From a virus: a DNA stretch of 44,406 nucleotides. The position numbers and the translations under genes are program-made. Under the pieces are notes generated by a model. That model was not told the DNA's origin, did not search any database, and saw only the letters and a program-made list of their open reading frames with translations. The stretch spans positions 1 through 44,406 of IMG/VR virus record IMGVR_UViG_3300035698_012812; one strand, written 5' to 3'. Each line of letters starts with the position of its first letter. Within the stretch, counting starts at the first letter, position 1. Positions 1 to 44,406 of the stretch are shown piece after piece.

Positions 1-101
1 CGCTCGTTGCCGCCACGTATTACGTTCATTCCGTCAACGAAATTGTAAGTTCCGTTTTCAAGAACTCCAAAGTTCTTTGTAGTTACTTGTTCTATATGCA
101 A
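1..101 (-). CDS. SbcC/Rad50-like ATPase, N-terminal fragment
   Basis: Only the first 33 codons lie in the window and the gene continues past position 1. Translation reads LHIEQVTTKNFG, then FVDGMNVIRGGNER. This is the typical start of Rad50/SbcC/gp46-type ATPases, where a beta strand leads into a Walker A loop (GxNExGKST); the sequence ends inside that loop. The start is a TTG at 99-101. It overlaps the stop of the phosphoesterase gene and has a strong SD (GAGGAGG) seven bases upstream. Direct coupling to an SbcD-like phosphoesterase supports a two-subunit nuclease that processes DNA ends. The family call rests on a short N-terminus plus gene context. Confidence 0.72.
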   Translation of the reverse strand, partial: MHIEQVTTKNFGVLENGTYNFVDGMNVIRGGNE

Positions 102-1045
102 GACCTTACCTCCTCTCTGTAATCAGGGTTTATTTCTTCCAACAACATATCTACTATGTTGAATCTTGTGATCTCTTCAGTCATTTTTGCTACTTCAAAC
201 TCCTTAACCTTTGTTGAGTTCTTCACAATAAAGGCGTTAGAGTTCTTTCTGAGTTCAGCTACTGCTTTTACTATCGCAGGGTACTCTACCAACTCGCACT
301 CTCCGGTTATGTTTATGAAGTCGTAGGGTCCATTTGGTATCTCAGATCCTTCGTAGTATGAATCAGTAGTCCATGTAGGTATCGAGGTTAGTACCCCATC
401 CTCAAGTACATGAGCGAACTTATCCCCTCCAAGACAATCTGCAATAGACGATGGAAATTGGTTACCCAGTATTGAGACGTTCATAACATCTCTCCTAGTA
501 TGTTCGTGCCCAGAGATCACGTCAACTCCTCTGTCAGTAAGATCCTGCATCTGCTGTAATGACAGATTCAAACTGTGGTCACCGTGAGCAAACGGTGAAT
601 CTATGTTGGCGTGGATTAACATTATTGTGTTGTCCGGACACAGTTGGACGGCATGGTCAAATAGCTTCTGATCTGAAACATGCGGGATAATATACAGGCC
701 TCCTGAGAATATAGGAACCTTAATAAGCGTAGAGTCTGACATTAGTGAGGTAAATTCACAAGAAGATATAGTGTTTCCGTCCTCCCCTTTACCAACGTCA
801 TGATTCCCTACAGCTATCGCACAGTTCTCTTTATCTAATAACTCTATCACATCTTTCATGATGTGCTCATCTACATGTCTCCTGTCGTACAGATCACCTA
901 ATATTATTAGCTTCTCATGAGGTATCTCTAGCAATCCCTTAAATCGGCCCAGCATCCACACCTCTAAGTCTTTCCTCGATTGTTTTGTAGTGCCTCCAGC
1001 CCTACGGCAGTTCAAGTGGATGTCGTTCAGTATTAAAGTTTTCAT
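92..1045 (-). CDS. SbcD/Mre11-like metallophosphoesterase (recombination nuclease subunit)
   Basis: A 317-residue calcineurin-fold phosphoesterase. The metal-binding motifs appear in order: NDIH (D8, H10), GDLYD (50-54), GNHD (80-83), an HANID motif near 145 and SGHEH near 178. This order is characteristic of SbcD/Mre11 and phage gp47-type nuclease subunits. The next gene downstream begins like the partner ATPase SbcC and its start overlaps this stop codon, which supports a two-subunit end-processing nuclease in the cytoplasm. The ATG is preceded by GGAGG, and its first base is shared with the end of the upstream gene (TGATGA). A generic phosphatase is the alternative, but the neighbour argues against it. 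Confidence 0.85.
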   Translation of the reverse strand: MKTLILNDIHLNCRRAGGTTKQSRKDLEVWMLGRFKGLLEIPHEKLIILGDLYDRRHVDEHIMKDVIELLDKENCAIAVGNHDVGKGEDGNTISSCEFTSLMSDSTLIKVPIFSGGLYIIPHVSDQKLFDHAVQLCPDNTIMLIHANIDSPFAHGDHSLNLSLQQMQDLTDRGVDVISGHEHTRRDVMNVSILGNQFPSSIADCLGGDKFAHVLEDGVLTSIPTWTTDSYYEGSEIPNGPYDFINITGECELVEYPAIVKAVAELRKNSNAFIVKNSTKVKEFEVAKMTEEITRFNIVDMLLEEINPDYREEVRSCI

Positions 1046-1500
1046 CAGTCAACCTCCACCAATTCGAATTTCTTTGTTACCTGCACTCCAGCAGTACCCT
1101 CAAGTATAAACTTACCCTCTGCGGTTGTTGCGTTGTAAGTTACATCGACTGCGATCTCTACTGGAGGTAAGGCTATCACTACATGGTTGACGTGTTCAGT
1201 GTCTTCCGCCCCACACAGTTTCAGTATTAGTTTGAATAGTGGTTCTTTATTTTTCTTTGGGTAATCCCACAGGTGGGTCTGCGTTATATCGCCATCCCGT
1301 GAAACAGAGATTTTCTTGTCTACTAGCCTATAGCCAAGTGAAAACATTTTTACGTCAAAGCTCTCATCGTCTTGAGAACCATACATGATGAAGCTTGTTG
1401 CAAGTCTCCTCTTATCCTCTGAGAAATCCAAGTACCTTACGTTGTAGTGCTTCTTACTTTCAATCCATTCTGTTATTGCTTCTCTGTATGTTCTTTTCAT
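1045..1500 (-). CDS. Hypothetical protein, 151 aa
   Basis: I do not recognise this family. The protein is charged, has no signal peptide or membrane segment, and its C-terminal half is rich in valine and threonine, suggesting a beta-rich domain. Its start overlaps the stop of the 66-codon-frame gene upstream by ATGA, and its stop overlaps the start of the phosphoesterase gene. It is therefore embedded in the recombination operon and probably translated by coupling, since the SD (AGGG) is weak. Confidence 0.75.
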   Translation of the reverse strand: MKRTYREAITEWIESKKHYNVRYLDFSEDKRRLATSFIMYGSQDDESFDVKMFSLGYRLVDKKISVSRDGDITQTHLWDYPKKNKEPLFKLILKLCGAEDTEHVNHVVIALPPVEIAVDVTYNATTAEGKFILEGTAGVQVTKKFELVEVD

Positions 1501-1670
1501 GGCTTCATCCCTATAGCAATCCCAGTAACTGTGTACTGTTTTGAAATATTTTTTGGTTCAGATGTTTCGTACCATCCTATGTTAATGTCCTCTATAGCGA
1601 CACCTGTCTTTTCGTAGAACTCAGTAACAAGGTTCACTATTTCTCTAGATAATTTCTCTTTCGGTGTCAT
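1497..1670 (-). CDS. Small hypothetical protein, 57 aa
   Basis: The start is taken at the ATG reading MTPKEKLS, because GGAGAG lies just upstream and this ATG overlaps the TGA of the RecU-like gene by four bases (ATGA). An in-frame start further upstream would add nine residues but has no SD. The sequence has a charged helical N-terminus followed by a short beta-like region ending in AIGMKP. The stop overlaps the next gene by ATGA. Function unknown. Confidence 0.65.
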   Translation of the reverse strand: MTPKEKLSREIVNLVTEFYEKTGVAIEDINIGWYETSEPKNISKQYTVTGIAIGMKP

Positions 1671-2068
1671 AATATTCTCTCCGTTGCCTCCGTCCATGTC
1701 AACTCCTCACACAGCTTTCTCAAGTCATGAGAGGCTGCCCCTAACCTCAGGTCCTTTACTAGAATCACCCTGAAGGTATCTGAATGCCAGTGATGTACAA
1801 GTATCTTTCCTCCTACTCCAGCCATAGCAGCTTTTACCATCCTGCTGTGCTGTACAAAACTTGGCAGCCTGTACGTGTGCTTCACACTCTTACACTCTAC
1901 CAGTGTAACCTCTCCTACTGCAGCTAGGATGAAGTCAGATGGCTGCTTTCCAATTAGGTTCCTTGCTGACTTTGAGTCTGGGAATCTATGGCACCACACC
2001 GAAGGAGTATCTTCTCTGTCGAATTGTTTCTGAAACATATCTTCAAGATATTTACCGTCGTTTTTCAA
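1667..2068 (-). CDS. PD-(D/E)XK nuclease, RecU-like Holliday junction resolvase
   Basis: A 133-residue protein with a PD-(D/E)XK nuclease core: QPSDF (D45) followed by TLVECKS (E58, K60), with an N-terminal YLEDMF helix that can supply another acid. The spacing and small size fit phage RecU-like Holliday junction resolvases or related resolvases that trim branched DNA before packaging. The setting supports this, because the gene lies in the operon with the SbcCD-like pair and the polymerase. Its 5' end overlaps the end of the preceding gene by 17 bases. VRR-NUC or another small nuclease family is the alternative. Confidence 0.7.
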   Translation of the reverse strand: MKNDGKYLEDMFQKQFDREDTPSVWCHRFPDSKSARNLIGKQPSDFILAAVGEVTLVECKSVKHTYRLPSFVQHSRMVKAAMAGVGGKILVHHWHSDTFRVILVKDLRLGAASHDLRKLCEELTWTEATERIL

Positions 2069-2561
2069 TTTTTATTCTCCTTCCTATCTCATCCCTGAGT
2101 TGTATCAAGGCCTCTTTATCTAAATCTCCGAATAATTCTTCAAATGATAATGTCAGTGTCCCGAGATAATCCTCATCGTCTTTGAACTTTCTATCAATGT
2201 GAATAAGTTCACCAACCCCTAAAAAGTCTTCTGTTGGTATATTTATACTGCTTAGTCCTTTCACTTTTGGTTCGTTCATTCGTTTCTTAGCTCCATGTAT
2301 CGTCATTGCTTCGCAGGCTTTATCAAACAACTGTCTCTGCATGCCCTCAAATTCTCCTCGTCCCCAGCATGCCGTGATTAAGTTATCAAGGGTAGAATCT
2401 GTCTGGCTTGCTATCCAAGCCAGGTAAGCTTCAAGCATTGGCTGCCCTCTTACATACCTCTTGTGTCCACTTATGTTTGTGTGTCCAAGATTAGCCATAG
2501 CAACAGGTAGTAATACTAACTGCCTACCAAGCATCGTTAAATCATTGTCGTTGTTAATCAT
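2052..2561 (-). CDS. Hypothetical protein, 169 aa
   Basis: The chosen start is the ATG reading MINNDNDL, with GGAGG five bases upstream. A GTG four codons earlier lacks an SD. The middle contains a helical stretch with many tryptophan and glutamine residues (AWIASQTDSTLDNLI), and the C-terminus ends in basic helices (RDEIGRRIKIEKRR). No catalytic motif is obvious. It lies between the Rha-like regulator and the RecU-like nuclease in one operon. Confidence 0.7.
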   Translation of the reverse strand: MINNDNDLTMLGRQLVLLPVAMANLGHTNISGHKRYVRGQPMLEAYLAWIASQTDSTLDNLITACWGRGEFEGMQRQLFDKACEAMTIHGAKKRMNEPKVKGLSSINIPTEDFLGVGELIHIDRKFKDDEDYLGTLTLSFEELFGDLDKEALIQLRDEIGRRIKIEKRR

Positions 2562-2576
2562 TAAGTCCTCCACGGC

Positions 2577-3209
2577 TTATATCTCCACCATTAATCCATA
2601 AGCTTCCATCCAAACGTCTTTATGGTAAGCTTTAACGGTCCCATAATTGACATCAAAGACGTCCAGTGCTGGGATGTTCATCTCAATTAGTGTTGTTTTT
2701 AGTAACCTCCAATCAAATTTCTGCCCGTGGCACAGCATCTCCATCCTCTTCATAGTGCAGTAGGTCTTAGATTGATCCAGCTCTATCTCTAGTTTATTTG
2801 CCTTCTTAGTGGCGGTGGAAGCCGTGTTCATTGAAGTTGCTTCTCGCCTACTCCCTATTTCCGCTTTAGTGTCTAAGGCTATCTGAAGGGCTTCTTCCCT
2901 GTCGGCCAAAGACCTCAAGGCTGACGGCAAGTCTTTAGGTAGTAGCTCGTTTCTATTCTTCCAGAATTCTGCTATTTTCCTTAAATAAGACTTGTCCAAC
3001 ATGGCAGCAAGCATGATGCTCTCTGTCTCTGGTAGATGGTAATCCGAGATCATTCCGTTACTTCCTATAGAGGATCCAATAATGGATTCCCTTAATTCAG
3101 CGTCGAAATTGTCACGCACTGTTCTGTGAATGTGTCCCTTTGCCTTACCAGTCATCTCCGCAAACTGAGTGCTGGTCATCGTCATGCTCTTTTTCAACAC
3201 TAAATCCAT
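2577..3209 (-). CDS. Rha-family phage regulatory/antirepressor-like protein
   Basis: A 210-residue protein with the Rha-type N-terminal domain: TSTQFAEMTGKAKGHIHRTV, then a segment reading SDYHLPETESIML and DKSYLRKIAEFW. In Rha proteins this region forms a DNA-binding or interaction domain that controls phage growth. The C-terminal part ends in HKDVWMEAYGLMVE, like many phage antirepressor tails. Residues about 95-145 are predicted helical and charged. It follows the polymerase gene in the same direction but is separated from it by two strong stem-loops, so its expression may be tuned independently. SD CTAGGAG precedes the ATG. Confidence 0.75.
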   Translation of the reverse strand: MDLVLKKSMTMTSTQFAEMTGKAKGHIHRTVRDNFDAELRESIIGSSIGSNGMISDYHLPETESIMLAAMLDKSYLRKIAEFWKNRNELLPKDLPSALRSLADREEALQIALDTKAEIGSRREATSMNTASTATKKANKLEIELDQSKTYCTMKRMEMLCHGQKFDWRLLKTTLIEMNIPALDVFDVNYGTVKAYHKDVWMEAYGLMVEI

Positions 3210-3231
3210 TTTATTCTCCTAGAAACAAGAA

Positions 3232-3298
3232 AGGCAGCTGATGACATAACGTGGTGAGAATTCCCGAGTAATAGGGACACGCTTGTCATCAACTGCCT
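3232..3298 (-). other. Long stem-loop upstream of the Rha-like gene
   Basis: The outer arms (3232-3246 and 3284-3298) pair over 15 bp. In the minus-strand RNA they are complete except for one G-U wobble. Inner segments GCGTG/CACGT and TCCC/GGGA can extend the pairing. A T-rich stretch follows on the minus strand before the SD of the Rha-like gene. This could be an attenuator, a terminator or an RNA processing site between polymerase and regulator. Confidence 0.6.
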
Positions 3299-3310
3299 AA
3301 ATTGTATTAC

Positions 3311-3336
3311 TCCACAGGATTCTCACGTCCTGTGGA
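3311..3336 (-). terminator. Stem-loop after the DNA polymerase gene
   Basis: A perfect 9-bp stem (TCCACAGGA/TCCTGTGGA) with an 8-base loop lies ten bases past the polymerase stop. No uridine run follows on the minus strand, so it may act as an mRNA 3' stabiliser or weak terminator rather than a classical intrinsic terminator. Confidence 0.5.
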
Positions 3337-3345
3337 AAGTATAGC

Positions 3346-6300
3346 TCATCCCTTCCACTCTGTCAACGATCCAAAATTCCTCCCGATTTCAGGGGTAGTG
3401 GATGTCTTGATTTCCATGTCCTCGTATTTCTGGCAAATGCAAGCTATCAACTTCGGCATGCGCTCCTCCAGCACAGATTTATGGATGATCCCTACTGCCT
3501 CGTCATGGATAATGGTTACAGGCATGCACAACGAATCATCAAACAACCCTTCACGGTACATTCTACCCGTACTTAATTTAATCTGTGATGCTGCTGAACT
3601 TTGGATCCTAAAGCTCCAAGCTAACCTTCCAGCAGCAGATATTTCATACTTCTTAGAGCTTCCAAAGTGTTGGTGACCTCCAAGGTGTCTCCTCGCCCCT
3701 TCAAAGGTCTCTGCGTATCCCCTAGCCTTACAGATTTTGATGTACTCTTCAACAGCCGGCATCAGCCCCGGGAAAGCCACTGCCTTGGCATCCATAAATG
3801 CTTGGGCTTCTTTCTCCACAACACACAGCATCTGAGAAAGTTTAGGGGCACCACATAGATAGGCAGTCGCAAAGTTAGTTGCCTTCCCGAGTACCCTGTA
3901 CGGTTTAGCTTCCCCATCCTTTTGTGTCATGAAATTCTCATAAGATTCAAAATCAACTCCTTGCTTTTTTGCCACTTGAAAACCTGTCGATGAGTGAACA
4001 TCCTTCTTTACGTCCCCTTGATAACAGGCCAAGAAGTCAGGGTCTTTGGAAGCCCAAGCTTGAAGTATCAGCTCTTGTGAGTCGATGTCCAAGGCCCATA
4101 TGTACCAATCTTCCTCAGGAGACACCATCATGTCCCTTACTTCTTTTCCTTTCCTCTTAGGTAACTGGGCCATGTTTGGTTTTGAATGGGAGAATCTCCG
4201 TGTACTGGTGGAGCTCTGCTTCATCGAGCAGTGGATCTTTCCTGTCTTCCAGTGGACATAGTTCGGCCATTTAGAAAAGAATAAGCTTTCCTTGGTAAGG
4301 TACCCTTTGTACTCCAAGAGTAGCTTAAGAACTTCAGGCTTGTCAGTGTCTTGGTAAGTGAGGCTGTTCTGTATGGCCGTTTCAGAGCTGGCGGGGTTTC
4401 CTTCCTTCCCTTGGGCCCTCATGTTATTGGTAGGTTTGTTTCTGATTCTGATCTTCATCCCTAGAATTTCATAAAGGAGCCTGCACATCTGCTTGGGAGA
4501 TCTCACATTAAACTCTGCCTTCGGCTTCCAATACTTCTCGTACAGGGCATTGACATCGTCAAGGGTGCCATCGAATGCTTGCACAATGGCATCGTTAGGC
4601 ATGCCCTTCTTAGCCTCCTGGACCGATGAGTACTCCGAGGGCTTCCCGTATAGAGCCTCGTGTATCTTGTTGAATACTCCGGCGTTCTTTCGTCTCACAG
4701 GGATAAACTTTCCACCTTCCCACCCAACTTCAAGTAGCGCTGTGTTCAGCACCTTCCAAGCCTCGTCAGTGTGCTTATCGTTGTCTGCCTTGAGCTTGGT
4801 GTATGCTTCTTTGTCAAAGTCCACACCATTGATAAAGCAAAGGGATGTGAAGTAGCTCGCGTCGTCCTCTACGTTATGAAACGCGTCAAAGGTTCCTTCG
4901 TACTCCATGATGCAAGTGAAACGTCTCTGCAGTATGTCTGTGACTACCACGTCATCTATTCCATATTTCACCACCTCGTTGCCGGTGAGCTCACTCATCC
5001 CTAGCTGGGTGTAGACGTACTCCCCCTCTCCATTCTCATCAAGCAGAATTTCTGTCTTGGTAGTGGTATCTTCATAGCTTGCTTGGCTGTATTTAAGATC
5101 TCTTTTAGACAGATGCTTAAGCCCTAGCATGTCATTTTCATTCACATAGCTGGCCATGAGCTGCGTGTCTATCACGCCGTCGAGAAAATCTCCGAAAGTG
5201 TTGTGAGTGATCACGTTCTCGAACCCTGTAGAGTTGTGAGCGTAGATAGGTTTTCCCTCTATTGCCGTGAGCACGGCCAATAGTTGGGCTTCCGTGATGT
5301 TGTCAGTGTCCGCATGGTTGACACAGAAGTAATAGTTTGAATAATTAATTCTGAGACCCATACCAGTGATCTCAGATCCTATCACGTCAACACTGACGCC
5401 CGACGTTTCACACCAGTCTTTTGATTCTTGACAAGTGTCTGTCTCGTAGTCAATAACGCTATAAGAAAAGGTTGAATGCTCAACATCTGACAAGACAGCC
5501 ACATAGTTTTGCGTTGTTACTAAGGTGTCGGAAGTGTTCCATTTAGGGAGGTCTCCATTTGTTGACGGGAATCTACTCTGCCAGTTGAGGGCCCAGCCTG
5601 GGTGGTGGAACTTTGCGCAGTAGTAACTCTGGTATACCTTCTCTTTAAGTTCAACCACCTTAGCGAATGGTTTGAATTCTTCTGCGTACTCACCAAGCTC
5701 GTGAAGCGTTTCGTTCTTCAGCATTTCAAGGATATCGTCACACACATCATCACCATATTTAATGATCATGTTCTCGAACGCCTTTGGTCCAAACGAGGGG
5801 CAGCCTTTGAAACCGTCAGAAGTGTCACCTACAAGAGATTTGTAAACAACTATGCGTTCTTTTGTTATGCCTAGGAACTTGTCTGGATTCCTCTCACCTC
5901 CGTAGAACCAATCACCGGCTGCTATAAGATCCCCGTCACGGCTCCATATCCAATCCCCTTTCTTCCATATAGCGGCTAGTAAATCATCAGCCTCGTAGCC
6001 GTCCTTGACCACGCTGAGGGCTCCGTAACTCCACAACATCTCTTCAGATCTGGACTGCATGCTGTTGAACTCGTTTAAGAAGGACATACTGCTTGATCTG
6101 TGCTTCTTATAAGGTGGGAAGACCGCCTGCCTTAACCCTCTTGAACCTTTCCCATCCTTCACGAGAATCACTTGGCTGGGTACAAATCCAAACTCATCCA
6201 TGGTTTTCTCTAGACTACCTAAGAAAATCTCGTACCCATCTAAGGCACTTGGAATAACTTCAGGGTCTTTCCCCTCTTCAGGTTCTGGATCGAGAAAGCT

Positions 6301-6381
6301 GTTCTCTTGTCCTTTTGCTGCGTGCAAGCATGCCATCAGTACTGAACTGGCATCGACCAGCAATTTGTTTATTCTCTTCAT
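3346..6381 (-). CDS. Family A DNA polymerase with fused 5'-nuclease and 3'-5' exonuclease domains
   Basis: This 1011-residue protein copies phage DNA. The N-terminal FEN/PIN-type 5' nuclease is marked by LLVDAS (D10), EADDLLA (130-136), SRDGDL (147-152) and GDTSDGFKG (185-193). The 3'-5' exonuclease has DYE (311-313), N383...E388 in exo II (E replaces the usual D), D405 and YGIDD (473-477). The polymerase domain has motif A DIDSQEL (765-771), motif B with R829, K833, F837, Y841 and motif C HDE (959-961). Motif A resembles the mitochondrial Pol gamma form DVDSQEL rather than DYSQIEL. Motif B reads NFATAYL in place of NFGxxYG. T7-type phage polymerases lack the N-terminal nuclease, so this three-domain PolI-like form is notable. 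SD GAGGAG lies six bases before the ATG. Confidence 0.95.
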   Translation of the reverse strand: MKRINKLLVDASSVLMACLHAAKGQENSFLDPEPEEGKDPEVIPSALDGYEIFLGSLEKTMDEFGFVPSQVILVKDGKGSRGLRQAVFPPYKKHRSSSMSFLNEFNSMQSRSEEMLWSYGALSVVKDGYEADDLLAAIWKKGDWIWSRDGDLIAAGDWFYGGERNPDKFLGITKERIVVYKSLVGDTSDGFKGCPSFGPKAFENMIIKYGDDVCDDILEMLKNETLHELGEYAEEFKPFAKVVELKEKVYQSYYCAKFHHPGWALNWQSRFPSTNGDLPKWNTSDTLVTTQNYVAVLSDVEHSTFSYSVIDYETDTCQESKDWCETSGVSVDVIGSEITGMGLRINYSNYYFCVNHADTDNITEAQLLAVLTAIEGKPIYAHNSTGFENVITHNTFGDFLDGVIDTQLMASYVNENDMLGLKHLSKRDLKYSQASYEDTTTKTEILLDENGEGEYVYTQLGMSELTGNEVVKYGIDDVVVTDILQRRFTCIMEYEGTFDAFHNVEDDASYFTSLCFINGVDFDKEAYTKLKADNDKHTDEAWKVLNTALLEVGWEGGKFIPVRRKNAGVFNKIHEALYGKPSEYSSVQEAKKGMPNDAIVQAFDGTLDDVNALYEKYWKPKAEFNVRSPKQMCRLLYEILGMKIRIRNKPTNNMRAQGKEGNPASSETAIQNSLTYQDTDKPEVLKLLLEYKGYLTKESLFFSKWPNYVHWKTGKIHCSMKQSSTSTRRFSHSKPNMAQLPKRKGKEVRDMMVSPEEDWYIWALDIDSQELILQAWASKDPDFLACYQGDVKKDVHSSTGFQVAKKQGVDFESYENFMTQKDGEAKPYRVLGKATNFATAYLCGAPKLSQMLCVVEKEAQAFMDAKAVAFPGLMPAVEEYIKICKARGYAETFEGARRHLGGHQHFGSSKKYEISAAGRLAWSFRIQSSAASQIKLSTGRMYREGLFDDSLCMPVTIIHDEAVGIIHKSVLEERMPKLIACICQKYEDMEIKTSTTPEIGRNFGSLTEWKG

Positions 6382-6387
6382 CTACTT

Positions 6388-6429
6388 CTCCTCAAAACAA
6401 GTATGGCTCCCGAAGGAGCCACACAAGAT
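6388..6429 (-). CDS. Possible 13-codon leader peptide before polymerase
   Basis: A TTG with a strong SD (GAAGGAG) opens a 13-codon reading frame (TGT GGC TCC ... GAG AAG TAG) whose stop directly abuts the polymerase ATG (TAGATG). The frame runs through the 6405-6420 stem-loop, so a ribosome translating it would melt the hairpin. It could be a translational leader, but it is very short and the start is TTG, so chance remains likely. Confidence 0.25.
6405..6420 (-). other. UUCG tetraloop hairpin in the polymerase 5' leader
   Basis: On the minus strand GGCTCC and GGAGCC pair around a TTCG loop closed by C-G, the extra-stable cUUCGg tetraloop. It sits 24 bases ahead of the polymerase ATG. No uridine run follows, so it is more likely an RNA stability or translation-control element than a terminator. 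The 6430-6543 stretch upstream holds no gene that I can support. Confidence 0.55.
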
Positions 6430-6543
6430 TTTCTCCTTCGATACCTATATTGGCTTCTGTCTACGGAGACGCCCCACACAGAGGCTGTTGTTTTATAGTT
6501 TGGCTAACGCCGATGTATTGTTCTTTGCTTCACAGCAAGGCTC

Positions 6544-6705
6544 TTACTTATGTTGAGCGATAGACTCTTTCCGGTAACGTTTATTCAGTTTGTCCATCAG
6601 TAGAGTGTTCTTTCTGACCCGGGCTTCAGCTGCCTTTGTGGTTGAGTCTATGTCGTCCATGATATCTGCCATGGCTACTTTCATATCAGTAATAAGCTTT
6701 TCCAT
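6544..6705 (-). CDS. Small helical protein, 53 aa
   Basis: The reading frame starts MEKLITDMKVAMAD and ends KESIAQHK, with SD ATAGGAG seven bases before the ATG. It is almost entirely predicted alpha helix with alternating charges, which suits a small coiled-coil or adaptor protein. It lies between the exonuclease and polymerase genes, with its start only nine bases from the exonuclease stop, so it belongs to the replication operon. Function unknown. Confidence 0.65.
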   Translation of the reverse strand: MEKLITDMKVAMADIMDDIDSTTKAAEARVRKNTLLMDKLNKRYRKESIAQHK

Positions 6706-6714
6706 TTAATTCTC

Positions 6715-7359
6715 CTATAAAGAATTTATTGTGTGAGTTATATCGATGTCCCAGTCTCCAGCGTTCCTCATCCAGTGAAGATAGGACTTTGGTAACTCTG
6801 AAAACTTCTTACCTTTATGCTTCCCGAAGCTGACGTACTCAAGTAGCTGTGGGGTGTTGCTGTAGTTGATCAGCTGAATCAGACTCATACCAGAGCCCTC
6901 AATCAGGTATTCAAGCAGGTTAAGTACAGTTCTTACGTCTCCAGGTGCCCTGTGTGCCAACGTCTTGGGTAACTCGCAGTATGCCTGCAGAGTCGACAGT
7001 TGGTGGTTTTCACAGTTAGGCAATAACCTTCTTGCCAGTACCAAAGTGTCACAACACGCTACAATATTCATGTGAGGGTCGGCTAGTGCCTTGTCACAGT
7101 TAATGACGTTGTGTCCTATAAGACAAACCTCTCCAGTTGGGAACTTGATGTCCTCAATGGATGGCTCTTCAGCTACCATGACCTCTGATATTCCGTGAAC
7201 GCCTTCTGCGCCTTCTGTGATTGGTATCCCGGGATTAACGAGCGAGTCAAACTCAGAGATTATACTAAGTGAATGGTCAACTTCTACCCATGCCACTTCG
7301 ACCACATCTATTGGGTCTTTTAATCCAGTTGTTTCAAAATCTATGATAATGAGTTTCAC
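6715..7359 (-). CDS. DEDDh 3'-5' exonuclease, ExoX-like
   Basis: A 214-residue DnaQ-fold exonuclease. The catalytic set is visible: DFETTG (D7, E9), GHN (82-84), D104 and HRAPGD (H136, D141), the HxAxxD signature of the DEDDh class. The C-terminal segment SFGKHKGKKFSELPKSYLHWM matches the small domain found in exodeoxyribonuclease X and DUF3820 proteins. It probably degrades ssDNA or proofreads during replication or repair. The start is GTG with AGGAG six bases upstream. It lies downstream of the probable ssDNA-binding protein and upstream of the polymerase. Confidence 0.88.
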   Translation of the reverse strand: MKLIIIDFETTGLKDPIDVVEVAWVEVDHSLSIISEFDSLVNPGIPITEGAEGVHGISEVMVAEEPSIEDIKFPTGEVCLIGHNVINCDKALADPHMNIVACCDTLVLARRLLPNCENHQLSTLQAYCELPKTLAHRAPGDVRTVLNLLEYLIEGSGMSLIQLINYSNTPQLLEYVSFGKHKGKKFSELPKSYLHWMRNAGDWDIDITHTINSL

Positions 7360-7384
7360 AGGTTACTCCTATTGGCGGTTGTAA

Positions 7385-7411
7385 ATGCCTCCCTCAGGAA
7401 GAGGGAGGCAT
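7385..7411 (-). terminator. Strong intergenic stem-loop
   Basis: A perfect 11-bp stem (ATGCCTCCCTC/GAGGGAGGCAT) with a 5-base loop lies just after the stop of the 7419-8207 gene. On the minus strand it is followed by TTTAC, a poor uridine tract. Partial termination or mRNA 3'-end protection would let the highly promoted upstream gene be expressed above its neighbours. Confidence 0.55.
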
Positions 7412-7418
7412 GGCGGTG

Positions 7419-8207
7419 CTACTCAGACAGATCTACAGGTACGTAACCCTCAATGTCCTTCAGTGGGATAGGATTAAACTCAAACACTGTCCAATCGCTT
7501 GAATCGTTTGACTTAGCGGTAGCCGTAATACGAAAACAGTTCTGAGTTTCAGCTTTAGATAGTCCACGCATTACACGTAGCTTACCGAGCTTCTCAAACG
7601 TTCTGTACATAGGGGCTGCTGTTGGAGACACAGACACTTGGATAAGGTCGAATGCTTCAACGATTTCCTGCATGTCAGGGTCGCCGGCACGGATAACAAG
7701 TACGTAGAGATCAAGATATTTCTTAACGTCAAACTCATCGTACTCCTCAACAGAGTTAGTGTACTCTTCAATGGTCTGAGCTTCTCCGTCTCTACTTGGA
7801 ATTGTCTTACCGTCATAACTCGGGCGGCAGAACTTCTTAGCGTCCTTGTCTTTAGGGTCTGCTACAGGGGTGATGAACCAACGATCAGAGCTGGATACCA
7901 ACTGGACGTCAACAAACTTTCCAAGTACTTTCGGCGTTCCTGCTACCTTTACTGAGCCAGATGCCGGCACAAGGCGGATAAGGTTAGTGCCGAACTCCTC
8001 GCCATTCATTGCGTTACGCAGTGACATCAGAGTTGGTGCAGCTCCTTCCACACTTGCCGGGACGGCTGCTTGCTTCTTAAGCGCAACTGCCTTCTCGGGC
8101 TTTGCTTCCTCTTTAACTTCAGCCTCTACCTCAACTTTTTCCTCTGCGGCGGTTTCTTTTTGGTCGGCTGGTACGGTAGTTTTGTTCTCTTTGCTTCTTA
8201 AACCCAT
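7419..8207 (-). CDS. Probable phage ssDNA-binding protein (tentative)
   Basis: A 262-residue protein. Residues about 1-55 are a low-complexity Glu/Lys/Ala tail, and the rest (about 56-260) is beta-rich with many aromatic and basic residues, ending in acidic IEGYVPVDLSE. An acidic C-terminal tip, replication-gene neighbours, its own consensus promoter and a downstream stem-loop suit an abundant ssDNA-binding protein. However, I see no decisive OB-fold signature and the flexible region is at the N-terminus, so the role is inferred from context. SD CAGGAG precedes the ATG. Confidence 0.5.
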   Translation of the reverse strand: MGLRSKENKTTVPADQKETAAEEKVEVEAEVKEEAKPEKAVALKKQAAVPASVEGAAPTLMSLRNAMNGEEFGTNLIRLVPASGSVKVAGTPKVLGKFVDVQLVSSSDRWFITPVADPKDKDAKKFCRPSYDGKTIPSRDGEAQTIEEYTNSVEEYDEFDVKKYLDLYVLVIRAGDPDMQEIVEAFDLIQVSVSPTAAPMYRTFEKLGKLRVMRGLSKAETQNCFRITATAKSNDSSDWTVFEFNPIPLKDIEGYVPVDLSE

Positions 8208-8300
8208 GATGGATTCTCCTGCTGAATTTTGATTGTTAGTTTTTGATTGTCGATTGTAGATTAATGTCGGTCCTCCTTGCCGCTAATTGTTATCATGATG

Positions 8301-8329
8301 AATATACTTGTTGTGTTATCTGTTGTCAA
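8301..8329 (-). promoter_or_regulatory. Sigma-70 promoter driving the 7419-8207 gene leftward
   Basis: On the minus strand a perfect -35 box TTGACA (8324-8329) is followed after 17 bases by TATATT (8301-8306). The predicted leader is about 85 bases and contains an unused SD-like AAGGAGG and several GATTGT repeats. This is one of the best promoter matches in the window. Confidence 0.75.
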
Positions 8330-8339
8330 TAGTTATTTT

Positions 8340-9758
8340 TCATAACTCTCCCTCCAGCATCTTTCTAATTGTCTCCTTGGTGTGCAAGACTTTGGATACC
8401 ACGTCGTCCCGCTTCATAGTGTTCCTCAGTAAAGACTCTTGGATTGTTTTCCTGGCTACCAAGATTGTTATAACCACTGTCTTAGTCTGTCCCTGCCTCC
8501 AGCTGCGTGCCAAGCACTGCTTGTAATCTCTCGGTGCCAGCGGCATCTCAGGAAATATAACTTGGTTGCAGTTGAATAGATTCAAACCGTAACCACCTGA
8601 CTTTGGGTGTATTGTGATGGTGTCTAAATCTCCTGCTTTGAACTCCTCAACGTACCTATCCTTGTCTTTCCGGCTAACGGATCCAAAGCAGCCACCGGCG
8701 TCGTAACGTTCCATCATCAGTTCATTGGTTGCTATGTAGTTGTTGAAGAGGATCCTTGTCTTGGTGGCTTTCACCAGAGAGTCGAGCACTTCCAGCCCCT
8801 CCACTTTTCCTTTAAACTCCAGAGGGCAGAAGATAAACTGCTGACTCATGTGGAAGAGCTTCGTGGCCTCGGTAGCGTCTATCACAGAGCCATCCTCAAG
8901 CACCAGCAGTTGCTCCTGTATCAACTTCCTGTAGAGTTTCATATGAGCAGGCGACAGATCGTACTTCACCCCCTTCACCACCTTCTCAGGCATGTCTAGG
9001 TGATCTGATACTTCCCTTATCACAGCGTTCTCTACAAGGTTGTCATGCAGTACGTCAAGATCTTTGAAAGCGACCGGGCTTCCGAAGTTATCTTCTGCGA
9101 GAACATGCTTCCTGTAGAAGTTTCCGTAGTTTGGATAGGCCTCAGGAGAAGTTATTGATATCAAACCGTATGCTGCTATAGGATCCCCAGACAACGGGGT
9201 GCCGGTCAGTAGACAGCAGTCATGCATTATCTTCTCATAACGGTAATCCTTTGTGATTGGTATTATGGTGCCGTGAGAAAGTTTTATCTTTTGTGTTTTC
9301 TTTACTATCCCTCCTCGCAGCAGTTTGAAGATAATGTTATTGTGGGAGCATAAGTTGGTGGCCTCGTCTACGATGTAGTAGATGTCTTTAAGTCCTTTAA
9401 ACTTCTCGTAGTCATTTTGAAAGATTTGTGGAGACATCACTATAAAGTCTGAATCAAAGTCGATCTTCTCTCTCTTCTTTGGACTACCTCTGTAGTCAGT
9501 AACAGCTAAGTCCAGAGATTCCAACCATTCTACCCACTGAGTTATTAGACTTGCTGGGCAGAGTATTATGCAAGAATTGAATCCATTCAGTAGCTTGTAC
9601 ACACCTAACATAGTAGCGCAGTTGGTTTTTCCGAGTCCCATATCCCAATAGACACCACAAGTCCTTAATTTGGCGAACCTATTTACATCATCTACTTGGT
9701 ACTGGTGGAGTTTGAATGGGAGTGTTATGTGCTCCAATACTTCATTAACCGGCTCCAT
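8340..9758 (-). CDS. SNF2-family DNA helicase/translocase
   Basis: A 472-residue SF2 ATPase of the SNF2 type. Helicase motifs appear in order: QxxxV region, WDMGLGKT (Walker A, K44), ILCPASL (Ia), VDEAT (131-134, motif II), LLTGTPLSG (III), GGYGLNL (V) and SWRQGQTKTV (VI). Phage proteins of this kind remodel replication or recombination intermediates. The start is the ATG reading MEPVNEV, preceded by GAGGGGG; a GTG two codons earlier is possible. Its 5' end overlaps the preceding small gene by 14 bases. Confidence 0.92.
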   Translation of the reverse strand: MEPVNEVLEHITLPFKLHQYQVDDVNRFAKLRTCGVYWDMGLGKTNCATMLGVYKLLNGFNSCIILCPASLITQWVEWLESLDLAVTDYRGSPKKREKIDFDSDFIVMSPQIFQNDYEKFKGLKDIYYIVDEATNLCSHNNIIFKLLRGGIVKKTQKIKLSHGTIIPITKDYRYEKIMHDCCLLTGTPLSGDPIAAYGLISITSPEAYPNYGNFYRKHVLAEDNFGSPVAFKDLDVLHDNLVENAVIREVSDHLDMPEKVVKGVKYDLSPAHMKLYRKLIQEQLLVLEDGSVIDATEATKLFHMSQQFIFCPLEFKGKVEGLEVLDSLVKATKTRILFNNYIATNELMMERYDAGGCFGSVSRKDKDRYVEEFKAGDLDTITIHPKSGGYGLNLFNCNQVIFPEMPLAPRDYKQCLARSWRQGQTKTVVITILVARKTIQESLLRNTMKRDDVVSKVLHTKETIRKMLEGEL

Positions 9759-9954
9759 TTCCACCCCCTCTAAAGTTTGGCACTATAGAGTGGGCGCACA
9801 ACTTCAAAGCCTGATCCTCCGTGAAGCCTTCCTTTATGAGGGTGTCGAACTTGATTTTCTGCAGTTTGGCTACAGACGTGAAGGTCTTAATCGCCCCCTC
9901 CAACTCACCGTCAGCTATCCCAGCTTTTATTATATCCTCGAATTGCTTTTTCAT
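9745..9954 (-). CDS. Small hypothetical protein, 69 aa
   Basis: The start is the ATG reading MKKQFEDI, fixed by a four-base ATGA overlap with the stop of the zinc-ribbon gene upstream. The body is helical, with an EGFTEDQALKLC segment typical of short helix-turn-helix or UBA-like adaptors, and ends in a glycine-rich tail. It overlaps the helicase start and so is probably translated by coupling. Function unknown. Confidence 0.65.
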   Translation of the reverse strand: MKKQFEDIIKAGIADGELEGAIKTFTSVAKLQKIKFDTLIKEGFTEDQALKLCAHSIVPNFRGGGNGAG

Positions 9955-10091
9955 TTGTGTTCCTCTGGTTGGGGTTTGGGTCTTGGTTCGTCCCACTTCC
10001 TGTGTTTGCATACAGGGCATACCTTTGGCCTCACTTCTGGATTCTTCGGCCACCACTCGTAGTGGCATCTTAGGCATTTAAGCTTCTTCAT
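9951..10091 (-). CDS. Zinc-ribbon protein, 46 aa
   Basis: The frame begins MKKLKCLRCHYEWWPKN and continues to VCPVCKHRKWDEPR. Two CxxC knuckles (C6-C9 and C25-C28) with flanking aromatic residues form a small zinc ribbon, a type seen often in phage and archaeal small proteins. SD GGAGG lies six bases before the ATG, and the TGA stop overlaps the next ATG. It probably serves as a nucleic-acid or protein-binding accessory of the replication operon. Confidence 0.75.
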   Translation of the reverse strand: MKKLKCLRCHYEWWPKNPEVRPKVCPVCKHRKWDEPRPKPQPEEHK

Positions 10092-10488
10092 CTGTATCCT
10101 CCAACTGCCCTGCTATCTCTTCATCAATATGCTTTATTAGAAACACCTTGGTCTCCTTGACTGGATAATAGAAAAATTTCCCTTTGTACTGTGTACCTAT
10201 CTTAGGGTGGGCCTGTATTTCTTCCAAGTGACGGAGAAGTTTCTCCTTCAACTTTTTCCTTGTTACTGCCACTTTAATCGCTGTGACTTCAGAGAACGCT
10301 CCGTACTCTGACCAAGTGCCTCCCTGAGGTAGGATGAAAAAAGTTTGAGAGTTGTAAGGTGCCCCGGTCAAACTTAACCATATCTCAGCCAGCGTCCGGT
10401 AATCTGGGTGTTTGTCCATGTCGAACGGCTCGTATGAGACATTCGATACCATGATTTCTTTCTTTGGCAGCTTTGCTATCTGATTCAT
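10078..10488 (-). CDS. Hypothetical protein, 136 aa
   Basis: Family not recognised. The N-terminal half holds a YRTLAEIWLSLTG segment, the middle is basic (TRKKLKEKLLRHLEEIQ) and the C-terminus is acidic. There is no membrane segment. The start overlaps the J-domain gene stop by ATGA and has SD AAAGGAGG. Its end overlaps the zinc-ribbon gene by 14 bases. Confidence 0.7.
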   Translation of the reverse strand: MNQIAKLPKKEIMVSNVSYEPFDMDKHPDYRTLAEIWLSLTGAPYNSQTFFILPQGGTWSEYGAFSEVTAIKVAVTRKKLKEKLLRHLEEIQAHPKIGTQYKGKFFYYPVKETKVFLIKHIDEEIAGQLEDTDEEA

Positions 10489-11171
10489 TTGGTGTAACCT
10501 CCTTTTTCGATTACTGATTTGGCTTCAGCAAGCCTAGCCATCTTCTCTGTGTTTCCTCCCATATCTGGGTGGTACAGTCTAGCGTAATGTTTGTATAGCA
10601 CTGACAAGCTTCCTTTAGTTATCACCGGGCAAGAAGTTCCCGCTATGATCCCTACCATTTTAAACGCCTCTACCATACTCATTCCAGCCTTTGGAGGTTT
10701 GAGTTTAGGTGGCTTGGGTTTGGGTGGTACTATCTTTTCGGCTTCTCTCTTAATCGCCGTAGCTGTCAGTTCGTTATCAATAGCATCCTGCAGTAACCTT
10801 TCAGCATCCTCCGGATGATCCTTCACTAAAGGAGCAATCGCTTGCGCATGGGAAAAGTTTAATGCTGGATCTTGAGCTAGAGTTGAAAGATCACGGTTTT
10901 CCGTGATCTTTGTAGTTGCTGATGCCCAGTCGTTGATAGATCCAGCCTTCAGACCATACCTCTCCCGGTACATCTTCTTCTCTTCATTCGTTTCAAGCTT
11001 ACCGTAGGCAGCACCATGCCACCACTGACGGGCTGCTTTCACCCTGAGGAAGCAGCCCTCCATGTCGTCAGTCTTCTCCACGATGTCATCGTAAGAGCTT
11101 ATTTCTTCCAGATCTGCCATCAGACTTGGTATGTACTCATCTTTCCTTACAAGTTGGTCTATTATTTCCAT
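10485..11171 (-). CDS. ParB/KorB-like helical protein with C-terminal J domain
   Basis: This 228-residue protein appears to be a fusion. The middle (about 90-147: LNFSHAQAIAPLVKDHPE... LTATAIKREAEKI) resembles the helix-turn-helix and following helices of ParB/KorB DNA-binding proteins. After a proline-lysine linker (150-160) the C-terminus has helices around YKHYARLYHPDMGGN, with the HPD tripeptide (201-203) that defines J domains, which stimulate DnaK ATPase. A phage J domain could recruit host DnaK to a replication complex. The start chosen is the ATG reading MEIIDQ, with GGGGGAG upstream. The ParB resemblance is weaker than the J-domain call. Confidence 0.65.
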   Translation of the reverse strand: MEIIDQLVRKDEYIPSLMADLEEISSYDDIVEKTDDMEGCFLRVKAARQWWHGAAYGKLETNEEKKMYRERYGLKAGSINDWASATTKITENRDLSTLAQDPALNFSHAQAIAPLVKDHPEDAERLLQDAIDNELTATAIKREAEKIVPPKPKPPKLKPPKAGMSMVEAFKMVGIIAGTSCPVITKGSLSVLYKHYARLYHPDMGGNTEKMARLAEAKSVIEKGGYTK

Positions 11172-11196
11172 CACACGCTCCCCCATTAAATTAGTG

Positions 11197-11242
11197 TTAC
11201 TTCTACGTAAGGGTTATACACCAACGTAGAAGTAATAGTCAA
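11197..11242 (-). promoter_or_regulatory. Leftward promoter with operator-like inverted repeat
   Basis: On the minus strand TTGACT (11237-11242) is followed after 18 bases by TATAAC (11213-11218). A perfect 12-bp inverted repeat (TTACTTCTACGT at 11197-11208, ACGTAGAAGTAA at 11224-11235) brackets the -10 box. This suggests a promoter for the J-domain gene and downstream operon controlled by a dimeric repressor, though the repeat could instead act as an RNA hairpin. Confidence 0.6.
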
Positions 11243-11249
11243 GAACTAT

Positions 11250-11687
11250 TTACGGTTGATAATCCTCTGAGTGCAAAAGAACAAAACCTTTCTCGTCCTT
11301 TGTTAGCTTCCTGTTTGTGGCAGACCATGCGAGACACCTTGCATGGACCAGACCTTGTAGACCTTCTTGATGCCATATATCAAGCTTCAAGTGTGAGTGG
11401 TCCTCTTCCTTTAACTTCTCGTAGAAATCCCACGGACTATCCAGTTTCATAAAGTGGCTGACTCGTTTGTCTCCAAGCGGTTGGTTTACCGTCTGCTCTG
11501 CAGCAGCGTAAAGAGACTGGTCGAACTTTGCCGGCAGTCTGTCGGACAGCAGCCCATTCTCGAAAGCAAACATTGATCTGTTGCTTAAAGACAGCAACTG
11601 CCACATCTCGAAACTGCATTCAGTGTTGCCGACTCCGAACCCGTGGCTTCTGTAAAATGATTTTGGTTCTGGTGAAAATAGTGTCAT
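11250..11687 (-). CDS. Hypothetical protein, 145 aa
   Basis: Family not recognised. It is a soluble protein rich in Trp, His and Phe, with segments such as YRSHGFGVGNTECSF and WHQEGLQGLVHARCLAW. SD GAGGAG lies seven bases before the ATG. It ends eight bases before the -35 of the leftward promoter for the J-domain gene, so it is probably the last gene of its transcription unit. Confidence 0.7.
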   Translation of the reverse strand: MTLFSPEPKSFYRSHGFGVGNTECSFEMWQLLSLSNRSMFAFENGLLSDRLPAKFDQSLYAAAEQTVNQPLGDKRVSHFMKLDSPWDFYEKLKEEDHSHLKLDIWHQEGLQGLVHARCLAWSATNRKLTKDEKGFVLLHSEDYQP

Positions 11688-11690
11688 AAA

Positions 11691-11933
11691 TTAACTCCTC
11701 TGTGATGTTAAGTGATATTTCCCGCAAGCGCATTTGTATACCTTGCTTTCTTTTCTACGCTTTCTTCCGTTCACCTGCCTGATAACCCTATAGGCATCTT
11801 GAACAGTGTCGTAAGGTACTTTTCTGCATGCTCTCTCTCTCTCTATATCTACCCCTGAGTTCTTATCTTCAAGGTCGTCAGCTACGCGCTGACAGAACCC
11901 AACAATTTTTACGCTGTCTTCGTTAGAGTCCAT
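11691..11933 (-). CDS. Small protein with C-terminal CxCxxxH motif, 80 aa
   Basis: A charged N-terminus is followed by a basic stretch (VNGRKRRKESK) and then KCACGKYHLTS. This short Cys/His cluster at the C-terminus recurs in small phage proteins and may bind zinc or nucleic acid. The start overlaps the end of the upstream gene by 25 bases and has AGGAG upstream. Function unknown. Confidence 0.65.
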   Translation of the reverse strand: MDSNEDSVKIVGFCQRVADDLEDKNSGVDIERERACRKVPYDTVQDAYRVIRQVNGRKRRKESKVYKCACGKYHLTSQRS

Positions 11934-12139
11934 CCTAGCTCCTTCAGCTGCCGTGCTGTTGCTTTGCCCTTCGCTATCTCCGGGGCAGTGTTAGGTGGAA
12001 GATCGAAAGCTTCGGCTATTTCGTAACCTGTCATGCTTTCCAGCTCTTCGTAATTAATAATTGTGTGGGCTATAATCCTCCCAGATTTGACCCTCCCCTT
12101 CACTTCGTTAATATCGTTTGCGATCTCTTTTACATCCAT
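11909..12139 (-). CDS. Small hypothetical protein, 76 aa (possible HTH)
   Basis: The region ESMTGYEIAEAFDLPPNTAPEIAKG has the spacing of a helix-turn-helix (a helix, a turn at FDLPPN, a second helix), so a DNA-binding role is possible but unproven. SD AGGAG precedes the ATG. The gene overlaps its neighbours at both ends (31 and 25 bases). Confidence 0.65.
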   Translation of the reverse strand: MDVKEIANDINEVKGRVKSGRIIAHTIINYEELESMTGYEIAEAFDLPPNTAPEIAKGKATARQLKELGWTLTKTA

Positions 12140-12260
12140 TAGATTCTCCTAGGTTTTCTTTTACGATCTTAATGGCCTCAGTTTTAGAGACCTTCCTCGT
12201 ATCCAACAGCTTCCCTCTGAATCTTTCGAACACAGAGAATTGTTTCTTGCTAGTCTTCAT
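12108..12260 (-). CDS. Small basic protein, 50 aa
   Basis: The frame begins MKTSKKQFSVFERFRG and ends CKRDRKRY. It is very basic and mostly helical. Its ATG overlaps the TGA of the acidic gene upstream by four bases, and its 3' end overlaps the next gene by 32 bases, including that gene's SD. The coupling supports it as a real gene. A nucleic-acid-binding accessory is possible. Confidence 0.6.
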   Translation of the reverse strand: MKTSKKQFSVFERFRGKLLDTRKVSKTEAIKIVKENLGESNGCKRDRKRY

Positions 12261-12517
12261 ATCATATCTCCATACTTATCATTCCAAGCCCTATCTATTT
12301 CGTCTGCATTGTTGATGTCAAGATCATCTAGTTCTTCCTCTGTCTCTATCTCAACACCGTCCTTATCTTCTGCTGTGTGTACTTTAACATACGCCTCCTC
12401 CCCGGGCTCTTCCAGAGTCTGAGTGAACCCTCTGTAGAACTTCACAGAGGTTATCTTTGTGAGGTTGTCTTCATCATCGTAAAGCCTTATCGTCAATGGG
12501 TATATTCCTGATTTCAT
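12257..12517 (-). CDS. Small acidic protein, 86 aa
   Basis: A beta-like N-terminus (IYPLTIRLYDDEDNL) is followed by a strongly acidic region (about 50-75). SD AAGGAG precedes the ATG. Strongly acidic small early proteins of phages can mimic DNA and block host enzymes, but nothing here proves that role. Translationally coupled to the basic gene downstream. Confidence 0.65.
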   Translation of the reverse strand: MKSGIYPLTIRLYDDEDNLTKITSVKFYRGFTQTLEEPGEEAYVKVHTAEDKDGVEIETEEELDDLDINNADEIDRAWNDKYGDMI

Positions 12518-12528
12518 TTACTATCTCC

Positions 12529-13111
12529 TTAGTGAAGTGGGAAGCATACATCTGTATTTGTCATTCTCCAGCAGGATTGCTTACAATCTCCGCAGTTGCC
12601 TGGGCATCTGAAGTACTCTTCGGGCTTTCTTTCGTCACTTTCTAACCAAGCAAGTGGCAGACAGTGCTTATTCTCAGGTAGTGCTAGCCCCCGGCCAAGT
12701 ACTCAGATATACCTTTAAGTTGTGAGGCATTTCTGAGAAGTCGAAGTCATACCTCTTGGTGAACATGAGGAAGGTTGTTTGTGGGTTACGTGTTGTGACA
12801 TCTTCCAACAGATCGAAGTAGTATCCATCTGGCATGTCTCCTGCTGAATGTATTCTGAAGAGTTCTGGTTTCTTGTAGGTCAGGTACCCATCAAGGTCCT
12901 CAAAGAAGCACTCCGGACTGTAGTTATAGTACTCAAGGTTTCCTCCCCATGCACTCCTTACGTTGGGGTACTGTCTGAATGCTTTTTGAGCGTAGCAATC
13001 ATCATAACACGGCAGCCCTTTCCCGCAGGTTGTTACCGGTGGTAGATTTAAGTTCGGTATCTTACCAAGCTTTGAGTTGCCTTCACTTATATTAATTCTG
13101 TGTATTGTCAT
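12529..13111 (-). pseudogene. GP88-family protein interrupted by a +1 frameshift
   Basis: Codons from 13111 read MTIHRINISEGNSKLGKIPN, a Cys cluster CGKGLPCYDDCYAQ, and continue to LKVYLSTWPG. The frame then stops early after four more codons. If one base of a five-base run (12688-12692, G on the coding strand) is skipped, translation continues LALPENKHCLPLAWLE to a second Cys cluster (RCPGNCGDCKQSCW) and stops at 12529, giving the full GP88-type layout (N- and C-terminal Cys clusters, motif SxWPGL.LPENK). The lesion may be a real inactivating indel, a homopolymer sequencing error or programmed frameshifting. Function of the family is not established; the cysteines suggest metal binding. Confidence 0.75.
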
Positions 13112-13126
13112 TTTGAATCCCCTAAA

Positions 13127-13333
13127 TTAAATGTATAGATCTGGAACCAACTGTATAGTTACCCACTCAAACTTACGCCATTCATCTGATATATTTCCTC
13201 TGAGTCCTCCGCTGCTTATGACCTTAGAAGCCACACCAAGCAGTAGCTGCTGCCCTTTAGTGGATACTCTGTCTGACTCGCTAACAGCCTTTGTAGCCCA
13301 TGCCCACAGATCTTCCTTTGAATTACCGTTCAT
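13127..13333 (-). CDS. Small hypothetical protein, 68 aa
   Basis: Starts MNGNSKEDLWAWATKAV with SD GTAGGAGG. The sequence is mixed helix and beta and shows no motif I recognise. It overlaps the start-proximal gene upstream by 11 bases and ends 15 bases before the GP88-like gene. Confidence 0.6.
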   Translation of the reverse strand: MNGNSKEDLWAWATKAVSESDRVSTKGQQLLLGVASKVISSGGLRGNISDEWRKFEWVTIQLVPDLYI

Positions 13334-13466
13334 TTTGAATCCTCCTACCGAGAATTATAATCCTCATTGCTTTCTTCTTAGTTACTTCGTAGTACTCTGC
13401 GAAGCATGCTATTGTTACGAAGTTGTTAACGTAATCAAGATACATCTTCAGAATTTTCTTTTTCAT
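13323..13466 (-). CDS. Small protein with YLDYVNNF motif, 47 aa
   Basis: The ATG reading MKKKILKMYLDY has GGAGAAT upstream. The pattern YLDYVNNFxTxxxFAExYxxxxxxAxxIIxLGR is a short helical protein type I have seen in many phage genomes and looks like a compact helix-turn-helix. Function unknown. A longer frame to 13562 exists but lacks an SD and overlaps a real gene. Confidence 0.65.
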   Translation of the reverse strand: MKKKILKMYLDYVNNFVTIACFAEYYEVTKKKAMRIIILGRRIQNER

Positions 13467-13638
13467 TTTTATTCTCCTCAAAGTAAATTTTGTCACTCCA
13501 GTCATCCAGCATGTTCTGGATTCCAAGTAAGGCCTCCCTCTCAGGACCGTCAGGTAGGTCATGATGTACCTGTATTAATATCAGTCTATGCCTCTCCAAC
13601 TCTTCGAAGTCCACGTTCTCAATTACTAAAGTTGCCAT
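13435..13638 (-). CDS. Small hypothetical protein, 67 aa
   Basis: The ATG reading MATLVIENVDFEELERH has GGAGG seven bases upstream. An amphipathic helical protein with an acidic Lys/Glu-rich tail. Overlaps the next gene by 32 bases. The FEELERHR segment suggests a coiled helix. Function unknown. Confidence 0.6.
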   Translation of the reverse strand: MATLVIENVDFEELERHRLILIQVHHDLPDGPEREALLGIQNMLDDWSDKIYFEENKNEKENSEDVS

Positions 13639-13640
13639 CT

Positions 13641-13853
13641 TCAATCCTCCAGTTTACTGTTCTCGTCCAAGAAAGACAGTACGTATAGCTTCTTATTTTT
13701 GTTCAGCGACTCCAAGTAGGCATAGTTAAACGGCCAAGGCTTGCCATCAGCGTTAAATATAAATAGTTTATCCTCGTAGGCTTCCCAATTTTCCAGAGCT
13801 TCCTTTACTGTTATCCTCTTAGCTTCCCACGATTCGTATTTTGTGTATCTCAT
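13641..13853 (-). CDS. Small hypothetical protein, 70 aa
   Basis: Begins MRYTKYESWEAKRITVKEAL with GGAG upstream and is rich in Trp, Tyr and Phe (GKPWPFNYAYLESL). The acidic end reads DENSKLED. No known motif. Part of the tightly packed leftward cluster. Confidence 0.6.
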   Translation of the reverse strand: MRYTKYESWEAKRITVKEALENWEAYEDKLFIFNADGKPWPFNYAYLESLNKNKKLYVLSFLDENSKLED

Positions 13854-13854
13854 A

Positions 13855-14085
13855 CTAACTCCAGCATACTATGTATTGGTATTCAGATACGGTTGAGAAC
13901 TGTAGTCCAGTGGCCTCTTTGAATGCCGCCTGAAGTTCATCACTACCGTCCATGATGTCAACGTCGATAATAAGGTCATCATATGAGTCAGTCCTTGTAT
14001 AGCAGTCTCCTGCGTGAAGCAACCCATCCAATGAGGTCCTAGTGTCCAGTTGGATCAATACTACTTTTCCTTCTTTAATTTTCAT
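13855..14085 (-). CDS. Small hypothetical protein, 76 aa
   Basis: Begins MKIKEGKVVLIQLDTRTSLD with SD AAAGGAG. It is beta-rich and acidic (DLIIDVDIMDGSDE), with a final YQYIVCWS. No membrane segment and no motif I recognise. Confidence 0.6.
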   Translation of the reverse strand: MKIKEGKVVLIQLDTRTSLDGLLHAGDCYTRTDSYDDLIIDVDIMDGSDELQAAFKEATGLQFSTVSEYQYIVCWS

Positions 14086-14086
14086 C

Positions 14087-14350
14087 TCAATTCTCCTTTA
14101 CTATTTCAACTTCTGTCTGAGTATCTGTGCCCTCAAGACCTATTGAGTTTGCATAAACTCTGTAGGCAAACACTTTCCCGTCGTCGTAATGAAAGTCAAG
14201 CCCGTACATAGCGTGCCACCTATCGTTCCCCTCCCAAAATGCCTTGGTGCGGCTCAACTCTTTCTTTATTGCCAGCCAATTCTCAGAGAGTTTGCTTAAC
14301 ACCTCAATAACATTTATGTTAAAGTCTCTCGGATCTATTTTAATTCTCAT
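14087..14350 (-). CDS. Small hypothetical protein, 87 aa
   Basis: Begins MRIKIDPRDFNINVIEVLSK with SD GAGGAG. The middle holds WEGNDRWHAMYGLDFHYDDG. The start overlaps the end of the 204-residue gene upstream by 11 bases. Function unknown. Confidence 0.6.
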   Translation of the reverse strand: MRIKIDPRDFNINVIEVLSKLSENWLAIKKELSRTKAFWEGNDRWHAMYGLDFHYDDGKVFAYRVYANSIGLEGTDTQTEVEIVKEN

Positions 14351-14954
14351 TGCTCTCCTCTATGTGCTGTCTCCATTCCTCAAGCCCAAGGATTGTGGAT
14401 TGGCTCAATACTTCATGGATCCAGTCGTCTACGGTGTATTTTAAATCCCGGGCTTCGATCTCTACTTTCTTCTTTGCTATTATATAACTTAAAACACTGT
14501 TCATCTCAGACTCACAGTACTCCTCGCCAAGAAAGCCCCAGCATGACTCCAGTATCTCACCGTATGCGTTCTCTATCACATACCCAAAGCAGTTACTGGT
14601 CAGATAGTTGTTGTACGTCTCTACCTCTCCTTCCATGCATAGTAACGCCTGTTCTTTCGACATTCCTTCTTTCTTCAGGTCTTCTTGGGTGACATAAATT
14701 ACACCGAGTCTCCCGGAGTCCCACGCACAGGAGAATGGTTTCGTTGATATTGAGAGACCGCTGTGATCCATTAGATACAGAGGTAGTACAATATCTCCTT
14801 TTTGTAGGTGGTCAGCAGGGTTTCCTTGGACGTGCCCAAGGTTGTACCTGCTGTGGTTGCATATCATGGTTCCAAGAGAATCATACTCTACTGTAGGATC
14901 CAATGGGTCGTCATCGTGCAGTACAGTTCCTTCTATTCCGTAATTTTTTGTCAT
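14340..14954 (-). CDS. Conserved phage hypothetical protein, 204 aa
   Basis: The segment LGTMICNHSRYNLG, then LPLYLMDHSGLSIST and FSCAWDSGRLGVIYV, is a pattern I have seen in phage proteins of unknown function; the order and wording of these blocks are characteristic. The C-terminal third is helical and charged. SD AAGGAG lies upstream. The conserved Cys/His/Asp residues hint at metal binding or enzymatic activity, but no reaction is known to me. Confidence 0.7.
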   Translation of the reverse strand: MTKNYGIEGTVLHDDDPLDPTVEYDSLGTMICNHSRYNLGHVQGNPADHLQKGDIVLPLYLMDHSGLSISTKPFSCAWDSGRLGVIYVTQEDLKKEGMSKEQALLCMEGEVETYNNYLTSNCFGYVIENAYGEILESCWGFLGEEYCESEMNSVLSYIIAKKKVEIEARDLKYTVDDWIHEVLSQSTILGLEEWRQHIEESNEN

Positions 14955-14967
14955 TTTAAATATCTCC

Positions 14968-15363
14968 TTAGAATCTATGTTCAGTTATGAGCTCTTCTCT
15001 TAAACCCTCTAACTCAGCCATTACTTTATTAGTTTTACGCAGGATCCTCTCAATTTCATCAAACTCCATTTCAAACACTAGCAACTCATCAGCTCTGTCG
15101 TGCAGCTCTTTGTTATCTGTCTCCCCTACTAAATCCATAAATTTATTAAGGTCTCTCTTAACTCTGCTCAGATAGTTGAGGCCGTCCTCGAGATCTTCTT
15201 CGGAATCAGTATCTACTGTCTTTAGGAAGTCTAGGACTTCCTCTTCCTCTTCTGGACAGCAGCAAGGCTCTACTATTATCATAGGGCCGTTCGTTCCTGC
15301 TACCATAGGTGCTTCCTCGAAATCCATTGGCTTATGACATATACTGCAGTAAGGTTCTAACAT
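14968..15363 (-). CDS. Zinc-knuckle and coiled-coil protein, 131 aa
   Basis: The N-terminus has YCSICHK (CxxC) and later EPCCCPEEEEE, which can form a zinc site. The rest is a charged helix with heptad-like spacing up to EELITEHRF. Two starts are possible: the ATG at 15369 overlaps the previous stop by ATGA but leaves only two bases after GAGGAG, while the ATG at 15363 (MLEPYC) has proper spacing and is used here. Function unknown. Confidence 0.65.
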   Translation of the reverse strand: MLEPYCSICHKPMDFEEAPMVAGTNGPMIIVEPCCCPEEEEEVLDFLKTVDTDSEEDLEDGLNYLSRVKRDLNKFMDLVGETDNKELHDRADELLVFEMEFDEIERILRKTNKVMAELEGLREELITEHRF

Positions 15364-15365
15364 TT

Positions 15366-15704
15366 TCATAACTCCTCAATAAGTTTTGTTACTCTCTCTC
15401 TCATCTGCTTTACGTCTATACTTAATACCATACTTTCATGGTATACATTTTTGAATGTGCTTGTTCTAGGGTGCAGGGCCCTTAATGTCTTGGCTGCCTC
15501 TGCTGGCTGCAGTCCTATGTGTGTTGCTACGCTTTTTACTGTGTAGGCCTTCACTATAGCTTCGAAGTCCCACCACAAGTTTCCGTTCAGCCTCCTCTCT
15601 GTGGGGACTAAGTAACCTTTCTTCACCCAAGCGTTAAAGTTATCCACCCTCATACCCAGCAGATTTCTCACTACTCCAGATCTGTAATACACTTGAAAGT
15701 CCAT
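15366..15704 (-). CDS. Probable HTH DNA-binding protein, 112 aa
   Basis: The N-terminal half (VVRNLLGMRVDNFNAWVKKGYLVPTER) has the layout of a MerR-like or excisionase-type winged helix: a recognition helix followed by a turn and a basic wing. The second half is helical. It may regulate the leftward cluster. SD GAGGAG precedes the ATG. Confidence 0.6.
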   Translation of the reverse strand: MDFQVYYRSGVVRNLLGMRVDNFNAWVKKGYLVPTERRLNGNLWWDFEAIVKAYTVKSVATHIGLQPAEAAKTLRALHPRTSTFKNVYHESMVLSIDVKQMRERVTKLIEEL

Positions 15705-15717
15705 TTTAAATATCTCC

Positions 15718-16293
15718 TCAATAAATTAATCCTAAACTCTCAACAGCCTCTTGAAACTCAACCATAAGTGCCGGCAACCTAGCCAATAAACGCTCTTTAC
15801 TTACCAGATCTTCCAAGGTTGCTTCTGGCCAAATTGCGCTACTTCTGGCATACTCTAAGTTAGGTTTCTTCGCCATCGGATCATCATAGGGTTTGAATAC
15901 AGCGTTGTCTCCGTACTTATCAACCATCTGTGTCATTTCAGCACGTCCAACTACCTTAATTAAGCTGTTCTCCAGGTAGAAATATCTCTTCCCGTTGTCT
16001 TTTGGTATGTACTTTGCGTGATACATTGTGTTTTCTAGGTAGTATAGTGGCCCATCTGTTGAGCAACCGTGCCATTTAATGTACTGAGCAAGTTCAGGGA
16101 AGAATTTCACAACCTCTGTGTGTATGCAGCCACCTGATTCTAGCTTGTGGCCAACCATAAGGTCTGCTGTTATGTGGAAGGTGTTGTGGCCGTTACCGCA
16201 GGAATCGTTGTGGCTTATTTTAACGGCCACGGTTTCTTTTCCTAGGGTTCTTCTTCTGGTTATCTTTTGGTTTTTATTCAGTACAGTTTTCAT
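15718..16293 (-). CDS. Conserved hypothetical protein, 191 aa
   Basis: Contains NDSCGNGHNTFHITADL, then GCIHTEVVKFFPELAQYIKWHGCSTDGPLYYLENTMYHA. This conserved pattern occurs in many phage and plasmid proteins of unknown function. The conserved Cys, His and Asp residues suggest a metal site. The start overlaps the small gene upstream by ATGA, with SD GGGAGG inside that gene's end. Confidence 0.7.
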   Translation of the reverse strand: MKTVLNKNQKITRRRTLGKETVAVKISHNDSCGNGHNTFHITADLMVGHKLESGGCIHTEVVKFFPELAQYIKWHGCSTDGPLYYLENTMYHAKYIPKDNGKRYFYLENSLIKVVGRAEMTQMVDKYGDNAVFKPYDDPMAKKPNLEYARSSAIWPEATLEDLVSKERLLARLPALMVEFQEAVESLGLIY

Positions 16294-16433
16294 TCCTCTC
16301 TCCTCCCTTGAATTATCTTAACTACTTTCACCAATACTGCTGGATCTGTTTTGGCAAGCTCGAAGACGATCAGGCGAAAATCATTTAAGTTAGATCTTCT
16401 AAGAATATCTATGCACTTTCTCCAATTTGTCAT
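16290..16433 (-). CDS. Small helical protein, 47 aa
   Basis: Begins MTNWRKCIDILRRSN and ends VKIIQGRREE. SD AAGGAG lies seven bases upstream, and the TGA overlaps the next ATG. Amphipathic helical content throughout. Function unknown. Confidence 0.6.
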   Translation of the reverse strand: MTNWRKCIDILRRSNLNDFRLIVFELAKTDPAVLVKVVKIIQGRREE

Positions 16434-16450
16434 TTTGTTCTCCTTGTTTG

Positions 16451-16473
16451 GTGGGCCTATGTACTAGGCCCAC
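16451..16473 (-). terminator. Intergenic stem-loop
   Basis: A perfect 9-bp stem (GTGGGCCTA/TAGGCCCAC) with a 5-base loop lies ten bases after the stop of the 226-residue gene. There is no uridine run on the minus strand. It is one of several GC-rich stem-loops placed directly after leftward genes, so mRNA 3'-end protection or partial termination is likely. Confidence 0.5.
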
Positions 16474-16482
16474 CTTGTTAAG

Positions 16483-17163
16483 TTACTTATCTAAGTAATT
16501 GTCAATAACCTTACTTACAAATTCACAGTATTCTACAAACATAGATGAGTAATCCATTGAGGAAGCAGACCAAAATTCTATAGACTTCCTAGTTAACTCT
16601 TCCCTCGTAAAGTTGCACACTTGGGTGTACTCGCAGTCAAACCCTTGAAACATGTCCTCCATGTTGCATGCAGGTATGTAACCTTCTTCTGCCATATCAA
16701 CAGCTTCCCCAATCCACTTAGGGAAGAAGTCTTCGTCCCAGTTACTCCAGTCAAATTTAAGGTTCTCGGCCTCCATAAAATACCGGTCAATTACGTCTAC
16801 TATCAGCTGCAAGTATAATTTAGTTGACTCTGCGTAGTTGTAGGAGCCTGACAATTTATTTAACGACCGTATTCTTAGTTTGGTCAGGTAACCACCGTCA
16901 AACTCACTTACGTGTTTGAAGCTATCTAAGTCTCCGCACTGGGTACCTGGTAGTCTACATTCAGCTACTGCTTTGATCTTCTTTTTGAGTTCTCCTCCAG
17001 TATTCTTAGGTATCTGAATATTATTTGGGCATGGTTTTTTGTTTATTGTTGGCTTTACAGCTCCCTCCTGTATAACTGGCTTAGATAATGGTACGATGGT
17101 TTCCTCTCCACTCTCGTTACCTAGAGTAAGAGTTGCTCCTAAGTCTCTAAAAGCCCTGGACAC
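16483..17163 (-). CDS. Hypothetical protein, 226 aa, uncertain start
   Basis: Family not recognised. The C-terminal half is rich in acidic and aromatic residues (FDWSNWDEDFFPKWIGEAV). The listed start is GTG (reading SRAFRDLG) but it has no good SD. The frame stays open upstream through INSIEEVSRAFRDLGATL, which reads like genuine protein, and the only strong SD (GGGGGAG) precedes an ATT codon in this frame. An ATT start near 17182 or translational coupling to the gene upstream is possible. Confidence 0.65.
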   Translation of the reverse strand: MSRAFRDLGATLTLGNESGEETIVPLSKPVIQEGAVKPTINKKPCPNNIQIPKNTGGELKKKIKAVAECRLPGTQCGDLDSFKHVSEFDGGYLTKLRIRSLNKLSGSYNYAESTKLYLQLIVDVIDRYFMEAENLKFDWSNWDEDFFPKWIGEAVDMAEEGYIPACNMEDMFQGFDCEYTQVCNFTREELTRKSIEFWSASSMDYSSMFVEYCEFVSKVIDNYLDK

Positions 17164-17210
17164 CTCTTCAATGGAGTTAATGACTCCCCCCGAGGCTAAG
17201 AGAGGTTCCG

Positions 17211-17537
17211 CTACTTTCCCATAAGGCCTCTGAATACCTCATTCTCTGCCGTTGGAGCTGCAAGAGCTTTAGCCCGAAGCATGTTTAGTTTGCATACCTT
17301 AAGGTCAAGCTTCTGGGCCTTGGTAAGTTTTGCTACGGTGTATGTGTTTCCTTGGCCACCGAACTCAATACACTTCTCAAGCTCACTGTTGTTTTTGGCC
17401 TGCAGGTAGTTCGTAAGTGTCTTTTTTGTGATTTGAGTGCATCCTGTGTTGAATGCCTTTCGAAGACAGAAGGTTCCGTCAGAGTTTTTCTTGAGGCTTC
17501 CGAGGTAGGTTGTTCCAGCGATAGTTACTTTTTTCAT
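17211..17537 (-). CDS. Small basic protein, 108 aa
   Basis: Begins MKKVTIAGTTYLGSLKKNSD with SD GGAGAAT. Lysine-rich, with a KLTKAQKLDLKVCKLNML helix. No motif recognised. The 35 bases after the preceding gene contain only its SD. Confidence 0.65.
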   Translation of the reverse strand: MKKVTIAGTTYLGSLKKNSDGTFCLRKAFNTGCTQITKKTLTNYLQAKNNSELEKCIEFGGQGNTYTVAKLTKAQKLDLKVCKLNMLRAKALAAPTAENEVFRGLMGK

Positions 17538-17572
17538 TTTGATTCTCCGTTTTGGTTTATGTTTTGGTTGGT

Positions 17573-17827
17573 TTAAATTCCTGACCTAATGTCAGATAAC
17601 AGATCCTGTACTCTTAAGTGCTTTGCCAGCAGCTCATTGATCCCCTGCAACTCGTTATTGAGGTCATTTTCTACCTCTAATGATTCGGCTATCGCTTTGT
17701 TGACGTTGTTAGTCAAATCTATCTGCCTGGCAGCAGCTGATTCTTCCAAGTTAGTTTCGATCTCATCCAAGGAATAACCGTTATTCAACATATTCAGTAC
17801 TTTTGAAACTATTGGTGTTGTGGACAT
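17573..17827 (-). CDS. Small coiled-coil-like protein, 84 aa
   Basis: Begins MSTTPIVSKVLNMLNNGYS with SD ATAGGAG. Residues about 30-80 show heptad-like hydrophobic spacing (LTNNVNKAIAESLEVENDLNNEL). Function unknown. Confidence 0.6.
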   Translation of the reverse strand: MSTTPIVSKVLNMLNNGYSLDEIETNLEESAAARQIDLTNNVNKAIAESLEVENDLNNELQGINELLAKHLRVQDLLSDIRSGI

Positions 17828-17872
17828 ATGCCTCTCCTATTTCATCATTTTCAAGTTCTTTAACCTAAGACT

Positions 17873-18115
17873 CTATTGTACCTCAAGTGTTATTTTGGTT
17901 CCTGATTTGAGTAGTTTTACTAACATACCACAGGCTCGCCCCCAACAACTGCCGGGACTAGGAATTGACAAGTCCATTACTTCGAATTTACCGCGGCTTG
18001 CCGTTCTCATTACAGTTCTACTGGTTTCCCGCGTTACTCCAATATCAAGGGGTTTCATATCTGACATCTTTATGTACTCTGGCTCACTTGCTTGTTTATC
18101 TACTGGCTTAATCAT
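17873..18115 (-). CDS. Small hypothetical protein, 80 aa
   Basis: The ATG reading MIKPVDKQASEPEY has AAGGAG upstream and overlaps the stop of the 53-residue gene by eight bases, so it is preferred over longer in-frame starts. The sequence ends LLKSGTKITLEVQ. No motif recognised. Confidence 0.6.
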   Translation of the reverse strand: MIKPVDKQASEPEYIKMSDMKPLDIGVTRETSRTVMRTASRGKFEVMDLSIPSPGSCWGRACGMLVKLLKSGTKITLEVQ

Positions 18116-18269
18116 TTTTGTTCTCCTTGGGTAAACTACTGTTGTACTCATCAATAGCCCGGTCAACAAACCATCCTTTTACCTCTATCATACTCTCAGC
18201 AGGCTTCCACATGACAGCGTCTATGTTGCCGGATCTGTGGGTTTCATCTACTGTTTTGAAAATTGACAT
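18108..18269 (-). CDS. Small hypothetical protein, 53 aa
   Basis: Begins MSIFKTVDETHRSGNID and ends SSLPKENKND. Its ATG shares its first base with the TAA of the repeat-containing gene (TAATG), and SD AAGGAG lies in that gene's end region. Tryptophan-containing, soluble, function unknown. Confidence 0.6.
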   Translation of the reverse strand: MSIFKTVDETHRSGNIDAVMWKPAESMIEVKGWFVDRAIDEYNSSLPKENKND

Positions 18270-18898
18270 TATTTACTCCTTGTTAGGTTAGCTGTGCCTG
18301 TGTCCCACGTTAGTGTCACTGCGTTGTCTTTTATAGTTGTATGTCCTATGTGTCTAACAACAACTGAAGAGCCGGACATATCCTGAACAACTGAAGAGCC
18401 GGACATATCCTGAACAACTGAAGAGCCGTACATCCTCTTAACAACTGAAGAGTCGTACATCCTCTTAACAACTGAAGAGCCGGACATATCCTGAACAACT
18501 GAAGAATCGTACATATTCTGAACAACTGAATTTGTTAGTCTACCGACTACACAATCTTTCAGAAACAATCCTTTTCTCTCTCTTATCTCATCAACGTCTT
18601 CGGCTATCAAAACCTCTTTCAATACTTCTTTCAGTCTAATCCAACAAACGTCTTCATGCGCAGGTGAAAACCACTCTGGCTTTACCCTTTCATCAACTTT
18701 AAACTTCCACTCACTAATGGGTTTGAATGGATCGTTCTCAGGTGGTACTATTTCTACCTTGGCAAACTTCAATTGTGATCTTATGTCACTGCTGTCCTCC
18801 AGATTAAACATCTCAACCAACTCGTGGTGGTTGTCAATGCCAATCTCACTTATAACTGTCTTATCTTTTAGTACGATACAACTCCAGAAATTACACAT
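18269..18898 (-). CDS. Beta-helix-like repeat protein, 209 aa
   Basis: The N-terminus (MCNFWSCIVLKDKTVI, then VKPEWFSPAHEDVCWIRLKE) is a conserved phage module of unknown function. From about residue 120 the chain becomes six tandem nine-residue repeats of the type SVVQDMSGS or SVVKRMYDS, followed by VVVRHIGHTTIKDNAVT. Regular Ser-Val-Val spacing with small turn residues suits a right-handed beta-helix or beta-solenoid. The repeat is encoded by a 27-bp DNA repeat and can change length easily. SD AAAGGAG precedes the ATG. Confidence 0.7.
   Translation of the reverse strand: MCNFWSCIVLKDKTVISEIGIDNHHELVEMFNLEDSSDIRSQLKFAKVEIVPPENDPFKPISEWKFKVDERVKPEWFSPAHEDVCWIRLKEVLKEVLIAEDVDEIRERKGLFLKDCVVGRLTNSVVQNMYDSSVVQDMSGSSVVKRMYDSSVVKRMYGSSVVQDMSGSSVVQDMSGSSVVVRHIGHTTIKDNAVTLTWDTGTANLTRSK
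18361..18530 (-). repeat. 27-bp in-frame tandem repeat, six units plus part
   Basis: Six 27-bp units (18361-18522) plus an 8-bp partial unit. Units fall into two sub-types, one coding QDMSG-like and one KRMY-like, with differences concentrated in the centre. In-frame length keeps the protein open when units are gained or lost. Confidence 0.9.
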
Positions 18899-18901
18899 TA
18901 T

Positions 18902-19186
18902 TTACTCCTTTACCTTTATGAGGTCTAAAATCTCTTTGTAAACATTTATCATCCCGGATACTTCCCAACGCATCCCAAAGTCTAGAGCCAGCACGTCAGA
19001 GGGTGGTCCGCTGCTGTAGTCTCCTAACCCCATCAAGGTGGCCAGATACCATTGCCAATGTCCGGCCGTTCCTTTTGCTGGGGTAATCCTAAGTAGGTTA
19101 CCACTTTCTGATGCGTGCAGTGATACTGTGTATTCCCCACATGGCTTTCCGTCACAACTTGCTGTTACCTTTGTTTTCAGTTTCAT
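18902..19186 (-). CDS. Small hypothetical protein, 94 aa
   Basis: The ATG reading MKLKTKVTASCDGKPCG has GAGGGGTG directly upstream; a frame four codons longer has no SD. Beta-rich N-terminus, GHWQWYLATLMGLGDYSSG in the middle. Function unknown. Confidence 0.65.
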   Translation of the reverse strand: MKLKTKVTASCDGKPCGEYTVSLHASESGNLLRITPAKGTAGHWQWYLATLMGLGDYSSGPPSDVLALDFGMRWEVSGMINVYKEILDLIKVKE

Positions 19187-19187
19187 A

Positions 19188-19409
19188 TCACCCCTCACAG
19201 TAACTGTTTTTGAAGCCTTCTGCTGTTCCGTAGTCGATGAAACTGACGTAGCTTCCGGCTTCAGTTGGTGTTACTTCAACACAACTGCAGTTGTCCCTCA
19301 CTACATCTTCTATCCTAACTTGTTGACCAAGTTTGAAGCTGCCGTTAGAGACTTTCTTACCTCTTTTTGTCTGTGAGAACTCAGCTGACATTATTCCGTA
19401 TATTTTCAT
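19188..19409 (-). CDS. Small hypothetical protein, 73 aa
   Basis: Begins MKIYGIMSAEFSQTKRGKKV with SD CGGAGAG. A beta-rich protein with FKLGQQVRIEDVVRDN, similar in style to small SH3-like or YopX-like folds, but no firm match. Confidence 0.6.
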   Translation of the reverse strand: MKIYGIMSAEFSQTKRGKKVSNGSFKLGQQVRIEDVVRDNCSCVEVTPTEAGSYVSFIDYGTAEGFKNSYCEG

Positions 19410-19410
19410 A

Positions 19411-19668
19411 TCACTCTCCGTATTTTCCTACGTAGCAGTACTCATTGTCTTGGATTTGGTGGATGTTTCCGTCTTTTGCTTCTCCGTCCTTCCAGTCGTT
19501 GAACATGCAGTTGACATCAGTTTCGGTAAGCCTCTCCGGACAACAGTTTATATCTTCTAACATGTTGTCGAAATTCTCAGATAATTCTTCTTCTGAGTAT
19601 ATCATTGCCTCATTTTCTGCCCCCATCTCAACTACTTCAAGTAATCCTTCATCATCCCATCTTGTCAT
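19411..19668 (-). CDS. Small acidic protein, 85 aa
   Basis: Begins MTRWDDEGLLEVVEMGAEN with SD CGGAG. Highly acidic with three cysteines in the second half. No motif recognised. Coupled to the gene upstream by a four-base overlap. Confidence 0.6.
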   Translation of the reverse strand: MTRWDDEGLLEVVEMGAENEAMIYSEEELSENFDNMLEDINCCPERLTETDVNCMFNDWKDGEAKDGNIHQIQDNEYCYVGKYGE

Positions 19669-19955
19669 TTTATTTCTCCGTTTAAGAATTCTCCAAGGGT
19701 TCTGTGAGTATTAATCATCATCTGCCATTTAAACTCAAGAGACTTTTCAAGGCCATCTACTAAATGACTAAGTATCTGCTCTGAGTGGTTTTCGTCAGTT
19801 ATCTGACAATCGAGTTCGTTACAGTAATCTTCCCCAACAGCTCCCACTGATATGCCAACAGACAGGCCCTCTACTTTATAGTTGCCGTCTTTGATTATCT
19901 CTTTCAACCTTTTGATTCTCGACTCAGTTTCTCTGTAACGTCTTATTTCATTCAT
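19665..19955 (-). CDS. Small hypothetical protein, 96 aa
   Basis: Begins MNEIRRYRETESRIKRLKEI, a strongly basic helix, followed by a beta-like middle and a helical end (LVDGLEKSLEFKWQMMINTH). SD GTGAGGA. It shares one base with the stop of the gene upstream. Function unknown. Confidence 0.6.
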   Translation of the reverse strand: MNEIRRYRETESRIKRLKEIIKDGNYKVEGLSVGISVGAVGEDYCNELDCQITDENHSEQILSHLVDGLEKSLEFKWQMMINTHRTLGEFLNGEIK

Positions 19956-20344
19956 TATCTTATCCTCACTATTGTTAATTCTTCAGTTATATTCAGAGAC
20001 TCAGGCACTTTCATATCTCTCACATTCTCTACGTCACCATCTGAAAAACCATTATTTACACTGAAGTAACTGAAGTCCTCTGTGCTAGTGACGCCACTCA
20101 CTTTGCATATGAAGTACTCTCTATTGTCAGGCTCTAAGTTCATGTAGGATCCGTTACGGAGTACCCCTTTACCAACCTCTACCCCTGCCCCTTTCATGCA
20201 ATCAAGAGCTAATTCGAAGGGTTGCATATTGTGTTCCTCAAGGTGTATTCTCCATGCTTTTTGCATCAACTCTTTAAACTCGTGGTGAGTCTCAGCGAAT
20301 ACTATAAAATCGAATTTATGTGCTGTGATTGTGTACAATTTCAT
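19955..20344 (-). CDS. Hypothetical protein, 129 aa
   Basis: Begins MKLYTITAHKFDFIVFAETH, reading like a small alpha-beta fold, with a cysteine-containing middle. SD CAGGAGAG lies inside the small membrane-peptide gene upstream, whose stop overlaps this ATG (ATGA). Function unknown. Confidence 0.65.
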   Translation of the reverse strand: MKLYTITAHKFDFIVFAETHHEFKELMQKAWRIHLEEHNMQPFELALDCMKGAGVEVGKGVLRNGSYMNLEPDNREYFICKVSGVTSTEDFSYFSVNNGFSDGDVENVRDMKVPESLNITEELTIVRIR

Positions 20345-20445
20345 TTTCCTCTCTCCTGTGTTATTTCAACTTGAACATCCTGCGTTGTTACAGCTTCTTG
20401 AATATCTGAGATTGATATTGCTGCCAGTATTATGAACATCAGCAT
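20341..20445 (-). CDS. Small membrane-type peptide, 34 aa
   Basis: Begins MLMFIILAAISIS, a short hydrophobic segment, then a polar tail (DIQEAVTTQDVQVEI). SD AAAGGAG lies eight bases upstream and the stop overlaps the next ATG by four bases. Could be a membrane peptide or a leader that couples translation. Confidence 0.5.
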   Translation of the reverse strand: MLMFIILAAISISDIQEAVTTQDVQVEITQERGK

Positions 20446-20447
20446 TT

Positions 20448-20747
20448 TTATTTCTCCTTTGAGAGCGCTTCGTAGCATTCCAGATATATTCTGTTAGCAA
20501 AATCCTCTGCAGCTCGCTTTTTATTTTCTTCCACTCGGTATCTTGGCTGCTTGTATGCCTTGATAGTTAAGTCCTGCAGGAATTTGCGATCTGTTATGCT
20601 CATAGCTTTTACTAGTGATACTCCTGACTGTCTGGCGTCCATTAATGAAGTTGCTAACTCATGGTAGGATTTACATGCCTCTTCTGGGGTGCCTGCTTGT
20701 ACTGTCGAGACCATAAGTAGGATAATTAAAGCTAATTTAATTTTCAT
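20448..20747 (-). CDS. Secreted/periplasmic small protein, 99 aa
   Basis: The ATG reading MKIKLALIILLMVSTVQA has AAAGGAG upstream. The first 18 residues are a textbook Sec signal peptide: a lysine at each early position, a hydrophobic core, and VQA before the probable cleavage site. The mature part is helical with two cysteines and basic residues. It should be exported to the periplasm or cell surface, perhaps for lysis control or superinfection exclusion. Longer in-frame starts lack an SD. Confidence 0.7.
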   Translation of the reverse strand: MKIKLALIILLMVSTVQAGTPEEACKSYHELATSLMDARQSGVSLVKAMSITDRKFLQDLTIKAYKQPRYRVEENKKRAAEDFANRIYLECYEALSKEK

Positions 20748-20760
20748 TTTGTTCTCCTTT

Positions 20761-20997
20761 TCATTTATTTTGCCTTGTTTCCCAGCAACCTGGGTGAAAC
20801 GTACCAAGCTGTACGGTTGTTGGGAAATCGTCTTCGATTAAGTCTGCTATAACTCTATAAGCTCTCTTCCTGAGAGCTCTCGTAAGCCCTCTGTTATTTT
20901 TACACAGTAAGGCATACTTTCGTGATACTTCTTCACCGAACCCCTGCCTATAGTGTGGGTTGAAACCACATGGTTCTGAATGTGTTTGAAATGCCAT
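20761..20997 (-). CDS. Small hypothetical protein, 78 aa
   Basis: Begins MAFQTHSEPCGFNPHYRQG and ends FHPGCWETRQNK. A helix-rich basic centre (RGLTRALRKRAYRVIADLI). SD AAAGGAG. Its last codons are echoed at 21330-21371 (see that entry), so the gene has taken part in a local duplication. Confidence 0.65.
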   Translation of the reverse strand: MAFQTHSEPCGFNPHYRQGFGEEVSRKYALLCKNNRGLTRALRKRAYRVIADLIEDDFPTTVQLGTFHPGCWETRQNK

Positions 20998-21015
20998 TTT
21001 GATTCTCCTTTGAAG

Positions 21016-21034
21016 ATTACTAAAATTTAGTAAA
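21016..21034. promoter_or_regulatory. Palindromic operator-like site
   Basis: ATTACTAAAATTTAGTAAA, a 19-bp near-perfect palindrome between two leftward genes. It belongs to the same family as the array at 28129-28309 (arms ACTAAA/TTTAGT around one base), so one regulator may act at both places. Confidence 0.55.
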
Positions 21035-21063
21035 AGATCTGGGTGAACGTTAATATTCTAAAT

Positions 21064-21315
21064 CTAGTAGAATGCCTTTGTGTGCATGTTGCCACGTAGT
21101 TCATACTTGTTATTTATAGTTACAGTATGGAGGACTCCGTATTTATTAAAGTGCCAATCAGGACGCAAGTCAGATGTAATAACCATTGGTTCGATACCAA
21201 ACTTCATAAACGCTCTGTCTACTCTCAACCGCCCTGACTGTAAAGACACAGCATTCAATATGAACCTGTGTATATTATCCTGCTCTGGACACTCTACCGT
21301 GATGTAAGTTTTCAT
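21064..21315 (-). CDS. Small hypothetical protein, 83 aa
   Basis: Begins MKTYITVECPEQDNIHRFIL and ends MHTKAFY. Mixed alpha/beta, soluble. SD GAAAGGAG. The ATTACTAAA-type palindrome lies 30 bases past its stop. Function unknown. Confidence 0.65.
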   Translation of the reverse strand: MKTYITVECPEQDNIHRFILNAVSLQSGRLRVDRAFMKFGIEPMVITSDLRPDWHFNKYGVLHTVTINNKYELRGNMHTKAFY

Positions 21316-21329
21316 TTTGTTTCTCCTTT

Positions 21330-21371
21330 CTATTTATTTTGCCTTGTTTTCCAGCAACCTTGGTGAACGTT
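21330..21371 (-). pseudogene. Duplicated C-terminal remnant of the 20761-20997 gene
   Basis: The minus strand reads HQGCWKTRQNK then stop, matching HPGCWETRQNK at the end of the gene at 20761-20997. No start lies upstream in frame. A 13-base piece (GGTGAACGTTAAT) occurs again at 21042-21054. This looks like a gene-end scar from duplication or module exchange. Confidence 0.6.
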
Positions 21372-21373
21372 AA

Positions 21374-21610
21374 TTATGCTAGCAAGTTATGATATACCCA
21401 CTTGTTTAAAATCGTATTAAAGCACTCTACTCTTAGCCCTTGCAATGTTGAGACGGTACCAGAGTAGGGATATACTTCATCTGCGATATTAAACTCAATT
21501 ATATCCCCGCTGTAGATTTCTTCCCTATCACCAGACATAAACAAGTGCTTATTGAACAGATTCTTATTTCCTCTCTTTACTAGTCTCGTCTCTGATATAT
21601 TTACGTCCAT
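21374..21610 (-). CDS. Small hypothetical protein, 78 aa (YopX-like feel)
   Basis: Begins MDVNISETRLVKRGNKNLFN. The segment EEIYSGDIIEFNIADEVYPYSG resembles the core of YopX-like small phage proteins (YxGDIxxF), a beta-barrel fold, but the protein is shorter and the match is weak. SD GAAAGGAG. Confidence 0.6.
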   Translation of the reverse strand: MDVNISETRLVKRGNKNLFNKHLFMSGDREEIYSGDIIEFNIADEVYPYSGTVSTLQGLRVECFNTILNKWVYHNLLA

Positions 21611-21623
21611 TTTGTTCTCCTTT

Positions 21624-21794
21624 CTATTCGCCTACGAATAGTTTTGTTAAAGCGTTCAACTTCTTAATGTTCTCTGAAGCTAATTCAGATTCAGCTTGAA
21701 AATCAGTACCCTCTAATTTGTGTTGGATGTCCTGCAGCATCTGAGAAAGTAAGTCGAGGCTCTCAACGGATGCCTCGCACTCTTCCGCCACCAT
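21624..21794 (-). CDS. Small coiled-coil protein, 56 aa
   Basis: The ATG reading MVAEECEASVESLDLL is preceded by GAGG nine bases upstream; a GTG five codons earlier is also possible. Almost all helix with leucines at heptad positions (LLSQMLQDIQHKL). Function unknown. Confidence 0.55.
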   Translation of the reverse strand: MVAEECEASVESLDLLSQMLQDIQHKLEGTDFQAESELASENIKKLNALTKLFVGE

Positions 21795-21832
21795 CTCAGC
21801 CAACCTCACGAAATAAGTTGAGCAATAGACGA

Positions 21833-22114
21833 TTAATCTAGCCCAACCTCCACCCCATAACCAGTTGGTGCTGACACATACAGAGTCATCTCAGCGCCAC
21901 AAGAGTAACAAGTTAAGTTTACTAGTATGTGGGTGCCTTCTTCACCAGCAAAGAAGGTATCCTTTGGCTCTATGTGAGCTGCTTTGAATGAGGAGTCTTG
22001 ATACACAGCTACCACACTTCCTAAGGCCTCTTTATGCTCAACGTACTCTACTGAAGTGTCCTCTACTGAGAGGTCATCTCCGCCACATTTCACGCACTTC
22101 ATTTCCATTCTCAT
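21833..22114 (-). CDS. Zinc-binding hypothetical protein, 93 aa
   Basis: Two CxxC pairs, CVKCGGDD near the N-terminus and CYSCGAEM near residue 70, can form a four-cysteine zinc site around a beta-rich middle. SD AAGGAG. It is the first gene of the leftward cluster, next to the divergent control region. Confidence 0.7.
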   Translation of the reverse strand: MRMEMKCVKCGGDDLSVEDTSVEYVEHKEALGSVVAVYQDSSFKAAHIEPKDTFFAGEEGTHILVNLTCYSCGAEMTLYVSAPTGYGVEVGLD

Positions 22115-22134
22115 TTTGCTCTCCTTTTAGTTTT

Positions 22135-22234
22135 CCATTCGTTGACGAATGGTTTGCTGCATATTCAACATTTACACTTGACTTCAGCTAAACTGCCTTG
22201 TAGGTTCACAGAAGTCAACAAAATATTCTATATA
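22135..22234. promoter_or_regulatory. Divergent control region between leftward and rightward operons
   Basis: A palindrome (CCATTCG, TTGA, CGAATGG; 22135-22152) lies upstream of the leftward operon. Opposed TTGACTTC (22178-22185) and GAAGTCAA (22211-22218) look like two -35 boxes facing each other. A rightward promoter TTCACA (22205-22210), 18 bases, TATATA (22229-22234) would start transcripts just before the Cro-like gene. The arrangement resembles early lytic/lysogenic control regions. Confidence 0.55.
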
Positions 22235-22250
22235 TAAAACAGAGGTGACC

Positions 22251-22448
22251 ATGAAGCTTGAAACTTACCGCAAAAACAAGAAGTTAAATTACGACCAATT
22301 GTCAGAGTATTTAGGAATCTCAAGAGCTACAACTTACAACATCTGCAAGGAAAATATAAAGTGCGTCACTTTAAGGAACGCTCACATAATTGTCTCGAAG
22401 ACTTTTGGCATTGTTGACTACCCAGAATTGCTTTGGGGAGATTGTTAA
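22251..22448 (+). CDS. Cro/C1-like HTH regulator, 65 aa
   Basis: Starts MKLETYRKNKKLNYDQLSEYLGISRATTYNICK, a typical lambda-Cro-type helix-turn-helix (the turn at LGIS, recognition helix RATTYNICKE). It should bind operators in the control region directly upstream. The start is the ATG with AGAGG upstream; a GTG two codons earlier is less likely. Its TAA shares a base with the ATG of the primase-helicase (TAATG), so the two are co-translated and regulated together. Confidence 0.75.
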   Translation: MKLETYRKNKKLNYDQLSEYLGISRATTYNICKENIKCVTLRNAHIIVSKTFGIVDYPELLWGDC

Positions 22449-25111
22449 TGAATATAGTTATAAGTGAAATCACTAACGATAATGGTCCTATAAATAAATG
22501 TGTTAGCGAGTCAGGTAAGAAAGCTCAGGCGGCTGTTTATGAGGCTACTGGAAGAACAGTAAACATCCCGATCACTGATGTGTCTGATTATATAACCTCT
22601 CTAGGAGCTCAACCATCAAAGGCACTAGTCCTTGGAGTAAGTGGGCTTGATGAGTTTAGGATAAGACTCAAAGGAAGAGAAGATATAGAAAACGGAATCA
22701 TATCCCGCACTAAGGAGTACTTTAAATACTGCAACTCAGACTCAGTAAGTTTAATGTATTTGGACGTTGATGGTGGCTCTGCCCATGGGGAATGGAGCGA
22801 GGAAGAGGTTGGGCAATTTATAGACTACACAGAAGAAGTTCTTTCAGGATGCATAATAGGAAAGGACGGCGAGTCAAGGAATACCTTATGCAGATGGATT
22901 AGAGAATCATCTTCAGCAGGAGTCCTAAATCCTGAAGGTAAGAAGTCTAGTAACGGCCTCCACATATTCTTCCCAGTAAGAAACGCTGACAAGCTTGTTA
23001 TCGAATACTTATTTAAGCTTGCTTGGTTAAGATTCAAGAGTCATATGGTCACAAGATCTGGTAATGTACTCGCTAGAACAGTTGTTGATGAAGCTGTCAA
23101 AACACCAGAGCGTTTGGTTTTTGAATCTGACTGCACTGTTGAGGGTGATTACTCTACAATTCCTCGCGGCTGTGAGTACGTCCCTGGAGGAGTTCTGGAT
23201 GCTGAGTTGGCTGTGTCTAGGTTTGACGAGCTCGGCATTAAAGAGGCGTATGACTACGAGGTTAAGGACTATTTGAATGACCTCAAGAGCTCTCCTGAAG
23301 TACAGAAGGTAAAGAAAGACTACGATGCTCTTAGTATTGACGGACTGACCGCTAAGGGAGTTAAACGATCTATTGCAAAGAGAACTGTCAAAAGTAGAAG
23401 GGCTGGAGTTTTACTCAGCACTGACTTTCTTATTAAGGATGACATGAGTGAAGTTAGTGTTCTTGACGTCCTTCTCAACGGCGATGACTGGAACGAGGTA
23501 GGAGGTTTCCGCCCTCCTTTAGAGCCAGAATACGGTGCAGGTAAGTGTAAGATATTTGTTAATGACGACCGTACCATACTTAATTCATTTGCTCACGGCG
23601 GCGAAGTTTATGAGCTTAAGTTCGACCCTACTGACCTGTTACAGTGGATTAAGGACTCTCCCAGAGATGAGATTGAGGATTGGTATGAGGAGTTTTTACT
23701 TAAGACTGAACTCAGCAAGGCCTCTGAAAGTAAGCTGGCTGGTAGGATAGCTGATAAATTAGACCTCACTAAAACAGACATACGTTTGGATTTAAAGGAT
23801 GCTGTTGTTTCCAGAGCTGAAGATATAAAAGAGGAAGATGATGCTAACACAATTAATCCAGAGTCAACCCACCATCGTTTATCTGTTGATATACTTAAAG
23901 GGTTTAAAGACTACAGAGTTTTTGGCGGTGAAATGTATGCTTTTGATAAGACTATCTGGAATAAAAAGGATAATGGAATCTTATTAAAGGCTGTCGGCAC
24001 TAAGTATGAAGGGGTCAAGCTGTGCCGTACCGGCTCTCAGTATGCTCAAGTAGTAAAACACACCCTAGCTACCGCTGGAAATAAAGTTGACGCGTGGAGA
24101 GGCTCTCACGGCTTCCCATGTTCTAATAGCTTCTGGAGGACAGAGGTTGTAGGTGACAAACCTTCTGTTGATAGTATTCCATATGATAAGGATTTAGGGG
24201 CCAGATTCAAATTGACCTTCGAACCTGATTTTGAAATGAAAACTCCAATGTTTGATCAGTTATTACATAATGTGGTTAATGTTGAATGTCTGCAAAAAGG
24301 ACTTGGGTTGGCTATGTGTGGAAGCCTTACTGATCTCCAACAGGCTATTGTAATGAAGGGTCCAGGTGGAGTTGGTAAAGGAACTCTACAAAGAATCATG
24401 TTGAGCATCCTACCCAGAGGTCGCGTTACTGCTTTGAGTTTTGGTATGCTTAATGTTTTGGAGCGGGTTATTGGTTTGAAGGACTCAGTTATTAATTTCA
24501 TTCCGGAGGTTAAGAAAAACACAGGTAGAAATGATAAGCCAGTGAACACGGCCGGATTCAAAATGGCTACAGGTCGGGACTTGATGTCCGGAAGGAATTT
24601 ATTCAGGGATACGGTTGAGTTTGAGTGTCCCTGTAGTTTTGTTGTTAGTATGAATGCTTGGCCTAGGTTGGATTCATTCTCTAGTGAGATTGAAAGACGT
24701 TTGTCTGGGTTTATAGTTGAATTTCAACATAACCACGATGAAGTTATAGATGGGATGGAGGTAGGGATAATTGCTCATGAATTACCTGGAGTTCTTGCTT
24801 GGCTGATAAACGGTGTTAAGATGTGGATTGAAAACAAGTCGGTTGATGCACACAGTGGAGAATTGTTTCGGTCTTGGGCTCAGTCTGTAGACTCAGTTGA
24901 AACGTTCATACTTGATAAGTGTAGAATTGGTCACGGTATGAAAGTTCTAAGGACAGGGATGTGGGATAAATATAAAGAGTTTTGTATTGATGGTAGCATG
25001 GAGCAAGTATCAAGAAACGAGTTTTATAATAAGGTTGAAGAGGTCAATAATGTGTTCGCAGAACGTAAGGAAGATGGGAGGTACTTTAATGGGATCTGTT
25101 TGGAGATTTAA
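22448..25111 (+). CDS. AEP primase-SF3 helicase (D5-like) replication protein
   Basis: An 887-residue primase-helicase. The N-terminal archaeo-eukaryotic primase domain has YLDVDGG (D106, D108), a conserved SNGLHIFF (histidine 172) and a VVDEA segment supplying a third acid. A linker of about 250 residues follows. The SF3 helicase core has GPGGVGKGT (638-646, K644) as Walker A, NFIPEV as Walker B-like, then VVSMNAWPRL (sensor 1) and SEIERRLSGF (arginine finger). The last 70 residues (YKEFCID... RNEFYNKVEE... GRYFNGI) form a winged-helix-like tail. In D5-like proteins this domain set primes and unwinds DNA at the origin. The start is set by a TAATG overlap with the Cro-like gene. Confidence 0.9.
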   Translation: MNIVISEITNDNGPINKCVSESGKKAQAAVYEATGRTVNIPITDVSDYITSLGAQPSKALVLGVSGLDEFRIRLKGREDIENGIISRTKEYFKYCNSDSVSLMYLDVDGGSAHGEWSEEEVGQFIDYTEEVLSGCIIGKDGESRNTLCRWIRESSSAGVLNPEGKKSSNGLHIFFPVRNADKLVIEYLFKLAWLRFKSHMVTRSGNVLARTVVDEAVKTPERLVFESDCTVEGDYSTIPRGCEYVPGGVLDAELAVSRFDELGIKEAYDYEVKDYLNDLKSSPEVQKVKKDYDALSIDGLTAKGVKRSIAKRTVKSRRAGVLLSTDFLIKDDMSEVSVLDVLLNGDDWNEVGGFRPPLEPEYGAGKCKIFVNDDRTILNSFAHGGEVYELKFDPTDLLQWIKDSPRDEIEDWYEEFLLKTELSKASESKLAGRIADKLDLTKTDIRLDLKDAVVSRAEDIKEEDDANTINPESTHHRLSVDILKGFKDYRVFGGEMYAFDKTIWNKKDNGILLKAVGTKYEGVKLCRTGSQYAQVVKHTLATAGNKVDAWRGSHGFPCSNSFWRTEVVGDKPSVDSIPYDKDLGARFKLTFEPDFEMKTPMFDQLLHNVVNVECLQKGLGLAMCGSLTDLQQAIVMKGPGGVGKGTLQRIMLSILPRGRVTALSFGMLNVLERVIGLKDSVINFIPEVKKNTGRNDKPVNTAGFKMATGRDLMSGRNLFRDTVEFECPCSFVVSMNAWPRLDSFSSEIERRLSGFIVEFQHNHDEVIDGMEVGIIAHELPGVLAWLINGVKMWIENKSVDAHSGELFRSWAQSVDSVETFILDKCRIGHGMKVLRTGMWDKYKEFCIDGSMEQVSRNEFYNKVEEVNNVFAERKEDGRYFNGICLEI

Positions 25112-25159
25112 GTTGCTCCATGTGTTAGAGAGTCCTGACACTTTGCTGACAAAGCCCTT

Positions 25160-25450
25160 GGCTGACACTTTCCGACACTTTCCTGACAGTTGGATAGTTA
25201 ATGGTAGTATGGTTAAGATCCAGAATCCTGACACTTTATTACTAAATACTATTATATGAAAAATATTTTTTAAAAAGATACCACATTGTAGTGAAACGGT
25301 TGTTTTTGCCGTTATCGGACTGTTTGTCGCATACCCCTTGAAAAAATTTTTCTATAGGAGGATTGTTTGTAAAAAGTGTCAGGAATCTGGATCTTAGACA
25401 TACTGACATTGGTTATCCCACTGTCAGGAAAGTGCCGGAAAGTGTCAGCC
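25160..25450. other. 78-bp inverted repeat with iteron-like motifs: candidate replication origin
   Basis: The arms (25160-25237 and 25373-25450) are exact-length reverse complements with 68 of 78 bases identical, separated by 135 bases. Each arm carries TGACACTTT-type motifs two or three times, pointing inward, and one more lies just outside at 25136. The spacer is AT-rich (ATATTTTTTAAAAAG) and holds a hairpin AACGG/CCGTT and a GAAAAAATTTTTC near-palindrome. Repeated motifs plus an AT-rich segment next to a D5-like primase are classical origin features. Being noncoding between two replication-type genes supports this; direct function is inferred. Confidence 0.6.
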
Positions 25451-25515
25451 ACTTGGCATTAGGGTAGCCTAACTCGGCTGGGAGTGAATTTTAATTTGTA
25501 ACTAAAGGAAATTAC

Positions 25516-25878
25516 ATGGAATATCGAGATGAAGTTTTAGACAAGCTGAAAGACATGGGCGATCACTATCATAAATTGGCTGTTGATGATGCTGGTAAAA
25601 TGAGTGTTACTTCTAAAGCTGCAAACATAAGTATCAGGTGCTACTCAGAGATACTGAAATCAGAAATAAAGCATAAACCAGTTTCAGTTATAGTTTACAT
25701 CATGCAGACGTTTCAGAACAAAGTTCTTAGATCTGAAGCATATTTTAAATATCAAGGATATTGCTTGGAAAATGATCTTGAGGCTGAGACTAGAAATCAT
25801 TTCTATGATAAGGTTAGTAAACTTCCTTTTATTGAATATAAACGGGAATCTAACGGAAGATTTTTTATTCCTGAGTAG
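25516..25878 (+). CDS. Standalone protein resembling the primase-helicase C-terminal domain, 120 aa
   Basis: The second half (YFKYQGYCLENDLEAETRNHFYDKVSKLPF... RESNGRFFIP) aligns by eye with the end of the upstream primase-helicase (YKEFCIDGSMEQVSRNEFYNKVEEV... KEDGRYFNGI). Shared features include Y..(F/Y)C, RN.FY.KV and GR.F. The N-terminal half is helical. It looks like a partial copy of the winged-helix tail, placed just past the inverted repeat, so it may bind the same DNA or regulate the helicase. SD AAAGGAA. The homology is inferred from visual alignment only. Confidence 0.65.
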   Translation: MEYRDEVLDKLKDMGDHYHKLAVDDAGKMSVTSKAANISIRCYSEILKSEIKHKPVSVIVYIMQTFQNKVLRSEAYFKYQGYCLENDLEAETRNHFYDKVSKLPFIEYKRESNGRFFIPE

Positions 25879-25888
25879 ATGTGCTTTA

Positions 25889-26041
25889 CTATTTCCAAGC
25901 GGATTGTTGGCTTGAAAAGCCAGTAGGTTGGAGATTCGATTGCAATTCTGATTGCGTTTCGCATTTTATTTCCTCATTGTAGTCAAATTGGCCTGCTACA
26001 GCAAATAAAACGATCCAGTATACTAGGGCAAGACATTTCAT
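25889..26041 (-). CDS. Small secreted or membrane protein, 50 aa
   Basis: The ATG reading MKCLALVYWIVLFAVAG has GAGGAAAA upstream. A hydrophobic N-terminal segment (3-17) looks like a signal peptide or membrane anchor, followed by a polar Gln/Ser-rich tail. Convergent with the 120-residue gene. Function unknown. Confidence 0.55.
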   Translation of the reverse strand: MKCLALVYWIVLFAVAGQFDYNEEIKCETQSELQSNLQPTGFSSQQSAWK

Positions 26042-26054
26042 AGTTTTCCTCGTG

Positions 26055-26092
26055 AACAGCCGATTAGGTGGGTTTAATCGGCTGTTTTGTTT
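26055..26092 (+). terminator. Intrinsic terminator ending the rightward operon
   Basis: An 11-bp stem (ACAGCCGATTA/TAATCGGCTGT) with an 8-base loop is followed by TTTGTTT on the plus strand. It ends the rightward Cro-primase-wHTH unit beyond a convergent minus-strand gene. Confidence 0.75.
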
Positions 26093-26189
26093 AAGATTCG
26101 AAGTCAAGTTCGGTTTCAGGTTCAAGATCCCAGTTGAATTCTTCATCAATTTCTTTTTGAACTTCCCGGATTACATCTTCTAGTGACAT
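26091..26189 (-). CDS. Small acidic protein, 32 aa
   Basis: Begins MSLEDVIREVQKEIDEEF and ends ETELDFES. Very acidic; SD AAAGGAG seven bases upstream. Overlaps the terminator tail. The region 26190-26238 holds only this SD and no other gene. A similar acidic mini-protein is encoded at 27004-27108. Confidence 0.5.
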   Translation of the reverse strand: MSLEDVIREVQKEIDEEFNWDLEPETELDFES

Positions 26190-26238
26190 TTTATTTCTCC
26201 TTTAATATGTTAGGTGGTGATACTAGTTAGAATTATTT

Positions 26239-26367
26239 CTAACTAACTGTAATTGTTGGATAGTGATTTGCTAGGAAATTCTGATAATTTTCATCCTGAA
26301 TGTCATAATGGTTTAGTTTCTGAAATCCATCGGGTTTACCAAACATACGCTCTTGAGTGAATTCCAT
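26239..26367 (-). CDS. Small hypothetical protein, 42 aa, overlapping gene
   Basis: Begins MEFTQERMFGKPDGFQKLNH and ends HYPTITVS. It overlaps the 3' end of the 26313-26531 gene by 55 bases in another frame. Content looks protein-like (charged helix then aromatic tail) but the SD is weak, so the call is tentative. Confidence 0.45.
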   Translation of the reverse strand: MEFTQERMFGKPDGFQKLNHYDIQDENYQNFLANHYPTITVS

Positions 26368-26531
26368 CTTATTTTGATAGTTCCATCTGGCAAATCTTGG
26401 ATGTGGCAAGGCTTCCCATCATATGCGTGGAATGCTTCGTTAATTATAAACTCATTTCGGTTGTGAAGTGCTTTTAGTGCTTCACCTTTACTTTTATAGT
26501 CTTTTCCGTAAGCTGGTGTTAATGTTATCAT
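26313..26531 (-). CDS. Small hypothetical protein, 72 aa
   Basis: Begins MITLTPAYGKDYKSKGEALK and reads DGTIKIRWNSLKSVCLV near the end. The MI.LTPAYGxDYKSK... IRxxxLxSV layout is familiar from small phage proteins of unknown function. SD TGGAG. Overlaps the next gene's start by four bases (ATGA). Confidence 0.65.
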   Translation of the reverse strand: MITLTPAYGKDYKSKGEALKALHNRNEFIINEAFHAYDGKPCHIQDLPDGTIKIRWNSLKSVCLVNPMDFRN

Positions 26532-26749
26532 ATTTTCTCCAGTAGTTCAATTTTGAATGATACAACGTGGGGTTCTTTAGAGTTCGCCAGCATATAGGTT
26601 AATGTTCCGTTTTCCTCTTCATACAAGTTTATTATCCCGTCCATAGTCAAAAATTCCAATGCAAGGTACTTTCTTACGTCAATAGCGTTGTCAGACTCGA
26701 ACAACCTTGTAACTCCATTATCTGAAGCGACTACGATATATTTGCGCAT
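26528..26749 (-). CDS. Small hypothetical protein, 73 aa
   Basis: Begins MRKYIVVASDNGVTRLFESD, a beta-alpha start, and ends VSFKIELLEKI. SD AAGGAG. It lies directly left of the first palindromic promoter element. Function unknown. Confidence 0.65.
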   Translation of the reverse strand: MRKYIVVASDNGVTRLFESDNAIDVRKYLALEFLTMDGIINLYEEENGTLTYMLANSKEPHVVSFKIELLEKI

Positions 26750-26774
26750 AACTTTTCTCCTTAAAATTTTATAG

Positions 26775-26817
26775 TTGACATAATATCATTTAAAGTTTAC
26801 TCTCTCCAGAGAGTAAA
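26775..26817 (+). promoter_or_regulatory. Palindromic promoter element, copy 1
   Basis: TTGACA (26775-26780), 17 bases, TACTCT (26798-26803), with arms TTTACTCTC (26796-26804) and GAGAGTAAA (26809-26817) around TCCA. The TTGACA box and its distance from the palindrome are the same in all three copies while the spacer sequence differs, as expected for a promoter with an operator over the -10 region. As read, it points rightward, antisense to the genes on its right. Confidence 0.6.
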
Positions 26818-26820
26818 AAG

Positions 26821-26943
26821 TTAGGTCGATAAGTAATAGGAGAAGAACGGGTAATGTGTTCTCTTGTTTCTCTTTGCATATGCTTTGTGACGGCTCCATG
26901 AGTGTGATCTCAACACACAATAATACTCAAATGTTATTTCCAT
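26821..26943 (-). CDS. Small basic protein, 40 aa
   Basis: Begins MEITFEYYCVLRSHSWSRH and ends RTHYPFFSYYLST; rich in Tyr, Arg and His. SD AAGGAG eight bases upstream. Stops exactly at the edge of palindromic element 1. Function unknown. Confidence 0.5.
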   Translation of the reverse strand: MEITFEYYCVLRSHSWSRHKAYAKRNKRTHYPFFSYYLST

Positions 26944-26954
26944 GCGTTTTCTCC

Positions 26955-27023
26955 TTATAAGATATTACATAGTCTTGTTTCTTTACTTCCCAAGCCGATC
27001 ATCCTAGGATCGGGACTCGTCAT
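26955..27023 (-). pseudogene. Second copy of an 18-residue C-terminal peptide
   Basis: This frame ends DPRMIGLGSKETRLCNIL, identical in protein to the end of the 27448-27813 gene, although 10 of 18 codons differ at the DNA level, all synonymously. The short frame has an ATG at 27023 but no SD. It may be the +1-frame extension of the 27004-27108 gene or a scar; the codon pattern suggests it has been translated since the copies diverged. Confidence 0.5.
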
Positions 27024-27108
27024 TGATTTCATATTCGATTTCAGGTTGATCTTTGAATTCAAGATCAAGGTCAATTCCAGTTAATACTTTAAATTGCTCA
27101 TTAGACAT
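27004..27108 (-). CDS. Small acidic protein, 34 aa, possibly truncated
   Basis: Begins MSNEQFKVLTGIDLDLEFK and ends NDESRS. SD AAAGGAG. Compared with the related end of the 27448-27813 gene, the sequence TCCTGCGAT there is TCCCGAT here, a two-base difference that shifts the conserved peptide out of frame. A +1 slip at TCC would restore it. Confidence 0.5.
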   Translation of the reverse strand: MSNEQFKVLTGIDLDLEFKDQPEIEYEINDESRS

Positions 27109-27190
27109 TTTAGTTCTCCTTTTGTGTAAGTTGTTGTTTTAACTGCATAAATTTATTTCCAGGTGATTTTCAAATTTTTTGGTATTTTTC

Positions 27191-27235
27191 TTGACATTTT
27201 TTCTGTAAAAGTTTACTCTCCAGAGAGAGAGTAAA
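27191..27235 (+). promoter_or_regulatory. Palindromic promoter element, copy 2
   Basis: TTGACA (27191-27196), 17 bases, TACTCT (27214-27219); arms TTTACTCTC (27212-27220) and GAGAGTAAA (27227-27235) around a six-base centre CAGAGA, two bases longer than in copies 1 and 3. The 27109-27190 stretch between this and the gene to the left contains no supported gene. Confidence 0.6.
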
Positions 27236-27246
27236 AAGTTCTAATC

Positions 27247-27438
27247 CTAAAATTTCTCCCTGTAGTATTTCTCAAACCAATCTCGATCTTCTTTGGTGGT
27301 TAACTGCACAGGATCTTTATTTACCTGTTTTGTACGCAGGTCTTTTGAGTACGTCACCTGCATTTTTCGTGTGTTGTAGAATGTGTGTGTATACTCGGAT
27401 ATTTTGTAGTGCTGTTTTGTTTCTTCAAATCTCAGCAT
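27247..27438 (-). CDS. Small hypothetical protein, 63 aa
   Basis: Begins MLRFEETKQHYKISEYTHTF and ends DWFEKYYREKF. Basic, aromatic-rich. SD GGGAG lies in the nine bases after the upstream stop. Function unknown. Confidence 0.6.
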   Translation of the reverse strand: MLRFEETKQHYKISEYTHTFYNTRKMQVTYSKDLRTKQVNKDPVQLTTKEDRDWFEKYYREKF

Positions 27439-27447
27439 GATTTCTCC

Positions 27448-27813
27448 CTAAAGAATATTACAAAGCCTGGTTTCTTTACTTCCTAATCCAATCATGCGTG
27501 GATCGCAGGATCTCTCAAATTCAGCTCTTATCGAGCGTGATTCCTCTTTCACTATTATTGGAGTTATTTCCACTTCAAATTTTGTCAATTTCTTCATTGC
27601 CGACGATCCGCCGCCAAACAGCCAACGCGATGCCCATTGCTGTCCGCTCACGCCTTCAAACGGATGAAGGCATACTAAGGCATACAAATTCACGCCTTCT
27701 TTGTAAGGGACGCACAGGGCGTCCTGTAGGCCTTCCATGCTACTTACTAATGCGGCACGTTTAAATTTCTCTGATTTTCTTTTTGTTTTGCATACTGCTA
27801 AGAATTTTGTCAT
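27448..27813 (-). CDS. Hypothetical protein, 121 aa
   Basis: The third of three consecutive ATGs (reading MTKFLAVCKTKRK) is best placed, seven bases after AGGAG. The middle has WASRWLFGGGSSAMKKL and the C-terminus ends CDPRMIGLGSKETRLCNIL, the last 18 residues of which are duplicated at 26955-27011. Family not recognised. Confidence 0.65.
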   Translation of the reverse strand: MTKFLAVCKTKRKSEKFKRAALVSSMEGLQDALCVPYKEGVNLYALVCLHPFEGVSGQQWASRWLFGGGSSAMKKLTKFEVEITPIIVKEESRSIRAEFERSCDPRMIGLGSKETRLCNIL

Positions 27814-27842
27814 CATCATTCTCCTTTTATAGTTTAGGATTC

Positions 27843-27885
27843 TTGACATCACTTCTTTAAATGTTTACTCTCTGGAGAGAGTAAA
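27843..27885 (+). promoter_or_regulatory. Palindromic promoter element, copy 3
   Basis: TTGACA (27843-27848), 17 bases, TACTCT (27866-27871); arms TTTACTCTC (27864-27872) and GAGAGTAAA (27877-27885) around TGGA. It is followed by an intrinsic terminator only about 50 bases on, with no open frame between. Confidence 0.6.
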
Positions 27886-27960
27886 AAGTTAGTTGGTTCC
27901 AATTTGCCACCACGCAATTGTGCTGGCAAATCAGAACCAGCTTGCTAGGCTGGTTCTTTT
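27878..27960 (+). ncRNA. Putative small RNA with promoter and intrinsic terminator
   Basis: Downstream of palindromic promoter copy 3 the plus strand can fold into ATTTGCCA/TGGCAAAT (8 bp) and then a 9-bp terminator stem AGAACCAGC/GCTGGTTCT followed by TTT. The terminator works only rightward because the other strand has no uridine run. No frame of useful length lies in between, so a noncoding RNA of about 80 bases is the simplest reading. Start site inferred, not seen. Confidence 0.5.
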
Positions 27961-28128
27961 CGCTAGATCGAGTGACATGCCTCAAACATTTTCATAGAAA
28001 ACATTCTTACGGCTCAACATTCCAAGTAATTCAGTTTTATAAACCCAAAAGATTACCCAATCATTTTAGCATATTCTGTTTATTTCATTTTCCGATACAT
28101 TCACTCACAAGTGAATTACGTAATATCG

Positions 28129-28376
28129 TTTACTAAATTTTAGTAAAATGTAATTGCTGGTTATCCTTTCCAATCAAGGCGTGGATACTAGCAAATTTTA
28201 CTAAATTTTAGTAAATTCTGAAAACTTACCAAAATCCAGTAAACGCAAAAATTCCGTTAACGATTCTCAACTAATCGTTTAACGGTTATTTTTACTAAAT
28301 TTTAGTAAAATCGTTTATTTTCTTTTTCTTGTCCTTTGTCCGGTAATTCAGATTACTAATTTTAGTAATCTGAATT
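28129..28376. repeat. Operator-like array of 19-bp palindromes
   Basis: TTTACTAAATTTTAGTAAA occurs at 28129-28147, 28197-28215 and 28291-28309, with a degenerate copy at 28225-28243. A longer perfect palindrome (15-bp arms, 28345-28376) carries ATTACTAA and TTAGTAAT at its core. Single-base centres and identical length suggest sites for a dimeric DNA-binding protein. A single further site lies at 21016-21034. The remainder of 27961-28392 has no supported gene. Confidence 0.75.
28245..28285 (-). terminator. Stem-loop after the 28393-28950 gene
   Basis: Arms CCGTTAACGATT (28254-28265) and AATCGTTTAACGG (28273-28285) pair with one bulge. On the minus strand the stem is followed by AATTTTTG, giving a plausible intrinsic terminator for leftward transcription. 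It also sits among the operator palindromes. Confidence 0.55.
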
Positions 28377-28392
28377 TCTACTATTGTTAGTA

Positions 28393-28950
28393 TTAACAAT
28401 TAACAATTTTTTCAATCTCGTTAATAGCTTCGAGCAATTGGGCTTTTGTGTTCTTCTCGTTAACACCAGAGATAATAGCAAGTACGGCCGCTTGTACGGT
28501 CAAGAAAATTTCTTCTTTACCTGTGGGTTGCTCGTTAACAACGGCCTCGTTAACAACGGCCTCGTTAACAACGGTCGCAAGTACGGGCTGCAAAGGAACA
28601 GCTTTAGCTTTACAAGTTTTTGGATCAAGGCCGTTGGCCTTCAGATAGTTCGAATAACCTACCATACTGCTATTCGCAAAGGCTACAGACCAATCTAATG
28701 TGTTACGGTCTGCTTTATTCTTGGCAGGAGTGAAAGTTTTCCAGACCGCTGAAACGGTTTTTACTGATCCGTCACTTTTAGTGGCGTACTCTTTAATAAT
28801 ATCTGACATAGCGCAAAGTTCTTGCACCGACCACGTTTCATAATCCTTTCTAGTCATACCCTGTCGGCGGCATGAAGAGAAAAAATTTGCGGTTGTGAGG
28901 GAATAAGTTTTAAAACTTTCTACTGCTTTACTAAATTGATTATTTGACAT
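28393..28950 (-). CDS. Hypothetical protein, 185 aa, with VVNEA repeats
   Basis: The N-terminal 115 residues are helical with conserved Trp and Cys (FFSSCRRQGMTRKDYETWSVQELC) and look like a compact DNA- or protein-binding domain. A linker of VVNEA repeats follows (15-bp DNA repeat, 28531-28575), then a helical C-terminal segment (LEAINEIEKIVN). SD TTGGAG. Its 3' end borders the palindromic array, which makes it a candidate binder of those sites; this is inference from position only. Confidence 0.65.
   Translation of the reverse strand: MSNNQFSKAVESFKTYSLTTANFFSSCRRQGMTRKDYETWSVQELCAMSDIIKEYATKSDGSVKTVSAVWKTFTPAKNKADRNTLDWSVAFANSSMVGYSNYLKANGLDPKTCKAKAVPLQPVLATVVNEAVVNEAVVNEQPTGKEEIFLTVQAAVLAIISGVNEKNTKAQLLEAINEIEKIVNC
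28531..28575 (-). repeat. 15-bp in-frame tandem repeat, three units
   Basis: Three consecutive units coding VVNEA lie in the linker of the 185-residue protein. The unit carries GTTAAC. Only the last base of the third unit differs. Confidence 0.85.
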
Positions 28951-29401
28951 TTTTATTTCTCCAAGAAAAATTTTTTATTAATTAGGAAAAAGAACAAGAA
29001 AAAGAAAATAAACAGAATAATTATCACGAAAATAGTCGGGCTTTATTCTACCAAGATAATGAGAAAATAATTGTTATGTGAAAGAAAGCACAAGCACAAG
29101 GGAGTAGGAAGGGATAACAGCGCTATTTCCATGTATTAATGTTTGCGGGGTTGTGGGACTACTGAAGGTTAAAACAATGTGGTATCTTGATGATCTAATC
29201 AGTGAGTATCTTGCTTGACTACTTACTGACTAACCGTTCGACTATTTTATGCGACCACGACAAGCGTGAAGGCTAGATATGGGTTTTATAAGAATCATAA
29301 AGGTGATAACCTTTATCACAGTCTTTCAACCGTTTGCTTATAATCTAGCATGTATAGAAGATCAACCGAGCTATCAAAAGTTAGCTGGTTTTAAAGCTTG
29401 A
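28951..29401. other. AT-rich intergenic region with hairpins, no supported gene
   Basis: Holds the leader of the leftward 185-residue gene (A/T-rich, 28951-29020), a hairpin ATAAAGGT/ACCTTTAT around GATA (about 29308-29327), a TATAAT at about 29338, and an imperfect rightward terminator-like stem AACC-AGCTA/TAGCT-GGTT with a short T run (29364-29392). I see no convincing frame with an SD on either strand. Confidence 0.5.
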
Positions 29402-29539
29402 CTACCAACAACTACCCACGTGCGTGGGCGCTCCACATTCGCAGACGTCTAGATTTATCCACCCCGAAAGGCGCGTGGATATGGCGCCTTGTTGGTAAGC
29501 CTCTGCTATTGCAGAGTAAAGATTTTTATATGTGTACAT
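29402..29539 (-). CDS. Small CxC protein, 45 aa
   Basis: Begins MYTYKNLYSAIAEAYQQG and ends CECGAPTHVGSCW. SD CAGGAGA lies six bases upstream. The Cys cluster at the C-terminus could bind metal. The DNA can also fold into GC-rich stems (GGCGC/GCGCC, ATCCAC/GTGGAT), but the good SD and codon content favour a gene. Confidence 0.55.
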   Translation of the reverse strand: MYTYKNLYSAIAEAYQQGAISTRLSGWINLDVCECGAPTHVGSCW

Positions 29540-29560
29540 TGTTTGTCTCCTGTTTAGCTG

Positions 29561-29656
29561 TTATATAGTGCTTATGATAGCTAACACTATAGAGTATACA
29601 CATATATTAATTCCAAGTAGTGCTACATAAATTGATTGAGAAAAGAATTCTTGCAT
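29561..29656 (-). CDS. Small membrane peptide, 31 aa
   Basis: Begins MQEFFSQSIYVALLGINICV, a single hydrophobic span with few charges. SD-like AAAGGCGGA four bases upstream. Ends 21 bases before the CxC protein gene. Tentative because of its size. Confidence 0.4.
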   Translation of the reverse strand: MQEFFSQSIYVALLGINICVYSIVLAIISTI

Positions 29657-29910
29657 TGTATCCGCCTTTGTGAAGTTGAATAAATCTTATCTAATCTAAA
29701 TGGAACAATGCAATATTAACATACCCTGTCAAATATTGCACTACTTTTATTCATCATAATGAGGAATTGATTGCTTCAATCTGCATCGCCAGCGCGTAAA
29801 AATTTTTACACTCTATCAATGTGTTAGGTATTACATGATAATAGCTTGCAACAATTACCGTGCCATTACGTTATAAATGTTTTGAGACGAAAAGGTGAAA
29901 CGCTTAAAAT
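29657..29910. other. Intergenic region, no supported gene
   Basis: AT-rich sequence with an inverted repeat TTGCATTGT (29651-29659)/ACAATGCAA (29710-29718) flanking the leader of the small membrane peptide and a perfect GTAAAAATTTTTAC palindrome near 29797. No frame with an SD and plausible protein content is visible. Confidence 0.5.
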
Positions 29911-29990
29911 GTAAACAAAGTTTACGGTAACAAAGTTTACACTGGCGTAAACAAAGTTTACGGTTGACGGGTACCGCTTTGTGGTACTTA
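29911..29990 (+). promoter_or_regulatory. Triple operator repeat with promoter-like sequence
   Basis: GTAAACAAAGTTTAC, itself palindromic, occurs at 29911-29925 and 29947-29961, with a one-base-shorter copy at 29927-29940. A TTGACG (29964-29969) and a weak CTTATG 17 bases on lie just past the third copy. A GGTACC/GGTAC pair lies between. This reads as a controlled rightward promoter upstream of the ribbon-helix-helix and terminase genes. Confidence 0.5.
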
Positions 29991-30039
29991 TGGAACCAGG
30001 CCCTCATTAGAGCGCTGTTCGACTCAGATACCAAACTGT

Positions 30040-30104
30040 AAAGAGGTATTCCAGAAATATTTTCCAAAAAGATATTGACAAAGAGGTATTCCGTACTGTA
30101 ATAC
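30040..30104 (+). promoter_or_regulatory. Promoter with direct repeats before the RHH gene
   Basis: TTGACA (30075-30080), 18 bases, TAATAC (30099-30104). AAAGAGGTATTCC occurs at 30040-30052 and 30080-30092, 40 bp apart, the second copy inside the promoter. The expected start point is within a few bases of the RHH ATG, and no SD is present, implying a leaderless transcript. Confidence 0.6.
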
Positions 30105-30111
30105 TACCAAT

Positions 30112-30270
30112 ATGAAACGTACAAAACTAAAAGTAATTAAGGTAGGGGTAACGATAACACCGCCTCAACGAGAAAGATTAAGATCAATCTCAGCATCAAC
30201 AGGTCTAACTGTGTCAGAACTTATTCGCAGAGCTATCGACAAGGAATACCCAAATGCAAATACCAAATAA
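30112..30270 (+). CDS. Ribbon-helix-helix (Arc/CopG-type) regulator, 52 aa
   Basis: Reads MKRTKLKVIKVGVTITPPQRERLRSI, then SASTGLTVSELIRRAIDKEY. A basic beta strand (VIKVGVTI) followed by two helices with a GLTVSEL turn is the ribbon-helix-helix fold of small autoregulators. Direct repeats in the promoter and the operator cluster upstream are possible binding sites. There is no SD, so translation is probably leaderless or weak. It begins the rightward late region and may decide when terminase and structural genes are expressed. The 3' end overlaps the next gene by 17 bases. Confidence 0.8.
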   Translation: MKRTKLKVIKVGVTITPPQRERLRSISASTGLTVSELIRRAIDKEYPNANTK

Positions 30271-30487
30271 CCTCTCAGACGAGGAATTCAAGAACTTAAC
30301 CCACAGAGATGGGAAATACAGAAACACAAACGAAATGCTAGGGGATCTTTCGCAACTGACTAACAACTTGCACTCAGCACTTCACAGAGGTGGAAATCAA
30401 GTCACCTCCGAGGTTCTTGGAACCTTGGCAGAGATAAATGCAATGACAGTAAAAGCTAGTCGAGGATATATCCATAAATGCAAATAG
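30254..30487 (+). CDS. Small hypothetical protein, 77 aa
   Basis: Begins MQIPNNLSDEEFKNLTHRDG with SD AAGGAA. Helical, with QVTSEVLGTLAEINAMTVKA. Overlaps the next gene by ten bases. Together with that gene it could be a terminase small-subunit partner, but there is no diagnostic motif. Confidence 0.6.
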   Translation: MQIPNNLSDEEFKNLTHRDGKYRNTNEMLGDLSQLTNNLHSALHRGGNQVTSEVLGTLAEINAMTVKASRGYIHKCK

Positions 30488-30759
30488 ACCTAAACAAAGA
30501 AATAACAGCTCATTTCACTCGGATAGAGAAACTTGCCTCACAAGCCTCAGAAGATCAAGATGAGTCCTTCAGCTCCCGGGCATCCGCAATGACAGCTCTC
30601 ACAGCGATAATAAAGGAGCTTACCAAAACACAAGCAGAAGTAATAAACATGGAGTTGATCCTAAAGACAGAACAAGCCCTAATAGAGGCGGCAAAAGAGA
30701 TATTCCCCTCAGATAAATACCACATATTCACGGAAAAGTTGAATGAACTGCTCGGATAA
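30478..30759 (+). CDS. Candidate terminase small subunit, 93 aa
   Basis: An all-helical protein (MQIDLNKEITAHFTRIEKLA... TKTQAEVINMELIL) directly before the large terminase, overlapping its start by 17 bases. Size, position and helical content fit a DNA-recognition subunit, but no helix-turn-helix is evident, so the name rests on context. Confidence 0.5.
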   Translation: MQIDLNKEITAHFTRIEKLASQASEDQDESFSSRASAMTALTAIIKELTKTQAEVINMELILKTEQALIEAAKEIFPSDKYHIFTEKLNELLG

Positions 30760-32452
30760 TCCAATATTAAAGCAGTCTTTATCCAGAATAACTACTGCAA
30801 TCAGACCACAGAAAGACGTGATAAAGAAATTTGTAACCGAGGAAACCTTCTTACTTGGTAGACCATTCACAACTCTCCACCATGAGTATCAATTAAAGAT
30901 GATGGAAGAGTTGGTAGATCCAGACGTGCAGTTTGTATGCCATAAAGTAGCACAAGCTGGAGCCAGTGAGATTATATACCGCGTATTAATGGCTTACGCC
31001 GCCACGATACCTGGTTTTTCAGCTGCTCTTGTGATGCCGTCTCTAACTCAGACCTCTGAAACCTTCAAAATACGCCTAGCCAGTATAATCGACGGGTCTC
31101 CTACACTTAAGGCCATGAAAGATAGGAAGGTGGACTCAGCATCACTTAAGCGGCTCATAAACGGCTCCTGTATATTTGGTTTGTCAGGGTCCGGAACGTC
31201 AAAATCAACAACAATCTCAAGACCTCTTCGATGTATAGTTGCTGACGAACTGCAATACATCTCAATGAAGACACTCTCCAGCATGGCAGCTCGTCAACGT
31301 CACCAGGAACACAAATCCACTATATACTTCAGCTCACCAAGGTTTAAAGACTCAGATATAGATTTGGAAATTCAGAAGTGCGGTCACATCTGGCAGGCTA
31401 TACTGAAATGTGAGCGGTGCAATCACGAATTTTTCCCAAACTTCTGGGAGAATGTTAAGTTGCCGGGTTACAACGACCCACTTCAGGCACTGACACTCAG
31501 TAAAATAACTAACCTAGAGCTTGACGTGTCAAAATCCTACTTAGAGTGCCCAAGATGCCACAAACCTACACCATTCGGCCACCCTCACACTGAGTGGGTT
31601 AACGTAGCAGAGTCTCCAAATCTACCAAAACGTGGCATGAAAATAGGCCCTTTTGACTTACCTCACTACGTTAAACCATCTGATCTGATCACAGATATGG
31701 TAAAAATGGACGACAGGAATGAGTTCAAGTGTCAGTTCTTGGCTGAACCAATATCAGCCCGTGAGAACGCCTTGGATATAACCCAAGTGAAGTTCGAGAA
31801 CCACGAAGCCGGCCAACTTAACGTATTTGGCCTGGATGTAGGCAAGCACTCATGCCTTACCATTGGATCCATAATAGAAGGAAGATTATACATTCACCGG
31901 GTGGAGTTTCTACCACTTAAATCTATTCGAATAGATTTGCCAAAGCTCCTAAGGGAGTACAGGTGTGTGTCAGGAGTTATAGATCTACTACCTTACACAG
32001 AGTTAACAGCTCACTTTGTAAATACAGTCCCAAACACTTGGGCAGCTGTTTATGCAAACTCATCACAGTCAGCGAAAAAGTTAGAGTTGTTCTCATTGAA
32101 GTCAAAAGAAGATGAAGCAGTAGGAAACATTAAAATAATAAACATCAACATGACTCCAGCCTTTGATTACTTCGCAGACCAGGTAGTAAATGGGCTTATA
32201 GCGTATAAGGCATCCTCAATGGACAACCTGGTGCTTGACCAACTGTCTGTTATGTCCAGGCAGAGGGATTACAGAGGCAGTGAAGATGAGTTCGTAAGTT
32301 ACAGATGGATGAAACCTAATGGGAGGGCGGAGGATCACATCCATCACTCAAGCCTTTACTGCAGCATGGCGTCAAGGCTTCTGTCTAAAAATACCTTCGC
32401 TGCCGGTCCACCGATGGCTGTATACAAGATGGATTTGAAGAACGATATTTAA
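30743..32452 (+). CDS. terL: Terminase large subunit, GpA family
   Basis: A 569-residue packaging motor and nuclease. The ATPase part has the GpA-type Walker A region CHKVAQAGASE (about 66-76), a Walker B CIVADEL (D168, E169) and IYFSSPRF (motif III). Two CxxC pairs (CERC about 224 and CPRC about 263) suggest a zinc site within the ATPase-to-nuclease linker. The nuclease part has FGLDVG (about 355) supplying the first acid. It translocates DNA into the prohead and cuts it. GpA-type terminases commonly act at cos sites, but no cos is recognised here. The start overlaps the candidate small subunit. Confidence 0.92.
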   Translation: MNCSDNPILKQSLSRITTAIRPQKDVIKKFVTEETFLLGRPFTTLHHEYQLKMMEELVDPDVQFVCHKVAQAGASEIIYRVLMAYAATIPGFSAALVMPSLTQTSETFKIRLASIIDGSPTLKAMKDRKVDSASLKRLINGSCIFGLSGSGTSKSTTISRPLRCIVADELQYISMKTLSSMAARQRHQEHKSTIYFSSPRFKDSDIDLEIQKCGHIWQAILKCERCNHEFFPNFWENVKLPGYNDPLQALTLSKITNLELDVSKSYLECPRCHKPTPFGHPHTEWVNVAESPNLPKRGMKIGPFDLPHYVKPSDLITDMVKMDDRNEFKCQFLAEPISARENALDITQVKFENHEAGQLNVFGLDVGKHSCLTIGSIIEGRLYIHRVEFLPLKSIRIDLPKLLREYRCVSGVIDLLPYTELTAHFVNTVPNTWAAVYANSSQSAKKLELFSLKSKEDEAVGNIKIININMTPAFDYFADQVVNGLIAYKASSMDNLVLDQLSVMSRQRDYRGSEDEFVSYRWMKPNGRAEDHIHHSSLYCSMASRLLSKNTFAAGPPMAVYKMDLKNDI

Positions 32453-33327
32453 CAAGCGCCCCTTAACTCACTTAGGCTGCACCCATCTAGCTGATGAAAG
32501 AATTGATAATGACATTCTGAGCATGCTGTTATACCGTTGTCTATGTGCCAAGCGTCGTACTCTTTAACAACAGCCTCTATGTGGTGAGCGTGTAGGTTTT
32601 CCTTGCTACCACATCGTTGGCACTCATGACCGTCTCTTTCTTTCACAGCTTTAGCCCAAGGACCTTGAAGTTCTCTTGGGTTAGCTTTGAAGCCAGAAGG
32701 GTACTTTTGTTTTTTAAAAGTACCGCAATTTGATTTACACTTATCAGAGCAGTAAAAGTTATTCTGAACTCCACTAGTTGGAGTACGACCAACGTAAGCA
32801 GCTAATCTACTATTAACTTGAGAGTTAGTAGGCACCATCCTACAACCACAGTAATAACAAGCGACGGTCAATAACTCTCCATCGTTGATTGGTTTGTCAG
32901 AGGGAGGGAGCTTTTTATAGGTTGCCATTGAGGAAACTGCGCCGGCTGCTGCATATGACTTAACTCTGAATTTTATGCTTTCTATATTCTTTAAATAGTA
33001 CTTCTTACCTTTGACTGACTCTTCTACCTTGTCACGTGGGTTAGCTGCGGCATACCGCCTATTGTATGTTGATATAGACTCTCTATTACTCTTCTTGTAT
33101 TCGTGATTATATTTACTCACCTCCACTTTGTGGTTATTCCTATATCTCTTTGAAGCCTCCCTTTGTCGTAACTTAGTATTCTCTGTAATTGGCCTAGACC
33201 TGCAGTACTCTGAGCATGCGGATTTATTACATTCTCTGCAGTAAGAATGTAAACCATCCTTCTTGGCACTGCACCTATTAAACTCATCTAACTCCTTCTC
33301 AATCCCACACTTTGAGCAAACTTTCAT
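32449..33327 (-). CDS. HNH homing-type endonuclease, 292 aa, inserted antisense
   Basis: The ATG reading MKVCSKCGIEKELDEFNRC has GGAG upstream. The N-terminal zinc-finger module (CxxC...CxxC) is common in phage HNH enzymes; a middle CYYCGC... CSDKC adds another metal site; the C-terminal HNH core reads RDGHECQRCGSKENLHAHHIEAV... DNGITACSECH. Inserted between terminase and portal on the opposite strand, it fits a free-standing homing endonuclease. Its stop overlaps the terminase end by four bases. A strong stem-loop terminator lies just upstream. Confidence 0.88.
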   Translation of the reverse strand: MKVCSKCGIEKELDEFNRCSAKKDGLHSYCRECNKSACSEYCRSRPITENTKLRQREASKRYRNNHKVEVSKYNHEYKKSNRESISTYNRRYAAANPRDKVEESVKGKKYYLKNIESIKFRVKSYAAAGAVSSMATYKKLPPSDKPINDGELLTVACYYCGCRMVPTNSQVNSRLAAYVGRTPTSGVQNNFYCSDKCKSNCGTFKKQKYPSGFKANPRELQGPWAKAVKERDGHECQRCGSKENLHAHHIEAVVKEYDAWHIDNGITACSECHYQFFHQLDGCSLSELRGAC

Positions 33328-33341
33328 GATATCTCCAAACG

Positions 33342-33411
33342 AAAAAAGCTCTTTTCTGTTTATCCAAGTCGCCAGACCCACCAATAAAGGGTGATAAACA
33401 GAAAAGAGCTT
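33342..33411 (-). terminator. 19-bp stem-loop terminator before the HNH gene
   Basis: Perfect 19-bp arms (33346-33364 and 33393-33411) with a 28-base loop. On the minus strand the stem runs into a TTTTTT stretch (33342-33347), so it should stop leftward transcripts coming from the portal side 15 bases before the HNH ATG. The HNH gene may thus be insulated or need its own start. Confidence 0.7.
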
Positions 33412-33500
33412 ATTGATTAACCTCCGGCGAAAGGCTATAACTGCATAATACACTCGACAGGAGCGTAAATCAAGAGAAAAACCAACGTATAAACATTAGC

Positions 33501-33529
33501 TTGACTTTCCTTTTTCACAAGGTTATCCT
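33501..33529 (+). promoter_or_regulatory. Promoter candidate before the portal gene
   Basis: TTGACT (33501-33506), 17 bases, TATCCT (33524-33529). It would let the head genes be transcribed past the antisense HNH insertion. Confidence 0.5.
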
Positions 33530-33567
33530 CGGGATATGAATATATTCTACCTCACAGTGAAATAGGC

Positions 33568-35052
33568 ATGGGCATACTAAGCAGCCTGAAAGCTGCACTC
33601 TTACCAGACAGTAAGCCACCGGCGAAGCTACCAGGCAAGTCTACAGCTATTCCAAAGTACCTAGGAACCAGCAAGGGCTCGAAGATATCTAACACCGCTA
33701 CCAATACTACCAGTATTGATCGTGCTCTTTACGCCCGTGGCGGAGCCAGTATCAATGATACTGTAGCCAACCTTGTTCGCACATCTCCTGATCTTTCTTA
33801 TGCAGTGGCCACTAAAGTAGCCACAATCATATCAAAGAACTATACTGTAGCTGCTTATGAAGAGACAGGCGTCATCAGTGAGAAAGGTACGGAACTTATT
33901 CAAGCCTTCGTTCAGAAGCTGAACACCCAATCCTACGACTACACAAGATTCACTCGCTCTACAGATCTTAGATCTGTTTGTTCCTCGCTTATTTTCGATG
34001 TTCTGAGATACGGAGGGATGACTTCTGAGTTAATTCTTGGTGCCGGCAAACTGCCTGTCTATATTAGACCGGTGAACACTGGAAACCTAGAGTGGGCAGA
34101 TAATCTATTAGATAGTTATCCAATATACAAAGGTAAAGATGGCGATGTTGAATTAAACTTTGCCACTATATTTTATTCTGCAACCCAGCAGGACATAGCA
34201 ACTCCGTACTCAGAAAGTCCACTACAGACTGCTGTTCAAGTAGCGTTGTGGGATCATGAGTTATCAGATCACCTAAGAAGAGCGGCACATAAGAATTTAC
34301 TTCAGAGACTTGTAGTCACTATAAACTCCGAGGAGTGGATTAAGACTCTACCACTTGAAGCCCAAAACGACAAGAAGGCAATTGCTGAAGCAGCAGCTTC
34401 AACTGTTGCTCAAGTAGAGGATCAACTTAACGGGCTGAGTCCTGAAGACTCTCTTGTCATTTTCTCTACCTTAGAGGTGGGAACCACATCAGACAAAAAT
34501 CGCTCAGAAGATAGGTCCATTGAGGTTTTGAACGACCTAATATCTGGGCAACTTTCATCTGCATCTAAAGTTCTCCCTTCTGTAATAGGCAGGGGTAAGA
34601 CATCTGGGGTTGCGTCAACAGAGAGCATGCTGTTTATAAAGGGTGCTAGCTTCATACAACTAGAGTTGAACAACATGCTGAGCAGGATTCTTACTCTGGC
34701 AGCTAGACTTATGGGTCAGGAAGTTTCTGTTAAGTTTGCTTTCGAAGATATCAACCTGAGACCAGAGCTTGAGCTTGAATCATTTAAAATGGTAAAGCAG
34801 GCCCGGGTAACTGAACAACTGTCTCTAGGATTAATTTCAGACATTGAGGCTTCAATAGTTCTCACAGGCTCTCTTCCTCCAAAAGGGTACGTAAATCTTG
34901 CAGGAACTATGTTTAAGACTGCACCTGTTAATACCAGTGAAAACGATTACTCTAATACCAGTGCTACCGCCGACGGGAAGACAGACGACACACAGACAGG
35001 TAAAGAAACAAAATCTGATGCACCTTCAGGGGTAGCTGGGAAAAACTCATAA
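33568..35052 (+). CDS. Portal protein
   Basis: A 494-residue protein between terminase and head protease. Its stretches FDVLRYGGMTSELILG, the ATPYSESPLQTAVQ segment and the helical RRAAHKNLLQRLVV... SEDRSIEVLNDLISGQLS are typical of portal wing and stem. The C-terminal 50 residues are polar and Thr/Ser-rich. It forms the dodecameric ring through which DNA enters. The ATG has a weak SD, and its TAA is followed by the head-protease ATG (TAATG), so translation is coupled. Confidence 0.85.
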   Translation: MGILSSLKAALLPDSKPPAKLPGKSTAIPKYLGTSKGSKISNTATNTTSIDRALYARGGASINDTVANLVRTSPDLSYAVATKVATIISKNYTVAAYEETGVISEKGTELIQAFVQKLNTQSYDYTRFTRSTDLRSVCSSLIFDVLRYGGMTSELILGAGKLPVYIRPVNTGNLEWADNLLDSYPIYKGKDGDVELNFATIFYSATQQDIATPYSESPLQTAVQVALWDHELSDHLRRAAHKNLLQRLVVTINSEEWIKTLPLEAQNDKKAIAEAAASTVAQVEDQLNGLSPEDSLVIFSTLEVGTTSDKNRSEDRSIEVLNDLISGQLSSASKVLPSVIGRGKTSGVASTESMLFIKGASFIQLELNNMLSRILTLAARLMGQEVSVKFAFEDINLRPELELESFKMVKQARVTEQLSLGLISDIEASIVLTGSLPPKGYVNLAGTMFKTAPVNTSENDYSNTSATADGKTDDTQTGKETKSDAPSGVAGKNS

Positions 35053-36491
35053 TGAAAAAGCAATACTCAATATTAGCAATGATGGAAGGGAGAGGACTTG
35101 ACTTCTTTGAGATGGAGTCTGCTGCTATGCAGATGCAAGCAGACAGAGTTGGACAAGAATCTCCTGAATCAGATATATTGACAATGACTCAGGGAGCTGC
35201 TGTAATTGAAGTCAAAGGAAAGTTGACAAACAGCAATTCTTGGTACAACAAATTTTATGGGCTGGTCTCTTATGACAGCGTTCGGGAAGCAGCTGTCGAA
35301 GCTGTTGAGATGGGAGCAGGAGCTATACTATTTGACATAGACTCACCTGGCGGCTCAGTATCAGGAATGAAGGATCTATCAAACTTCATTGAAGGGCTTG
35401 ACGTCCCAACAATTGCACACACCTCAAGCACCATGGCATCTGCAGCCTATTTCCTCGGCATCTCCTGTGAGAAGTGTTATGCAGACCTTATGTCTGAAGT
35501 AGGGTCAGTTGGAGTTGTTATGACCCTAATGGAGTATACTGAAGCTCTAAAGAAGCAAGGTGTACACGCAGAGGTCTTTAGATCTGGCAAACACAAGCAG
35601 GCAGGCAACCCATATGAAAAACTAAGTGCTGCCAACAGAAAAATGCTCGGTGGGCAAGTATCCACCTACGCCGAAATATTTTATAATTTTGTCTCTGAAA
35701 AGACAGGAGTCCCTCGCCCTGCAATGGAAGAGATAGAGACAGGAAGAACCTTCATTGGTGAAGAAGCCCTTAGGTTTGGGTTGGTAAACAAGATAACTTC
35801 TTTCGACGAAGCTTTAGCTGAAACTATGGCATTAGCAGAGAAAACACTTGACACCATTGGAAATACCAGTAATTATCCAAATAATTACTCTTTTAATTCA
35901 AGCGCCTCGGCGCAAGGAGATCCAGGAATGGCTAAGAAATTTAGTAAAGCACATCTGGCCGCTCTGGTTAACGCAGGGAAAGGAACTCCTGCACCGGACG
36001 CAGCAGATACAAAAGTAGAACCAGATGCAGAAGCTCTAGCAGCAATTGCAGCTGAAGCAGAAGCCACTGAAATAGCAGCTGCAGCCGAAGCAACAGAGGA
36101 TACCCCAGAAATGGTTGAAGCTTCTGAGCTTGTAGCAATGACTGAAAAGTTTGACGCTTCGCAGGTAGAACTTGCAGAGCTTACTGTTAAGTTGGAAGCA
36201 TCAGAAACAGAGGTAGCAGACGCTGCAATCTCAAACGCAGAAGCCGCTGCCCCAATGGTAGCAGTTATTTGCGCACAAATTAACACAATGAGAGTAGCAC
36301 TGTCTCTGTCTTCAGTAGATATGAATGGTTGGGAAGCTGCTGCTATTATGAAAGAATACTCTTCAGTGTCCAAAACGTTCGAGAGCTCCCTGCCTACTGG
36401 CGGAGTTGTTCCGGATGAAGAAGGATCTGTAAGAGAAGAAGTTAAACAAACCCGGGCCGACGATGGCGATTATAAAGCCCTGTCGTTCTAA
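35052..36491 (+). CDS. S49-type head maturation protease fused to scaffold
   Basis: The first 270 residues are a ClpP/SppA-fold protease: VIEVKGKLT, GAILFDIDSPGGSV, the nucleophile region SSTMASAAYFLG, GSVGVVM, and a lysine-containing RSGKHKQAG. The rest is alanine- and glutamate-rich helix typical of a scaffold. This is the lambda C / Nu3 arrangement, in which the protease cuts itself and the scaffold. The C-terminal part also has its own start (see nested entry). Confidence 0.88.
   Translation: MKKQYSILAMMEGRGLDFFEMESAAMQMQADRVGQESPESDILTMTQGAAVIEVKGKLTNSNSWYNKFYGLVSYDSVREAAVEAVEMGAGAILFDIDSPGGSVSGMKDLSNFIEGLDVPTIAHTSSTMASAAYFLGISCEKCYADLMSEVGSVGVVMTLMEYTEALKKQGVHAEVFRSGKHKQAGNPYEKLSAANRKMLGGQVSTYAEIFYNFVSEKTGVPRPAMEEIETGRTFIGEEALRFGLVNKITSFDEALAETMALAEKTLDTIGNTSNYPNNYSFNSSASAQGDPGMAKKFSKAHLAALVNAGKGTPAPDAADTKVEPDAEALAAIAAEAEATEIAAAAEATEDTPEMVEASELVAMTEKFDASQVELAELTVKLEASETEVADAAISNAEAAAPMVAVICAQINTMRVALSLSSVDMNGWEAAAIMKEYSSVSKTFESSLPTGGVVPDEEGSVREEVKQTRADDGDYKALSF
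35928..36491 (+). CDS. Nested scaffold protein from an internal start
   Basis: An in-frame ATG reading MAKKFSKAHLAALVNAGK has AAGGAG eight bases upstream, in the protease gene. The product (187 residues) is coiled, alanine- and glutamate-rich, as expected for a prohead scaffold. The lambda C/Nu3 pair is the precedent. Confidence 0.6.
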   Translation: MAKKFSKAHLAALVNAGKGTPAPDAADTKVEPDAEALAAIAAEAEATEIAAAAEATEDTPEMVEASELVAMTEKFDASQVELAELTVKLEASETEVADAAISNAEAAAPMVAVICAQINTMRVALSLSSVDMNGWEAAAIMKEYSSVSKTFESSLPTGGVVPDEEGSVREEVKQTRADDGDYKALSF

Positions 36492-36506
36492 TTAAGGAGA
36501 AACAAA

Positions 36507-36998
36507 ATGGCAAGCGTACAAATATTACCAAAAGCTGGTGAGAACTTCCACCGTGAATGGAAGATAGTAGGAGCAGTTAAAGACACCGACGTCGGCAAAC
36601 CTGTTAAACTTTCTGCTGGTGACGGACAAGTAACCTTATGCGCTGATGGGGATGCAATCTACGGATTCATCGACTCAATTGAACGCGGTACTGACGGCGG
36701 ACTTGTTGTTGTGACACTGGTTGAAGGAGGAACTGTACGAGTAACTGCATCAGGTGCAGTGGCCCTCGGAGCAGTTGTAGAAGCAGCTGCTAACACCGCG
36801 GCAGGAACAGCCTCTGTAAAGCGGGGACTTGTGTCTACCAAGGCGGCTGTAGCTGCCGATCTAGCTGATGACGCATCAGGAGCTCTTATCGCTGCGTCTG
36901 TTAATGCATTGCTGGCTGAAGCCTTGACTGGGAACAGAAAATGGGTAGCACTAACTGCCGGTGTTGATACTAAAGACTTTGTTGTTAAACTCGTATAA
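36507..36998 (+). CDS. Head decoration-like protein, 163 aa
   Basis: Beta-rich with alanine/valine repeats (ASVQILPKAG... VTASGAVALGAVVEAAAN). Position between scaffold and major capsid protein fits a decoration or capsid-stabilising protein (gpD or DUF2190-like). SD AAGGAG. Coding sequence uses many CGT and GCA codons, like the capsid gene. Confidence 0.7.
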   Translation: MASVQILPKAGENFHREWKIVGAVKDTDVGKPVKLSAGDGQVTLCADGDAIYGFIDSIERGTDGGLVVVTLVEGGTVRVTASGAVALGAVVEAAANTAAGTASVKRGLVSTKAAVAADLADDASGALIAASVNALLAEALTGNRKWVALTAGVDTKDFVVKLV

Positions 36999-37010
36999 GG
37001 AGACCATAAA

Positions 37011-38222
37011 ATGAGCGTTAATTTAGTTGATAAAAACGGCAACCAGTTCGATCTGGAGCTGAACGGAATGCAACTTCACCGTGAAGCTGCTGATAGCAAG
37101 CTGACCTTTCGTCAGCACGTAAACATGAAATTTCCCACCGCTGCAGATCAGCCTGAGACTTTCAAGCAGATGTGTGTGAGATCTGGCATGCGCTTCGAGC
37201 GAGATGCAGAGACCGGTCGCCCGTCCTCTACTCTTCGTGAAATTCTTGACCCTATTGGTTACGAAGCAGCAGACAACACAACCGGCGGTACTTACACCTC
37301 CAACCCAATGATTCCTGACTCTCGTATCCTGTTTGCTCCTGCCCTTATGGAAGCAGTTGAGAGCAAAATGATGACCAACGAGAATGACGCCACTTCAGCT
37401 TTCGAAAGCCTTGTGGGTTATCGTGAGACTGTTGCCGGTACTCGTATTGAGCAACCTGTAATTGACTACACCGGAAAAGGCGGCCCAGAAGATGCCTCAT
37501 TTTCTCGTCAAGGGCAGAACGCTCGACCAAATACCATTCTGTCAATCACAGCAAGTGATGTAAGTCGTGTTATTCCAGCAACCTCTTTTGGTCTGGAGAT
37601 TTCAGACGAAGCAATGACTTCCAGTCTTGACTTTGTAACCCGTACCATGGCTCGTTTCTACAAGAAAGCAGACTATGCAGAGTGGGTAGCCCAGATTGGA
37701 CTCTTGCTCGCTGGCAATCCTGACGCTGCTGTCACCCCTATGGATGATGGTACTGCTGCTCTTTCGACCTTTACTGCTGACTCTATTTCCTCTGCCGATC
37801 TTTCTGGTGGCGGTATCGACCAGGAAGCTTGGTTGAAGTATTTCTACAAAGACAGCATGAACATGGTACCTGACAAGATTGTATGTGACTGGGCATCAAT
37901 GTACGCTGTTGAGAAACGCGCTGATCGACCTACCAACGTAATGAACAACTCTACTGATCGTATGGATGCTCCTTACAAGGTTCTGTATCCAAAGTTCGCT
38001 GAGTCTGTTGGAATGGTTGTTATGCCTGCTGGAACCTTCCCTGCTAAAACTCTGATGGGAATTCAGTCCGCAGACGCTATCGCCAAGATCACCTCGTCCT
38101 CAGTGGCTTACAACGCACTCGAAGCTCAGGTGATGAAGCGTAGCACTGAGATGCGTTTTGATCGTGGATTTATTTTGTACAGGCAATATACGGATGCTTT
38201 TAGCACAATGACCTATGCATAA
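37011..38222 (+). CDS. Major capsid protein
   Basis: A 403-residue protein in the usual slot after protease and decoration. It has an N-terminal charged helical part (LTFRQHVNMKFP), a long beta-rich middle and a C-terminal beta region ending FDRGFILYRQYTDAFSTMTYA, consistent with an HK97-fold capsid. Codon choice is noticeably more biased (CGT, GGT) than in the early genes, as expected for the most abundant protein. A strong terminator follows. SD AAGGAG. Confidence 0.87.
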   Translation: MSVNLVDKNGNQFDLELNGMQLHREAADSKLTFRQHVNMKFPTAADQPETFKQMCVRSGMRFERDAETGRPSSTLREILDPIGYEAADNTTGGTYTSNPMIPDSRILFAPALMEAVESKMMTNENDATSAFESLVGYRETVAGTRIEQPVIDYTGKGGPEDASFSRQGQNARPNTILSITASDVSRVIPATSFGLEISDEAMTSSLDFVTRTMARFYKKADYAEWVAQIGLLLAGNPDAAVTPMDDGTAALSTFTADSISSADLSGGGIDQEAWLKYFYKDSMNMVPDKIVCDWASMYAVEKRADRPTNVMNNSTDRMDAPYKVLYPKFAESVGMVVMPAGTFPAKTLMGIQSADAIAKITSSSVAYNALEAQVMKRSTEMRFDRGFILYRQYTDAFSTMTYA

Positions 38223-38249
38223 TAGGTAGTTAGAGCTACTAGTTCTGAC

Positions 38250-38280
38250 AGCCCTTTTGACTTCGGTCAAAAGGGCTTTT
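38250..38280 (+). terminator. Intrinsic terminator with TTCG loop after the capsid gene
   Basis: A perfect 12-bp stem AGCCCTTTTGAC/GTCAAAAGGGCT closed by a TTCG tetraloop with a T run immediately after. Strong canonical terminator, likely allowing high capsid expression and reduced expression of later genes. Confidence 0.9.
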
Positions 38281-38309
38281 CTGGTAAAAACAAACTAAAG
38301 GAGAGCAAC

Positions 38310-38537
38310 ATGCCTATTAAGAGAACTACAAGTAAACAGAAACCAGCTGTCAAGCAGGAAGTTAGGCCTAAATCAAAAGTTAAGTCTGAACCCAAAGTTA
38401 TTATGTATGCCTCTAAAAAACTCAGCATGTACCACCCTTACATGAACGTGCGATTCCTTCCAGGTGTACCAACGGCATGCCAGATGGACACATGGCTTAA
38501 AGCACAAATCAATGCAGGGCTTATAGAAGAGAGATAA
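38310..38537 (+). CDS. Small hypothetical protein, 75 aa
   Basis: Lysine-rich N-terminus (RTTSKQKPAVKQEVRPKSK) then MYHPYMNVRFLPGVPT and a C-terminal helix. Similar small proteins sit after capsid genes and may assist capsid-tail joining. SD AAAGGAG. Stop overlaps the next ATG (TAATG). Confidence 0.6.
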   Translation: MPIKRTTSKQKPAVKQEVRPKSKVKSEPKVIMYASKKLSMYHPYMNVRFLPGVPTACQMDTWLKAQINAGLIEER

Positions 38538-39019
38538 TGACTATCCTCATCACTGCATACACGTCATACGACGAGGTAAGAAGCACTATCGGGATGTCAA
38601 CTGATACTCTTCCTGATACTGTACTTTCCTTGGAGCTATACGCTAACTCACTTGAATTGGCTCTTGACGACATCGACATAGCAGACACAGCCTTAAATCC
38701 TATAAAGACTGTGTTCTCTACTCTTGACCCTGTAGCAGACTCCACAGCGTACAACCTAACAAGGCTGTACGCTACTTACTCAGTGGCTTTAGAGGTTGCT
38801 GTATCCTTAAGTATGAGAGCCCCAAAAACACTTAGTGACTCAAAAGTAACGCTTACCAGATTCTCTCCAGAGTCAACTTGGAAGGACGTTATAGCGGCCA
38901 TAAAGAAAAACCTAGGGAAGCTGAAGGAAGATTTAGAGGGCATAGGTGATCAAACTGCTGCCGCGGCAACCCCGTACTTAACTGCAGTGAAGCCAACTTA
39001 CGACCCGGTACTTGGCTAA
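38537..39019 (+). CDS. Head-tail connector (adaptor-like), 160 aa
   Basis: Helical protein with DEVRSTIGMSTDTLPDTVLSLELYANSLELALDDID, the usual layout of the adaptor that docks under the portal, and AYNLTRLYATYSVALEVAVSL. SD GAGAGA and TAATG overlap with its neighbours. Function inferred from order and helical content. Confidence 0.65.
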   Translation: MTILITAYTSYDEVRSTIGMSTDTLPDTVLSLELYANSLELALDDIDIADTALNPIKTVFSTLDPVADSTAYNLTRLYATYSVALEVAVSLSMRAPKTLSDSKVTLTRFSPESTWKDVIAAIKKNLGKLKEDLEGIGDQTAAAATPYLTAVKPTYDPVLG

Positions 39020-39831
39020 TGATTTCACTTAAAGAAGCAGCAGCGTCGTTCAATAAAACAATCTTCACTGATATAAATAGTGAGAATGCCTTTGAAGCTC
39101 AAGTTCTTCCGTTCAACGATAGTCTAAGGTCCGGAGAAACTTCCAGACGCAGGATCATGGAGACTGCTCCTGAGATAGCTGTCCCTGACGTTGTAATTCA
39201 AGTCGAGACAGGTGAGGTGTTCCTGACAGCTAAAGAATCTGTAGACTTCTTCAGAGACTACGTCGTCAGAACAAAGCGACCAATAATACCAACGGATGGA
39301 AACTACGCGGTAAAGACTGTAGAGCAGATCCTTGACTCTTCAGCAGGAGTCACTGAGTGGGGCACAATACATTATACCAGACGAGAGGTACTAACAGACT
39401 CCTCAAACTATCTTGGTGGTTACACGGCAATGCTACCAGCGTCTGCGCCGATTACTGCTGGAACATACTTAGTACACGAAGCAAATTATTACCGAGCAAG
39501 TTCAGACTCCCACATTGATGAGTTTGGGTTTGCTGTTACAGAGTTAGTCAATATCCCTTCTGCCTTACAGACTCTTGACATAACAGTTAAAGGATTGTAC
39601 GACCCTGTAACTGAGACAAGTGCTGATGTAACAACTTCTTCTCTATGTGTTGTTGAAGAGAGGCTTAAGTCTTTCGAGAACACAAGGATGGACTACGTTA
39701 AGATAGAGGATGGAGACTACACAGTAAACACACTGCATCCGTGTGAGGTAGGTGATACTGTAGGAGTATTTAGCGTAGTACATAAGTACTTAGACGGTGC
39801 AGTAAATGTTTTGCACTGCCGGAGGAGTTAA
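39019..39831 (+). CDS. Head-tail joining/stopper-like protein, 270 aa
   Basis: Beta-rich protein (SADVTTSSLCVVEERL... GDYTVNTLHPCEVGDTVGVFSVVHKYLDG). It falls between the adaptor and the gp10-like neck gene. Larger than a typical stopper, so it may include an added domain. Start shares one base with the previous stop. Confidence 0.55.
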   Translation: MISLKEAAASFNKTIFTDINSENAFEAQVLPFNDSLRSGETSRRRIMETAPEIAVPDVVIQVETGEVFLTAKESVDFFRDYVVRTKRPIIPTDGNYAVKTVEQILDSSAGVTEWGTIHYTRREVLTDSSNYLGGYTAMLPASAPITAGTYLVHEANYYRASSDSHIDEFGFAVTELVNIPSALQTLDITVKGLYDPVTETSADVTTSSLCVVEERLKSFENTRMDYVKIEDGDYTVNTLHPCEVGDTVGVFSVVHKYLDGAVNVLHCRRS

Positions 39832-39834
39832 ACC

Positions 39835-40365
39835 ATGGCAAATTTCTCTTTTGATATGCCTGGCCTTATGCGGCACTTGAGGATAGCGAAAAGTAAAATA
39901 TCTGATAAGCGCGTTAAGGAAGTACTGCGTGAAGAGGTTATAAACGCCTACACCGTAGCAGCTTACGAGACCCCACAATATTCTGGTTATCTTGTATCTA
40001 ACTTGAGAATTCAGGTCAACGGTATAGGAGATGGAGTAGCTACTGACCTAGAGGAGGCACACAACAATTGGCACGAACTAGGTAAGTCTTACGGCGGAAT
40101 CAAACAGAAAGGTGACGAATACGCCATTGGAATAGCGTCAACTTACAACAGATGGTTCAATAATTTTGCTACAGATCCTGCTTTTAGTATGAGTGACAGA
40201 GTTGAAATTAAGTACATAAATGCCCCACATTGGAGAACTGCAGAAGCAGGAGTAAAACTAAGGGACGTAAACGCCCCGGGAAGAGCCCTAGCCACGGCTA
40301 AAGAGAAGATCCACTGGAATAGGAGTGGCTGGCTGTACGGCACCAGTACTGGAGGTATGATATAA
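39835..40365 (+). CDS. Tail completion/neck protein (HK97 gp10-like), 176 aa
   Basis: Contains LREEVINAYTVAAYETPQYSGYLVSNLRIQV and later EIKYINAPHWRTAEAG, a layout typical of HK97 gp10-like tail completion proteins. SD GGAGGAG, located four bases past the previous stop. Stop overlaps the tail-terminator ATG (TAATG). Confidence 0.65.
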   Translation: MANFSFDMPGLMRHLRIAKSKISDKRVKEVLREEVINAYTVAAYETPQYSGYLVSNLRIQVNGIGDGVATDLEEAHNNWHELGKSYGGIKQKGDEYAIGIASTYNRWFNNFATDPAFSMSDRVEIKYINAPHWRTAEAGVKLRDVNAPGRALATAKEKIHWNRSGWLYGTSTGGMI

Positions 40366-40769
40366 TGAGTTGTCTTATTGGTGGACTAACTGTTGAGGAA
40401 GCAAGACAAGAGGTTGTAGCTTATTTTGAAAGTAACTACACTCTAGCTCACGACGTTATCTACCCAAGAGAAAAAGAACCAGATTTAGAAAGTAGAGAAA
40501 ATTCGTTTATTCTTTTGGATATAACTGGTATAGGTAAAGAACAGGCTGGTATGGGTTTGAGGGAATTCATCACAGACAAGTTCCTAGATATATCTTTATG
40601 GACAAGAGAGTATTCTGGAATGAAAGAGACAAGTGAGTTCGAGGACTTCGTAGACACCTTAGCAATTAATACTGTTAACGGTGTCTTGTATGGATCTCCA
40701 AGGCCGCTGTCCGATAAAGACTTTAAAGGGTGGACTGTCAACACGATACTCCTCCCATTCAAATTTTAG
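40365..40769 (+). CDS. Tail terminator protein, 134 aa
   Basis: Alpha/beta protein with ENSFILLDITGIGKEQAGMG and LDISLWTREYSG. Its place between the neck protein and the tube protein, and its size, fit the tail terminator that caps the tube. Confidence 0.65.
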   Translation: MSCLIGGLTVEEARQEVVAYFESNYTLAHDVIYPREKEPDLESRENSFILLDITGIGKEQAGMGLREFITDKFLDISLWTREYSGMKETSEFEDFVDTLAINTVNGVLYGSPRPLSDKDFKGWTVNTILLPFKF

Positions 40770-40780
40770 GAGATATTATT

Positions 40781-41530
40781 ATGACTCAGGAAGGAAATTT
40801 TGTAGTAGCCCAGGCATCCAAGCTGATGATCTATGCTGGTAAGTCTGATGAAGTTCTTGTACGTGGTCTGAATAGCATGACTCTTCCAGTTGGTTGGACG
40901 AGCTCAATGACTACCATTTCAGAGTTTGGTGTGCCTGTTGATATTCAGGTGTCCTCCGGACTTACTTATGATACCATAAGCTGTGGGGGTAATTTTACCC
41001 TGAAGGACAAAACTCAGGCAGCTTTCCGTAAGTGGGCGCTTAATGCAACCAAAGTCACTGATATGAGGTTCTATCTGGACAACTGCTCATTTTGTTGTTT
41101 AGATTTGATAAGTGATCCTGGAGGTTACATGCAGATAGGGACAATGTCTGCCCCTACTGCCACTAAGTCTGAAGCCTACAGTTTCACATTCGACATCGCA
41201 CCCGCAGGTCAGTCTACAATATTCGAAAACCATCGCGGAGGAACTGATCTTACTTTTGTTGCTGATACTGGTACTGGTGCAACTTGTACTGATTCAGCAT
41301 CTCTGTTTATTGAAAATGGTTTTACTGTAGGTCAGGTCTGTTACGCTGATTATGTTGGTGGTCTTGATCCACTTGTACTAAAGATCAGTGCAGTAGTTGC
41401 TGGTCAGCTGACTTTCGAACAGGCAGTCGGCGACGAAGCATCTGTACCTGATTTCTCTGGTATTGCAACCACCAAAATCTCCAGCGGTGAGGCGATGGCA
41501 TTTGACACTTCTGCCACTACCTGCGTATAA
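40781..41530 (+). CDS. Major tail (tube) protein, 249 aa
   Basis: The ATG reading MTQEGNFVVAQASKLMIYAG has AGGAG upstream; a longer frame has no SD. Beta-rich with STIFENHRGGTDLTFVADTG and a C-terminal region rich in Thr/Ala. It is the only tube-type gene found and is followed by the tail-assembly chaperone across a moron, as in siphoviruses. Confidence 0.75.
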   Translation: MTQEGNFVVAQASKLMIYAGKSDEVLVRGLNSMTLPVGWTSSMTTISEFGVPVDIQVSSGLTYDTISCGGNFTLKDKTQAAFRKWALNATKVTDMRFYLDNCSFCCLDLISDPGGYMQIGTMSAPTATKSEAYSFTFDIAPAGQSTIFENHRGGTDLTFVADTGTGATCTDSASLFIENGFTVGQVCYADYVGGLDPLVLKISAVVAGQLTFEQAVGDEASVPDFSGIATTKISSGEAMAFDTSATTCV

Positions 41531-41551
41531 AGTACCATCTCTCCTCTCCCA

Positions 41552-41578
41552 GTGCCCGTGACACTTTGTCACGGGCAC
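41552..41578. terminator. Convergent stem-loop between tail tube and moron
   Basis: A perfect 12-bp stem (GTGCCCGTGACA/TGTCACGGGCAC) with a three-base loop between the plus-strand tube gene and the end of the minus-strand endonuclease. Neither strand has a strong T run. Probably a shared transcript end or RNA stabiliser. Confidence 0.5.
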
Positions 41579-41590
41579 ACCTACTTATTA

Positions 41591-42193
41591 CTAGGTCGGG
41601 TACCCGTACTCTATTACCGCTTTCATCACTTCTTTATTATTTTCAATGAATGACAATGGAAACACCTCTGCCGGGTCCCTGCCGTAGTGTACAACCTGCA
41701 ACCATATGTTTCTTTCTGTAACGAATTCTCCCATCTCAGCCAGACATAAAGTACCCCACCACTTCTCGAACAATACAACACCCATGGAACAGTAACTTGC
41801 TGGTAACACTGAATTTAGAGTGATAAAGCCATGAGGGAAGTCCTCCACCTTAAGTTTGTCACAATAGTTGCTGTCAAAGAACAGGCCTGCGGACCAGCGG
41901 TTTATCTGTATGAAGTATGGCACCCTAATTATCTTGTACCCCATAGATGCGTAAACAACATCCTTCTTAACGTCTGCTAGTATGGTCTTAGGGCTGGTGA
42001 AGTGGTAGTGACCATCAAACTCCACTATCAGCATTAAATCGTCGCATCTGTAGTCAGGCCTGTTCTTTAGCCCAGAGTTTGGCACCACCCTATTGTGTAT
42101 GAATTCATTACTTGGGTACAGTGTGATGAGGATGTCACCTAACTTCTCCTCGGTTAAGTACGCTTCTGATTTTTCAAACTCTGTTATATGCAT
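41591..42193 (-). CDS. EDxHD/Vsr-like homing endonuclease, 200 aa
   Basis: The core reads RPDYRCDDLMLIVEFDGHYHFT, then VKKDVVYASMGYKIIRVPYF, which resembles the EDxHD branch of the PD-(D/E)XK family (small homing endonucleases related to Vsr). The remaining C-terminal part is basic and aromatic. SD GGGAG. It lies on the strand opposite the structural genes, next to a lipoprotein and RHH pair, as part of a moron-like cassette. Confidence 0.75.
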   Translation of the reverse strand: MHITEFEKSEAYLTEEKLGDILITLYPSNEFIHNRVVPNSGLKNRPDYRCDDLMLIVEFDGHYHFTSPKTILADVKKDVVYASMGYKIIRVPYFIQINRWSAGLFFDSNYCDKLKVEDFPHGFITLNSVLPASYCSMGVVLFEKWWGTLCLAEMGEFVTERNIWLQVVHYGRDPAEVFPLSFIENNKEVMKAVIEYGYPT

Positions 42194-42206
42194 AATTTAG
42201 CTCCCA

Positions 42207-42431
42207 TTACCAACTCACCCTATAAGTAGAAGACTTTCCACCAACTTGTTTAACCTTTATGTAGTGCACATTTCTCTTTCCAACCATCTTGTGAGCCTTG
42301 CAATGTGTGTTAAACCATAATACCTTCTGAACTGTGTCTACTCTAGGTTGCATCTCTAAACACTGTGTGTCTGAGTATTGCTTAGCGCAGCCTGTCACTG
42401 TTAGCAGGTAAAATATTATTAAGTACCTCAT
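42207..42431 (-). CDS. Small lipoprotein, 74 aa
   Basis: The ATG reading MRYLIIFYLLTVTGCAKQ has GGAG upstream. A lipobox (TVTGC) follows a hydrophobic segment, so the protein should be lipid-modified at Cys and kept in the envelope. Rest is polar. Phage lipoproteins of this size commonly block superinfection or alter the surface. Confidence 0.7.
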   Translation of the reverse strand: MRYLIIFYLLTVTGCAKQYSDTQCLEMQPRVDTVQKVLWFNTHCKAHKMVGKRNVHYIKVKQVGGKSSTYRVSW

Positions 42432-42552
42432 CTTTTTCAATCTCCTTCTCTATTAACCTTCTTATAACAGCCGGGTAAGATCTCCCTGATTTTTTCATCT
42501 CACCACTAACCCAATCATCATGCTCTCTTTCTAGGTATAGAGTCTTTCTCAT
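42382..42552 (-). CDS. Ribbon-helix-helix regulator, 56 aa
   Basis: Begins MRKTLYLEREHDDWVSGEM, then KKSGRSYPAVIRRLIEKEIEK. The short beta strand (TLYLE) and two helices match the ribbon-helix-helix fold. SD AAAGGAGG is excellent. Overlaps the lipoprotein gene by 50 bases; its promoter is perfect sigma-70. It probably controls the moron. Confidence 0.7.
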   Translation of the reverse strand: MRKTLYLEREHDDWVSGEMKKSGRSYPAVIRRLIEKEIEKDEVLNNILPANSDRLR

Positions 42553-42574
42553 TTGAATCACCTCCTTTAACCTC

Positions 42575-42603
42575 TTTATACATCCACTACTAGTGCTTGT
42601 CAA
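42575..42603 (-). promoter_or_regulatory. Consensus sigma-70 promoter of the moron
   Basis: TTGACA (42598-42603), 17 bases, TATAAA (42575-42580) reading leftward. Best promoter match in the window. It gives a transcript leading through the RHH, lipoprotein and endonuclease genes, so the cassette can be expressed independently of the late operon. Confidence 0.85.
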
Positions 42604-42708
42604 TTGTTATTTTCTATGCTACTATCTTTTCAGTCCTGATCCATGCCCTCCAATGGCGGTTGGTATGGTGACGGACTACACTTAACCGCCGACACAGGAG
42701 GCACCATT

Positions 42709-43098
42709 ATGTTTACACCTACACTCACCGCTGACATTGAAGAGACTTTTGAAGTTGAAGAATCAGACGCTAAAGTAGTTATCAAGTACTTGCGGCCTGG
42801 CGTACTGAACACTATCACTCAATCCTCAATGCAACTCTCTGCAAAACAACACGATACCGCTGATATGAGATCTGAGATCTCATTCAACCTCACAAAGAAA
42901 AACCGTGACATCGTATTTGCTTGCGTGAAGAAGTGGTCTGGCTTTACAAATTCAGACAGTGAGCCAATGAAGTTTACTCGTAACAATCTTGCCAAGATGA
43001 TTGATGAGAGTGACGAGTTCGTTGACTGGGTAGTAGAGAAGCAAGAAGGGATGGCTGAGAAGATCGAGTCTCAAGGCGAGGCAGTAGCAAAAAACTAA
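42709..43098 (+). CDS. Tail assembly chaperone, short form (gpG-like), 129 aa
   Basis: The ATG reading MFTPTLTADIEETFEVEE has AGGAGG upstream. Ends AKIESQGEAVAKN at TAA. The C-terminal sequence contains the slippery heptamer A AAA AAC that lets a fraction of ribosomes enter the longer frame. Beta then helical layout fits lambda gpG. Confidence 0.75.
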   Translation: MFTPTLTADIEETFEVEESDAKVVIKYLRPGVLNTITQSSMQLSAKQHDTADMRSEISFNLTKKNRDIVFACVKKWSGFTNSDSEPMKFTRNNLAKMIDESDEFVDWVVEKQEGMAEKIESQGEAVAKN

Positions 43099-43460
43099 GG
43101 GATCTCGGGGAGTTTAACAGCGAGGTAAATAGGCTTTCCTGCAGAGACTGCAGGGACGCCCATTCCCGCACGATGGAGGATCCGCCGTGCATAACCTGCT
43201 TCCCGGGAGTACATGAGTACAACACTGCTGCTTTCGAAGTACACTCTCAACTGGCAGGGCAGTATGTAATGTCAATGAGCGGAGCAGTTTCACTTAATGT
43301 CATGGCAATACATAAAACCTTAGATTGTTATGGAGTTCCTTACGATGAAGACAGGTTGGAATTGATAACTAAAGTACAGCACATAGAGAGTTCGTCACTG
43401 TCCTTTCAATACGCTGAAGCTAAGGCTGTTGCTGCGGCAAAAGCAAGATCTAAGAAATAG
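42709..43460 (+). CDS. Tail assembly chaperone G-T fusion by -1 frameshift, 250 aa
   Basis: Reading join(42709..43095, 43095..43460): after the A AAA AAC heptamer the -1 frame runs KLRDLGEFNSEVNRLSCRDC without a stop into MEDPPCITCFPGVHEYNTAA and onward to RSKK. The fused tail adds two CxxC pairs (CRDC and CITC), suggesting a zinc knuckle. The ratio of G to G-T products controls tail assembly in lambda and is expected here. The ATG at 43173 lacks a clear SD, consistent with expression only as a fusion. Confidence 0.85.
43089..43095 (+). other. Programmed -1 frameshift site A AAA AAC
   Basis: Classical X XXY YYZ heptamer, in frame at the end of the short chaperone, immediately before its TAA stop. 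The downstream -1 frame is open for 366 bases. Confidence 0.85.
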
Positions 43461-43488
43461 GCAAGCCTACAAAAGGCTTGCCTTTTTT
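43459..43488 (+). terminator. Intrinsic terminator after the tail chaperone
   Basis: A perfect 10-bp stem AGGCAAGCCT/AGGCTTGCCT with ACAAA loop, then TTTTT. It overlaps the chaperone's stop codon, and leads into the tape-measure gene. Confidence 0.9.
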
Positions 43489-43546
43489 GTTCTGTGTAGT
43501 ACGCTGATCACAGGTATACCAATATAACAAATTCAAAGGCCTCCTA

Positions 43547-44406
43547 ATGTCAGAATTCATCAGTCTCGGAATAGATCCATCGGATATAAGAAGTCTGAAA
43601 GACGGATACAAACATATAGAAGAGATTGGCGTCAAGGCCAATCTGACAGACAAGCAAATTAGATCTCTTAAGAAGTCGTTAGAAGATGCTATCGCCGCAA
43701 TGGCGAAGATAACAACCCAAGACCCATTCAAAAATCTAGCAAAAAACACAGGAAAAGCCAAAGCAGCATTCAAAGAACTGACAACAGAAACAAAAAAATA
43801 CTATAGTGAAGGAAGTAAGGCCTTAAAAGATACTTCTTTCATGAAAACAACGCGTGAGGCCAAAGCACTGCTTCTTGTAGAGAAGCAACTAAACAGGGAG
43901 ATAGAAAAACAAGCAGCGGTAGTAAAAGAACTGGCAGTTGTTTCTGGTCAAGGCGGAGCAGTACTTAGAGCAGAAGCTAGAAAGCTAAGAATTGCAGAGG
44001 CACAAACTCTAGAACTGAAAAAACAGTTAGGGGTTATTGGCATAAAGACATCTGCCGAAGGTAAAAGTTACGCTGCACTGAAGAAACAACTAGCAATACT
44101 ACATGAAACCAACACACTTGAGAAGGGTATAGCAGCTACAAGGGCAGCAGCAGATAAAGCGGGTAAAGACCTAAGAACATCTGAATTAAGAAAGCAAGGG
44201 GCTCTACTAACCACCACAAACAGCTTGGAGAGGGGTATAGCCTCCATGAGGGCCGCTGCGGATAAGGCTGGTAAAGACCTAAGATCAGAGGCTTTAAAGA
44301 AACAGATACGTCTCCTCAACGAAACAAACAGCTTGGAGAAAGGCCTAGCAGCTACAAGGGCAGCGGCAGACAAAGCAGGTAAAGACCTAAGATCAGAGGC
44401 TTTAAA
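43547..44406 (+). CDS. Tape measure protein, N-terminal part, continues past the window
   Basis: Begins MSEFISLGIDPSDIRSLKDG and is almost purely helical, with many Lys, Ala and Glu residues. From residue 188 a 36-residue repeat appears. The place directly after the chaperone fusion and the long helical build fit a tape-measure protein that sets tail length. SD is a weak AAGG nine bases upstream. The gene is open to the window edge. Confidence 0.8.
   Translation, partial: MSEFISLGIDPSDIRSLKDGYKHIEEIGVKANLTDKQIRSLKKSLEDAIAAMAKITTQDPFKNLAKNTGKAKAAFKELTTETKKYYSEGSKALKDTSFMKTTREAKALLLVEKQLNREIEKQAAVVKELAVVSGQGGAVLRAEARKLRIAEAQTLELKKQLGVIGIKTSAEGKSYAALKKQLAILHETNTLEKGIAATRAAADKAGKDLRTSELRKQGALLTTTNSLERGIASMRAAADKAGKDLRSEALKKQIRLLNETNSLEKGLAATRAAADKAGKDLRSEAL
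44108..44406 (+). repeat. 108-bp in-frame repeat in the tape measure gene
   Basis: Units start at 44108, 44216 and 44324 (third incomplete), each coding TNSLEKG..ATRAAADKAGKDLR with variation at the ends. Tandem change of unit number would alter tail length in 36-residue steps. Confidence 0.85.

Follow-up and report, generated by a model that had tools for sequence, protein, structure and literature searches.

The 404-bp non-coding gap between a phage primase-helicase gene and the small gene that follows it carries a long inverted repeat with mirrored iterons, and we consider it very probable, judging from its sequence, that this element is the replication origin of the phage. The DNA analysed, referred to below as the window, is a whole stretch of 44,406 nt; it comes from a tailed phage, genes for a DNA polymerase, a terminase, a portal protein and a protease being present in the window. 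The anatomy of the element is clear-cut, its placement is conserved in divergent relatives, the two flanking proteins share a homologous domain, and repeats of this kind are linked to the 3′-end of the primase gene in other phages as well.

Architecture of the element

The gap extends from the primase stop (25111) to the start of the gene for a 120-aa protein (25516). The features of the region are the following.

22433-25111, plus strand: primase-helicase gene, SF3/D5-type helicase with a C-terminal winged helix, putative initiator
24941-25087, plus strand: winged helix of the primase (Pox_D5-type, residues 837-885), expected iteron-binding domain
25134-25144, plus strand: outer iteron CCTGACACTTT, beyond the left arm
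25159-25237, plus strand: left arm of the inverted repeat, with GACACTTT at 25164, 25174 and 25230 (first base) and the variant GACAGTT at 25185
25238-25372, no strand: spacer, AT-rich (29% GC) and probably the region that melts
25340-25352, no strand: A/T tract GAAAAAATTTTTC within the spacer
25347-25358, plus strand: core motif TTTTTCTATAGG; CTATA/TATAG is enriched in spacers of such origins
25373-25451, minus strand: right arm, mirroring the left, with GACACTTT on the minus strand at 25373-25380 and 25439-25446
25516-25878, plus strand: companion protein of 120 aa, whose N-terminal half is helical and whose winged helix spans residues 72-119

The arms are complementary at 69 of 79 positions. 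Their score of 54 compares with a maximum of 12 over 60 dinucleotide shuffles, and with 19.5 for the runner-up inverted repeat of the 44-kb window. The initial annotation of this DNA had described arms one base shorter (25160-25237 and 25373-25450) matching at 68 of 78 positions, which is the same count; the AT-rich spacer of 135 bp and the near-palindrome that it placed there are present as well, the latter being GAAAAAATTTTTC, whose A/T tract continues into TTTTTCTATAGG. The hairpin that it saw in the spacer does exist, with a fold no stronger than expected by chance (z = -0.87, equalled by 41 of 200 shuffles); because this fold is not significant, the hairpin was dropped from the argument for an origin.

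Motifs recurring in both arms and outside of them had also been noted, and this proved correct. The iteron TGACACTTT is carried in both arms, the gap holds six exact copies of GACACTTT, and CCTGACACTTT lies outside the arms. Four of the six copies are on the left and point right (first bases 25137, 25164, 25174 and 25230, plus strand), while the two on the right point left (25373 and 25439, minus strand). In 100 shuffles any 8-mer reached three copies at most. With up to one mismatch allowed, seven TGACACTTT-type motifs were found in the gap, against 0.38 expected from their density elsewhere. The copies at 25164 and 25174 are spaced by 10 bp, about one helical turn, with the GACAGTT variant 11 bp beyond.

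The flanking proteins, divergent relatives and other primase loci

The primase has 892 residues if translated from a TTG, with an in-frame ATG at residue 6. It matches the PHROG DNA primase family (E-value 3.8e-27) and, in a profile search, the DNA primase of PDB entries 7ola/7om0 (E-value 2.2e-7), which we take to be a protein of SaPI5. PF19263 was found in the primases of all five family members and Pox_D5 in four of them. By homology, the protein is likely to be an initiator of the SF3/D5 helicase type with a C-terminal domain binding double-stranded DNA. The AlphaFold2 model of the primase was confident only in the winged helix, the helicase part being unusable. Residues ∼1-420 (22433-23700) gave no Pfam match and show ∼26% identity to proteins encoded on Ruegeria and Roseivivax plasmids.

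The neighbouring gene at 25516-25878 had been said to resemble the C-terminal domain of the primase, and BLASTP agrees (37% over 49 aa, E-value 3e-10). AlphaFold2 predicted that its product has three helices and, after them, a winged helix, with a mean pLDDT of 84.9. A Foldseek search with this model returned mostly winged-helix proteins, the best hit, Orc1/Cdc6 (2qby), having a non-significant E-value of 0.02. When the small proteins of the family and the primase C-termini, five of each, were compared profile to profile, the probability was 96.4% (E-value 1.3e-9). Pox_D5 was detected in three members of this small-protein family of five, that of the window not being among them. Every one of the five family members has the small gene. 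BLASTP with the primase C-terminus finds the small protein of the same locus in four (L004/window, L016, L071 and L092), and for L053 the similarity was seen by alignment. In the remaining loci of the survey described below only two marginal matches to the small protein appeared.

The closest relative, L004 (61 kb), has a gap 100% identical to that of the window and is thus uninformative as a test of conservation. Single-protein searches for close relatives returned L004 only, and an exact scan of viral contigs for the iteron pattern hit, apart from the near-identical relative, only L009, by chance; a first scan of a genome collection found no relative, and a second one, with alignment, only distant helicases. 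Four divergent relatives were found by degenerate pattern scans; primase identity to the window is 45% in L016, measured on the C-terminal 258 aa, and 33% in L053, L071 and L092, measured on the full length. In all four the order on the same strand is the primase gene, a non-coding stretch of ∼440 bp that holds repeats and an AT-rich core, and the small gene. The conservation of the repeat among relatives of the primase, which the initial annotation had named as a test, is therefore seen in place and layout. The iterons differ: TGCCCCA occurs 10 times in mixed orientation in L016, TTGGGGC three times on the plus strand at the left and three times on the minus strand at the right in L053, AGTGACA five times in L071, and TCAGGGCA three times in L092, which also has a pair of 32-nt arms matching at 88%. 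The arms beat shuffles in L016, L071 and L092. In L053 the arms alone fall short of them (14 versus a maximum of 15) and the case rests on iteron orientation; in L092 the iteron counts do not exceed shuffles and the case rests on the arm pair. Placement and layout kept while the iteron sequence changes are what one expects for the sites of a co-evolving initiator. We counted against the origin reading that L071 and L092 have a near-identical primase winged helix, yet different long arms.

The small protein of the window scores 104 with its own primase, 33-56 with the other small proteins and 24-62 with the other primases, and the L016 protein, too, is closest to the primase of its own locus (67 versus 32-39). 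The L092 protein favours the primase of L071, a near twin, and the L053 protein has no clear preference. From these sequence comparisons it appears that small protein and primase may both follow the same changing iteron.

To see how general the layout is, we used 88 SF3/D5 primase loci that were usable after a scan for ELPG[VIM]LAW; as the loci were picked by this helicase motif, the percentages hold for that set. The 300 nt after each primase stop were scored against 700 stretches from the same loci that follow long open frames other than the primase, these controls being mostly mechanically found open frames rather than curated genes: 55% of the primase loci were above the 95th and 30% above the 99th control percentile (Mann-Whitney p 1.5e-22). 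Scores of at least 14 were observed on the 3′ side in 23 of 53 loci and on the 5′ side in 4 of 53 (p 7.6e-6). Among the 38 non-redundant strong cases, tandem repeats with a period of 8-12 (mostly 9) were present in 23 left arms (∼1 in shuffles), and CTATA/TATAG occurred in 19 spacers (6.4 in shuffles, with a maximum of 13). In the 38 strong loci of the comparison with controls, the spacer GC was below that of its own contig in every case. Examples of two or three iterons mirrored about a short core are L120 (TGCAAGGGT, three copies), L131 (TAGTGACGCG, three copies) and L109 (TCTGAGGCT, three copies), and the named phages phi105, Javan626 and IME1365_01 show the mirrored layout after the primase. 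The rule of a mirrored repeat is not universal, since Rowa, BPP-1, GMA4 and, weakly, Caron showed no clear repeat after the primase in the scan. An excess of the k-mer GTCCTGA in the survey turned out to come from various repeats in different loci.

Two further observations were made in these loci. Cores similar to TTTTYCTATAGGRG are found repeatedly 3′ of the primases of phages with unrelated iterons (L087, L055, L043 and the window at 25347, among others); they may mark a site of melting or loading that these phages have in common. At positions 18-150 past the primase stop, L086 has an array of CTATACACAC/GTGTATAG in both orientations, likely another iteron origin with a different layout.

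Known origins and alternative readings

Origins of SaPIs and other PICIs have two iteron sets around an AT-rich region, directly 3′ of rep (PMC6092414), and the C-terminal domain of SaPI Rep and of SCCmec Cch2 binds iterons downstream of its own gene (PMC7581432). The window element shares with the SaPI/PICI origins a site 3′ of an SF3/D5 helicase with a C-terminal iteron-binding domain (a predicted one in the window), paired iteron sets and an AT-rich core: its left arm begins 48 bp past the primase stop, immediately 3′ of the putative initiator gene, and its GACACTTT copies, four plus and two minus, are mirrored around the 29% GC spacer. It differs in having a near-continuous 79-bp mirror instead of short tandem iterons, an extra gene whose product has a domain resembling the presumed binding domain of the initiator, and a full tailed phage as its carrier. 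A PICI satellite this phage is not, with 44-61 kb and terminase, portal, protease and DNA polymerase genes of its own. In the case of the putative origin of SCCmec Cch2 the similarity lies in a D5-family helicase with short repeats downstream of its gene; however, Cch2 has three 5-nt iterons only (AAGTG) and needs direct repeats for binding (PMC7581432), not inverted ones. AAGTG also forms part of AAAGTGTCA in the window.

In phage P4 the crr region, annotated as required in cis for replication (NC_001609), has mirrored type-1 iterons flanking a 45-nt AT-rich spacer. Like the window element, it lies just 3′ of the initiator gene alpha and has mirrored iterons around an AT-rich spacer. The C-terminal winged helix of alpha reads the type-1 iterons. 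P4 differs from the window in that another site, ori, lies kilobases from crr, in that crr includes a 120-bp sequence in two direct copies, and in that its 106-aa gene, presumably the copy-control gene cnr, is found upstream of alpha. A further long inverted repeat of the same type, which could be a P4-type second site, was not found in the window, the record of which may be incomplete.

For plasmid pRN1, a 100-nt stem-loop 3′ of a gene for a primase, SF3 helicase and winged helix is the proposed origin; replication needs the intact stem, the structure being conserved and the sequence not, with no iterons reported (PMC4234260). The window shares with it the long inverted repeat 3′ of the same type of gene, and differs in that its gap holds GACACTTT six times. 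A stem-loop was proposed for BIP-1 too, and BPP-1, described as nearly identical to BIP-1 (PMC4234260), gave no strong inverted repeat in our scan. Since the arms in the window contain iterons, such a stem-loop may in fact be a set of mirrored binding sites. The window element appears to fit the origin class and to join both descriptions, as a stem-loop with arms of mirrored iterons. Given the long near-continuous arms and the companion gene we regard it as a variant of the class; what is new here is the unusual length of the arms and the flanking 120-aa protein with a primase-like winged helix. The interpretation as an origin, made initially from this stretch only, thus agrees with the layout of known SF3/D5 initiator origins (PMC6092414, PMC7581432; P4 crr) and with the generality of that layout across the 88 loci.

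One could suppose that the region serves transcriptional control only, with the iterons acting as operators for the 120-aa protein (and the primase), regulating its own promoter at the arms, and with no role in replication. In its favour, the 120-aa protein has a predicted winged helix, and a sigma-70-like CTGACA-16-TATTAT (10/12) at 25228 overlaps the inner left iteron; still, promoter-like matches are near chance (5 versus 3.2), the repeat is present in about half of the 88 loci while only the five family members have a small protein of clear similarity, and P4 crr and the PICI origins, which have the same layout, are replication sites. We consider this reading improbable.

Less probable again, and disfavoured, is an RNA hairpin, i.e. 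a transcript with a 79-bp stem acting as terminator, attenuator or processing site. The RNA fold of the region has a z of -14.2 against shuffles, as any inverted repeat would give, and neither a terminator match nor an Rfam family was detected; tRNA and Rfam searches returned nothing. Five of the six G.U-or-A.C mismatches of the window arms put the G.U on the gene strand, but when the 38 strong loci are taken together the two strands share such mismatches evenly (28 versus 23), and for lack of strand bias we see no sign of selection on RNA. Iterons also lie beyond the arms, and those of L016 are in mixed orientation.

Long inverted repeats bound by winged helices also occur at packaging, recombination and partition sites, and the element could be one of these; its linkage to the primase gene across divergent phages and the initiator-type winged helix in both neighbours make this very unlikely. 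A transposon relic (MITE) with 79-bp terminal repeats is similarly disfavoured and the least credible reading: the flanks CCCTTG (25153-25158) and CACTTG (25452-25457) agree at five of six positions, like a target duplication, but BLAST of the gap against a phage collection gave AT-rich chance matches only, the relatives have unrelated repeat sequences at the same location, and one iteron copy lies outside the arms.

Proposed mechanism and other repeats of the window

Returning to the reading as an origin of the type used by self-loading SF3/D5 initiators, we infer initiator binding, spacer melting, a replication start at this place and a role of the companion. The upstream primase-helicase would bind the TGACACTTT iterons of both arms, in mirror orientation, through its C-terminal winged helix. 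Two facing helicase assemblies could then melt the AT-rich spacer, which contains the CTATAG core, load onto the separated strands and prime synthesis in both directions. The small protein might tune initiation at the same iterons, competing with the initiator or recruiting it, and perhaps also act on its own promoter near the arms. With the same type of winged helix placed on a helical domain, its most likely target is the iterons read by the primase, and we hold such shared binding to be somewhat favoured. More tentative is a replication switch, in which a stand-alone protein, encoded on the other side of the origin from the primase and joining a primase-type winged helix to a helical domain, would track the same rapidly changing iterons as the initiator; competition between the two for the mirrored arms would then time the firing of the origin.

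GC skew, suggested initially as a check, turns at ∼22 kb, where the gene direction switches too; because the skew follows gene direction, it cannot locate the origin.

The survey suggests that the layout is common 3′ of phage SF3/D5 primase genes. If so, a simple rule could serve to locate origins in the genomes of phages and in metagenomes, and the layout would also bear on the source of satellite replicons. The companion is a candidate replication regulator evolving together with its initiator.

Some other repeats were observed in the window. In an AT-rich gap at 28128-28376 a 20-23-bp palindrome, TTTTACTAAATTTTAGTAAAA, occurs three times, and once more in a shorter form; these sites look like operators of a repressor. 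Three 50-bp copies of TTGACA...TTTACTCTCTCCAGAGAGTAAA (26775-26824, 27191-27240 and 27843-27892) are situated between minus-strand genes and are likely repeated promoters or operators. A 27-nt tandem repeat at 18359-18530, inside the open reading frame 18269-18898, encodes a nine-residue protein repeat; many shifted matches suggest that its copy number differs in L004. At 44120-44406 a 108-nt tandem repeat extends into the end of the window.
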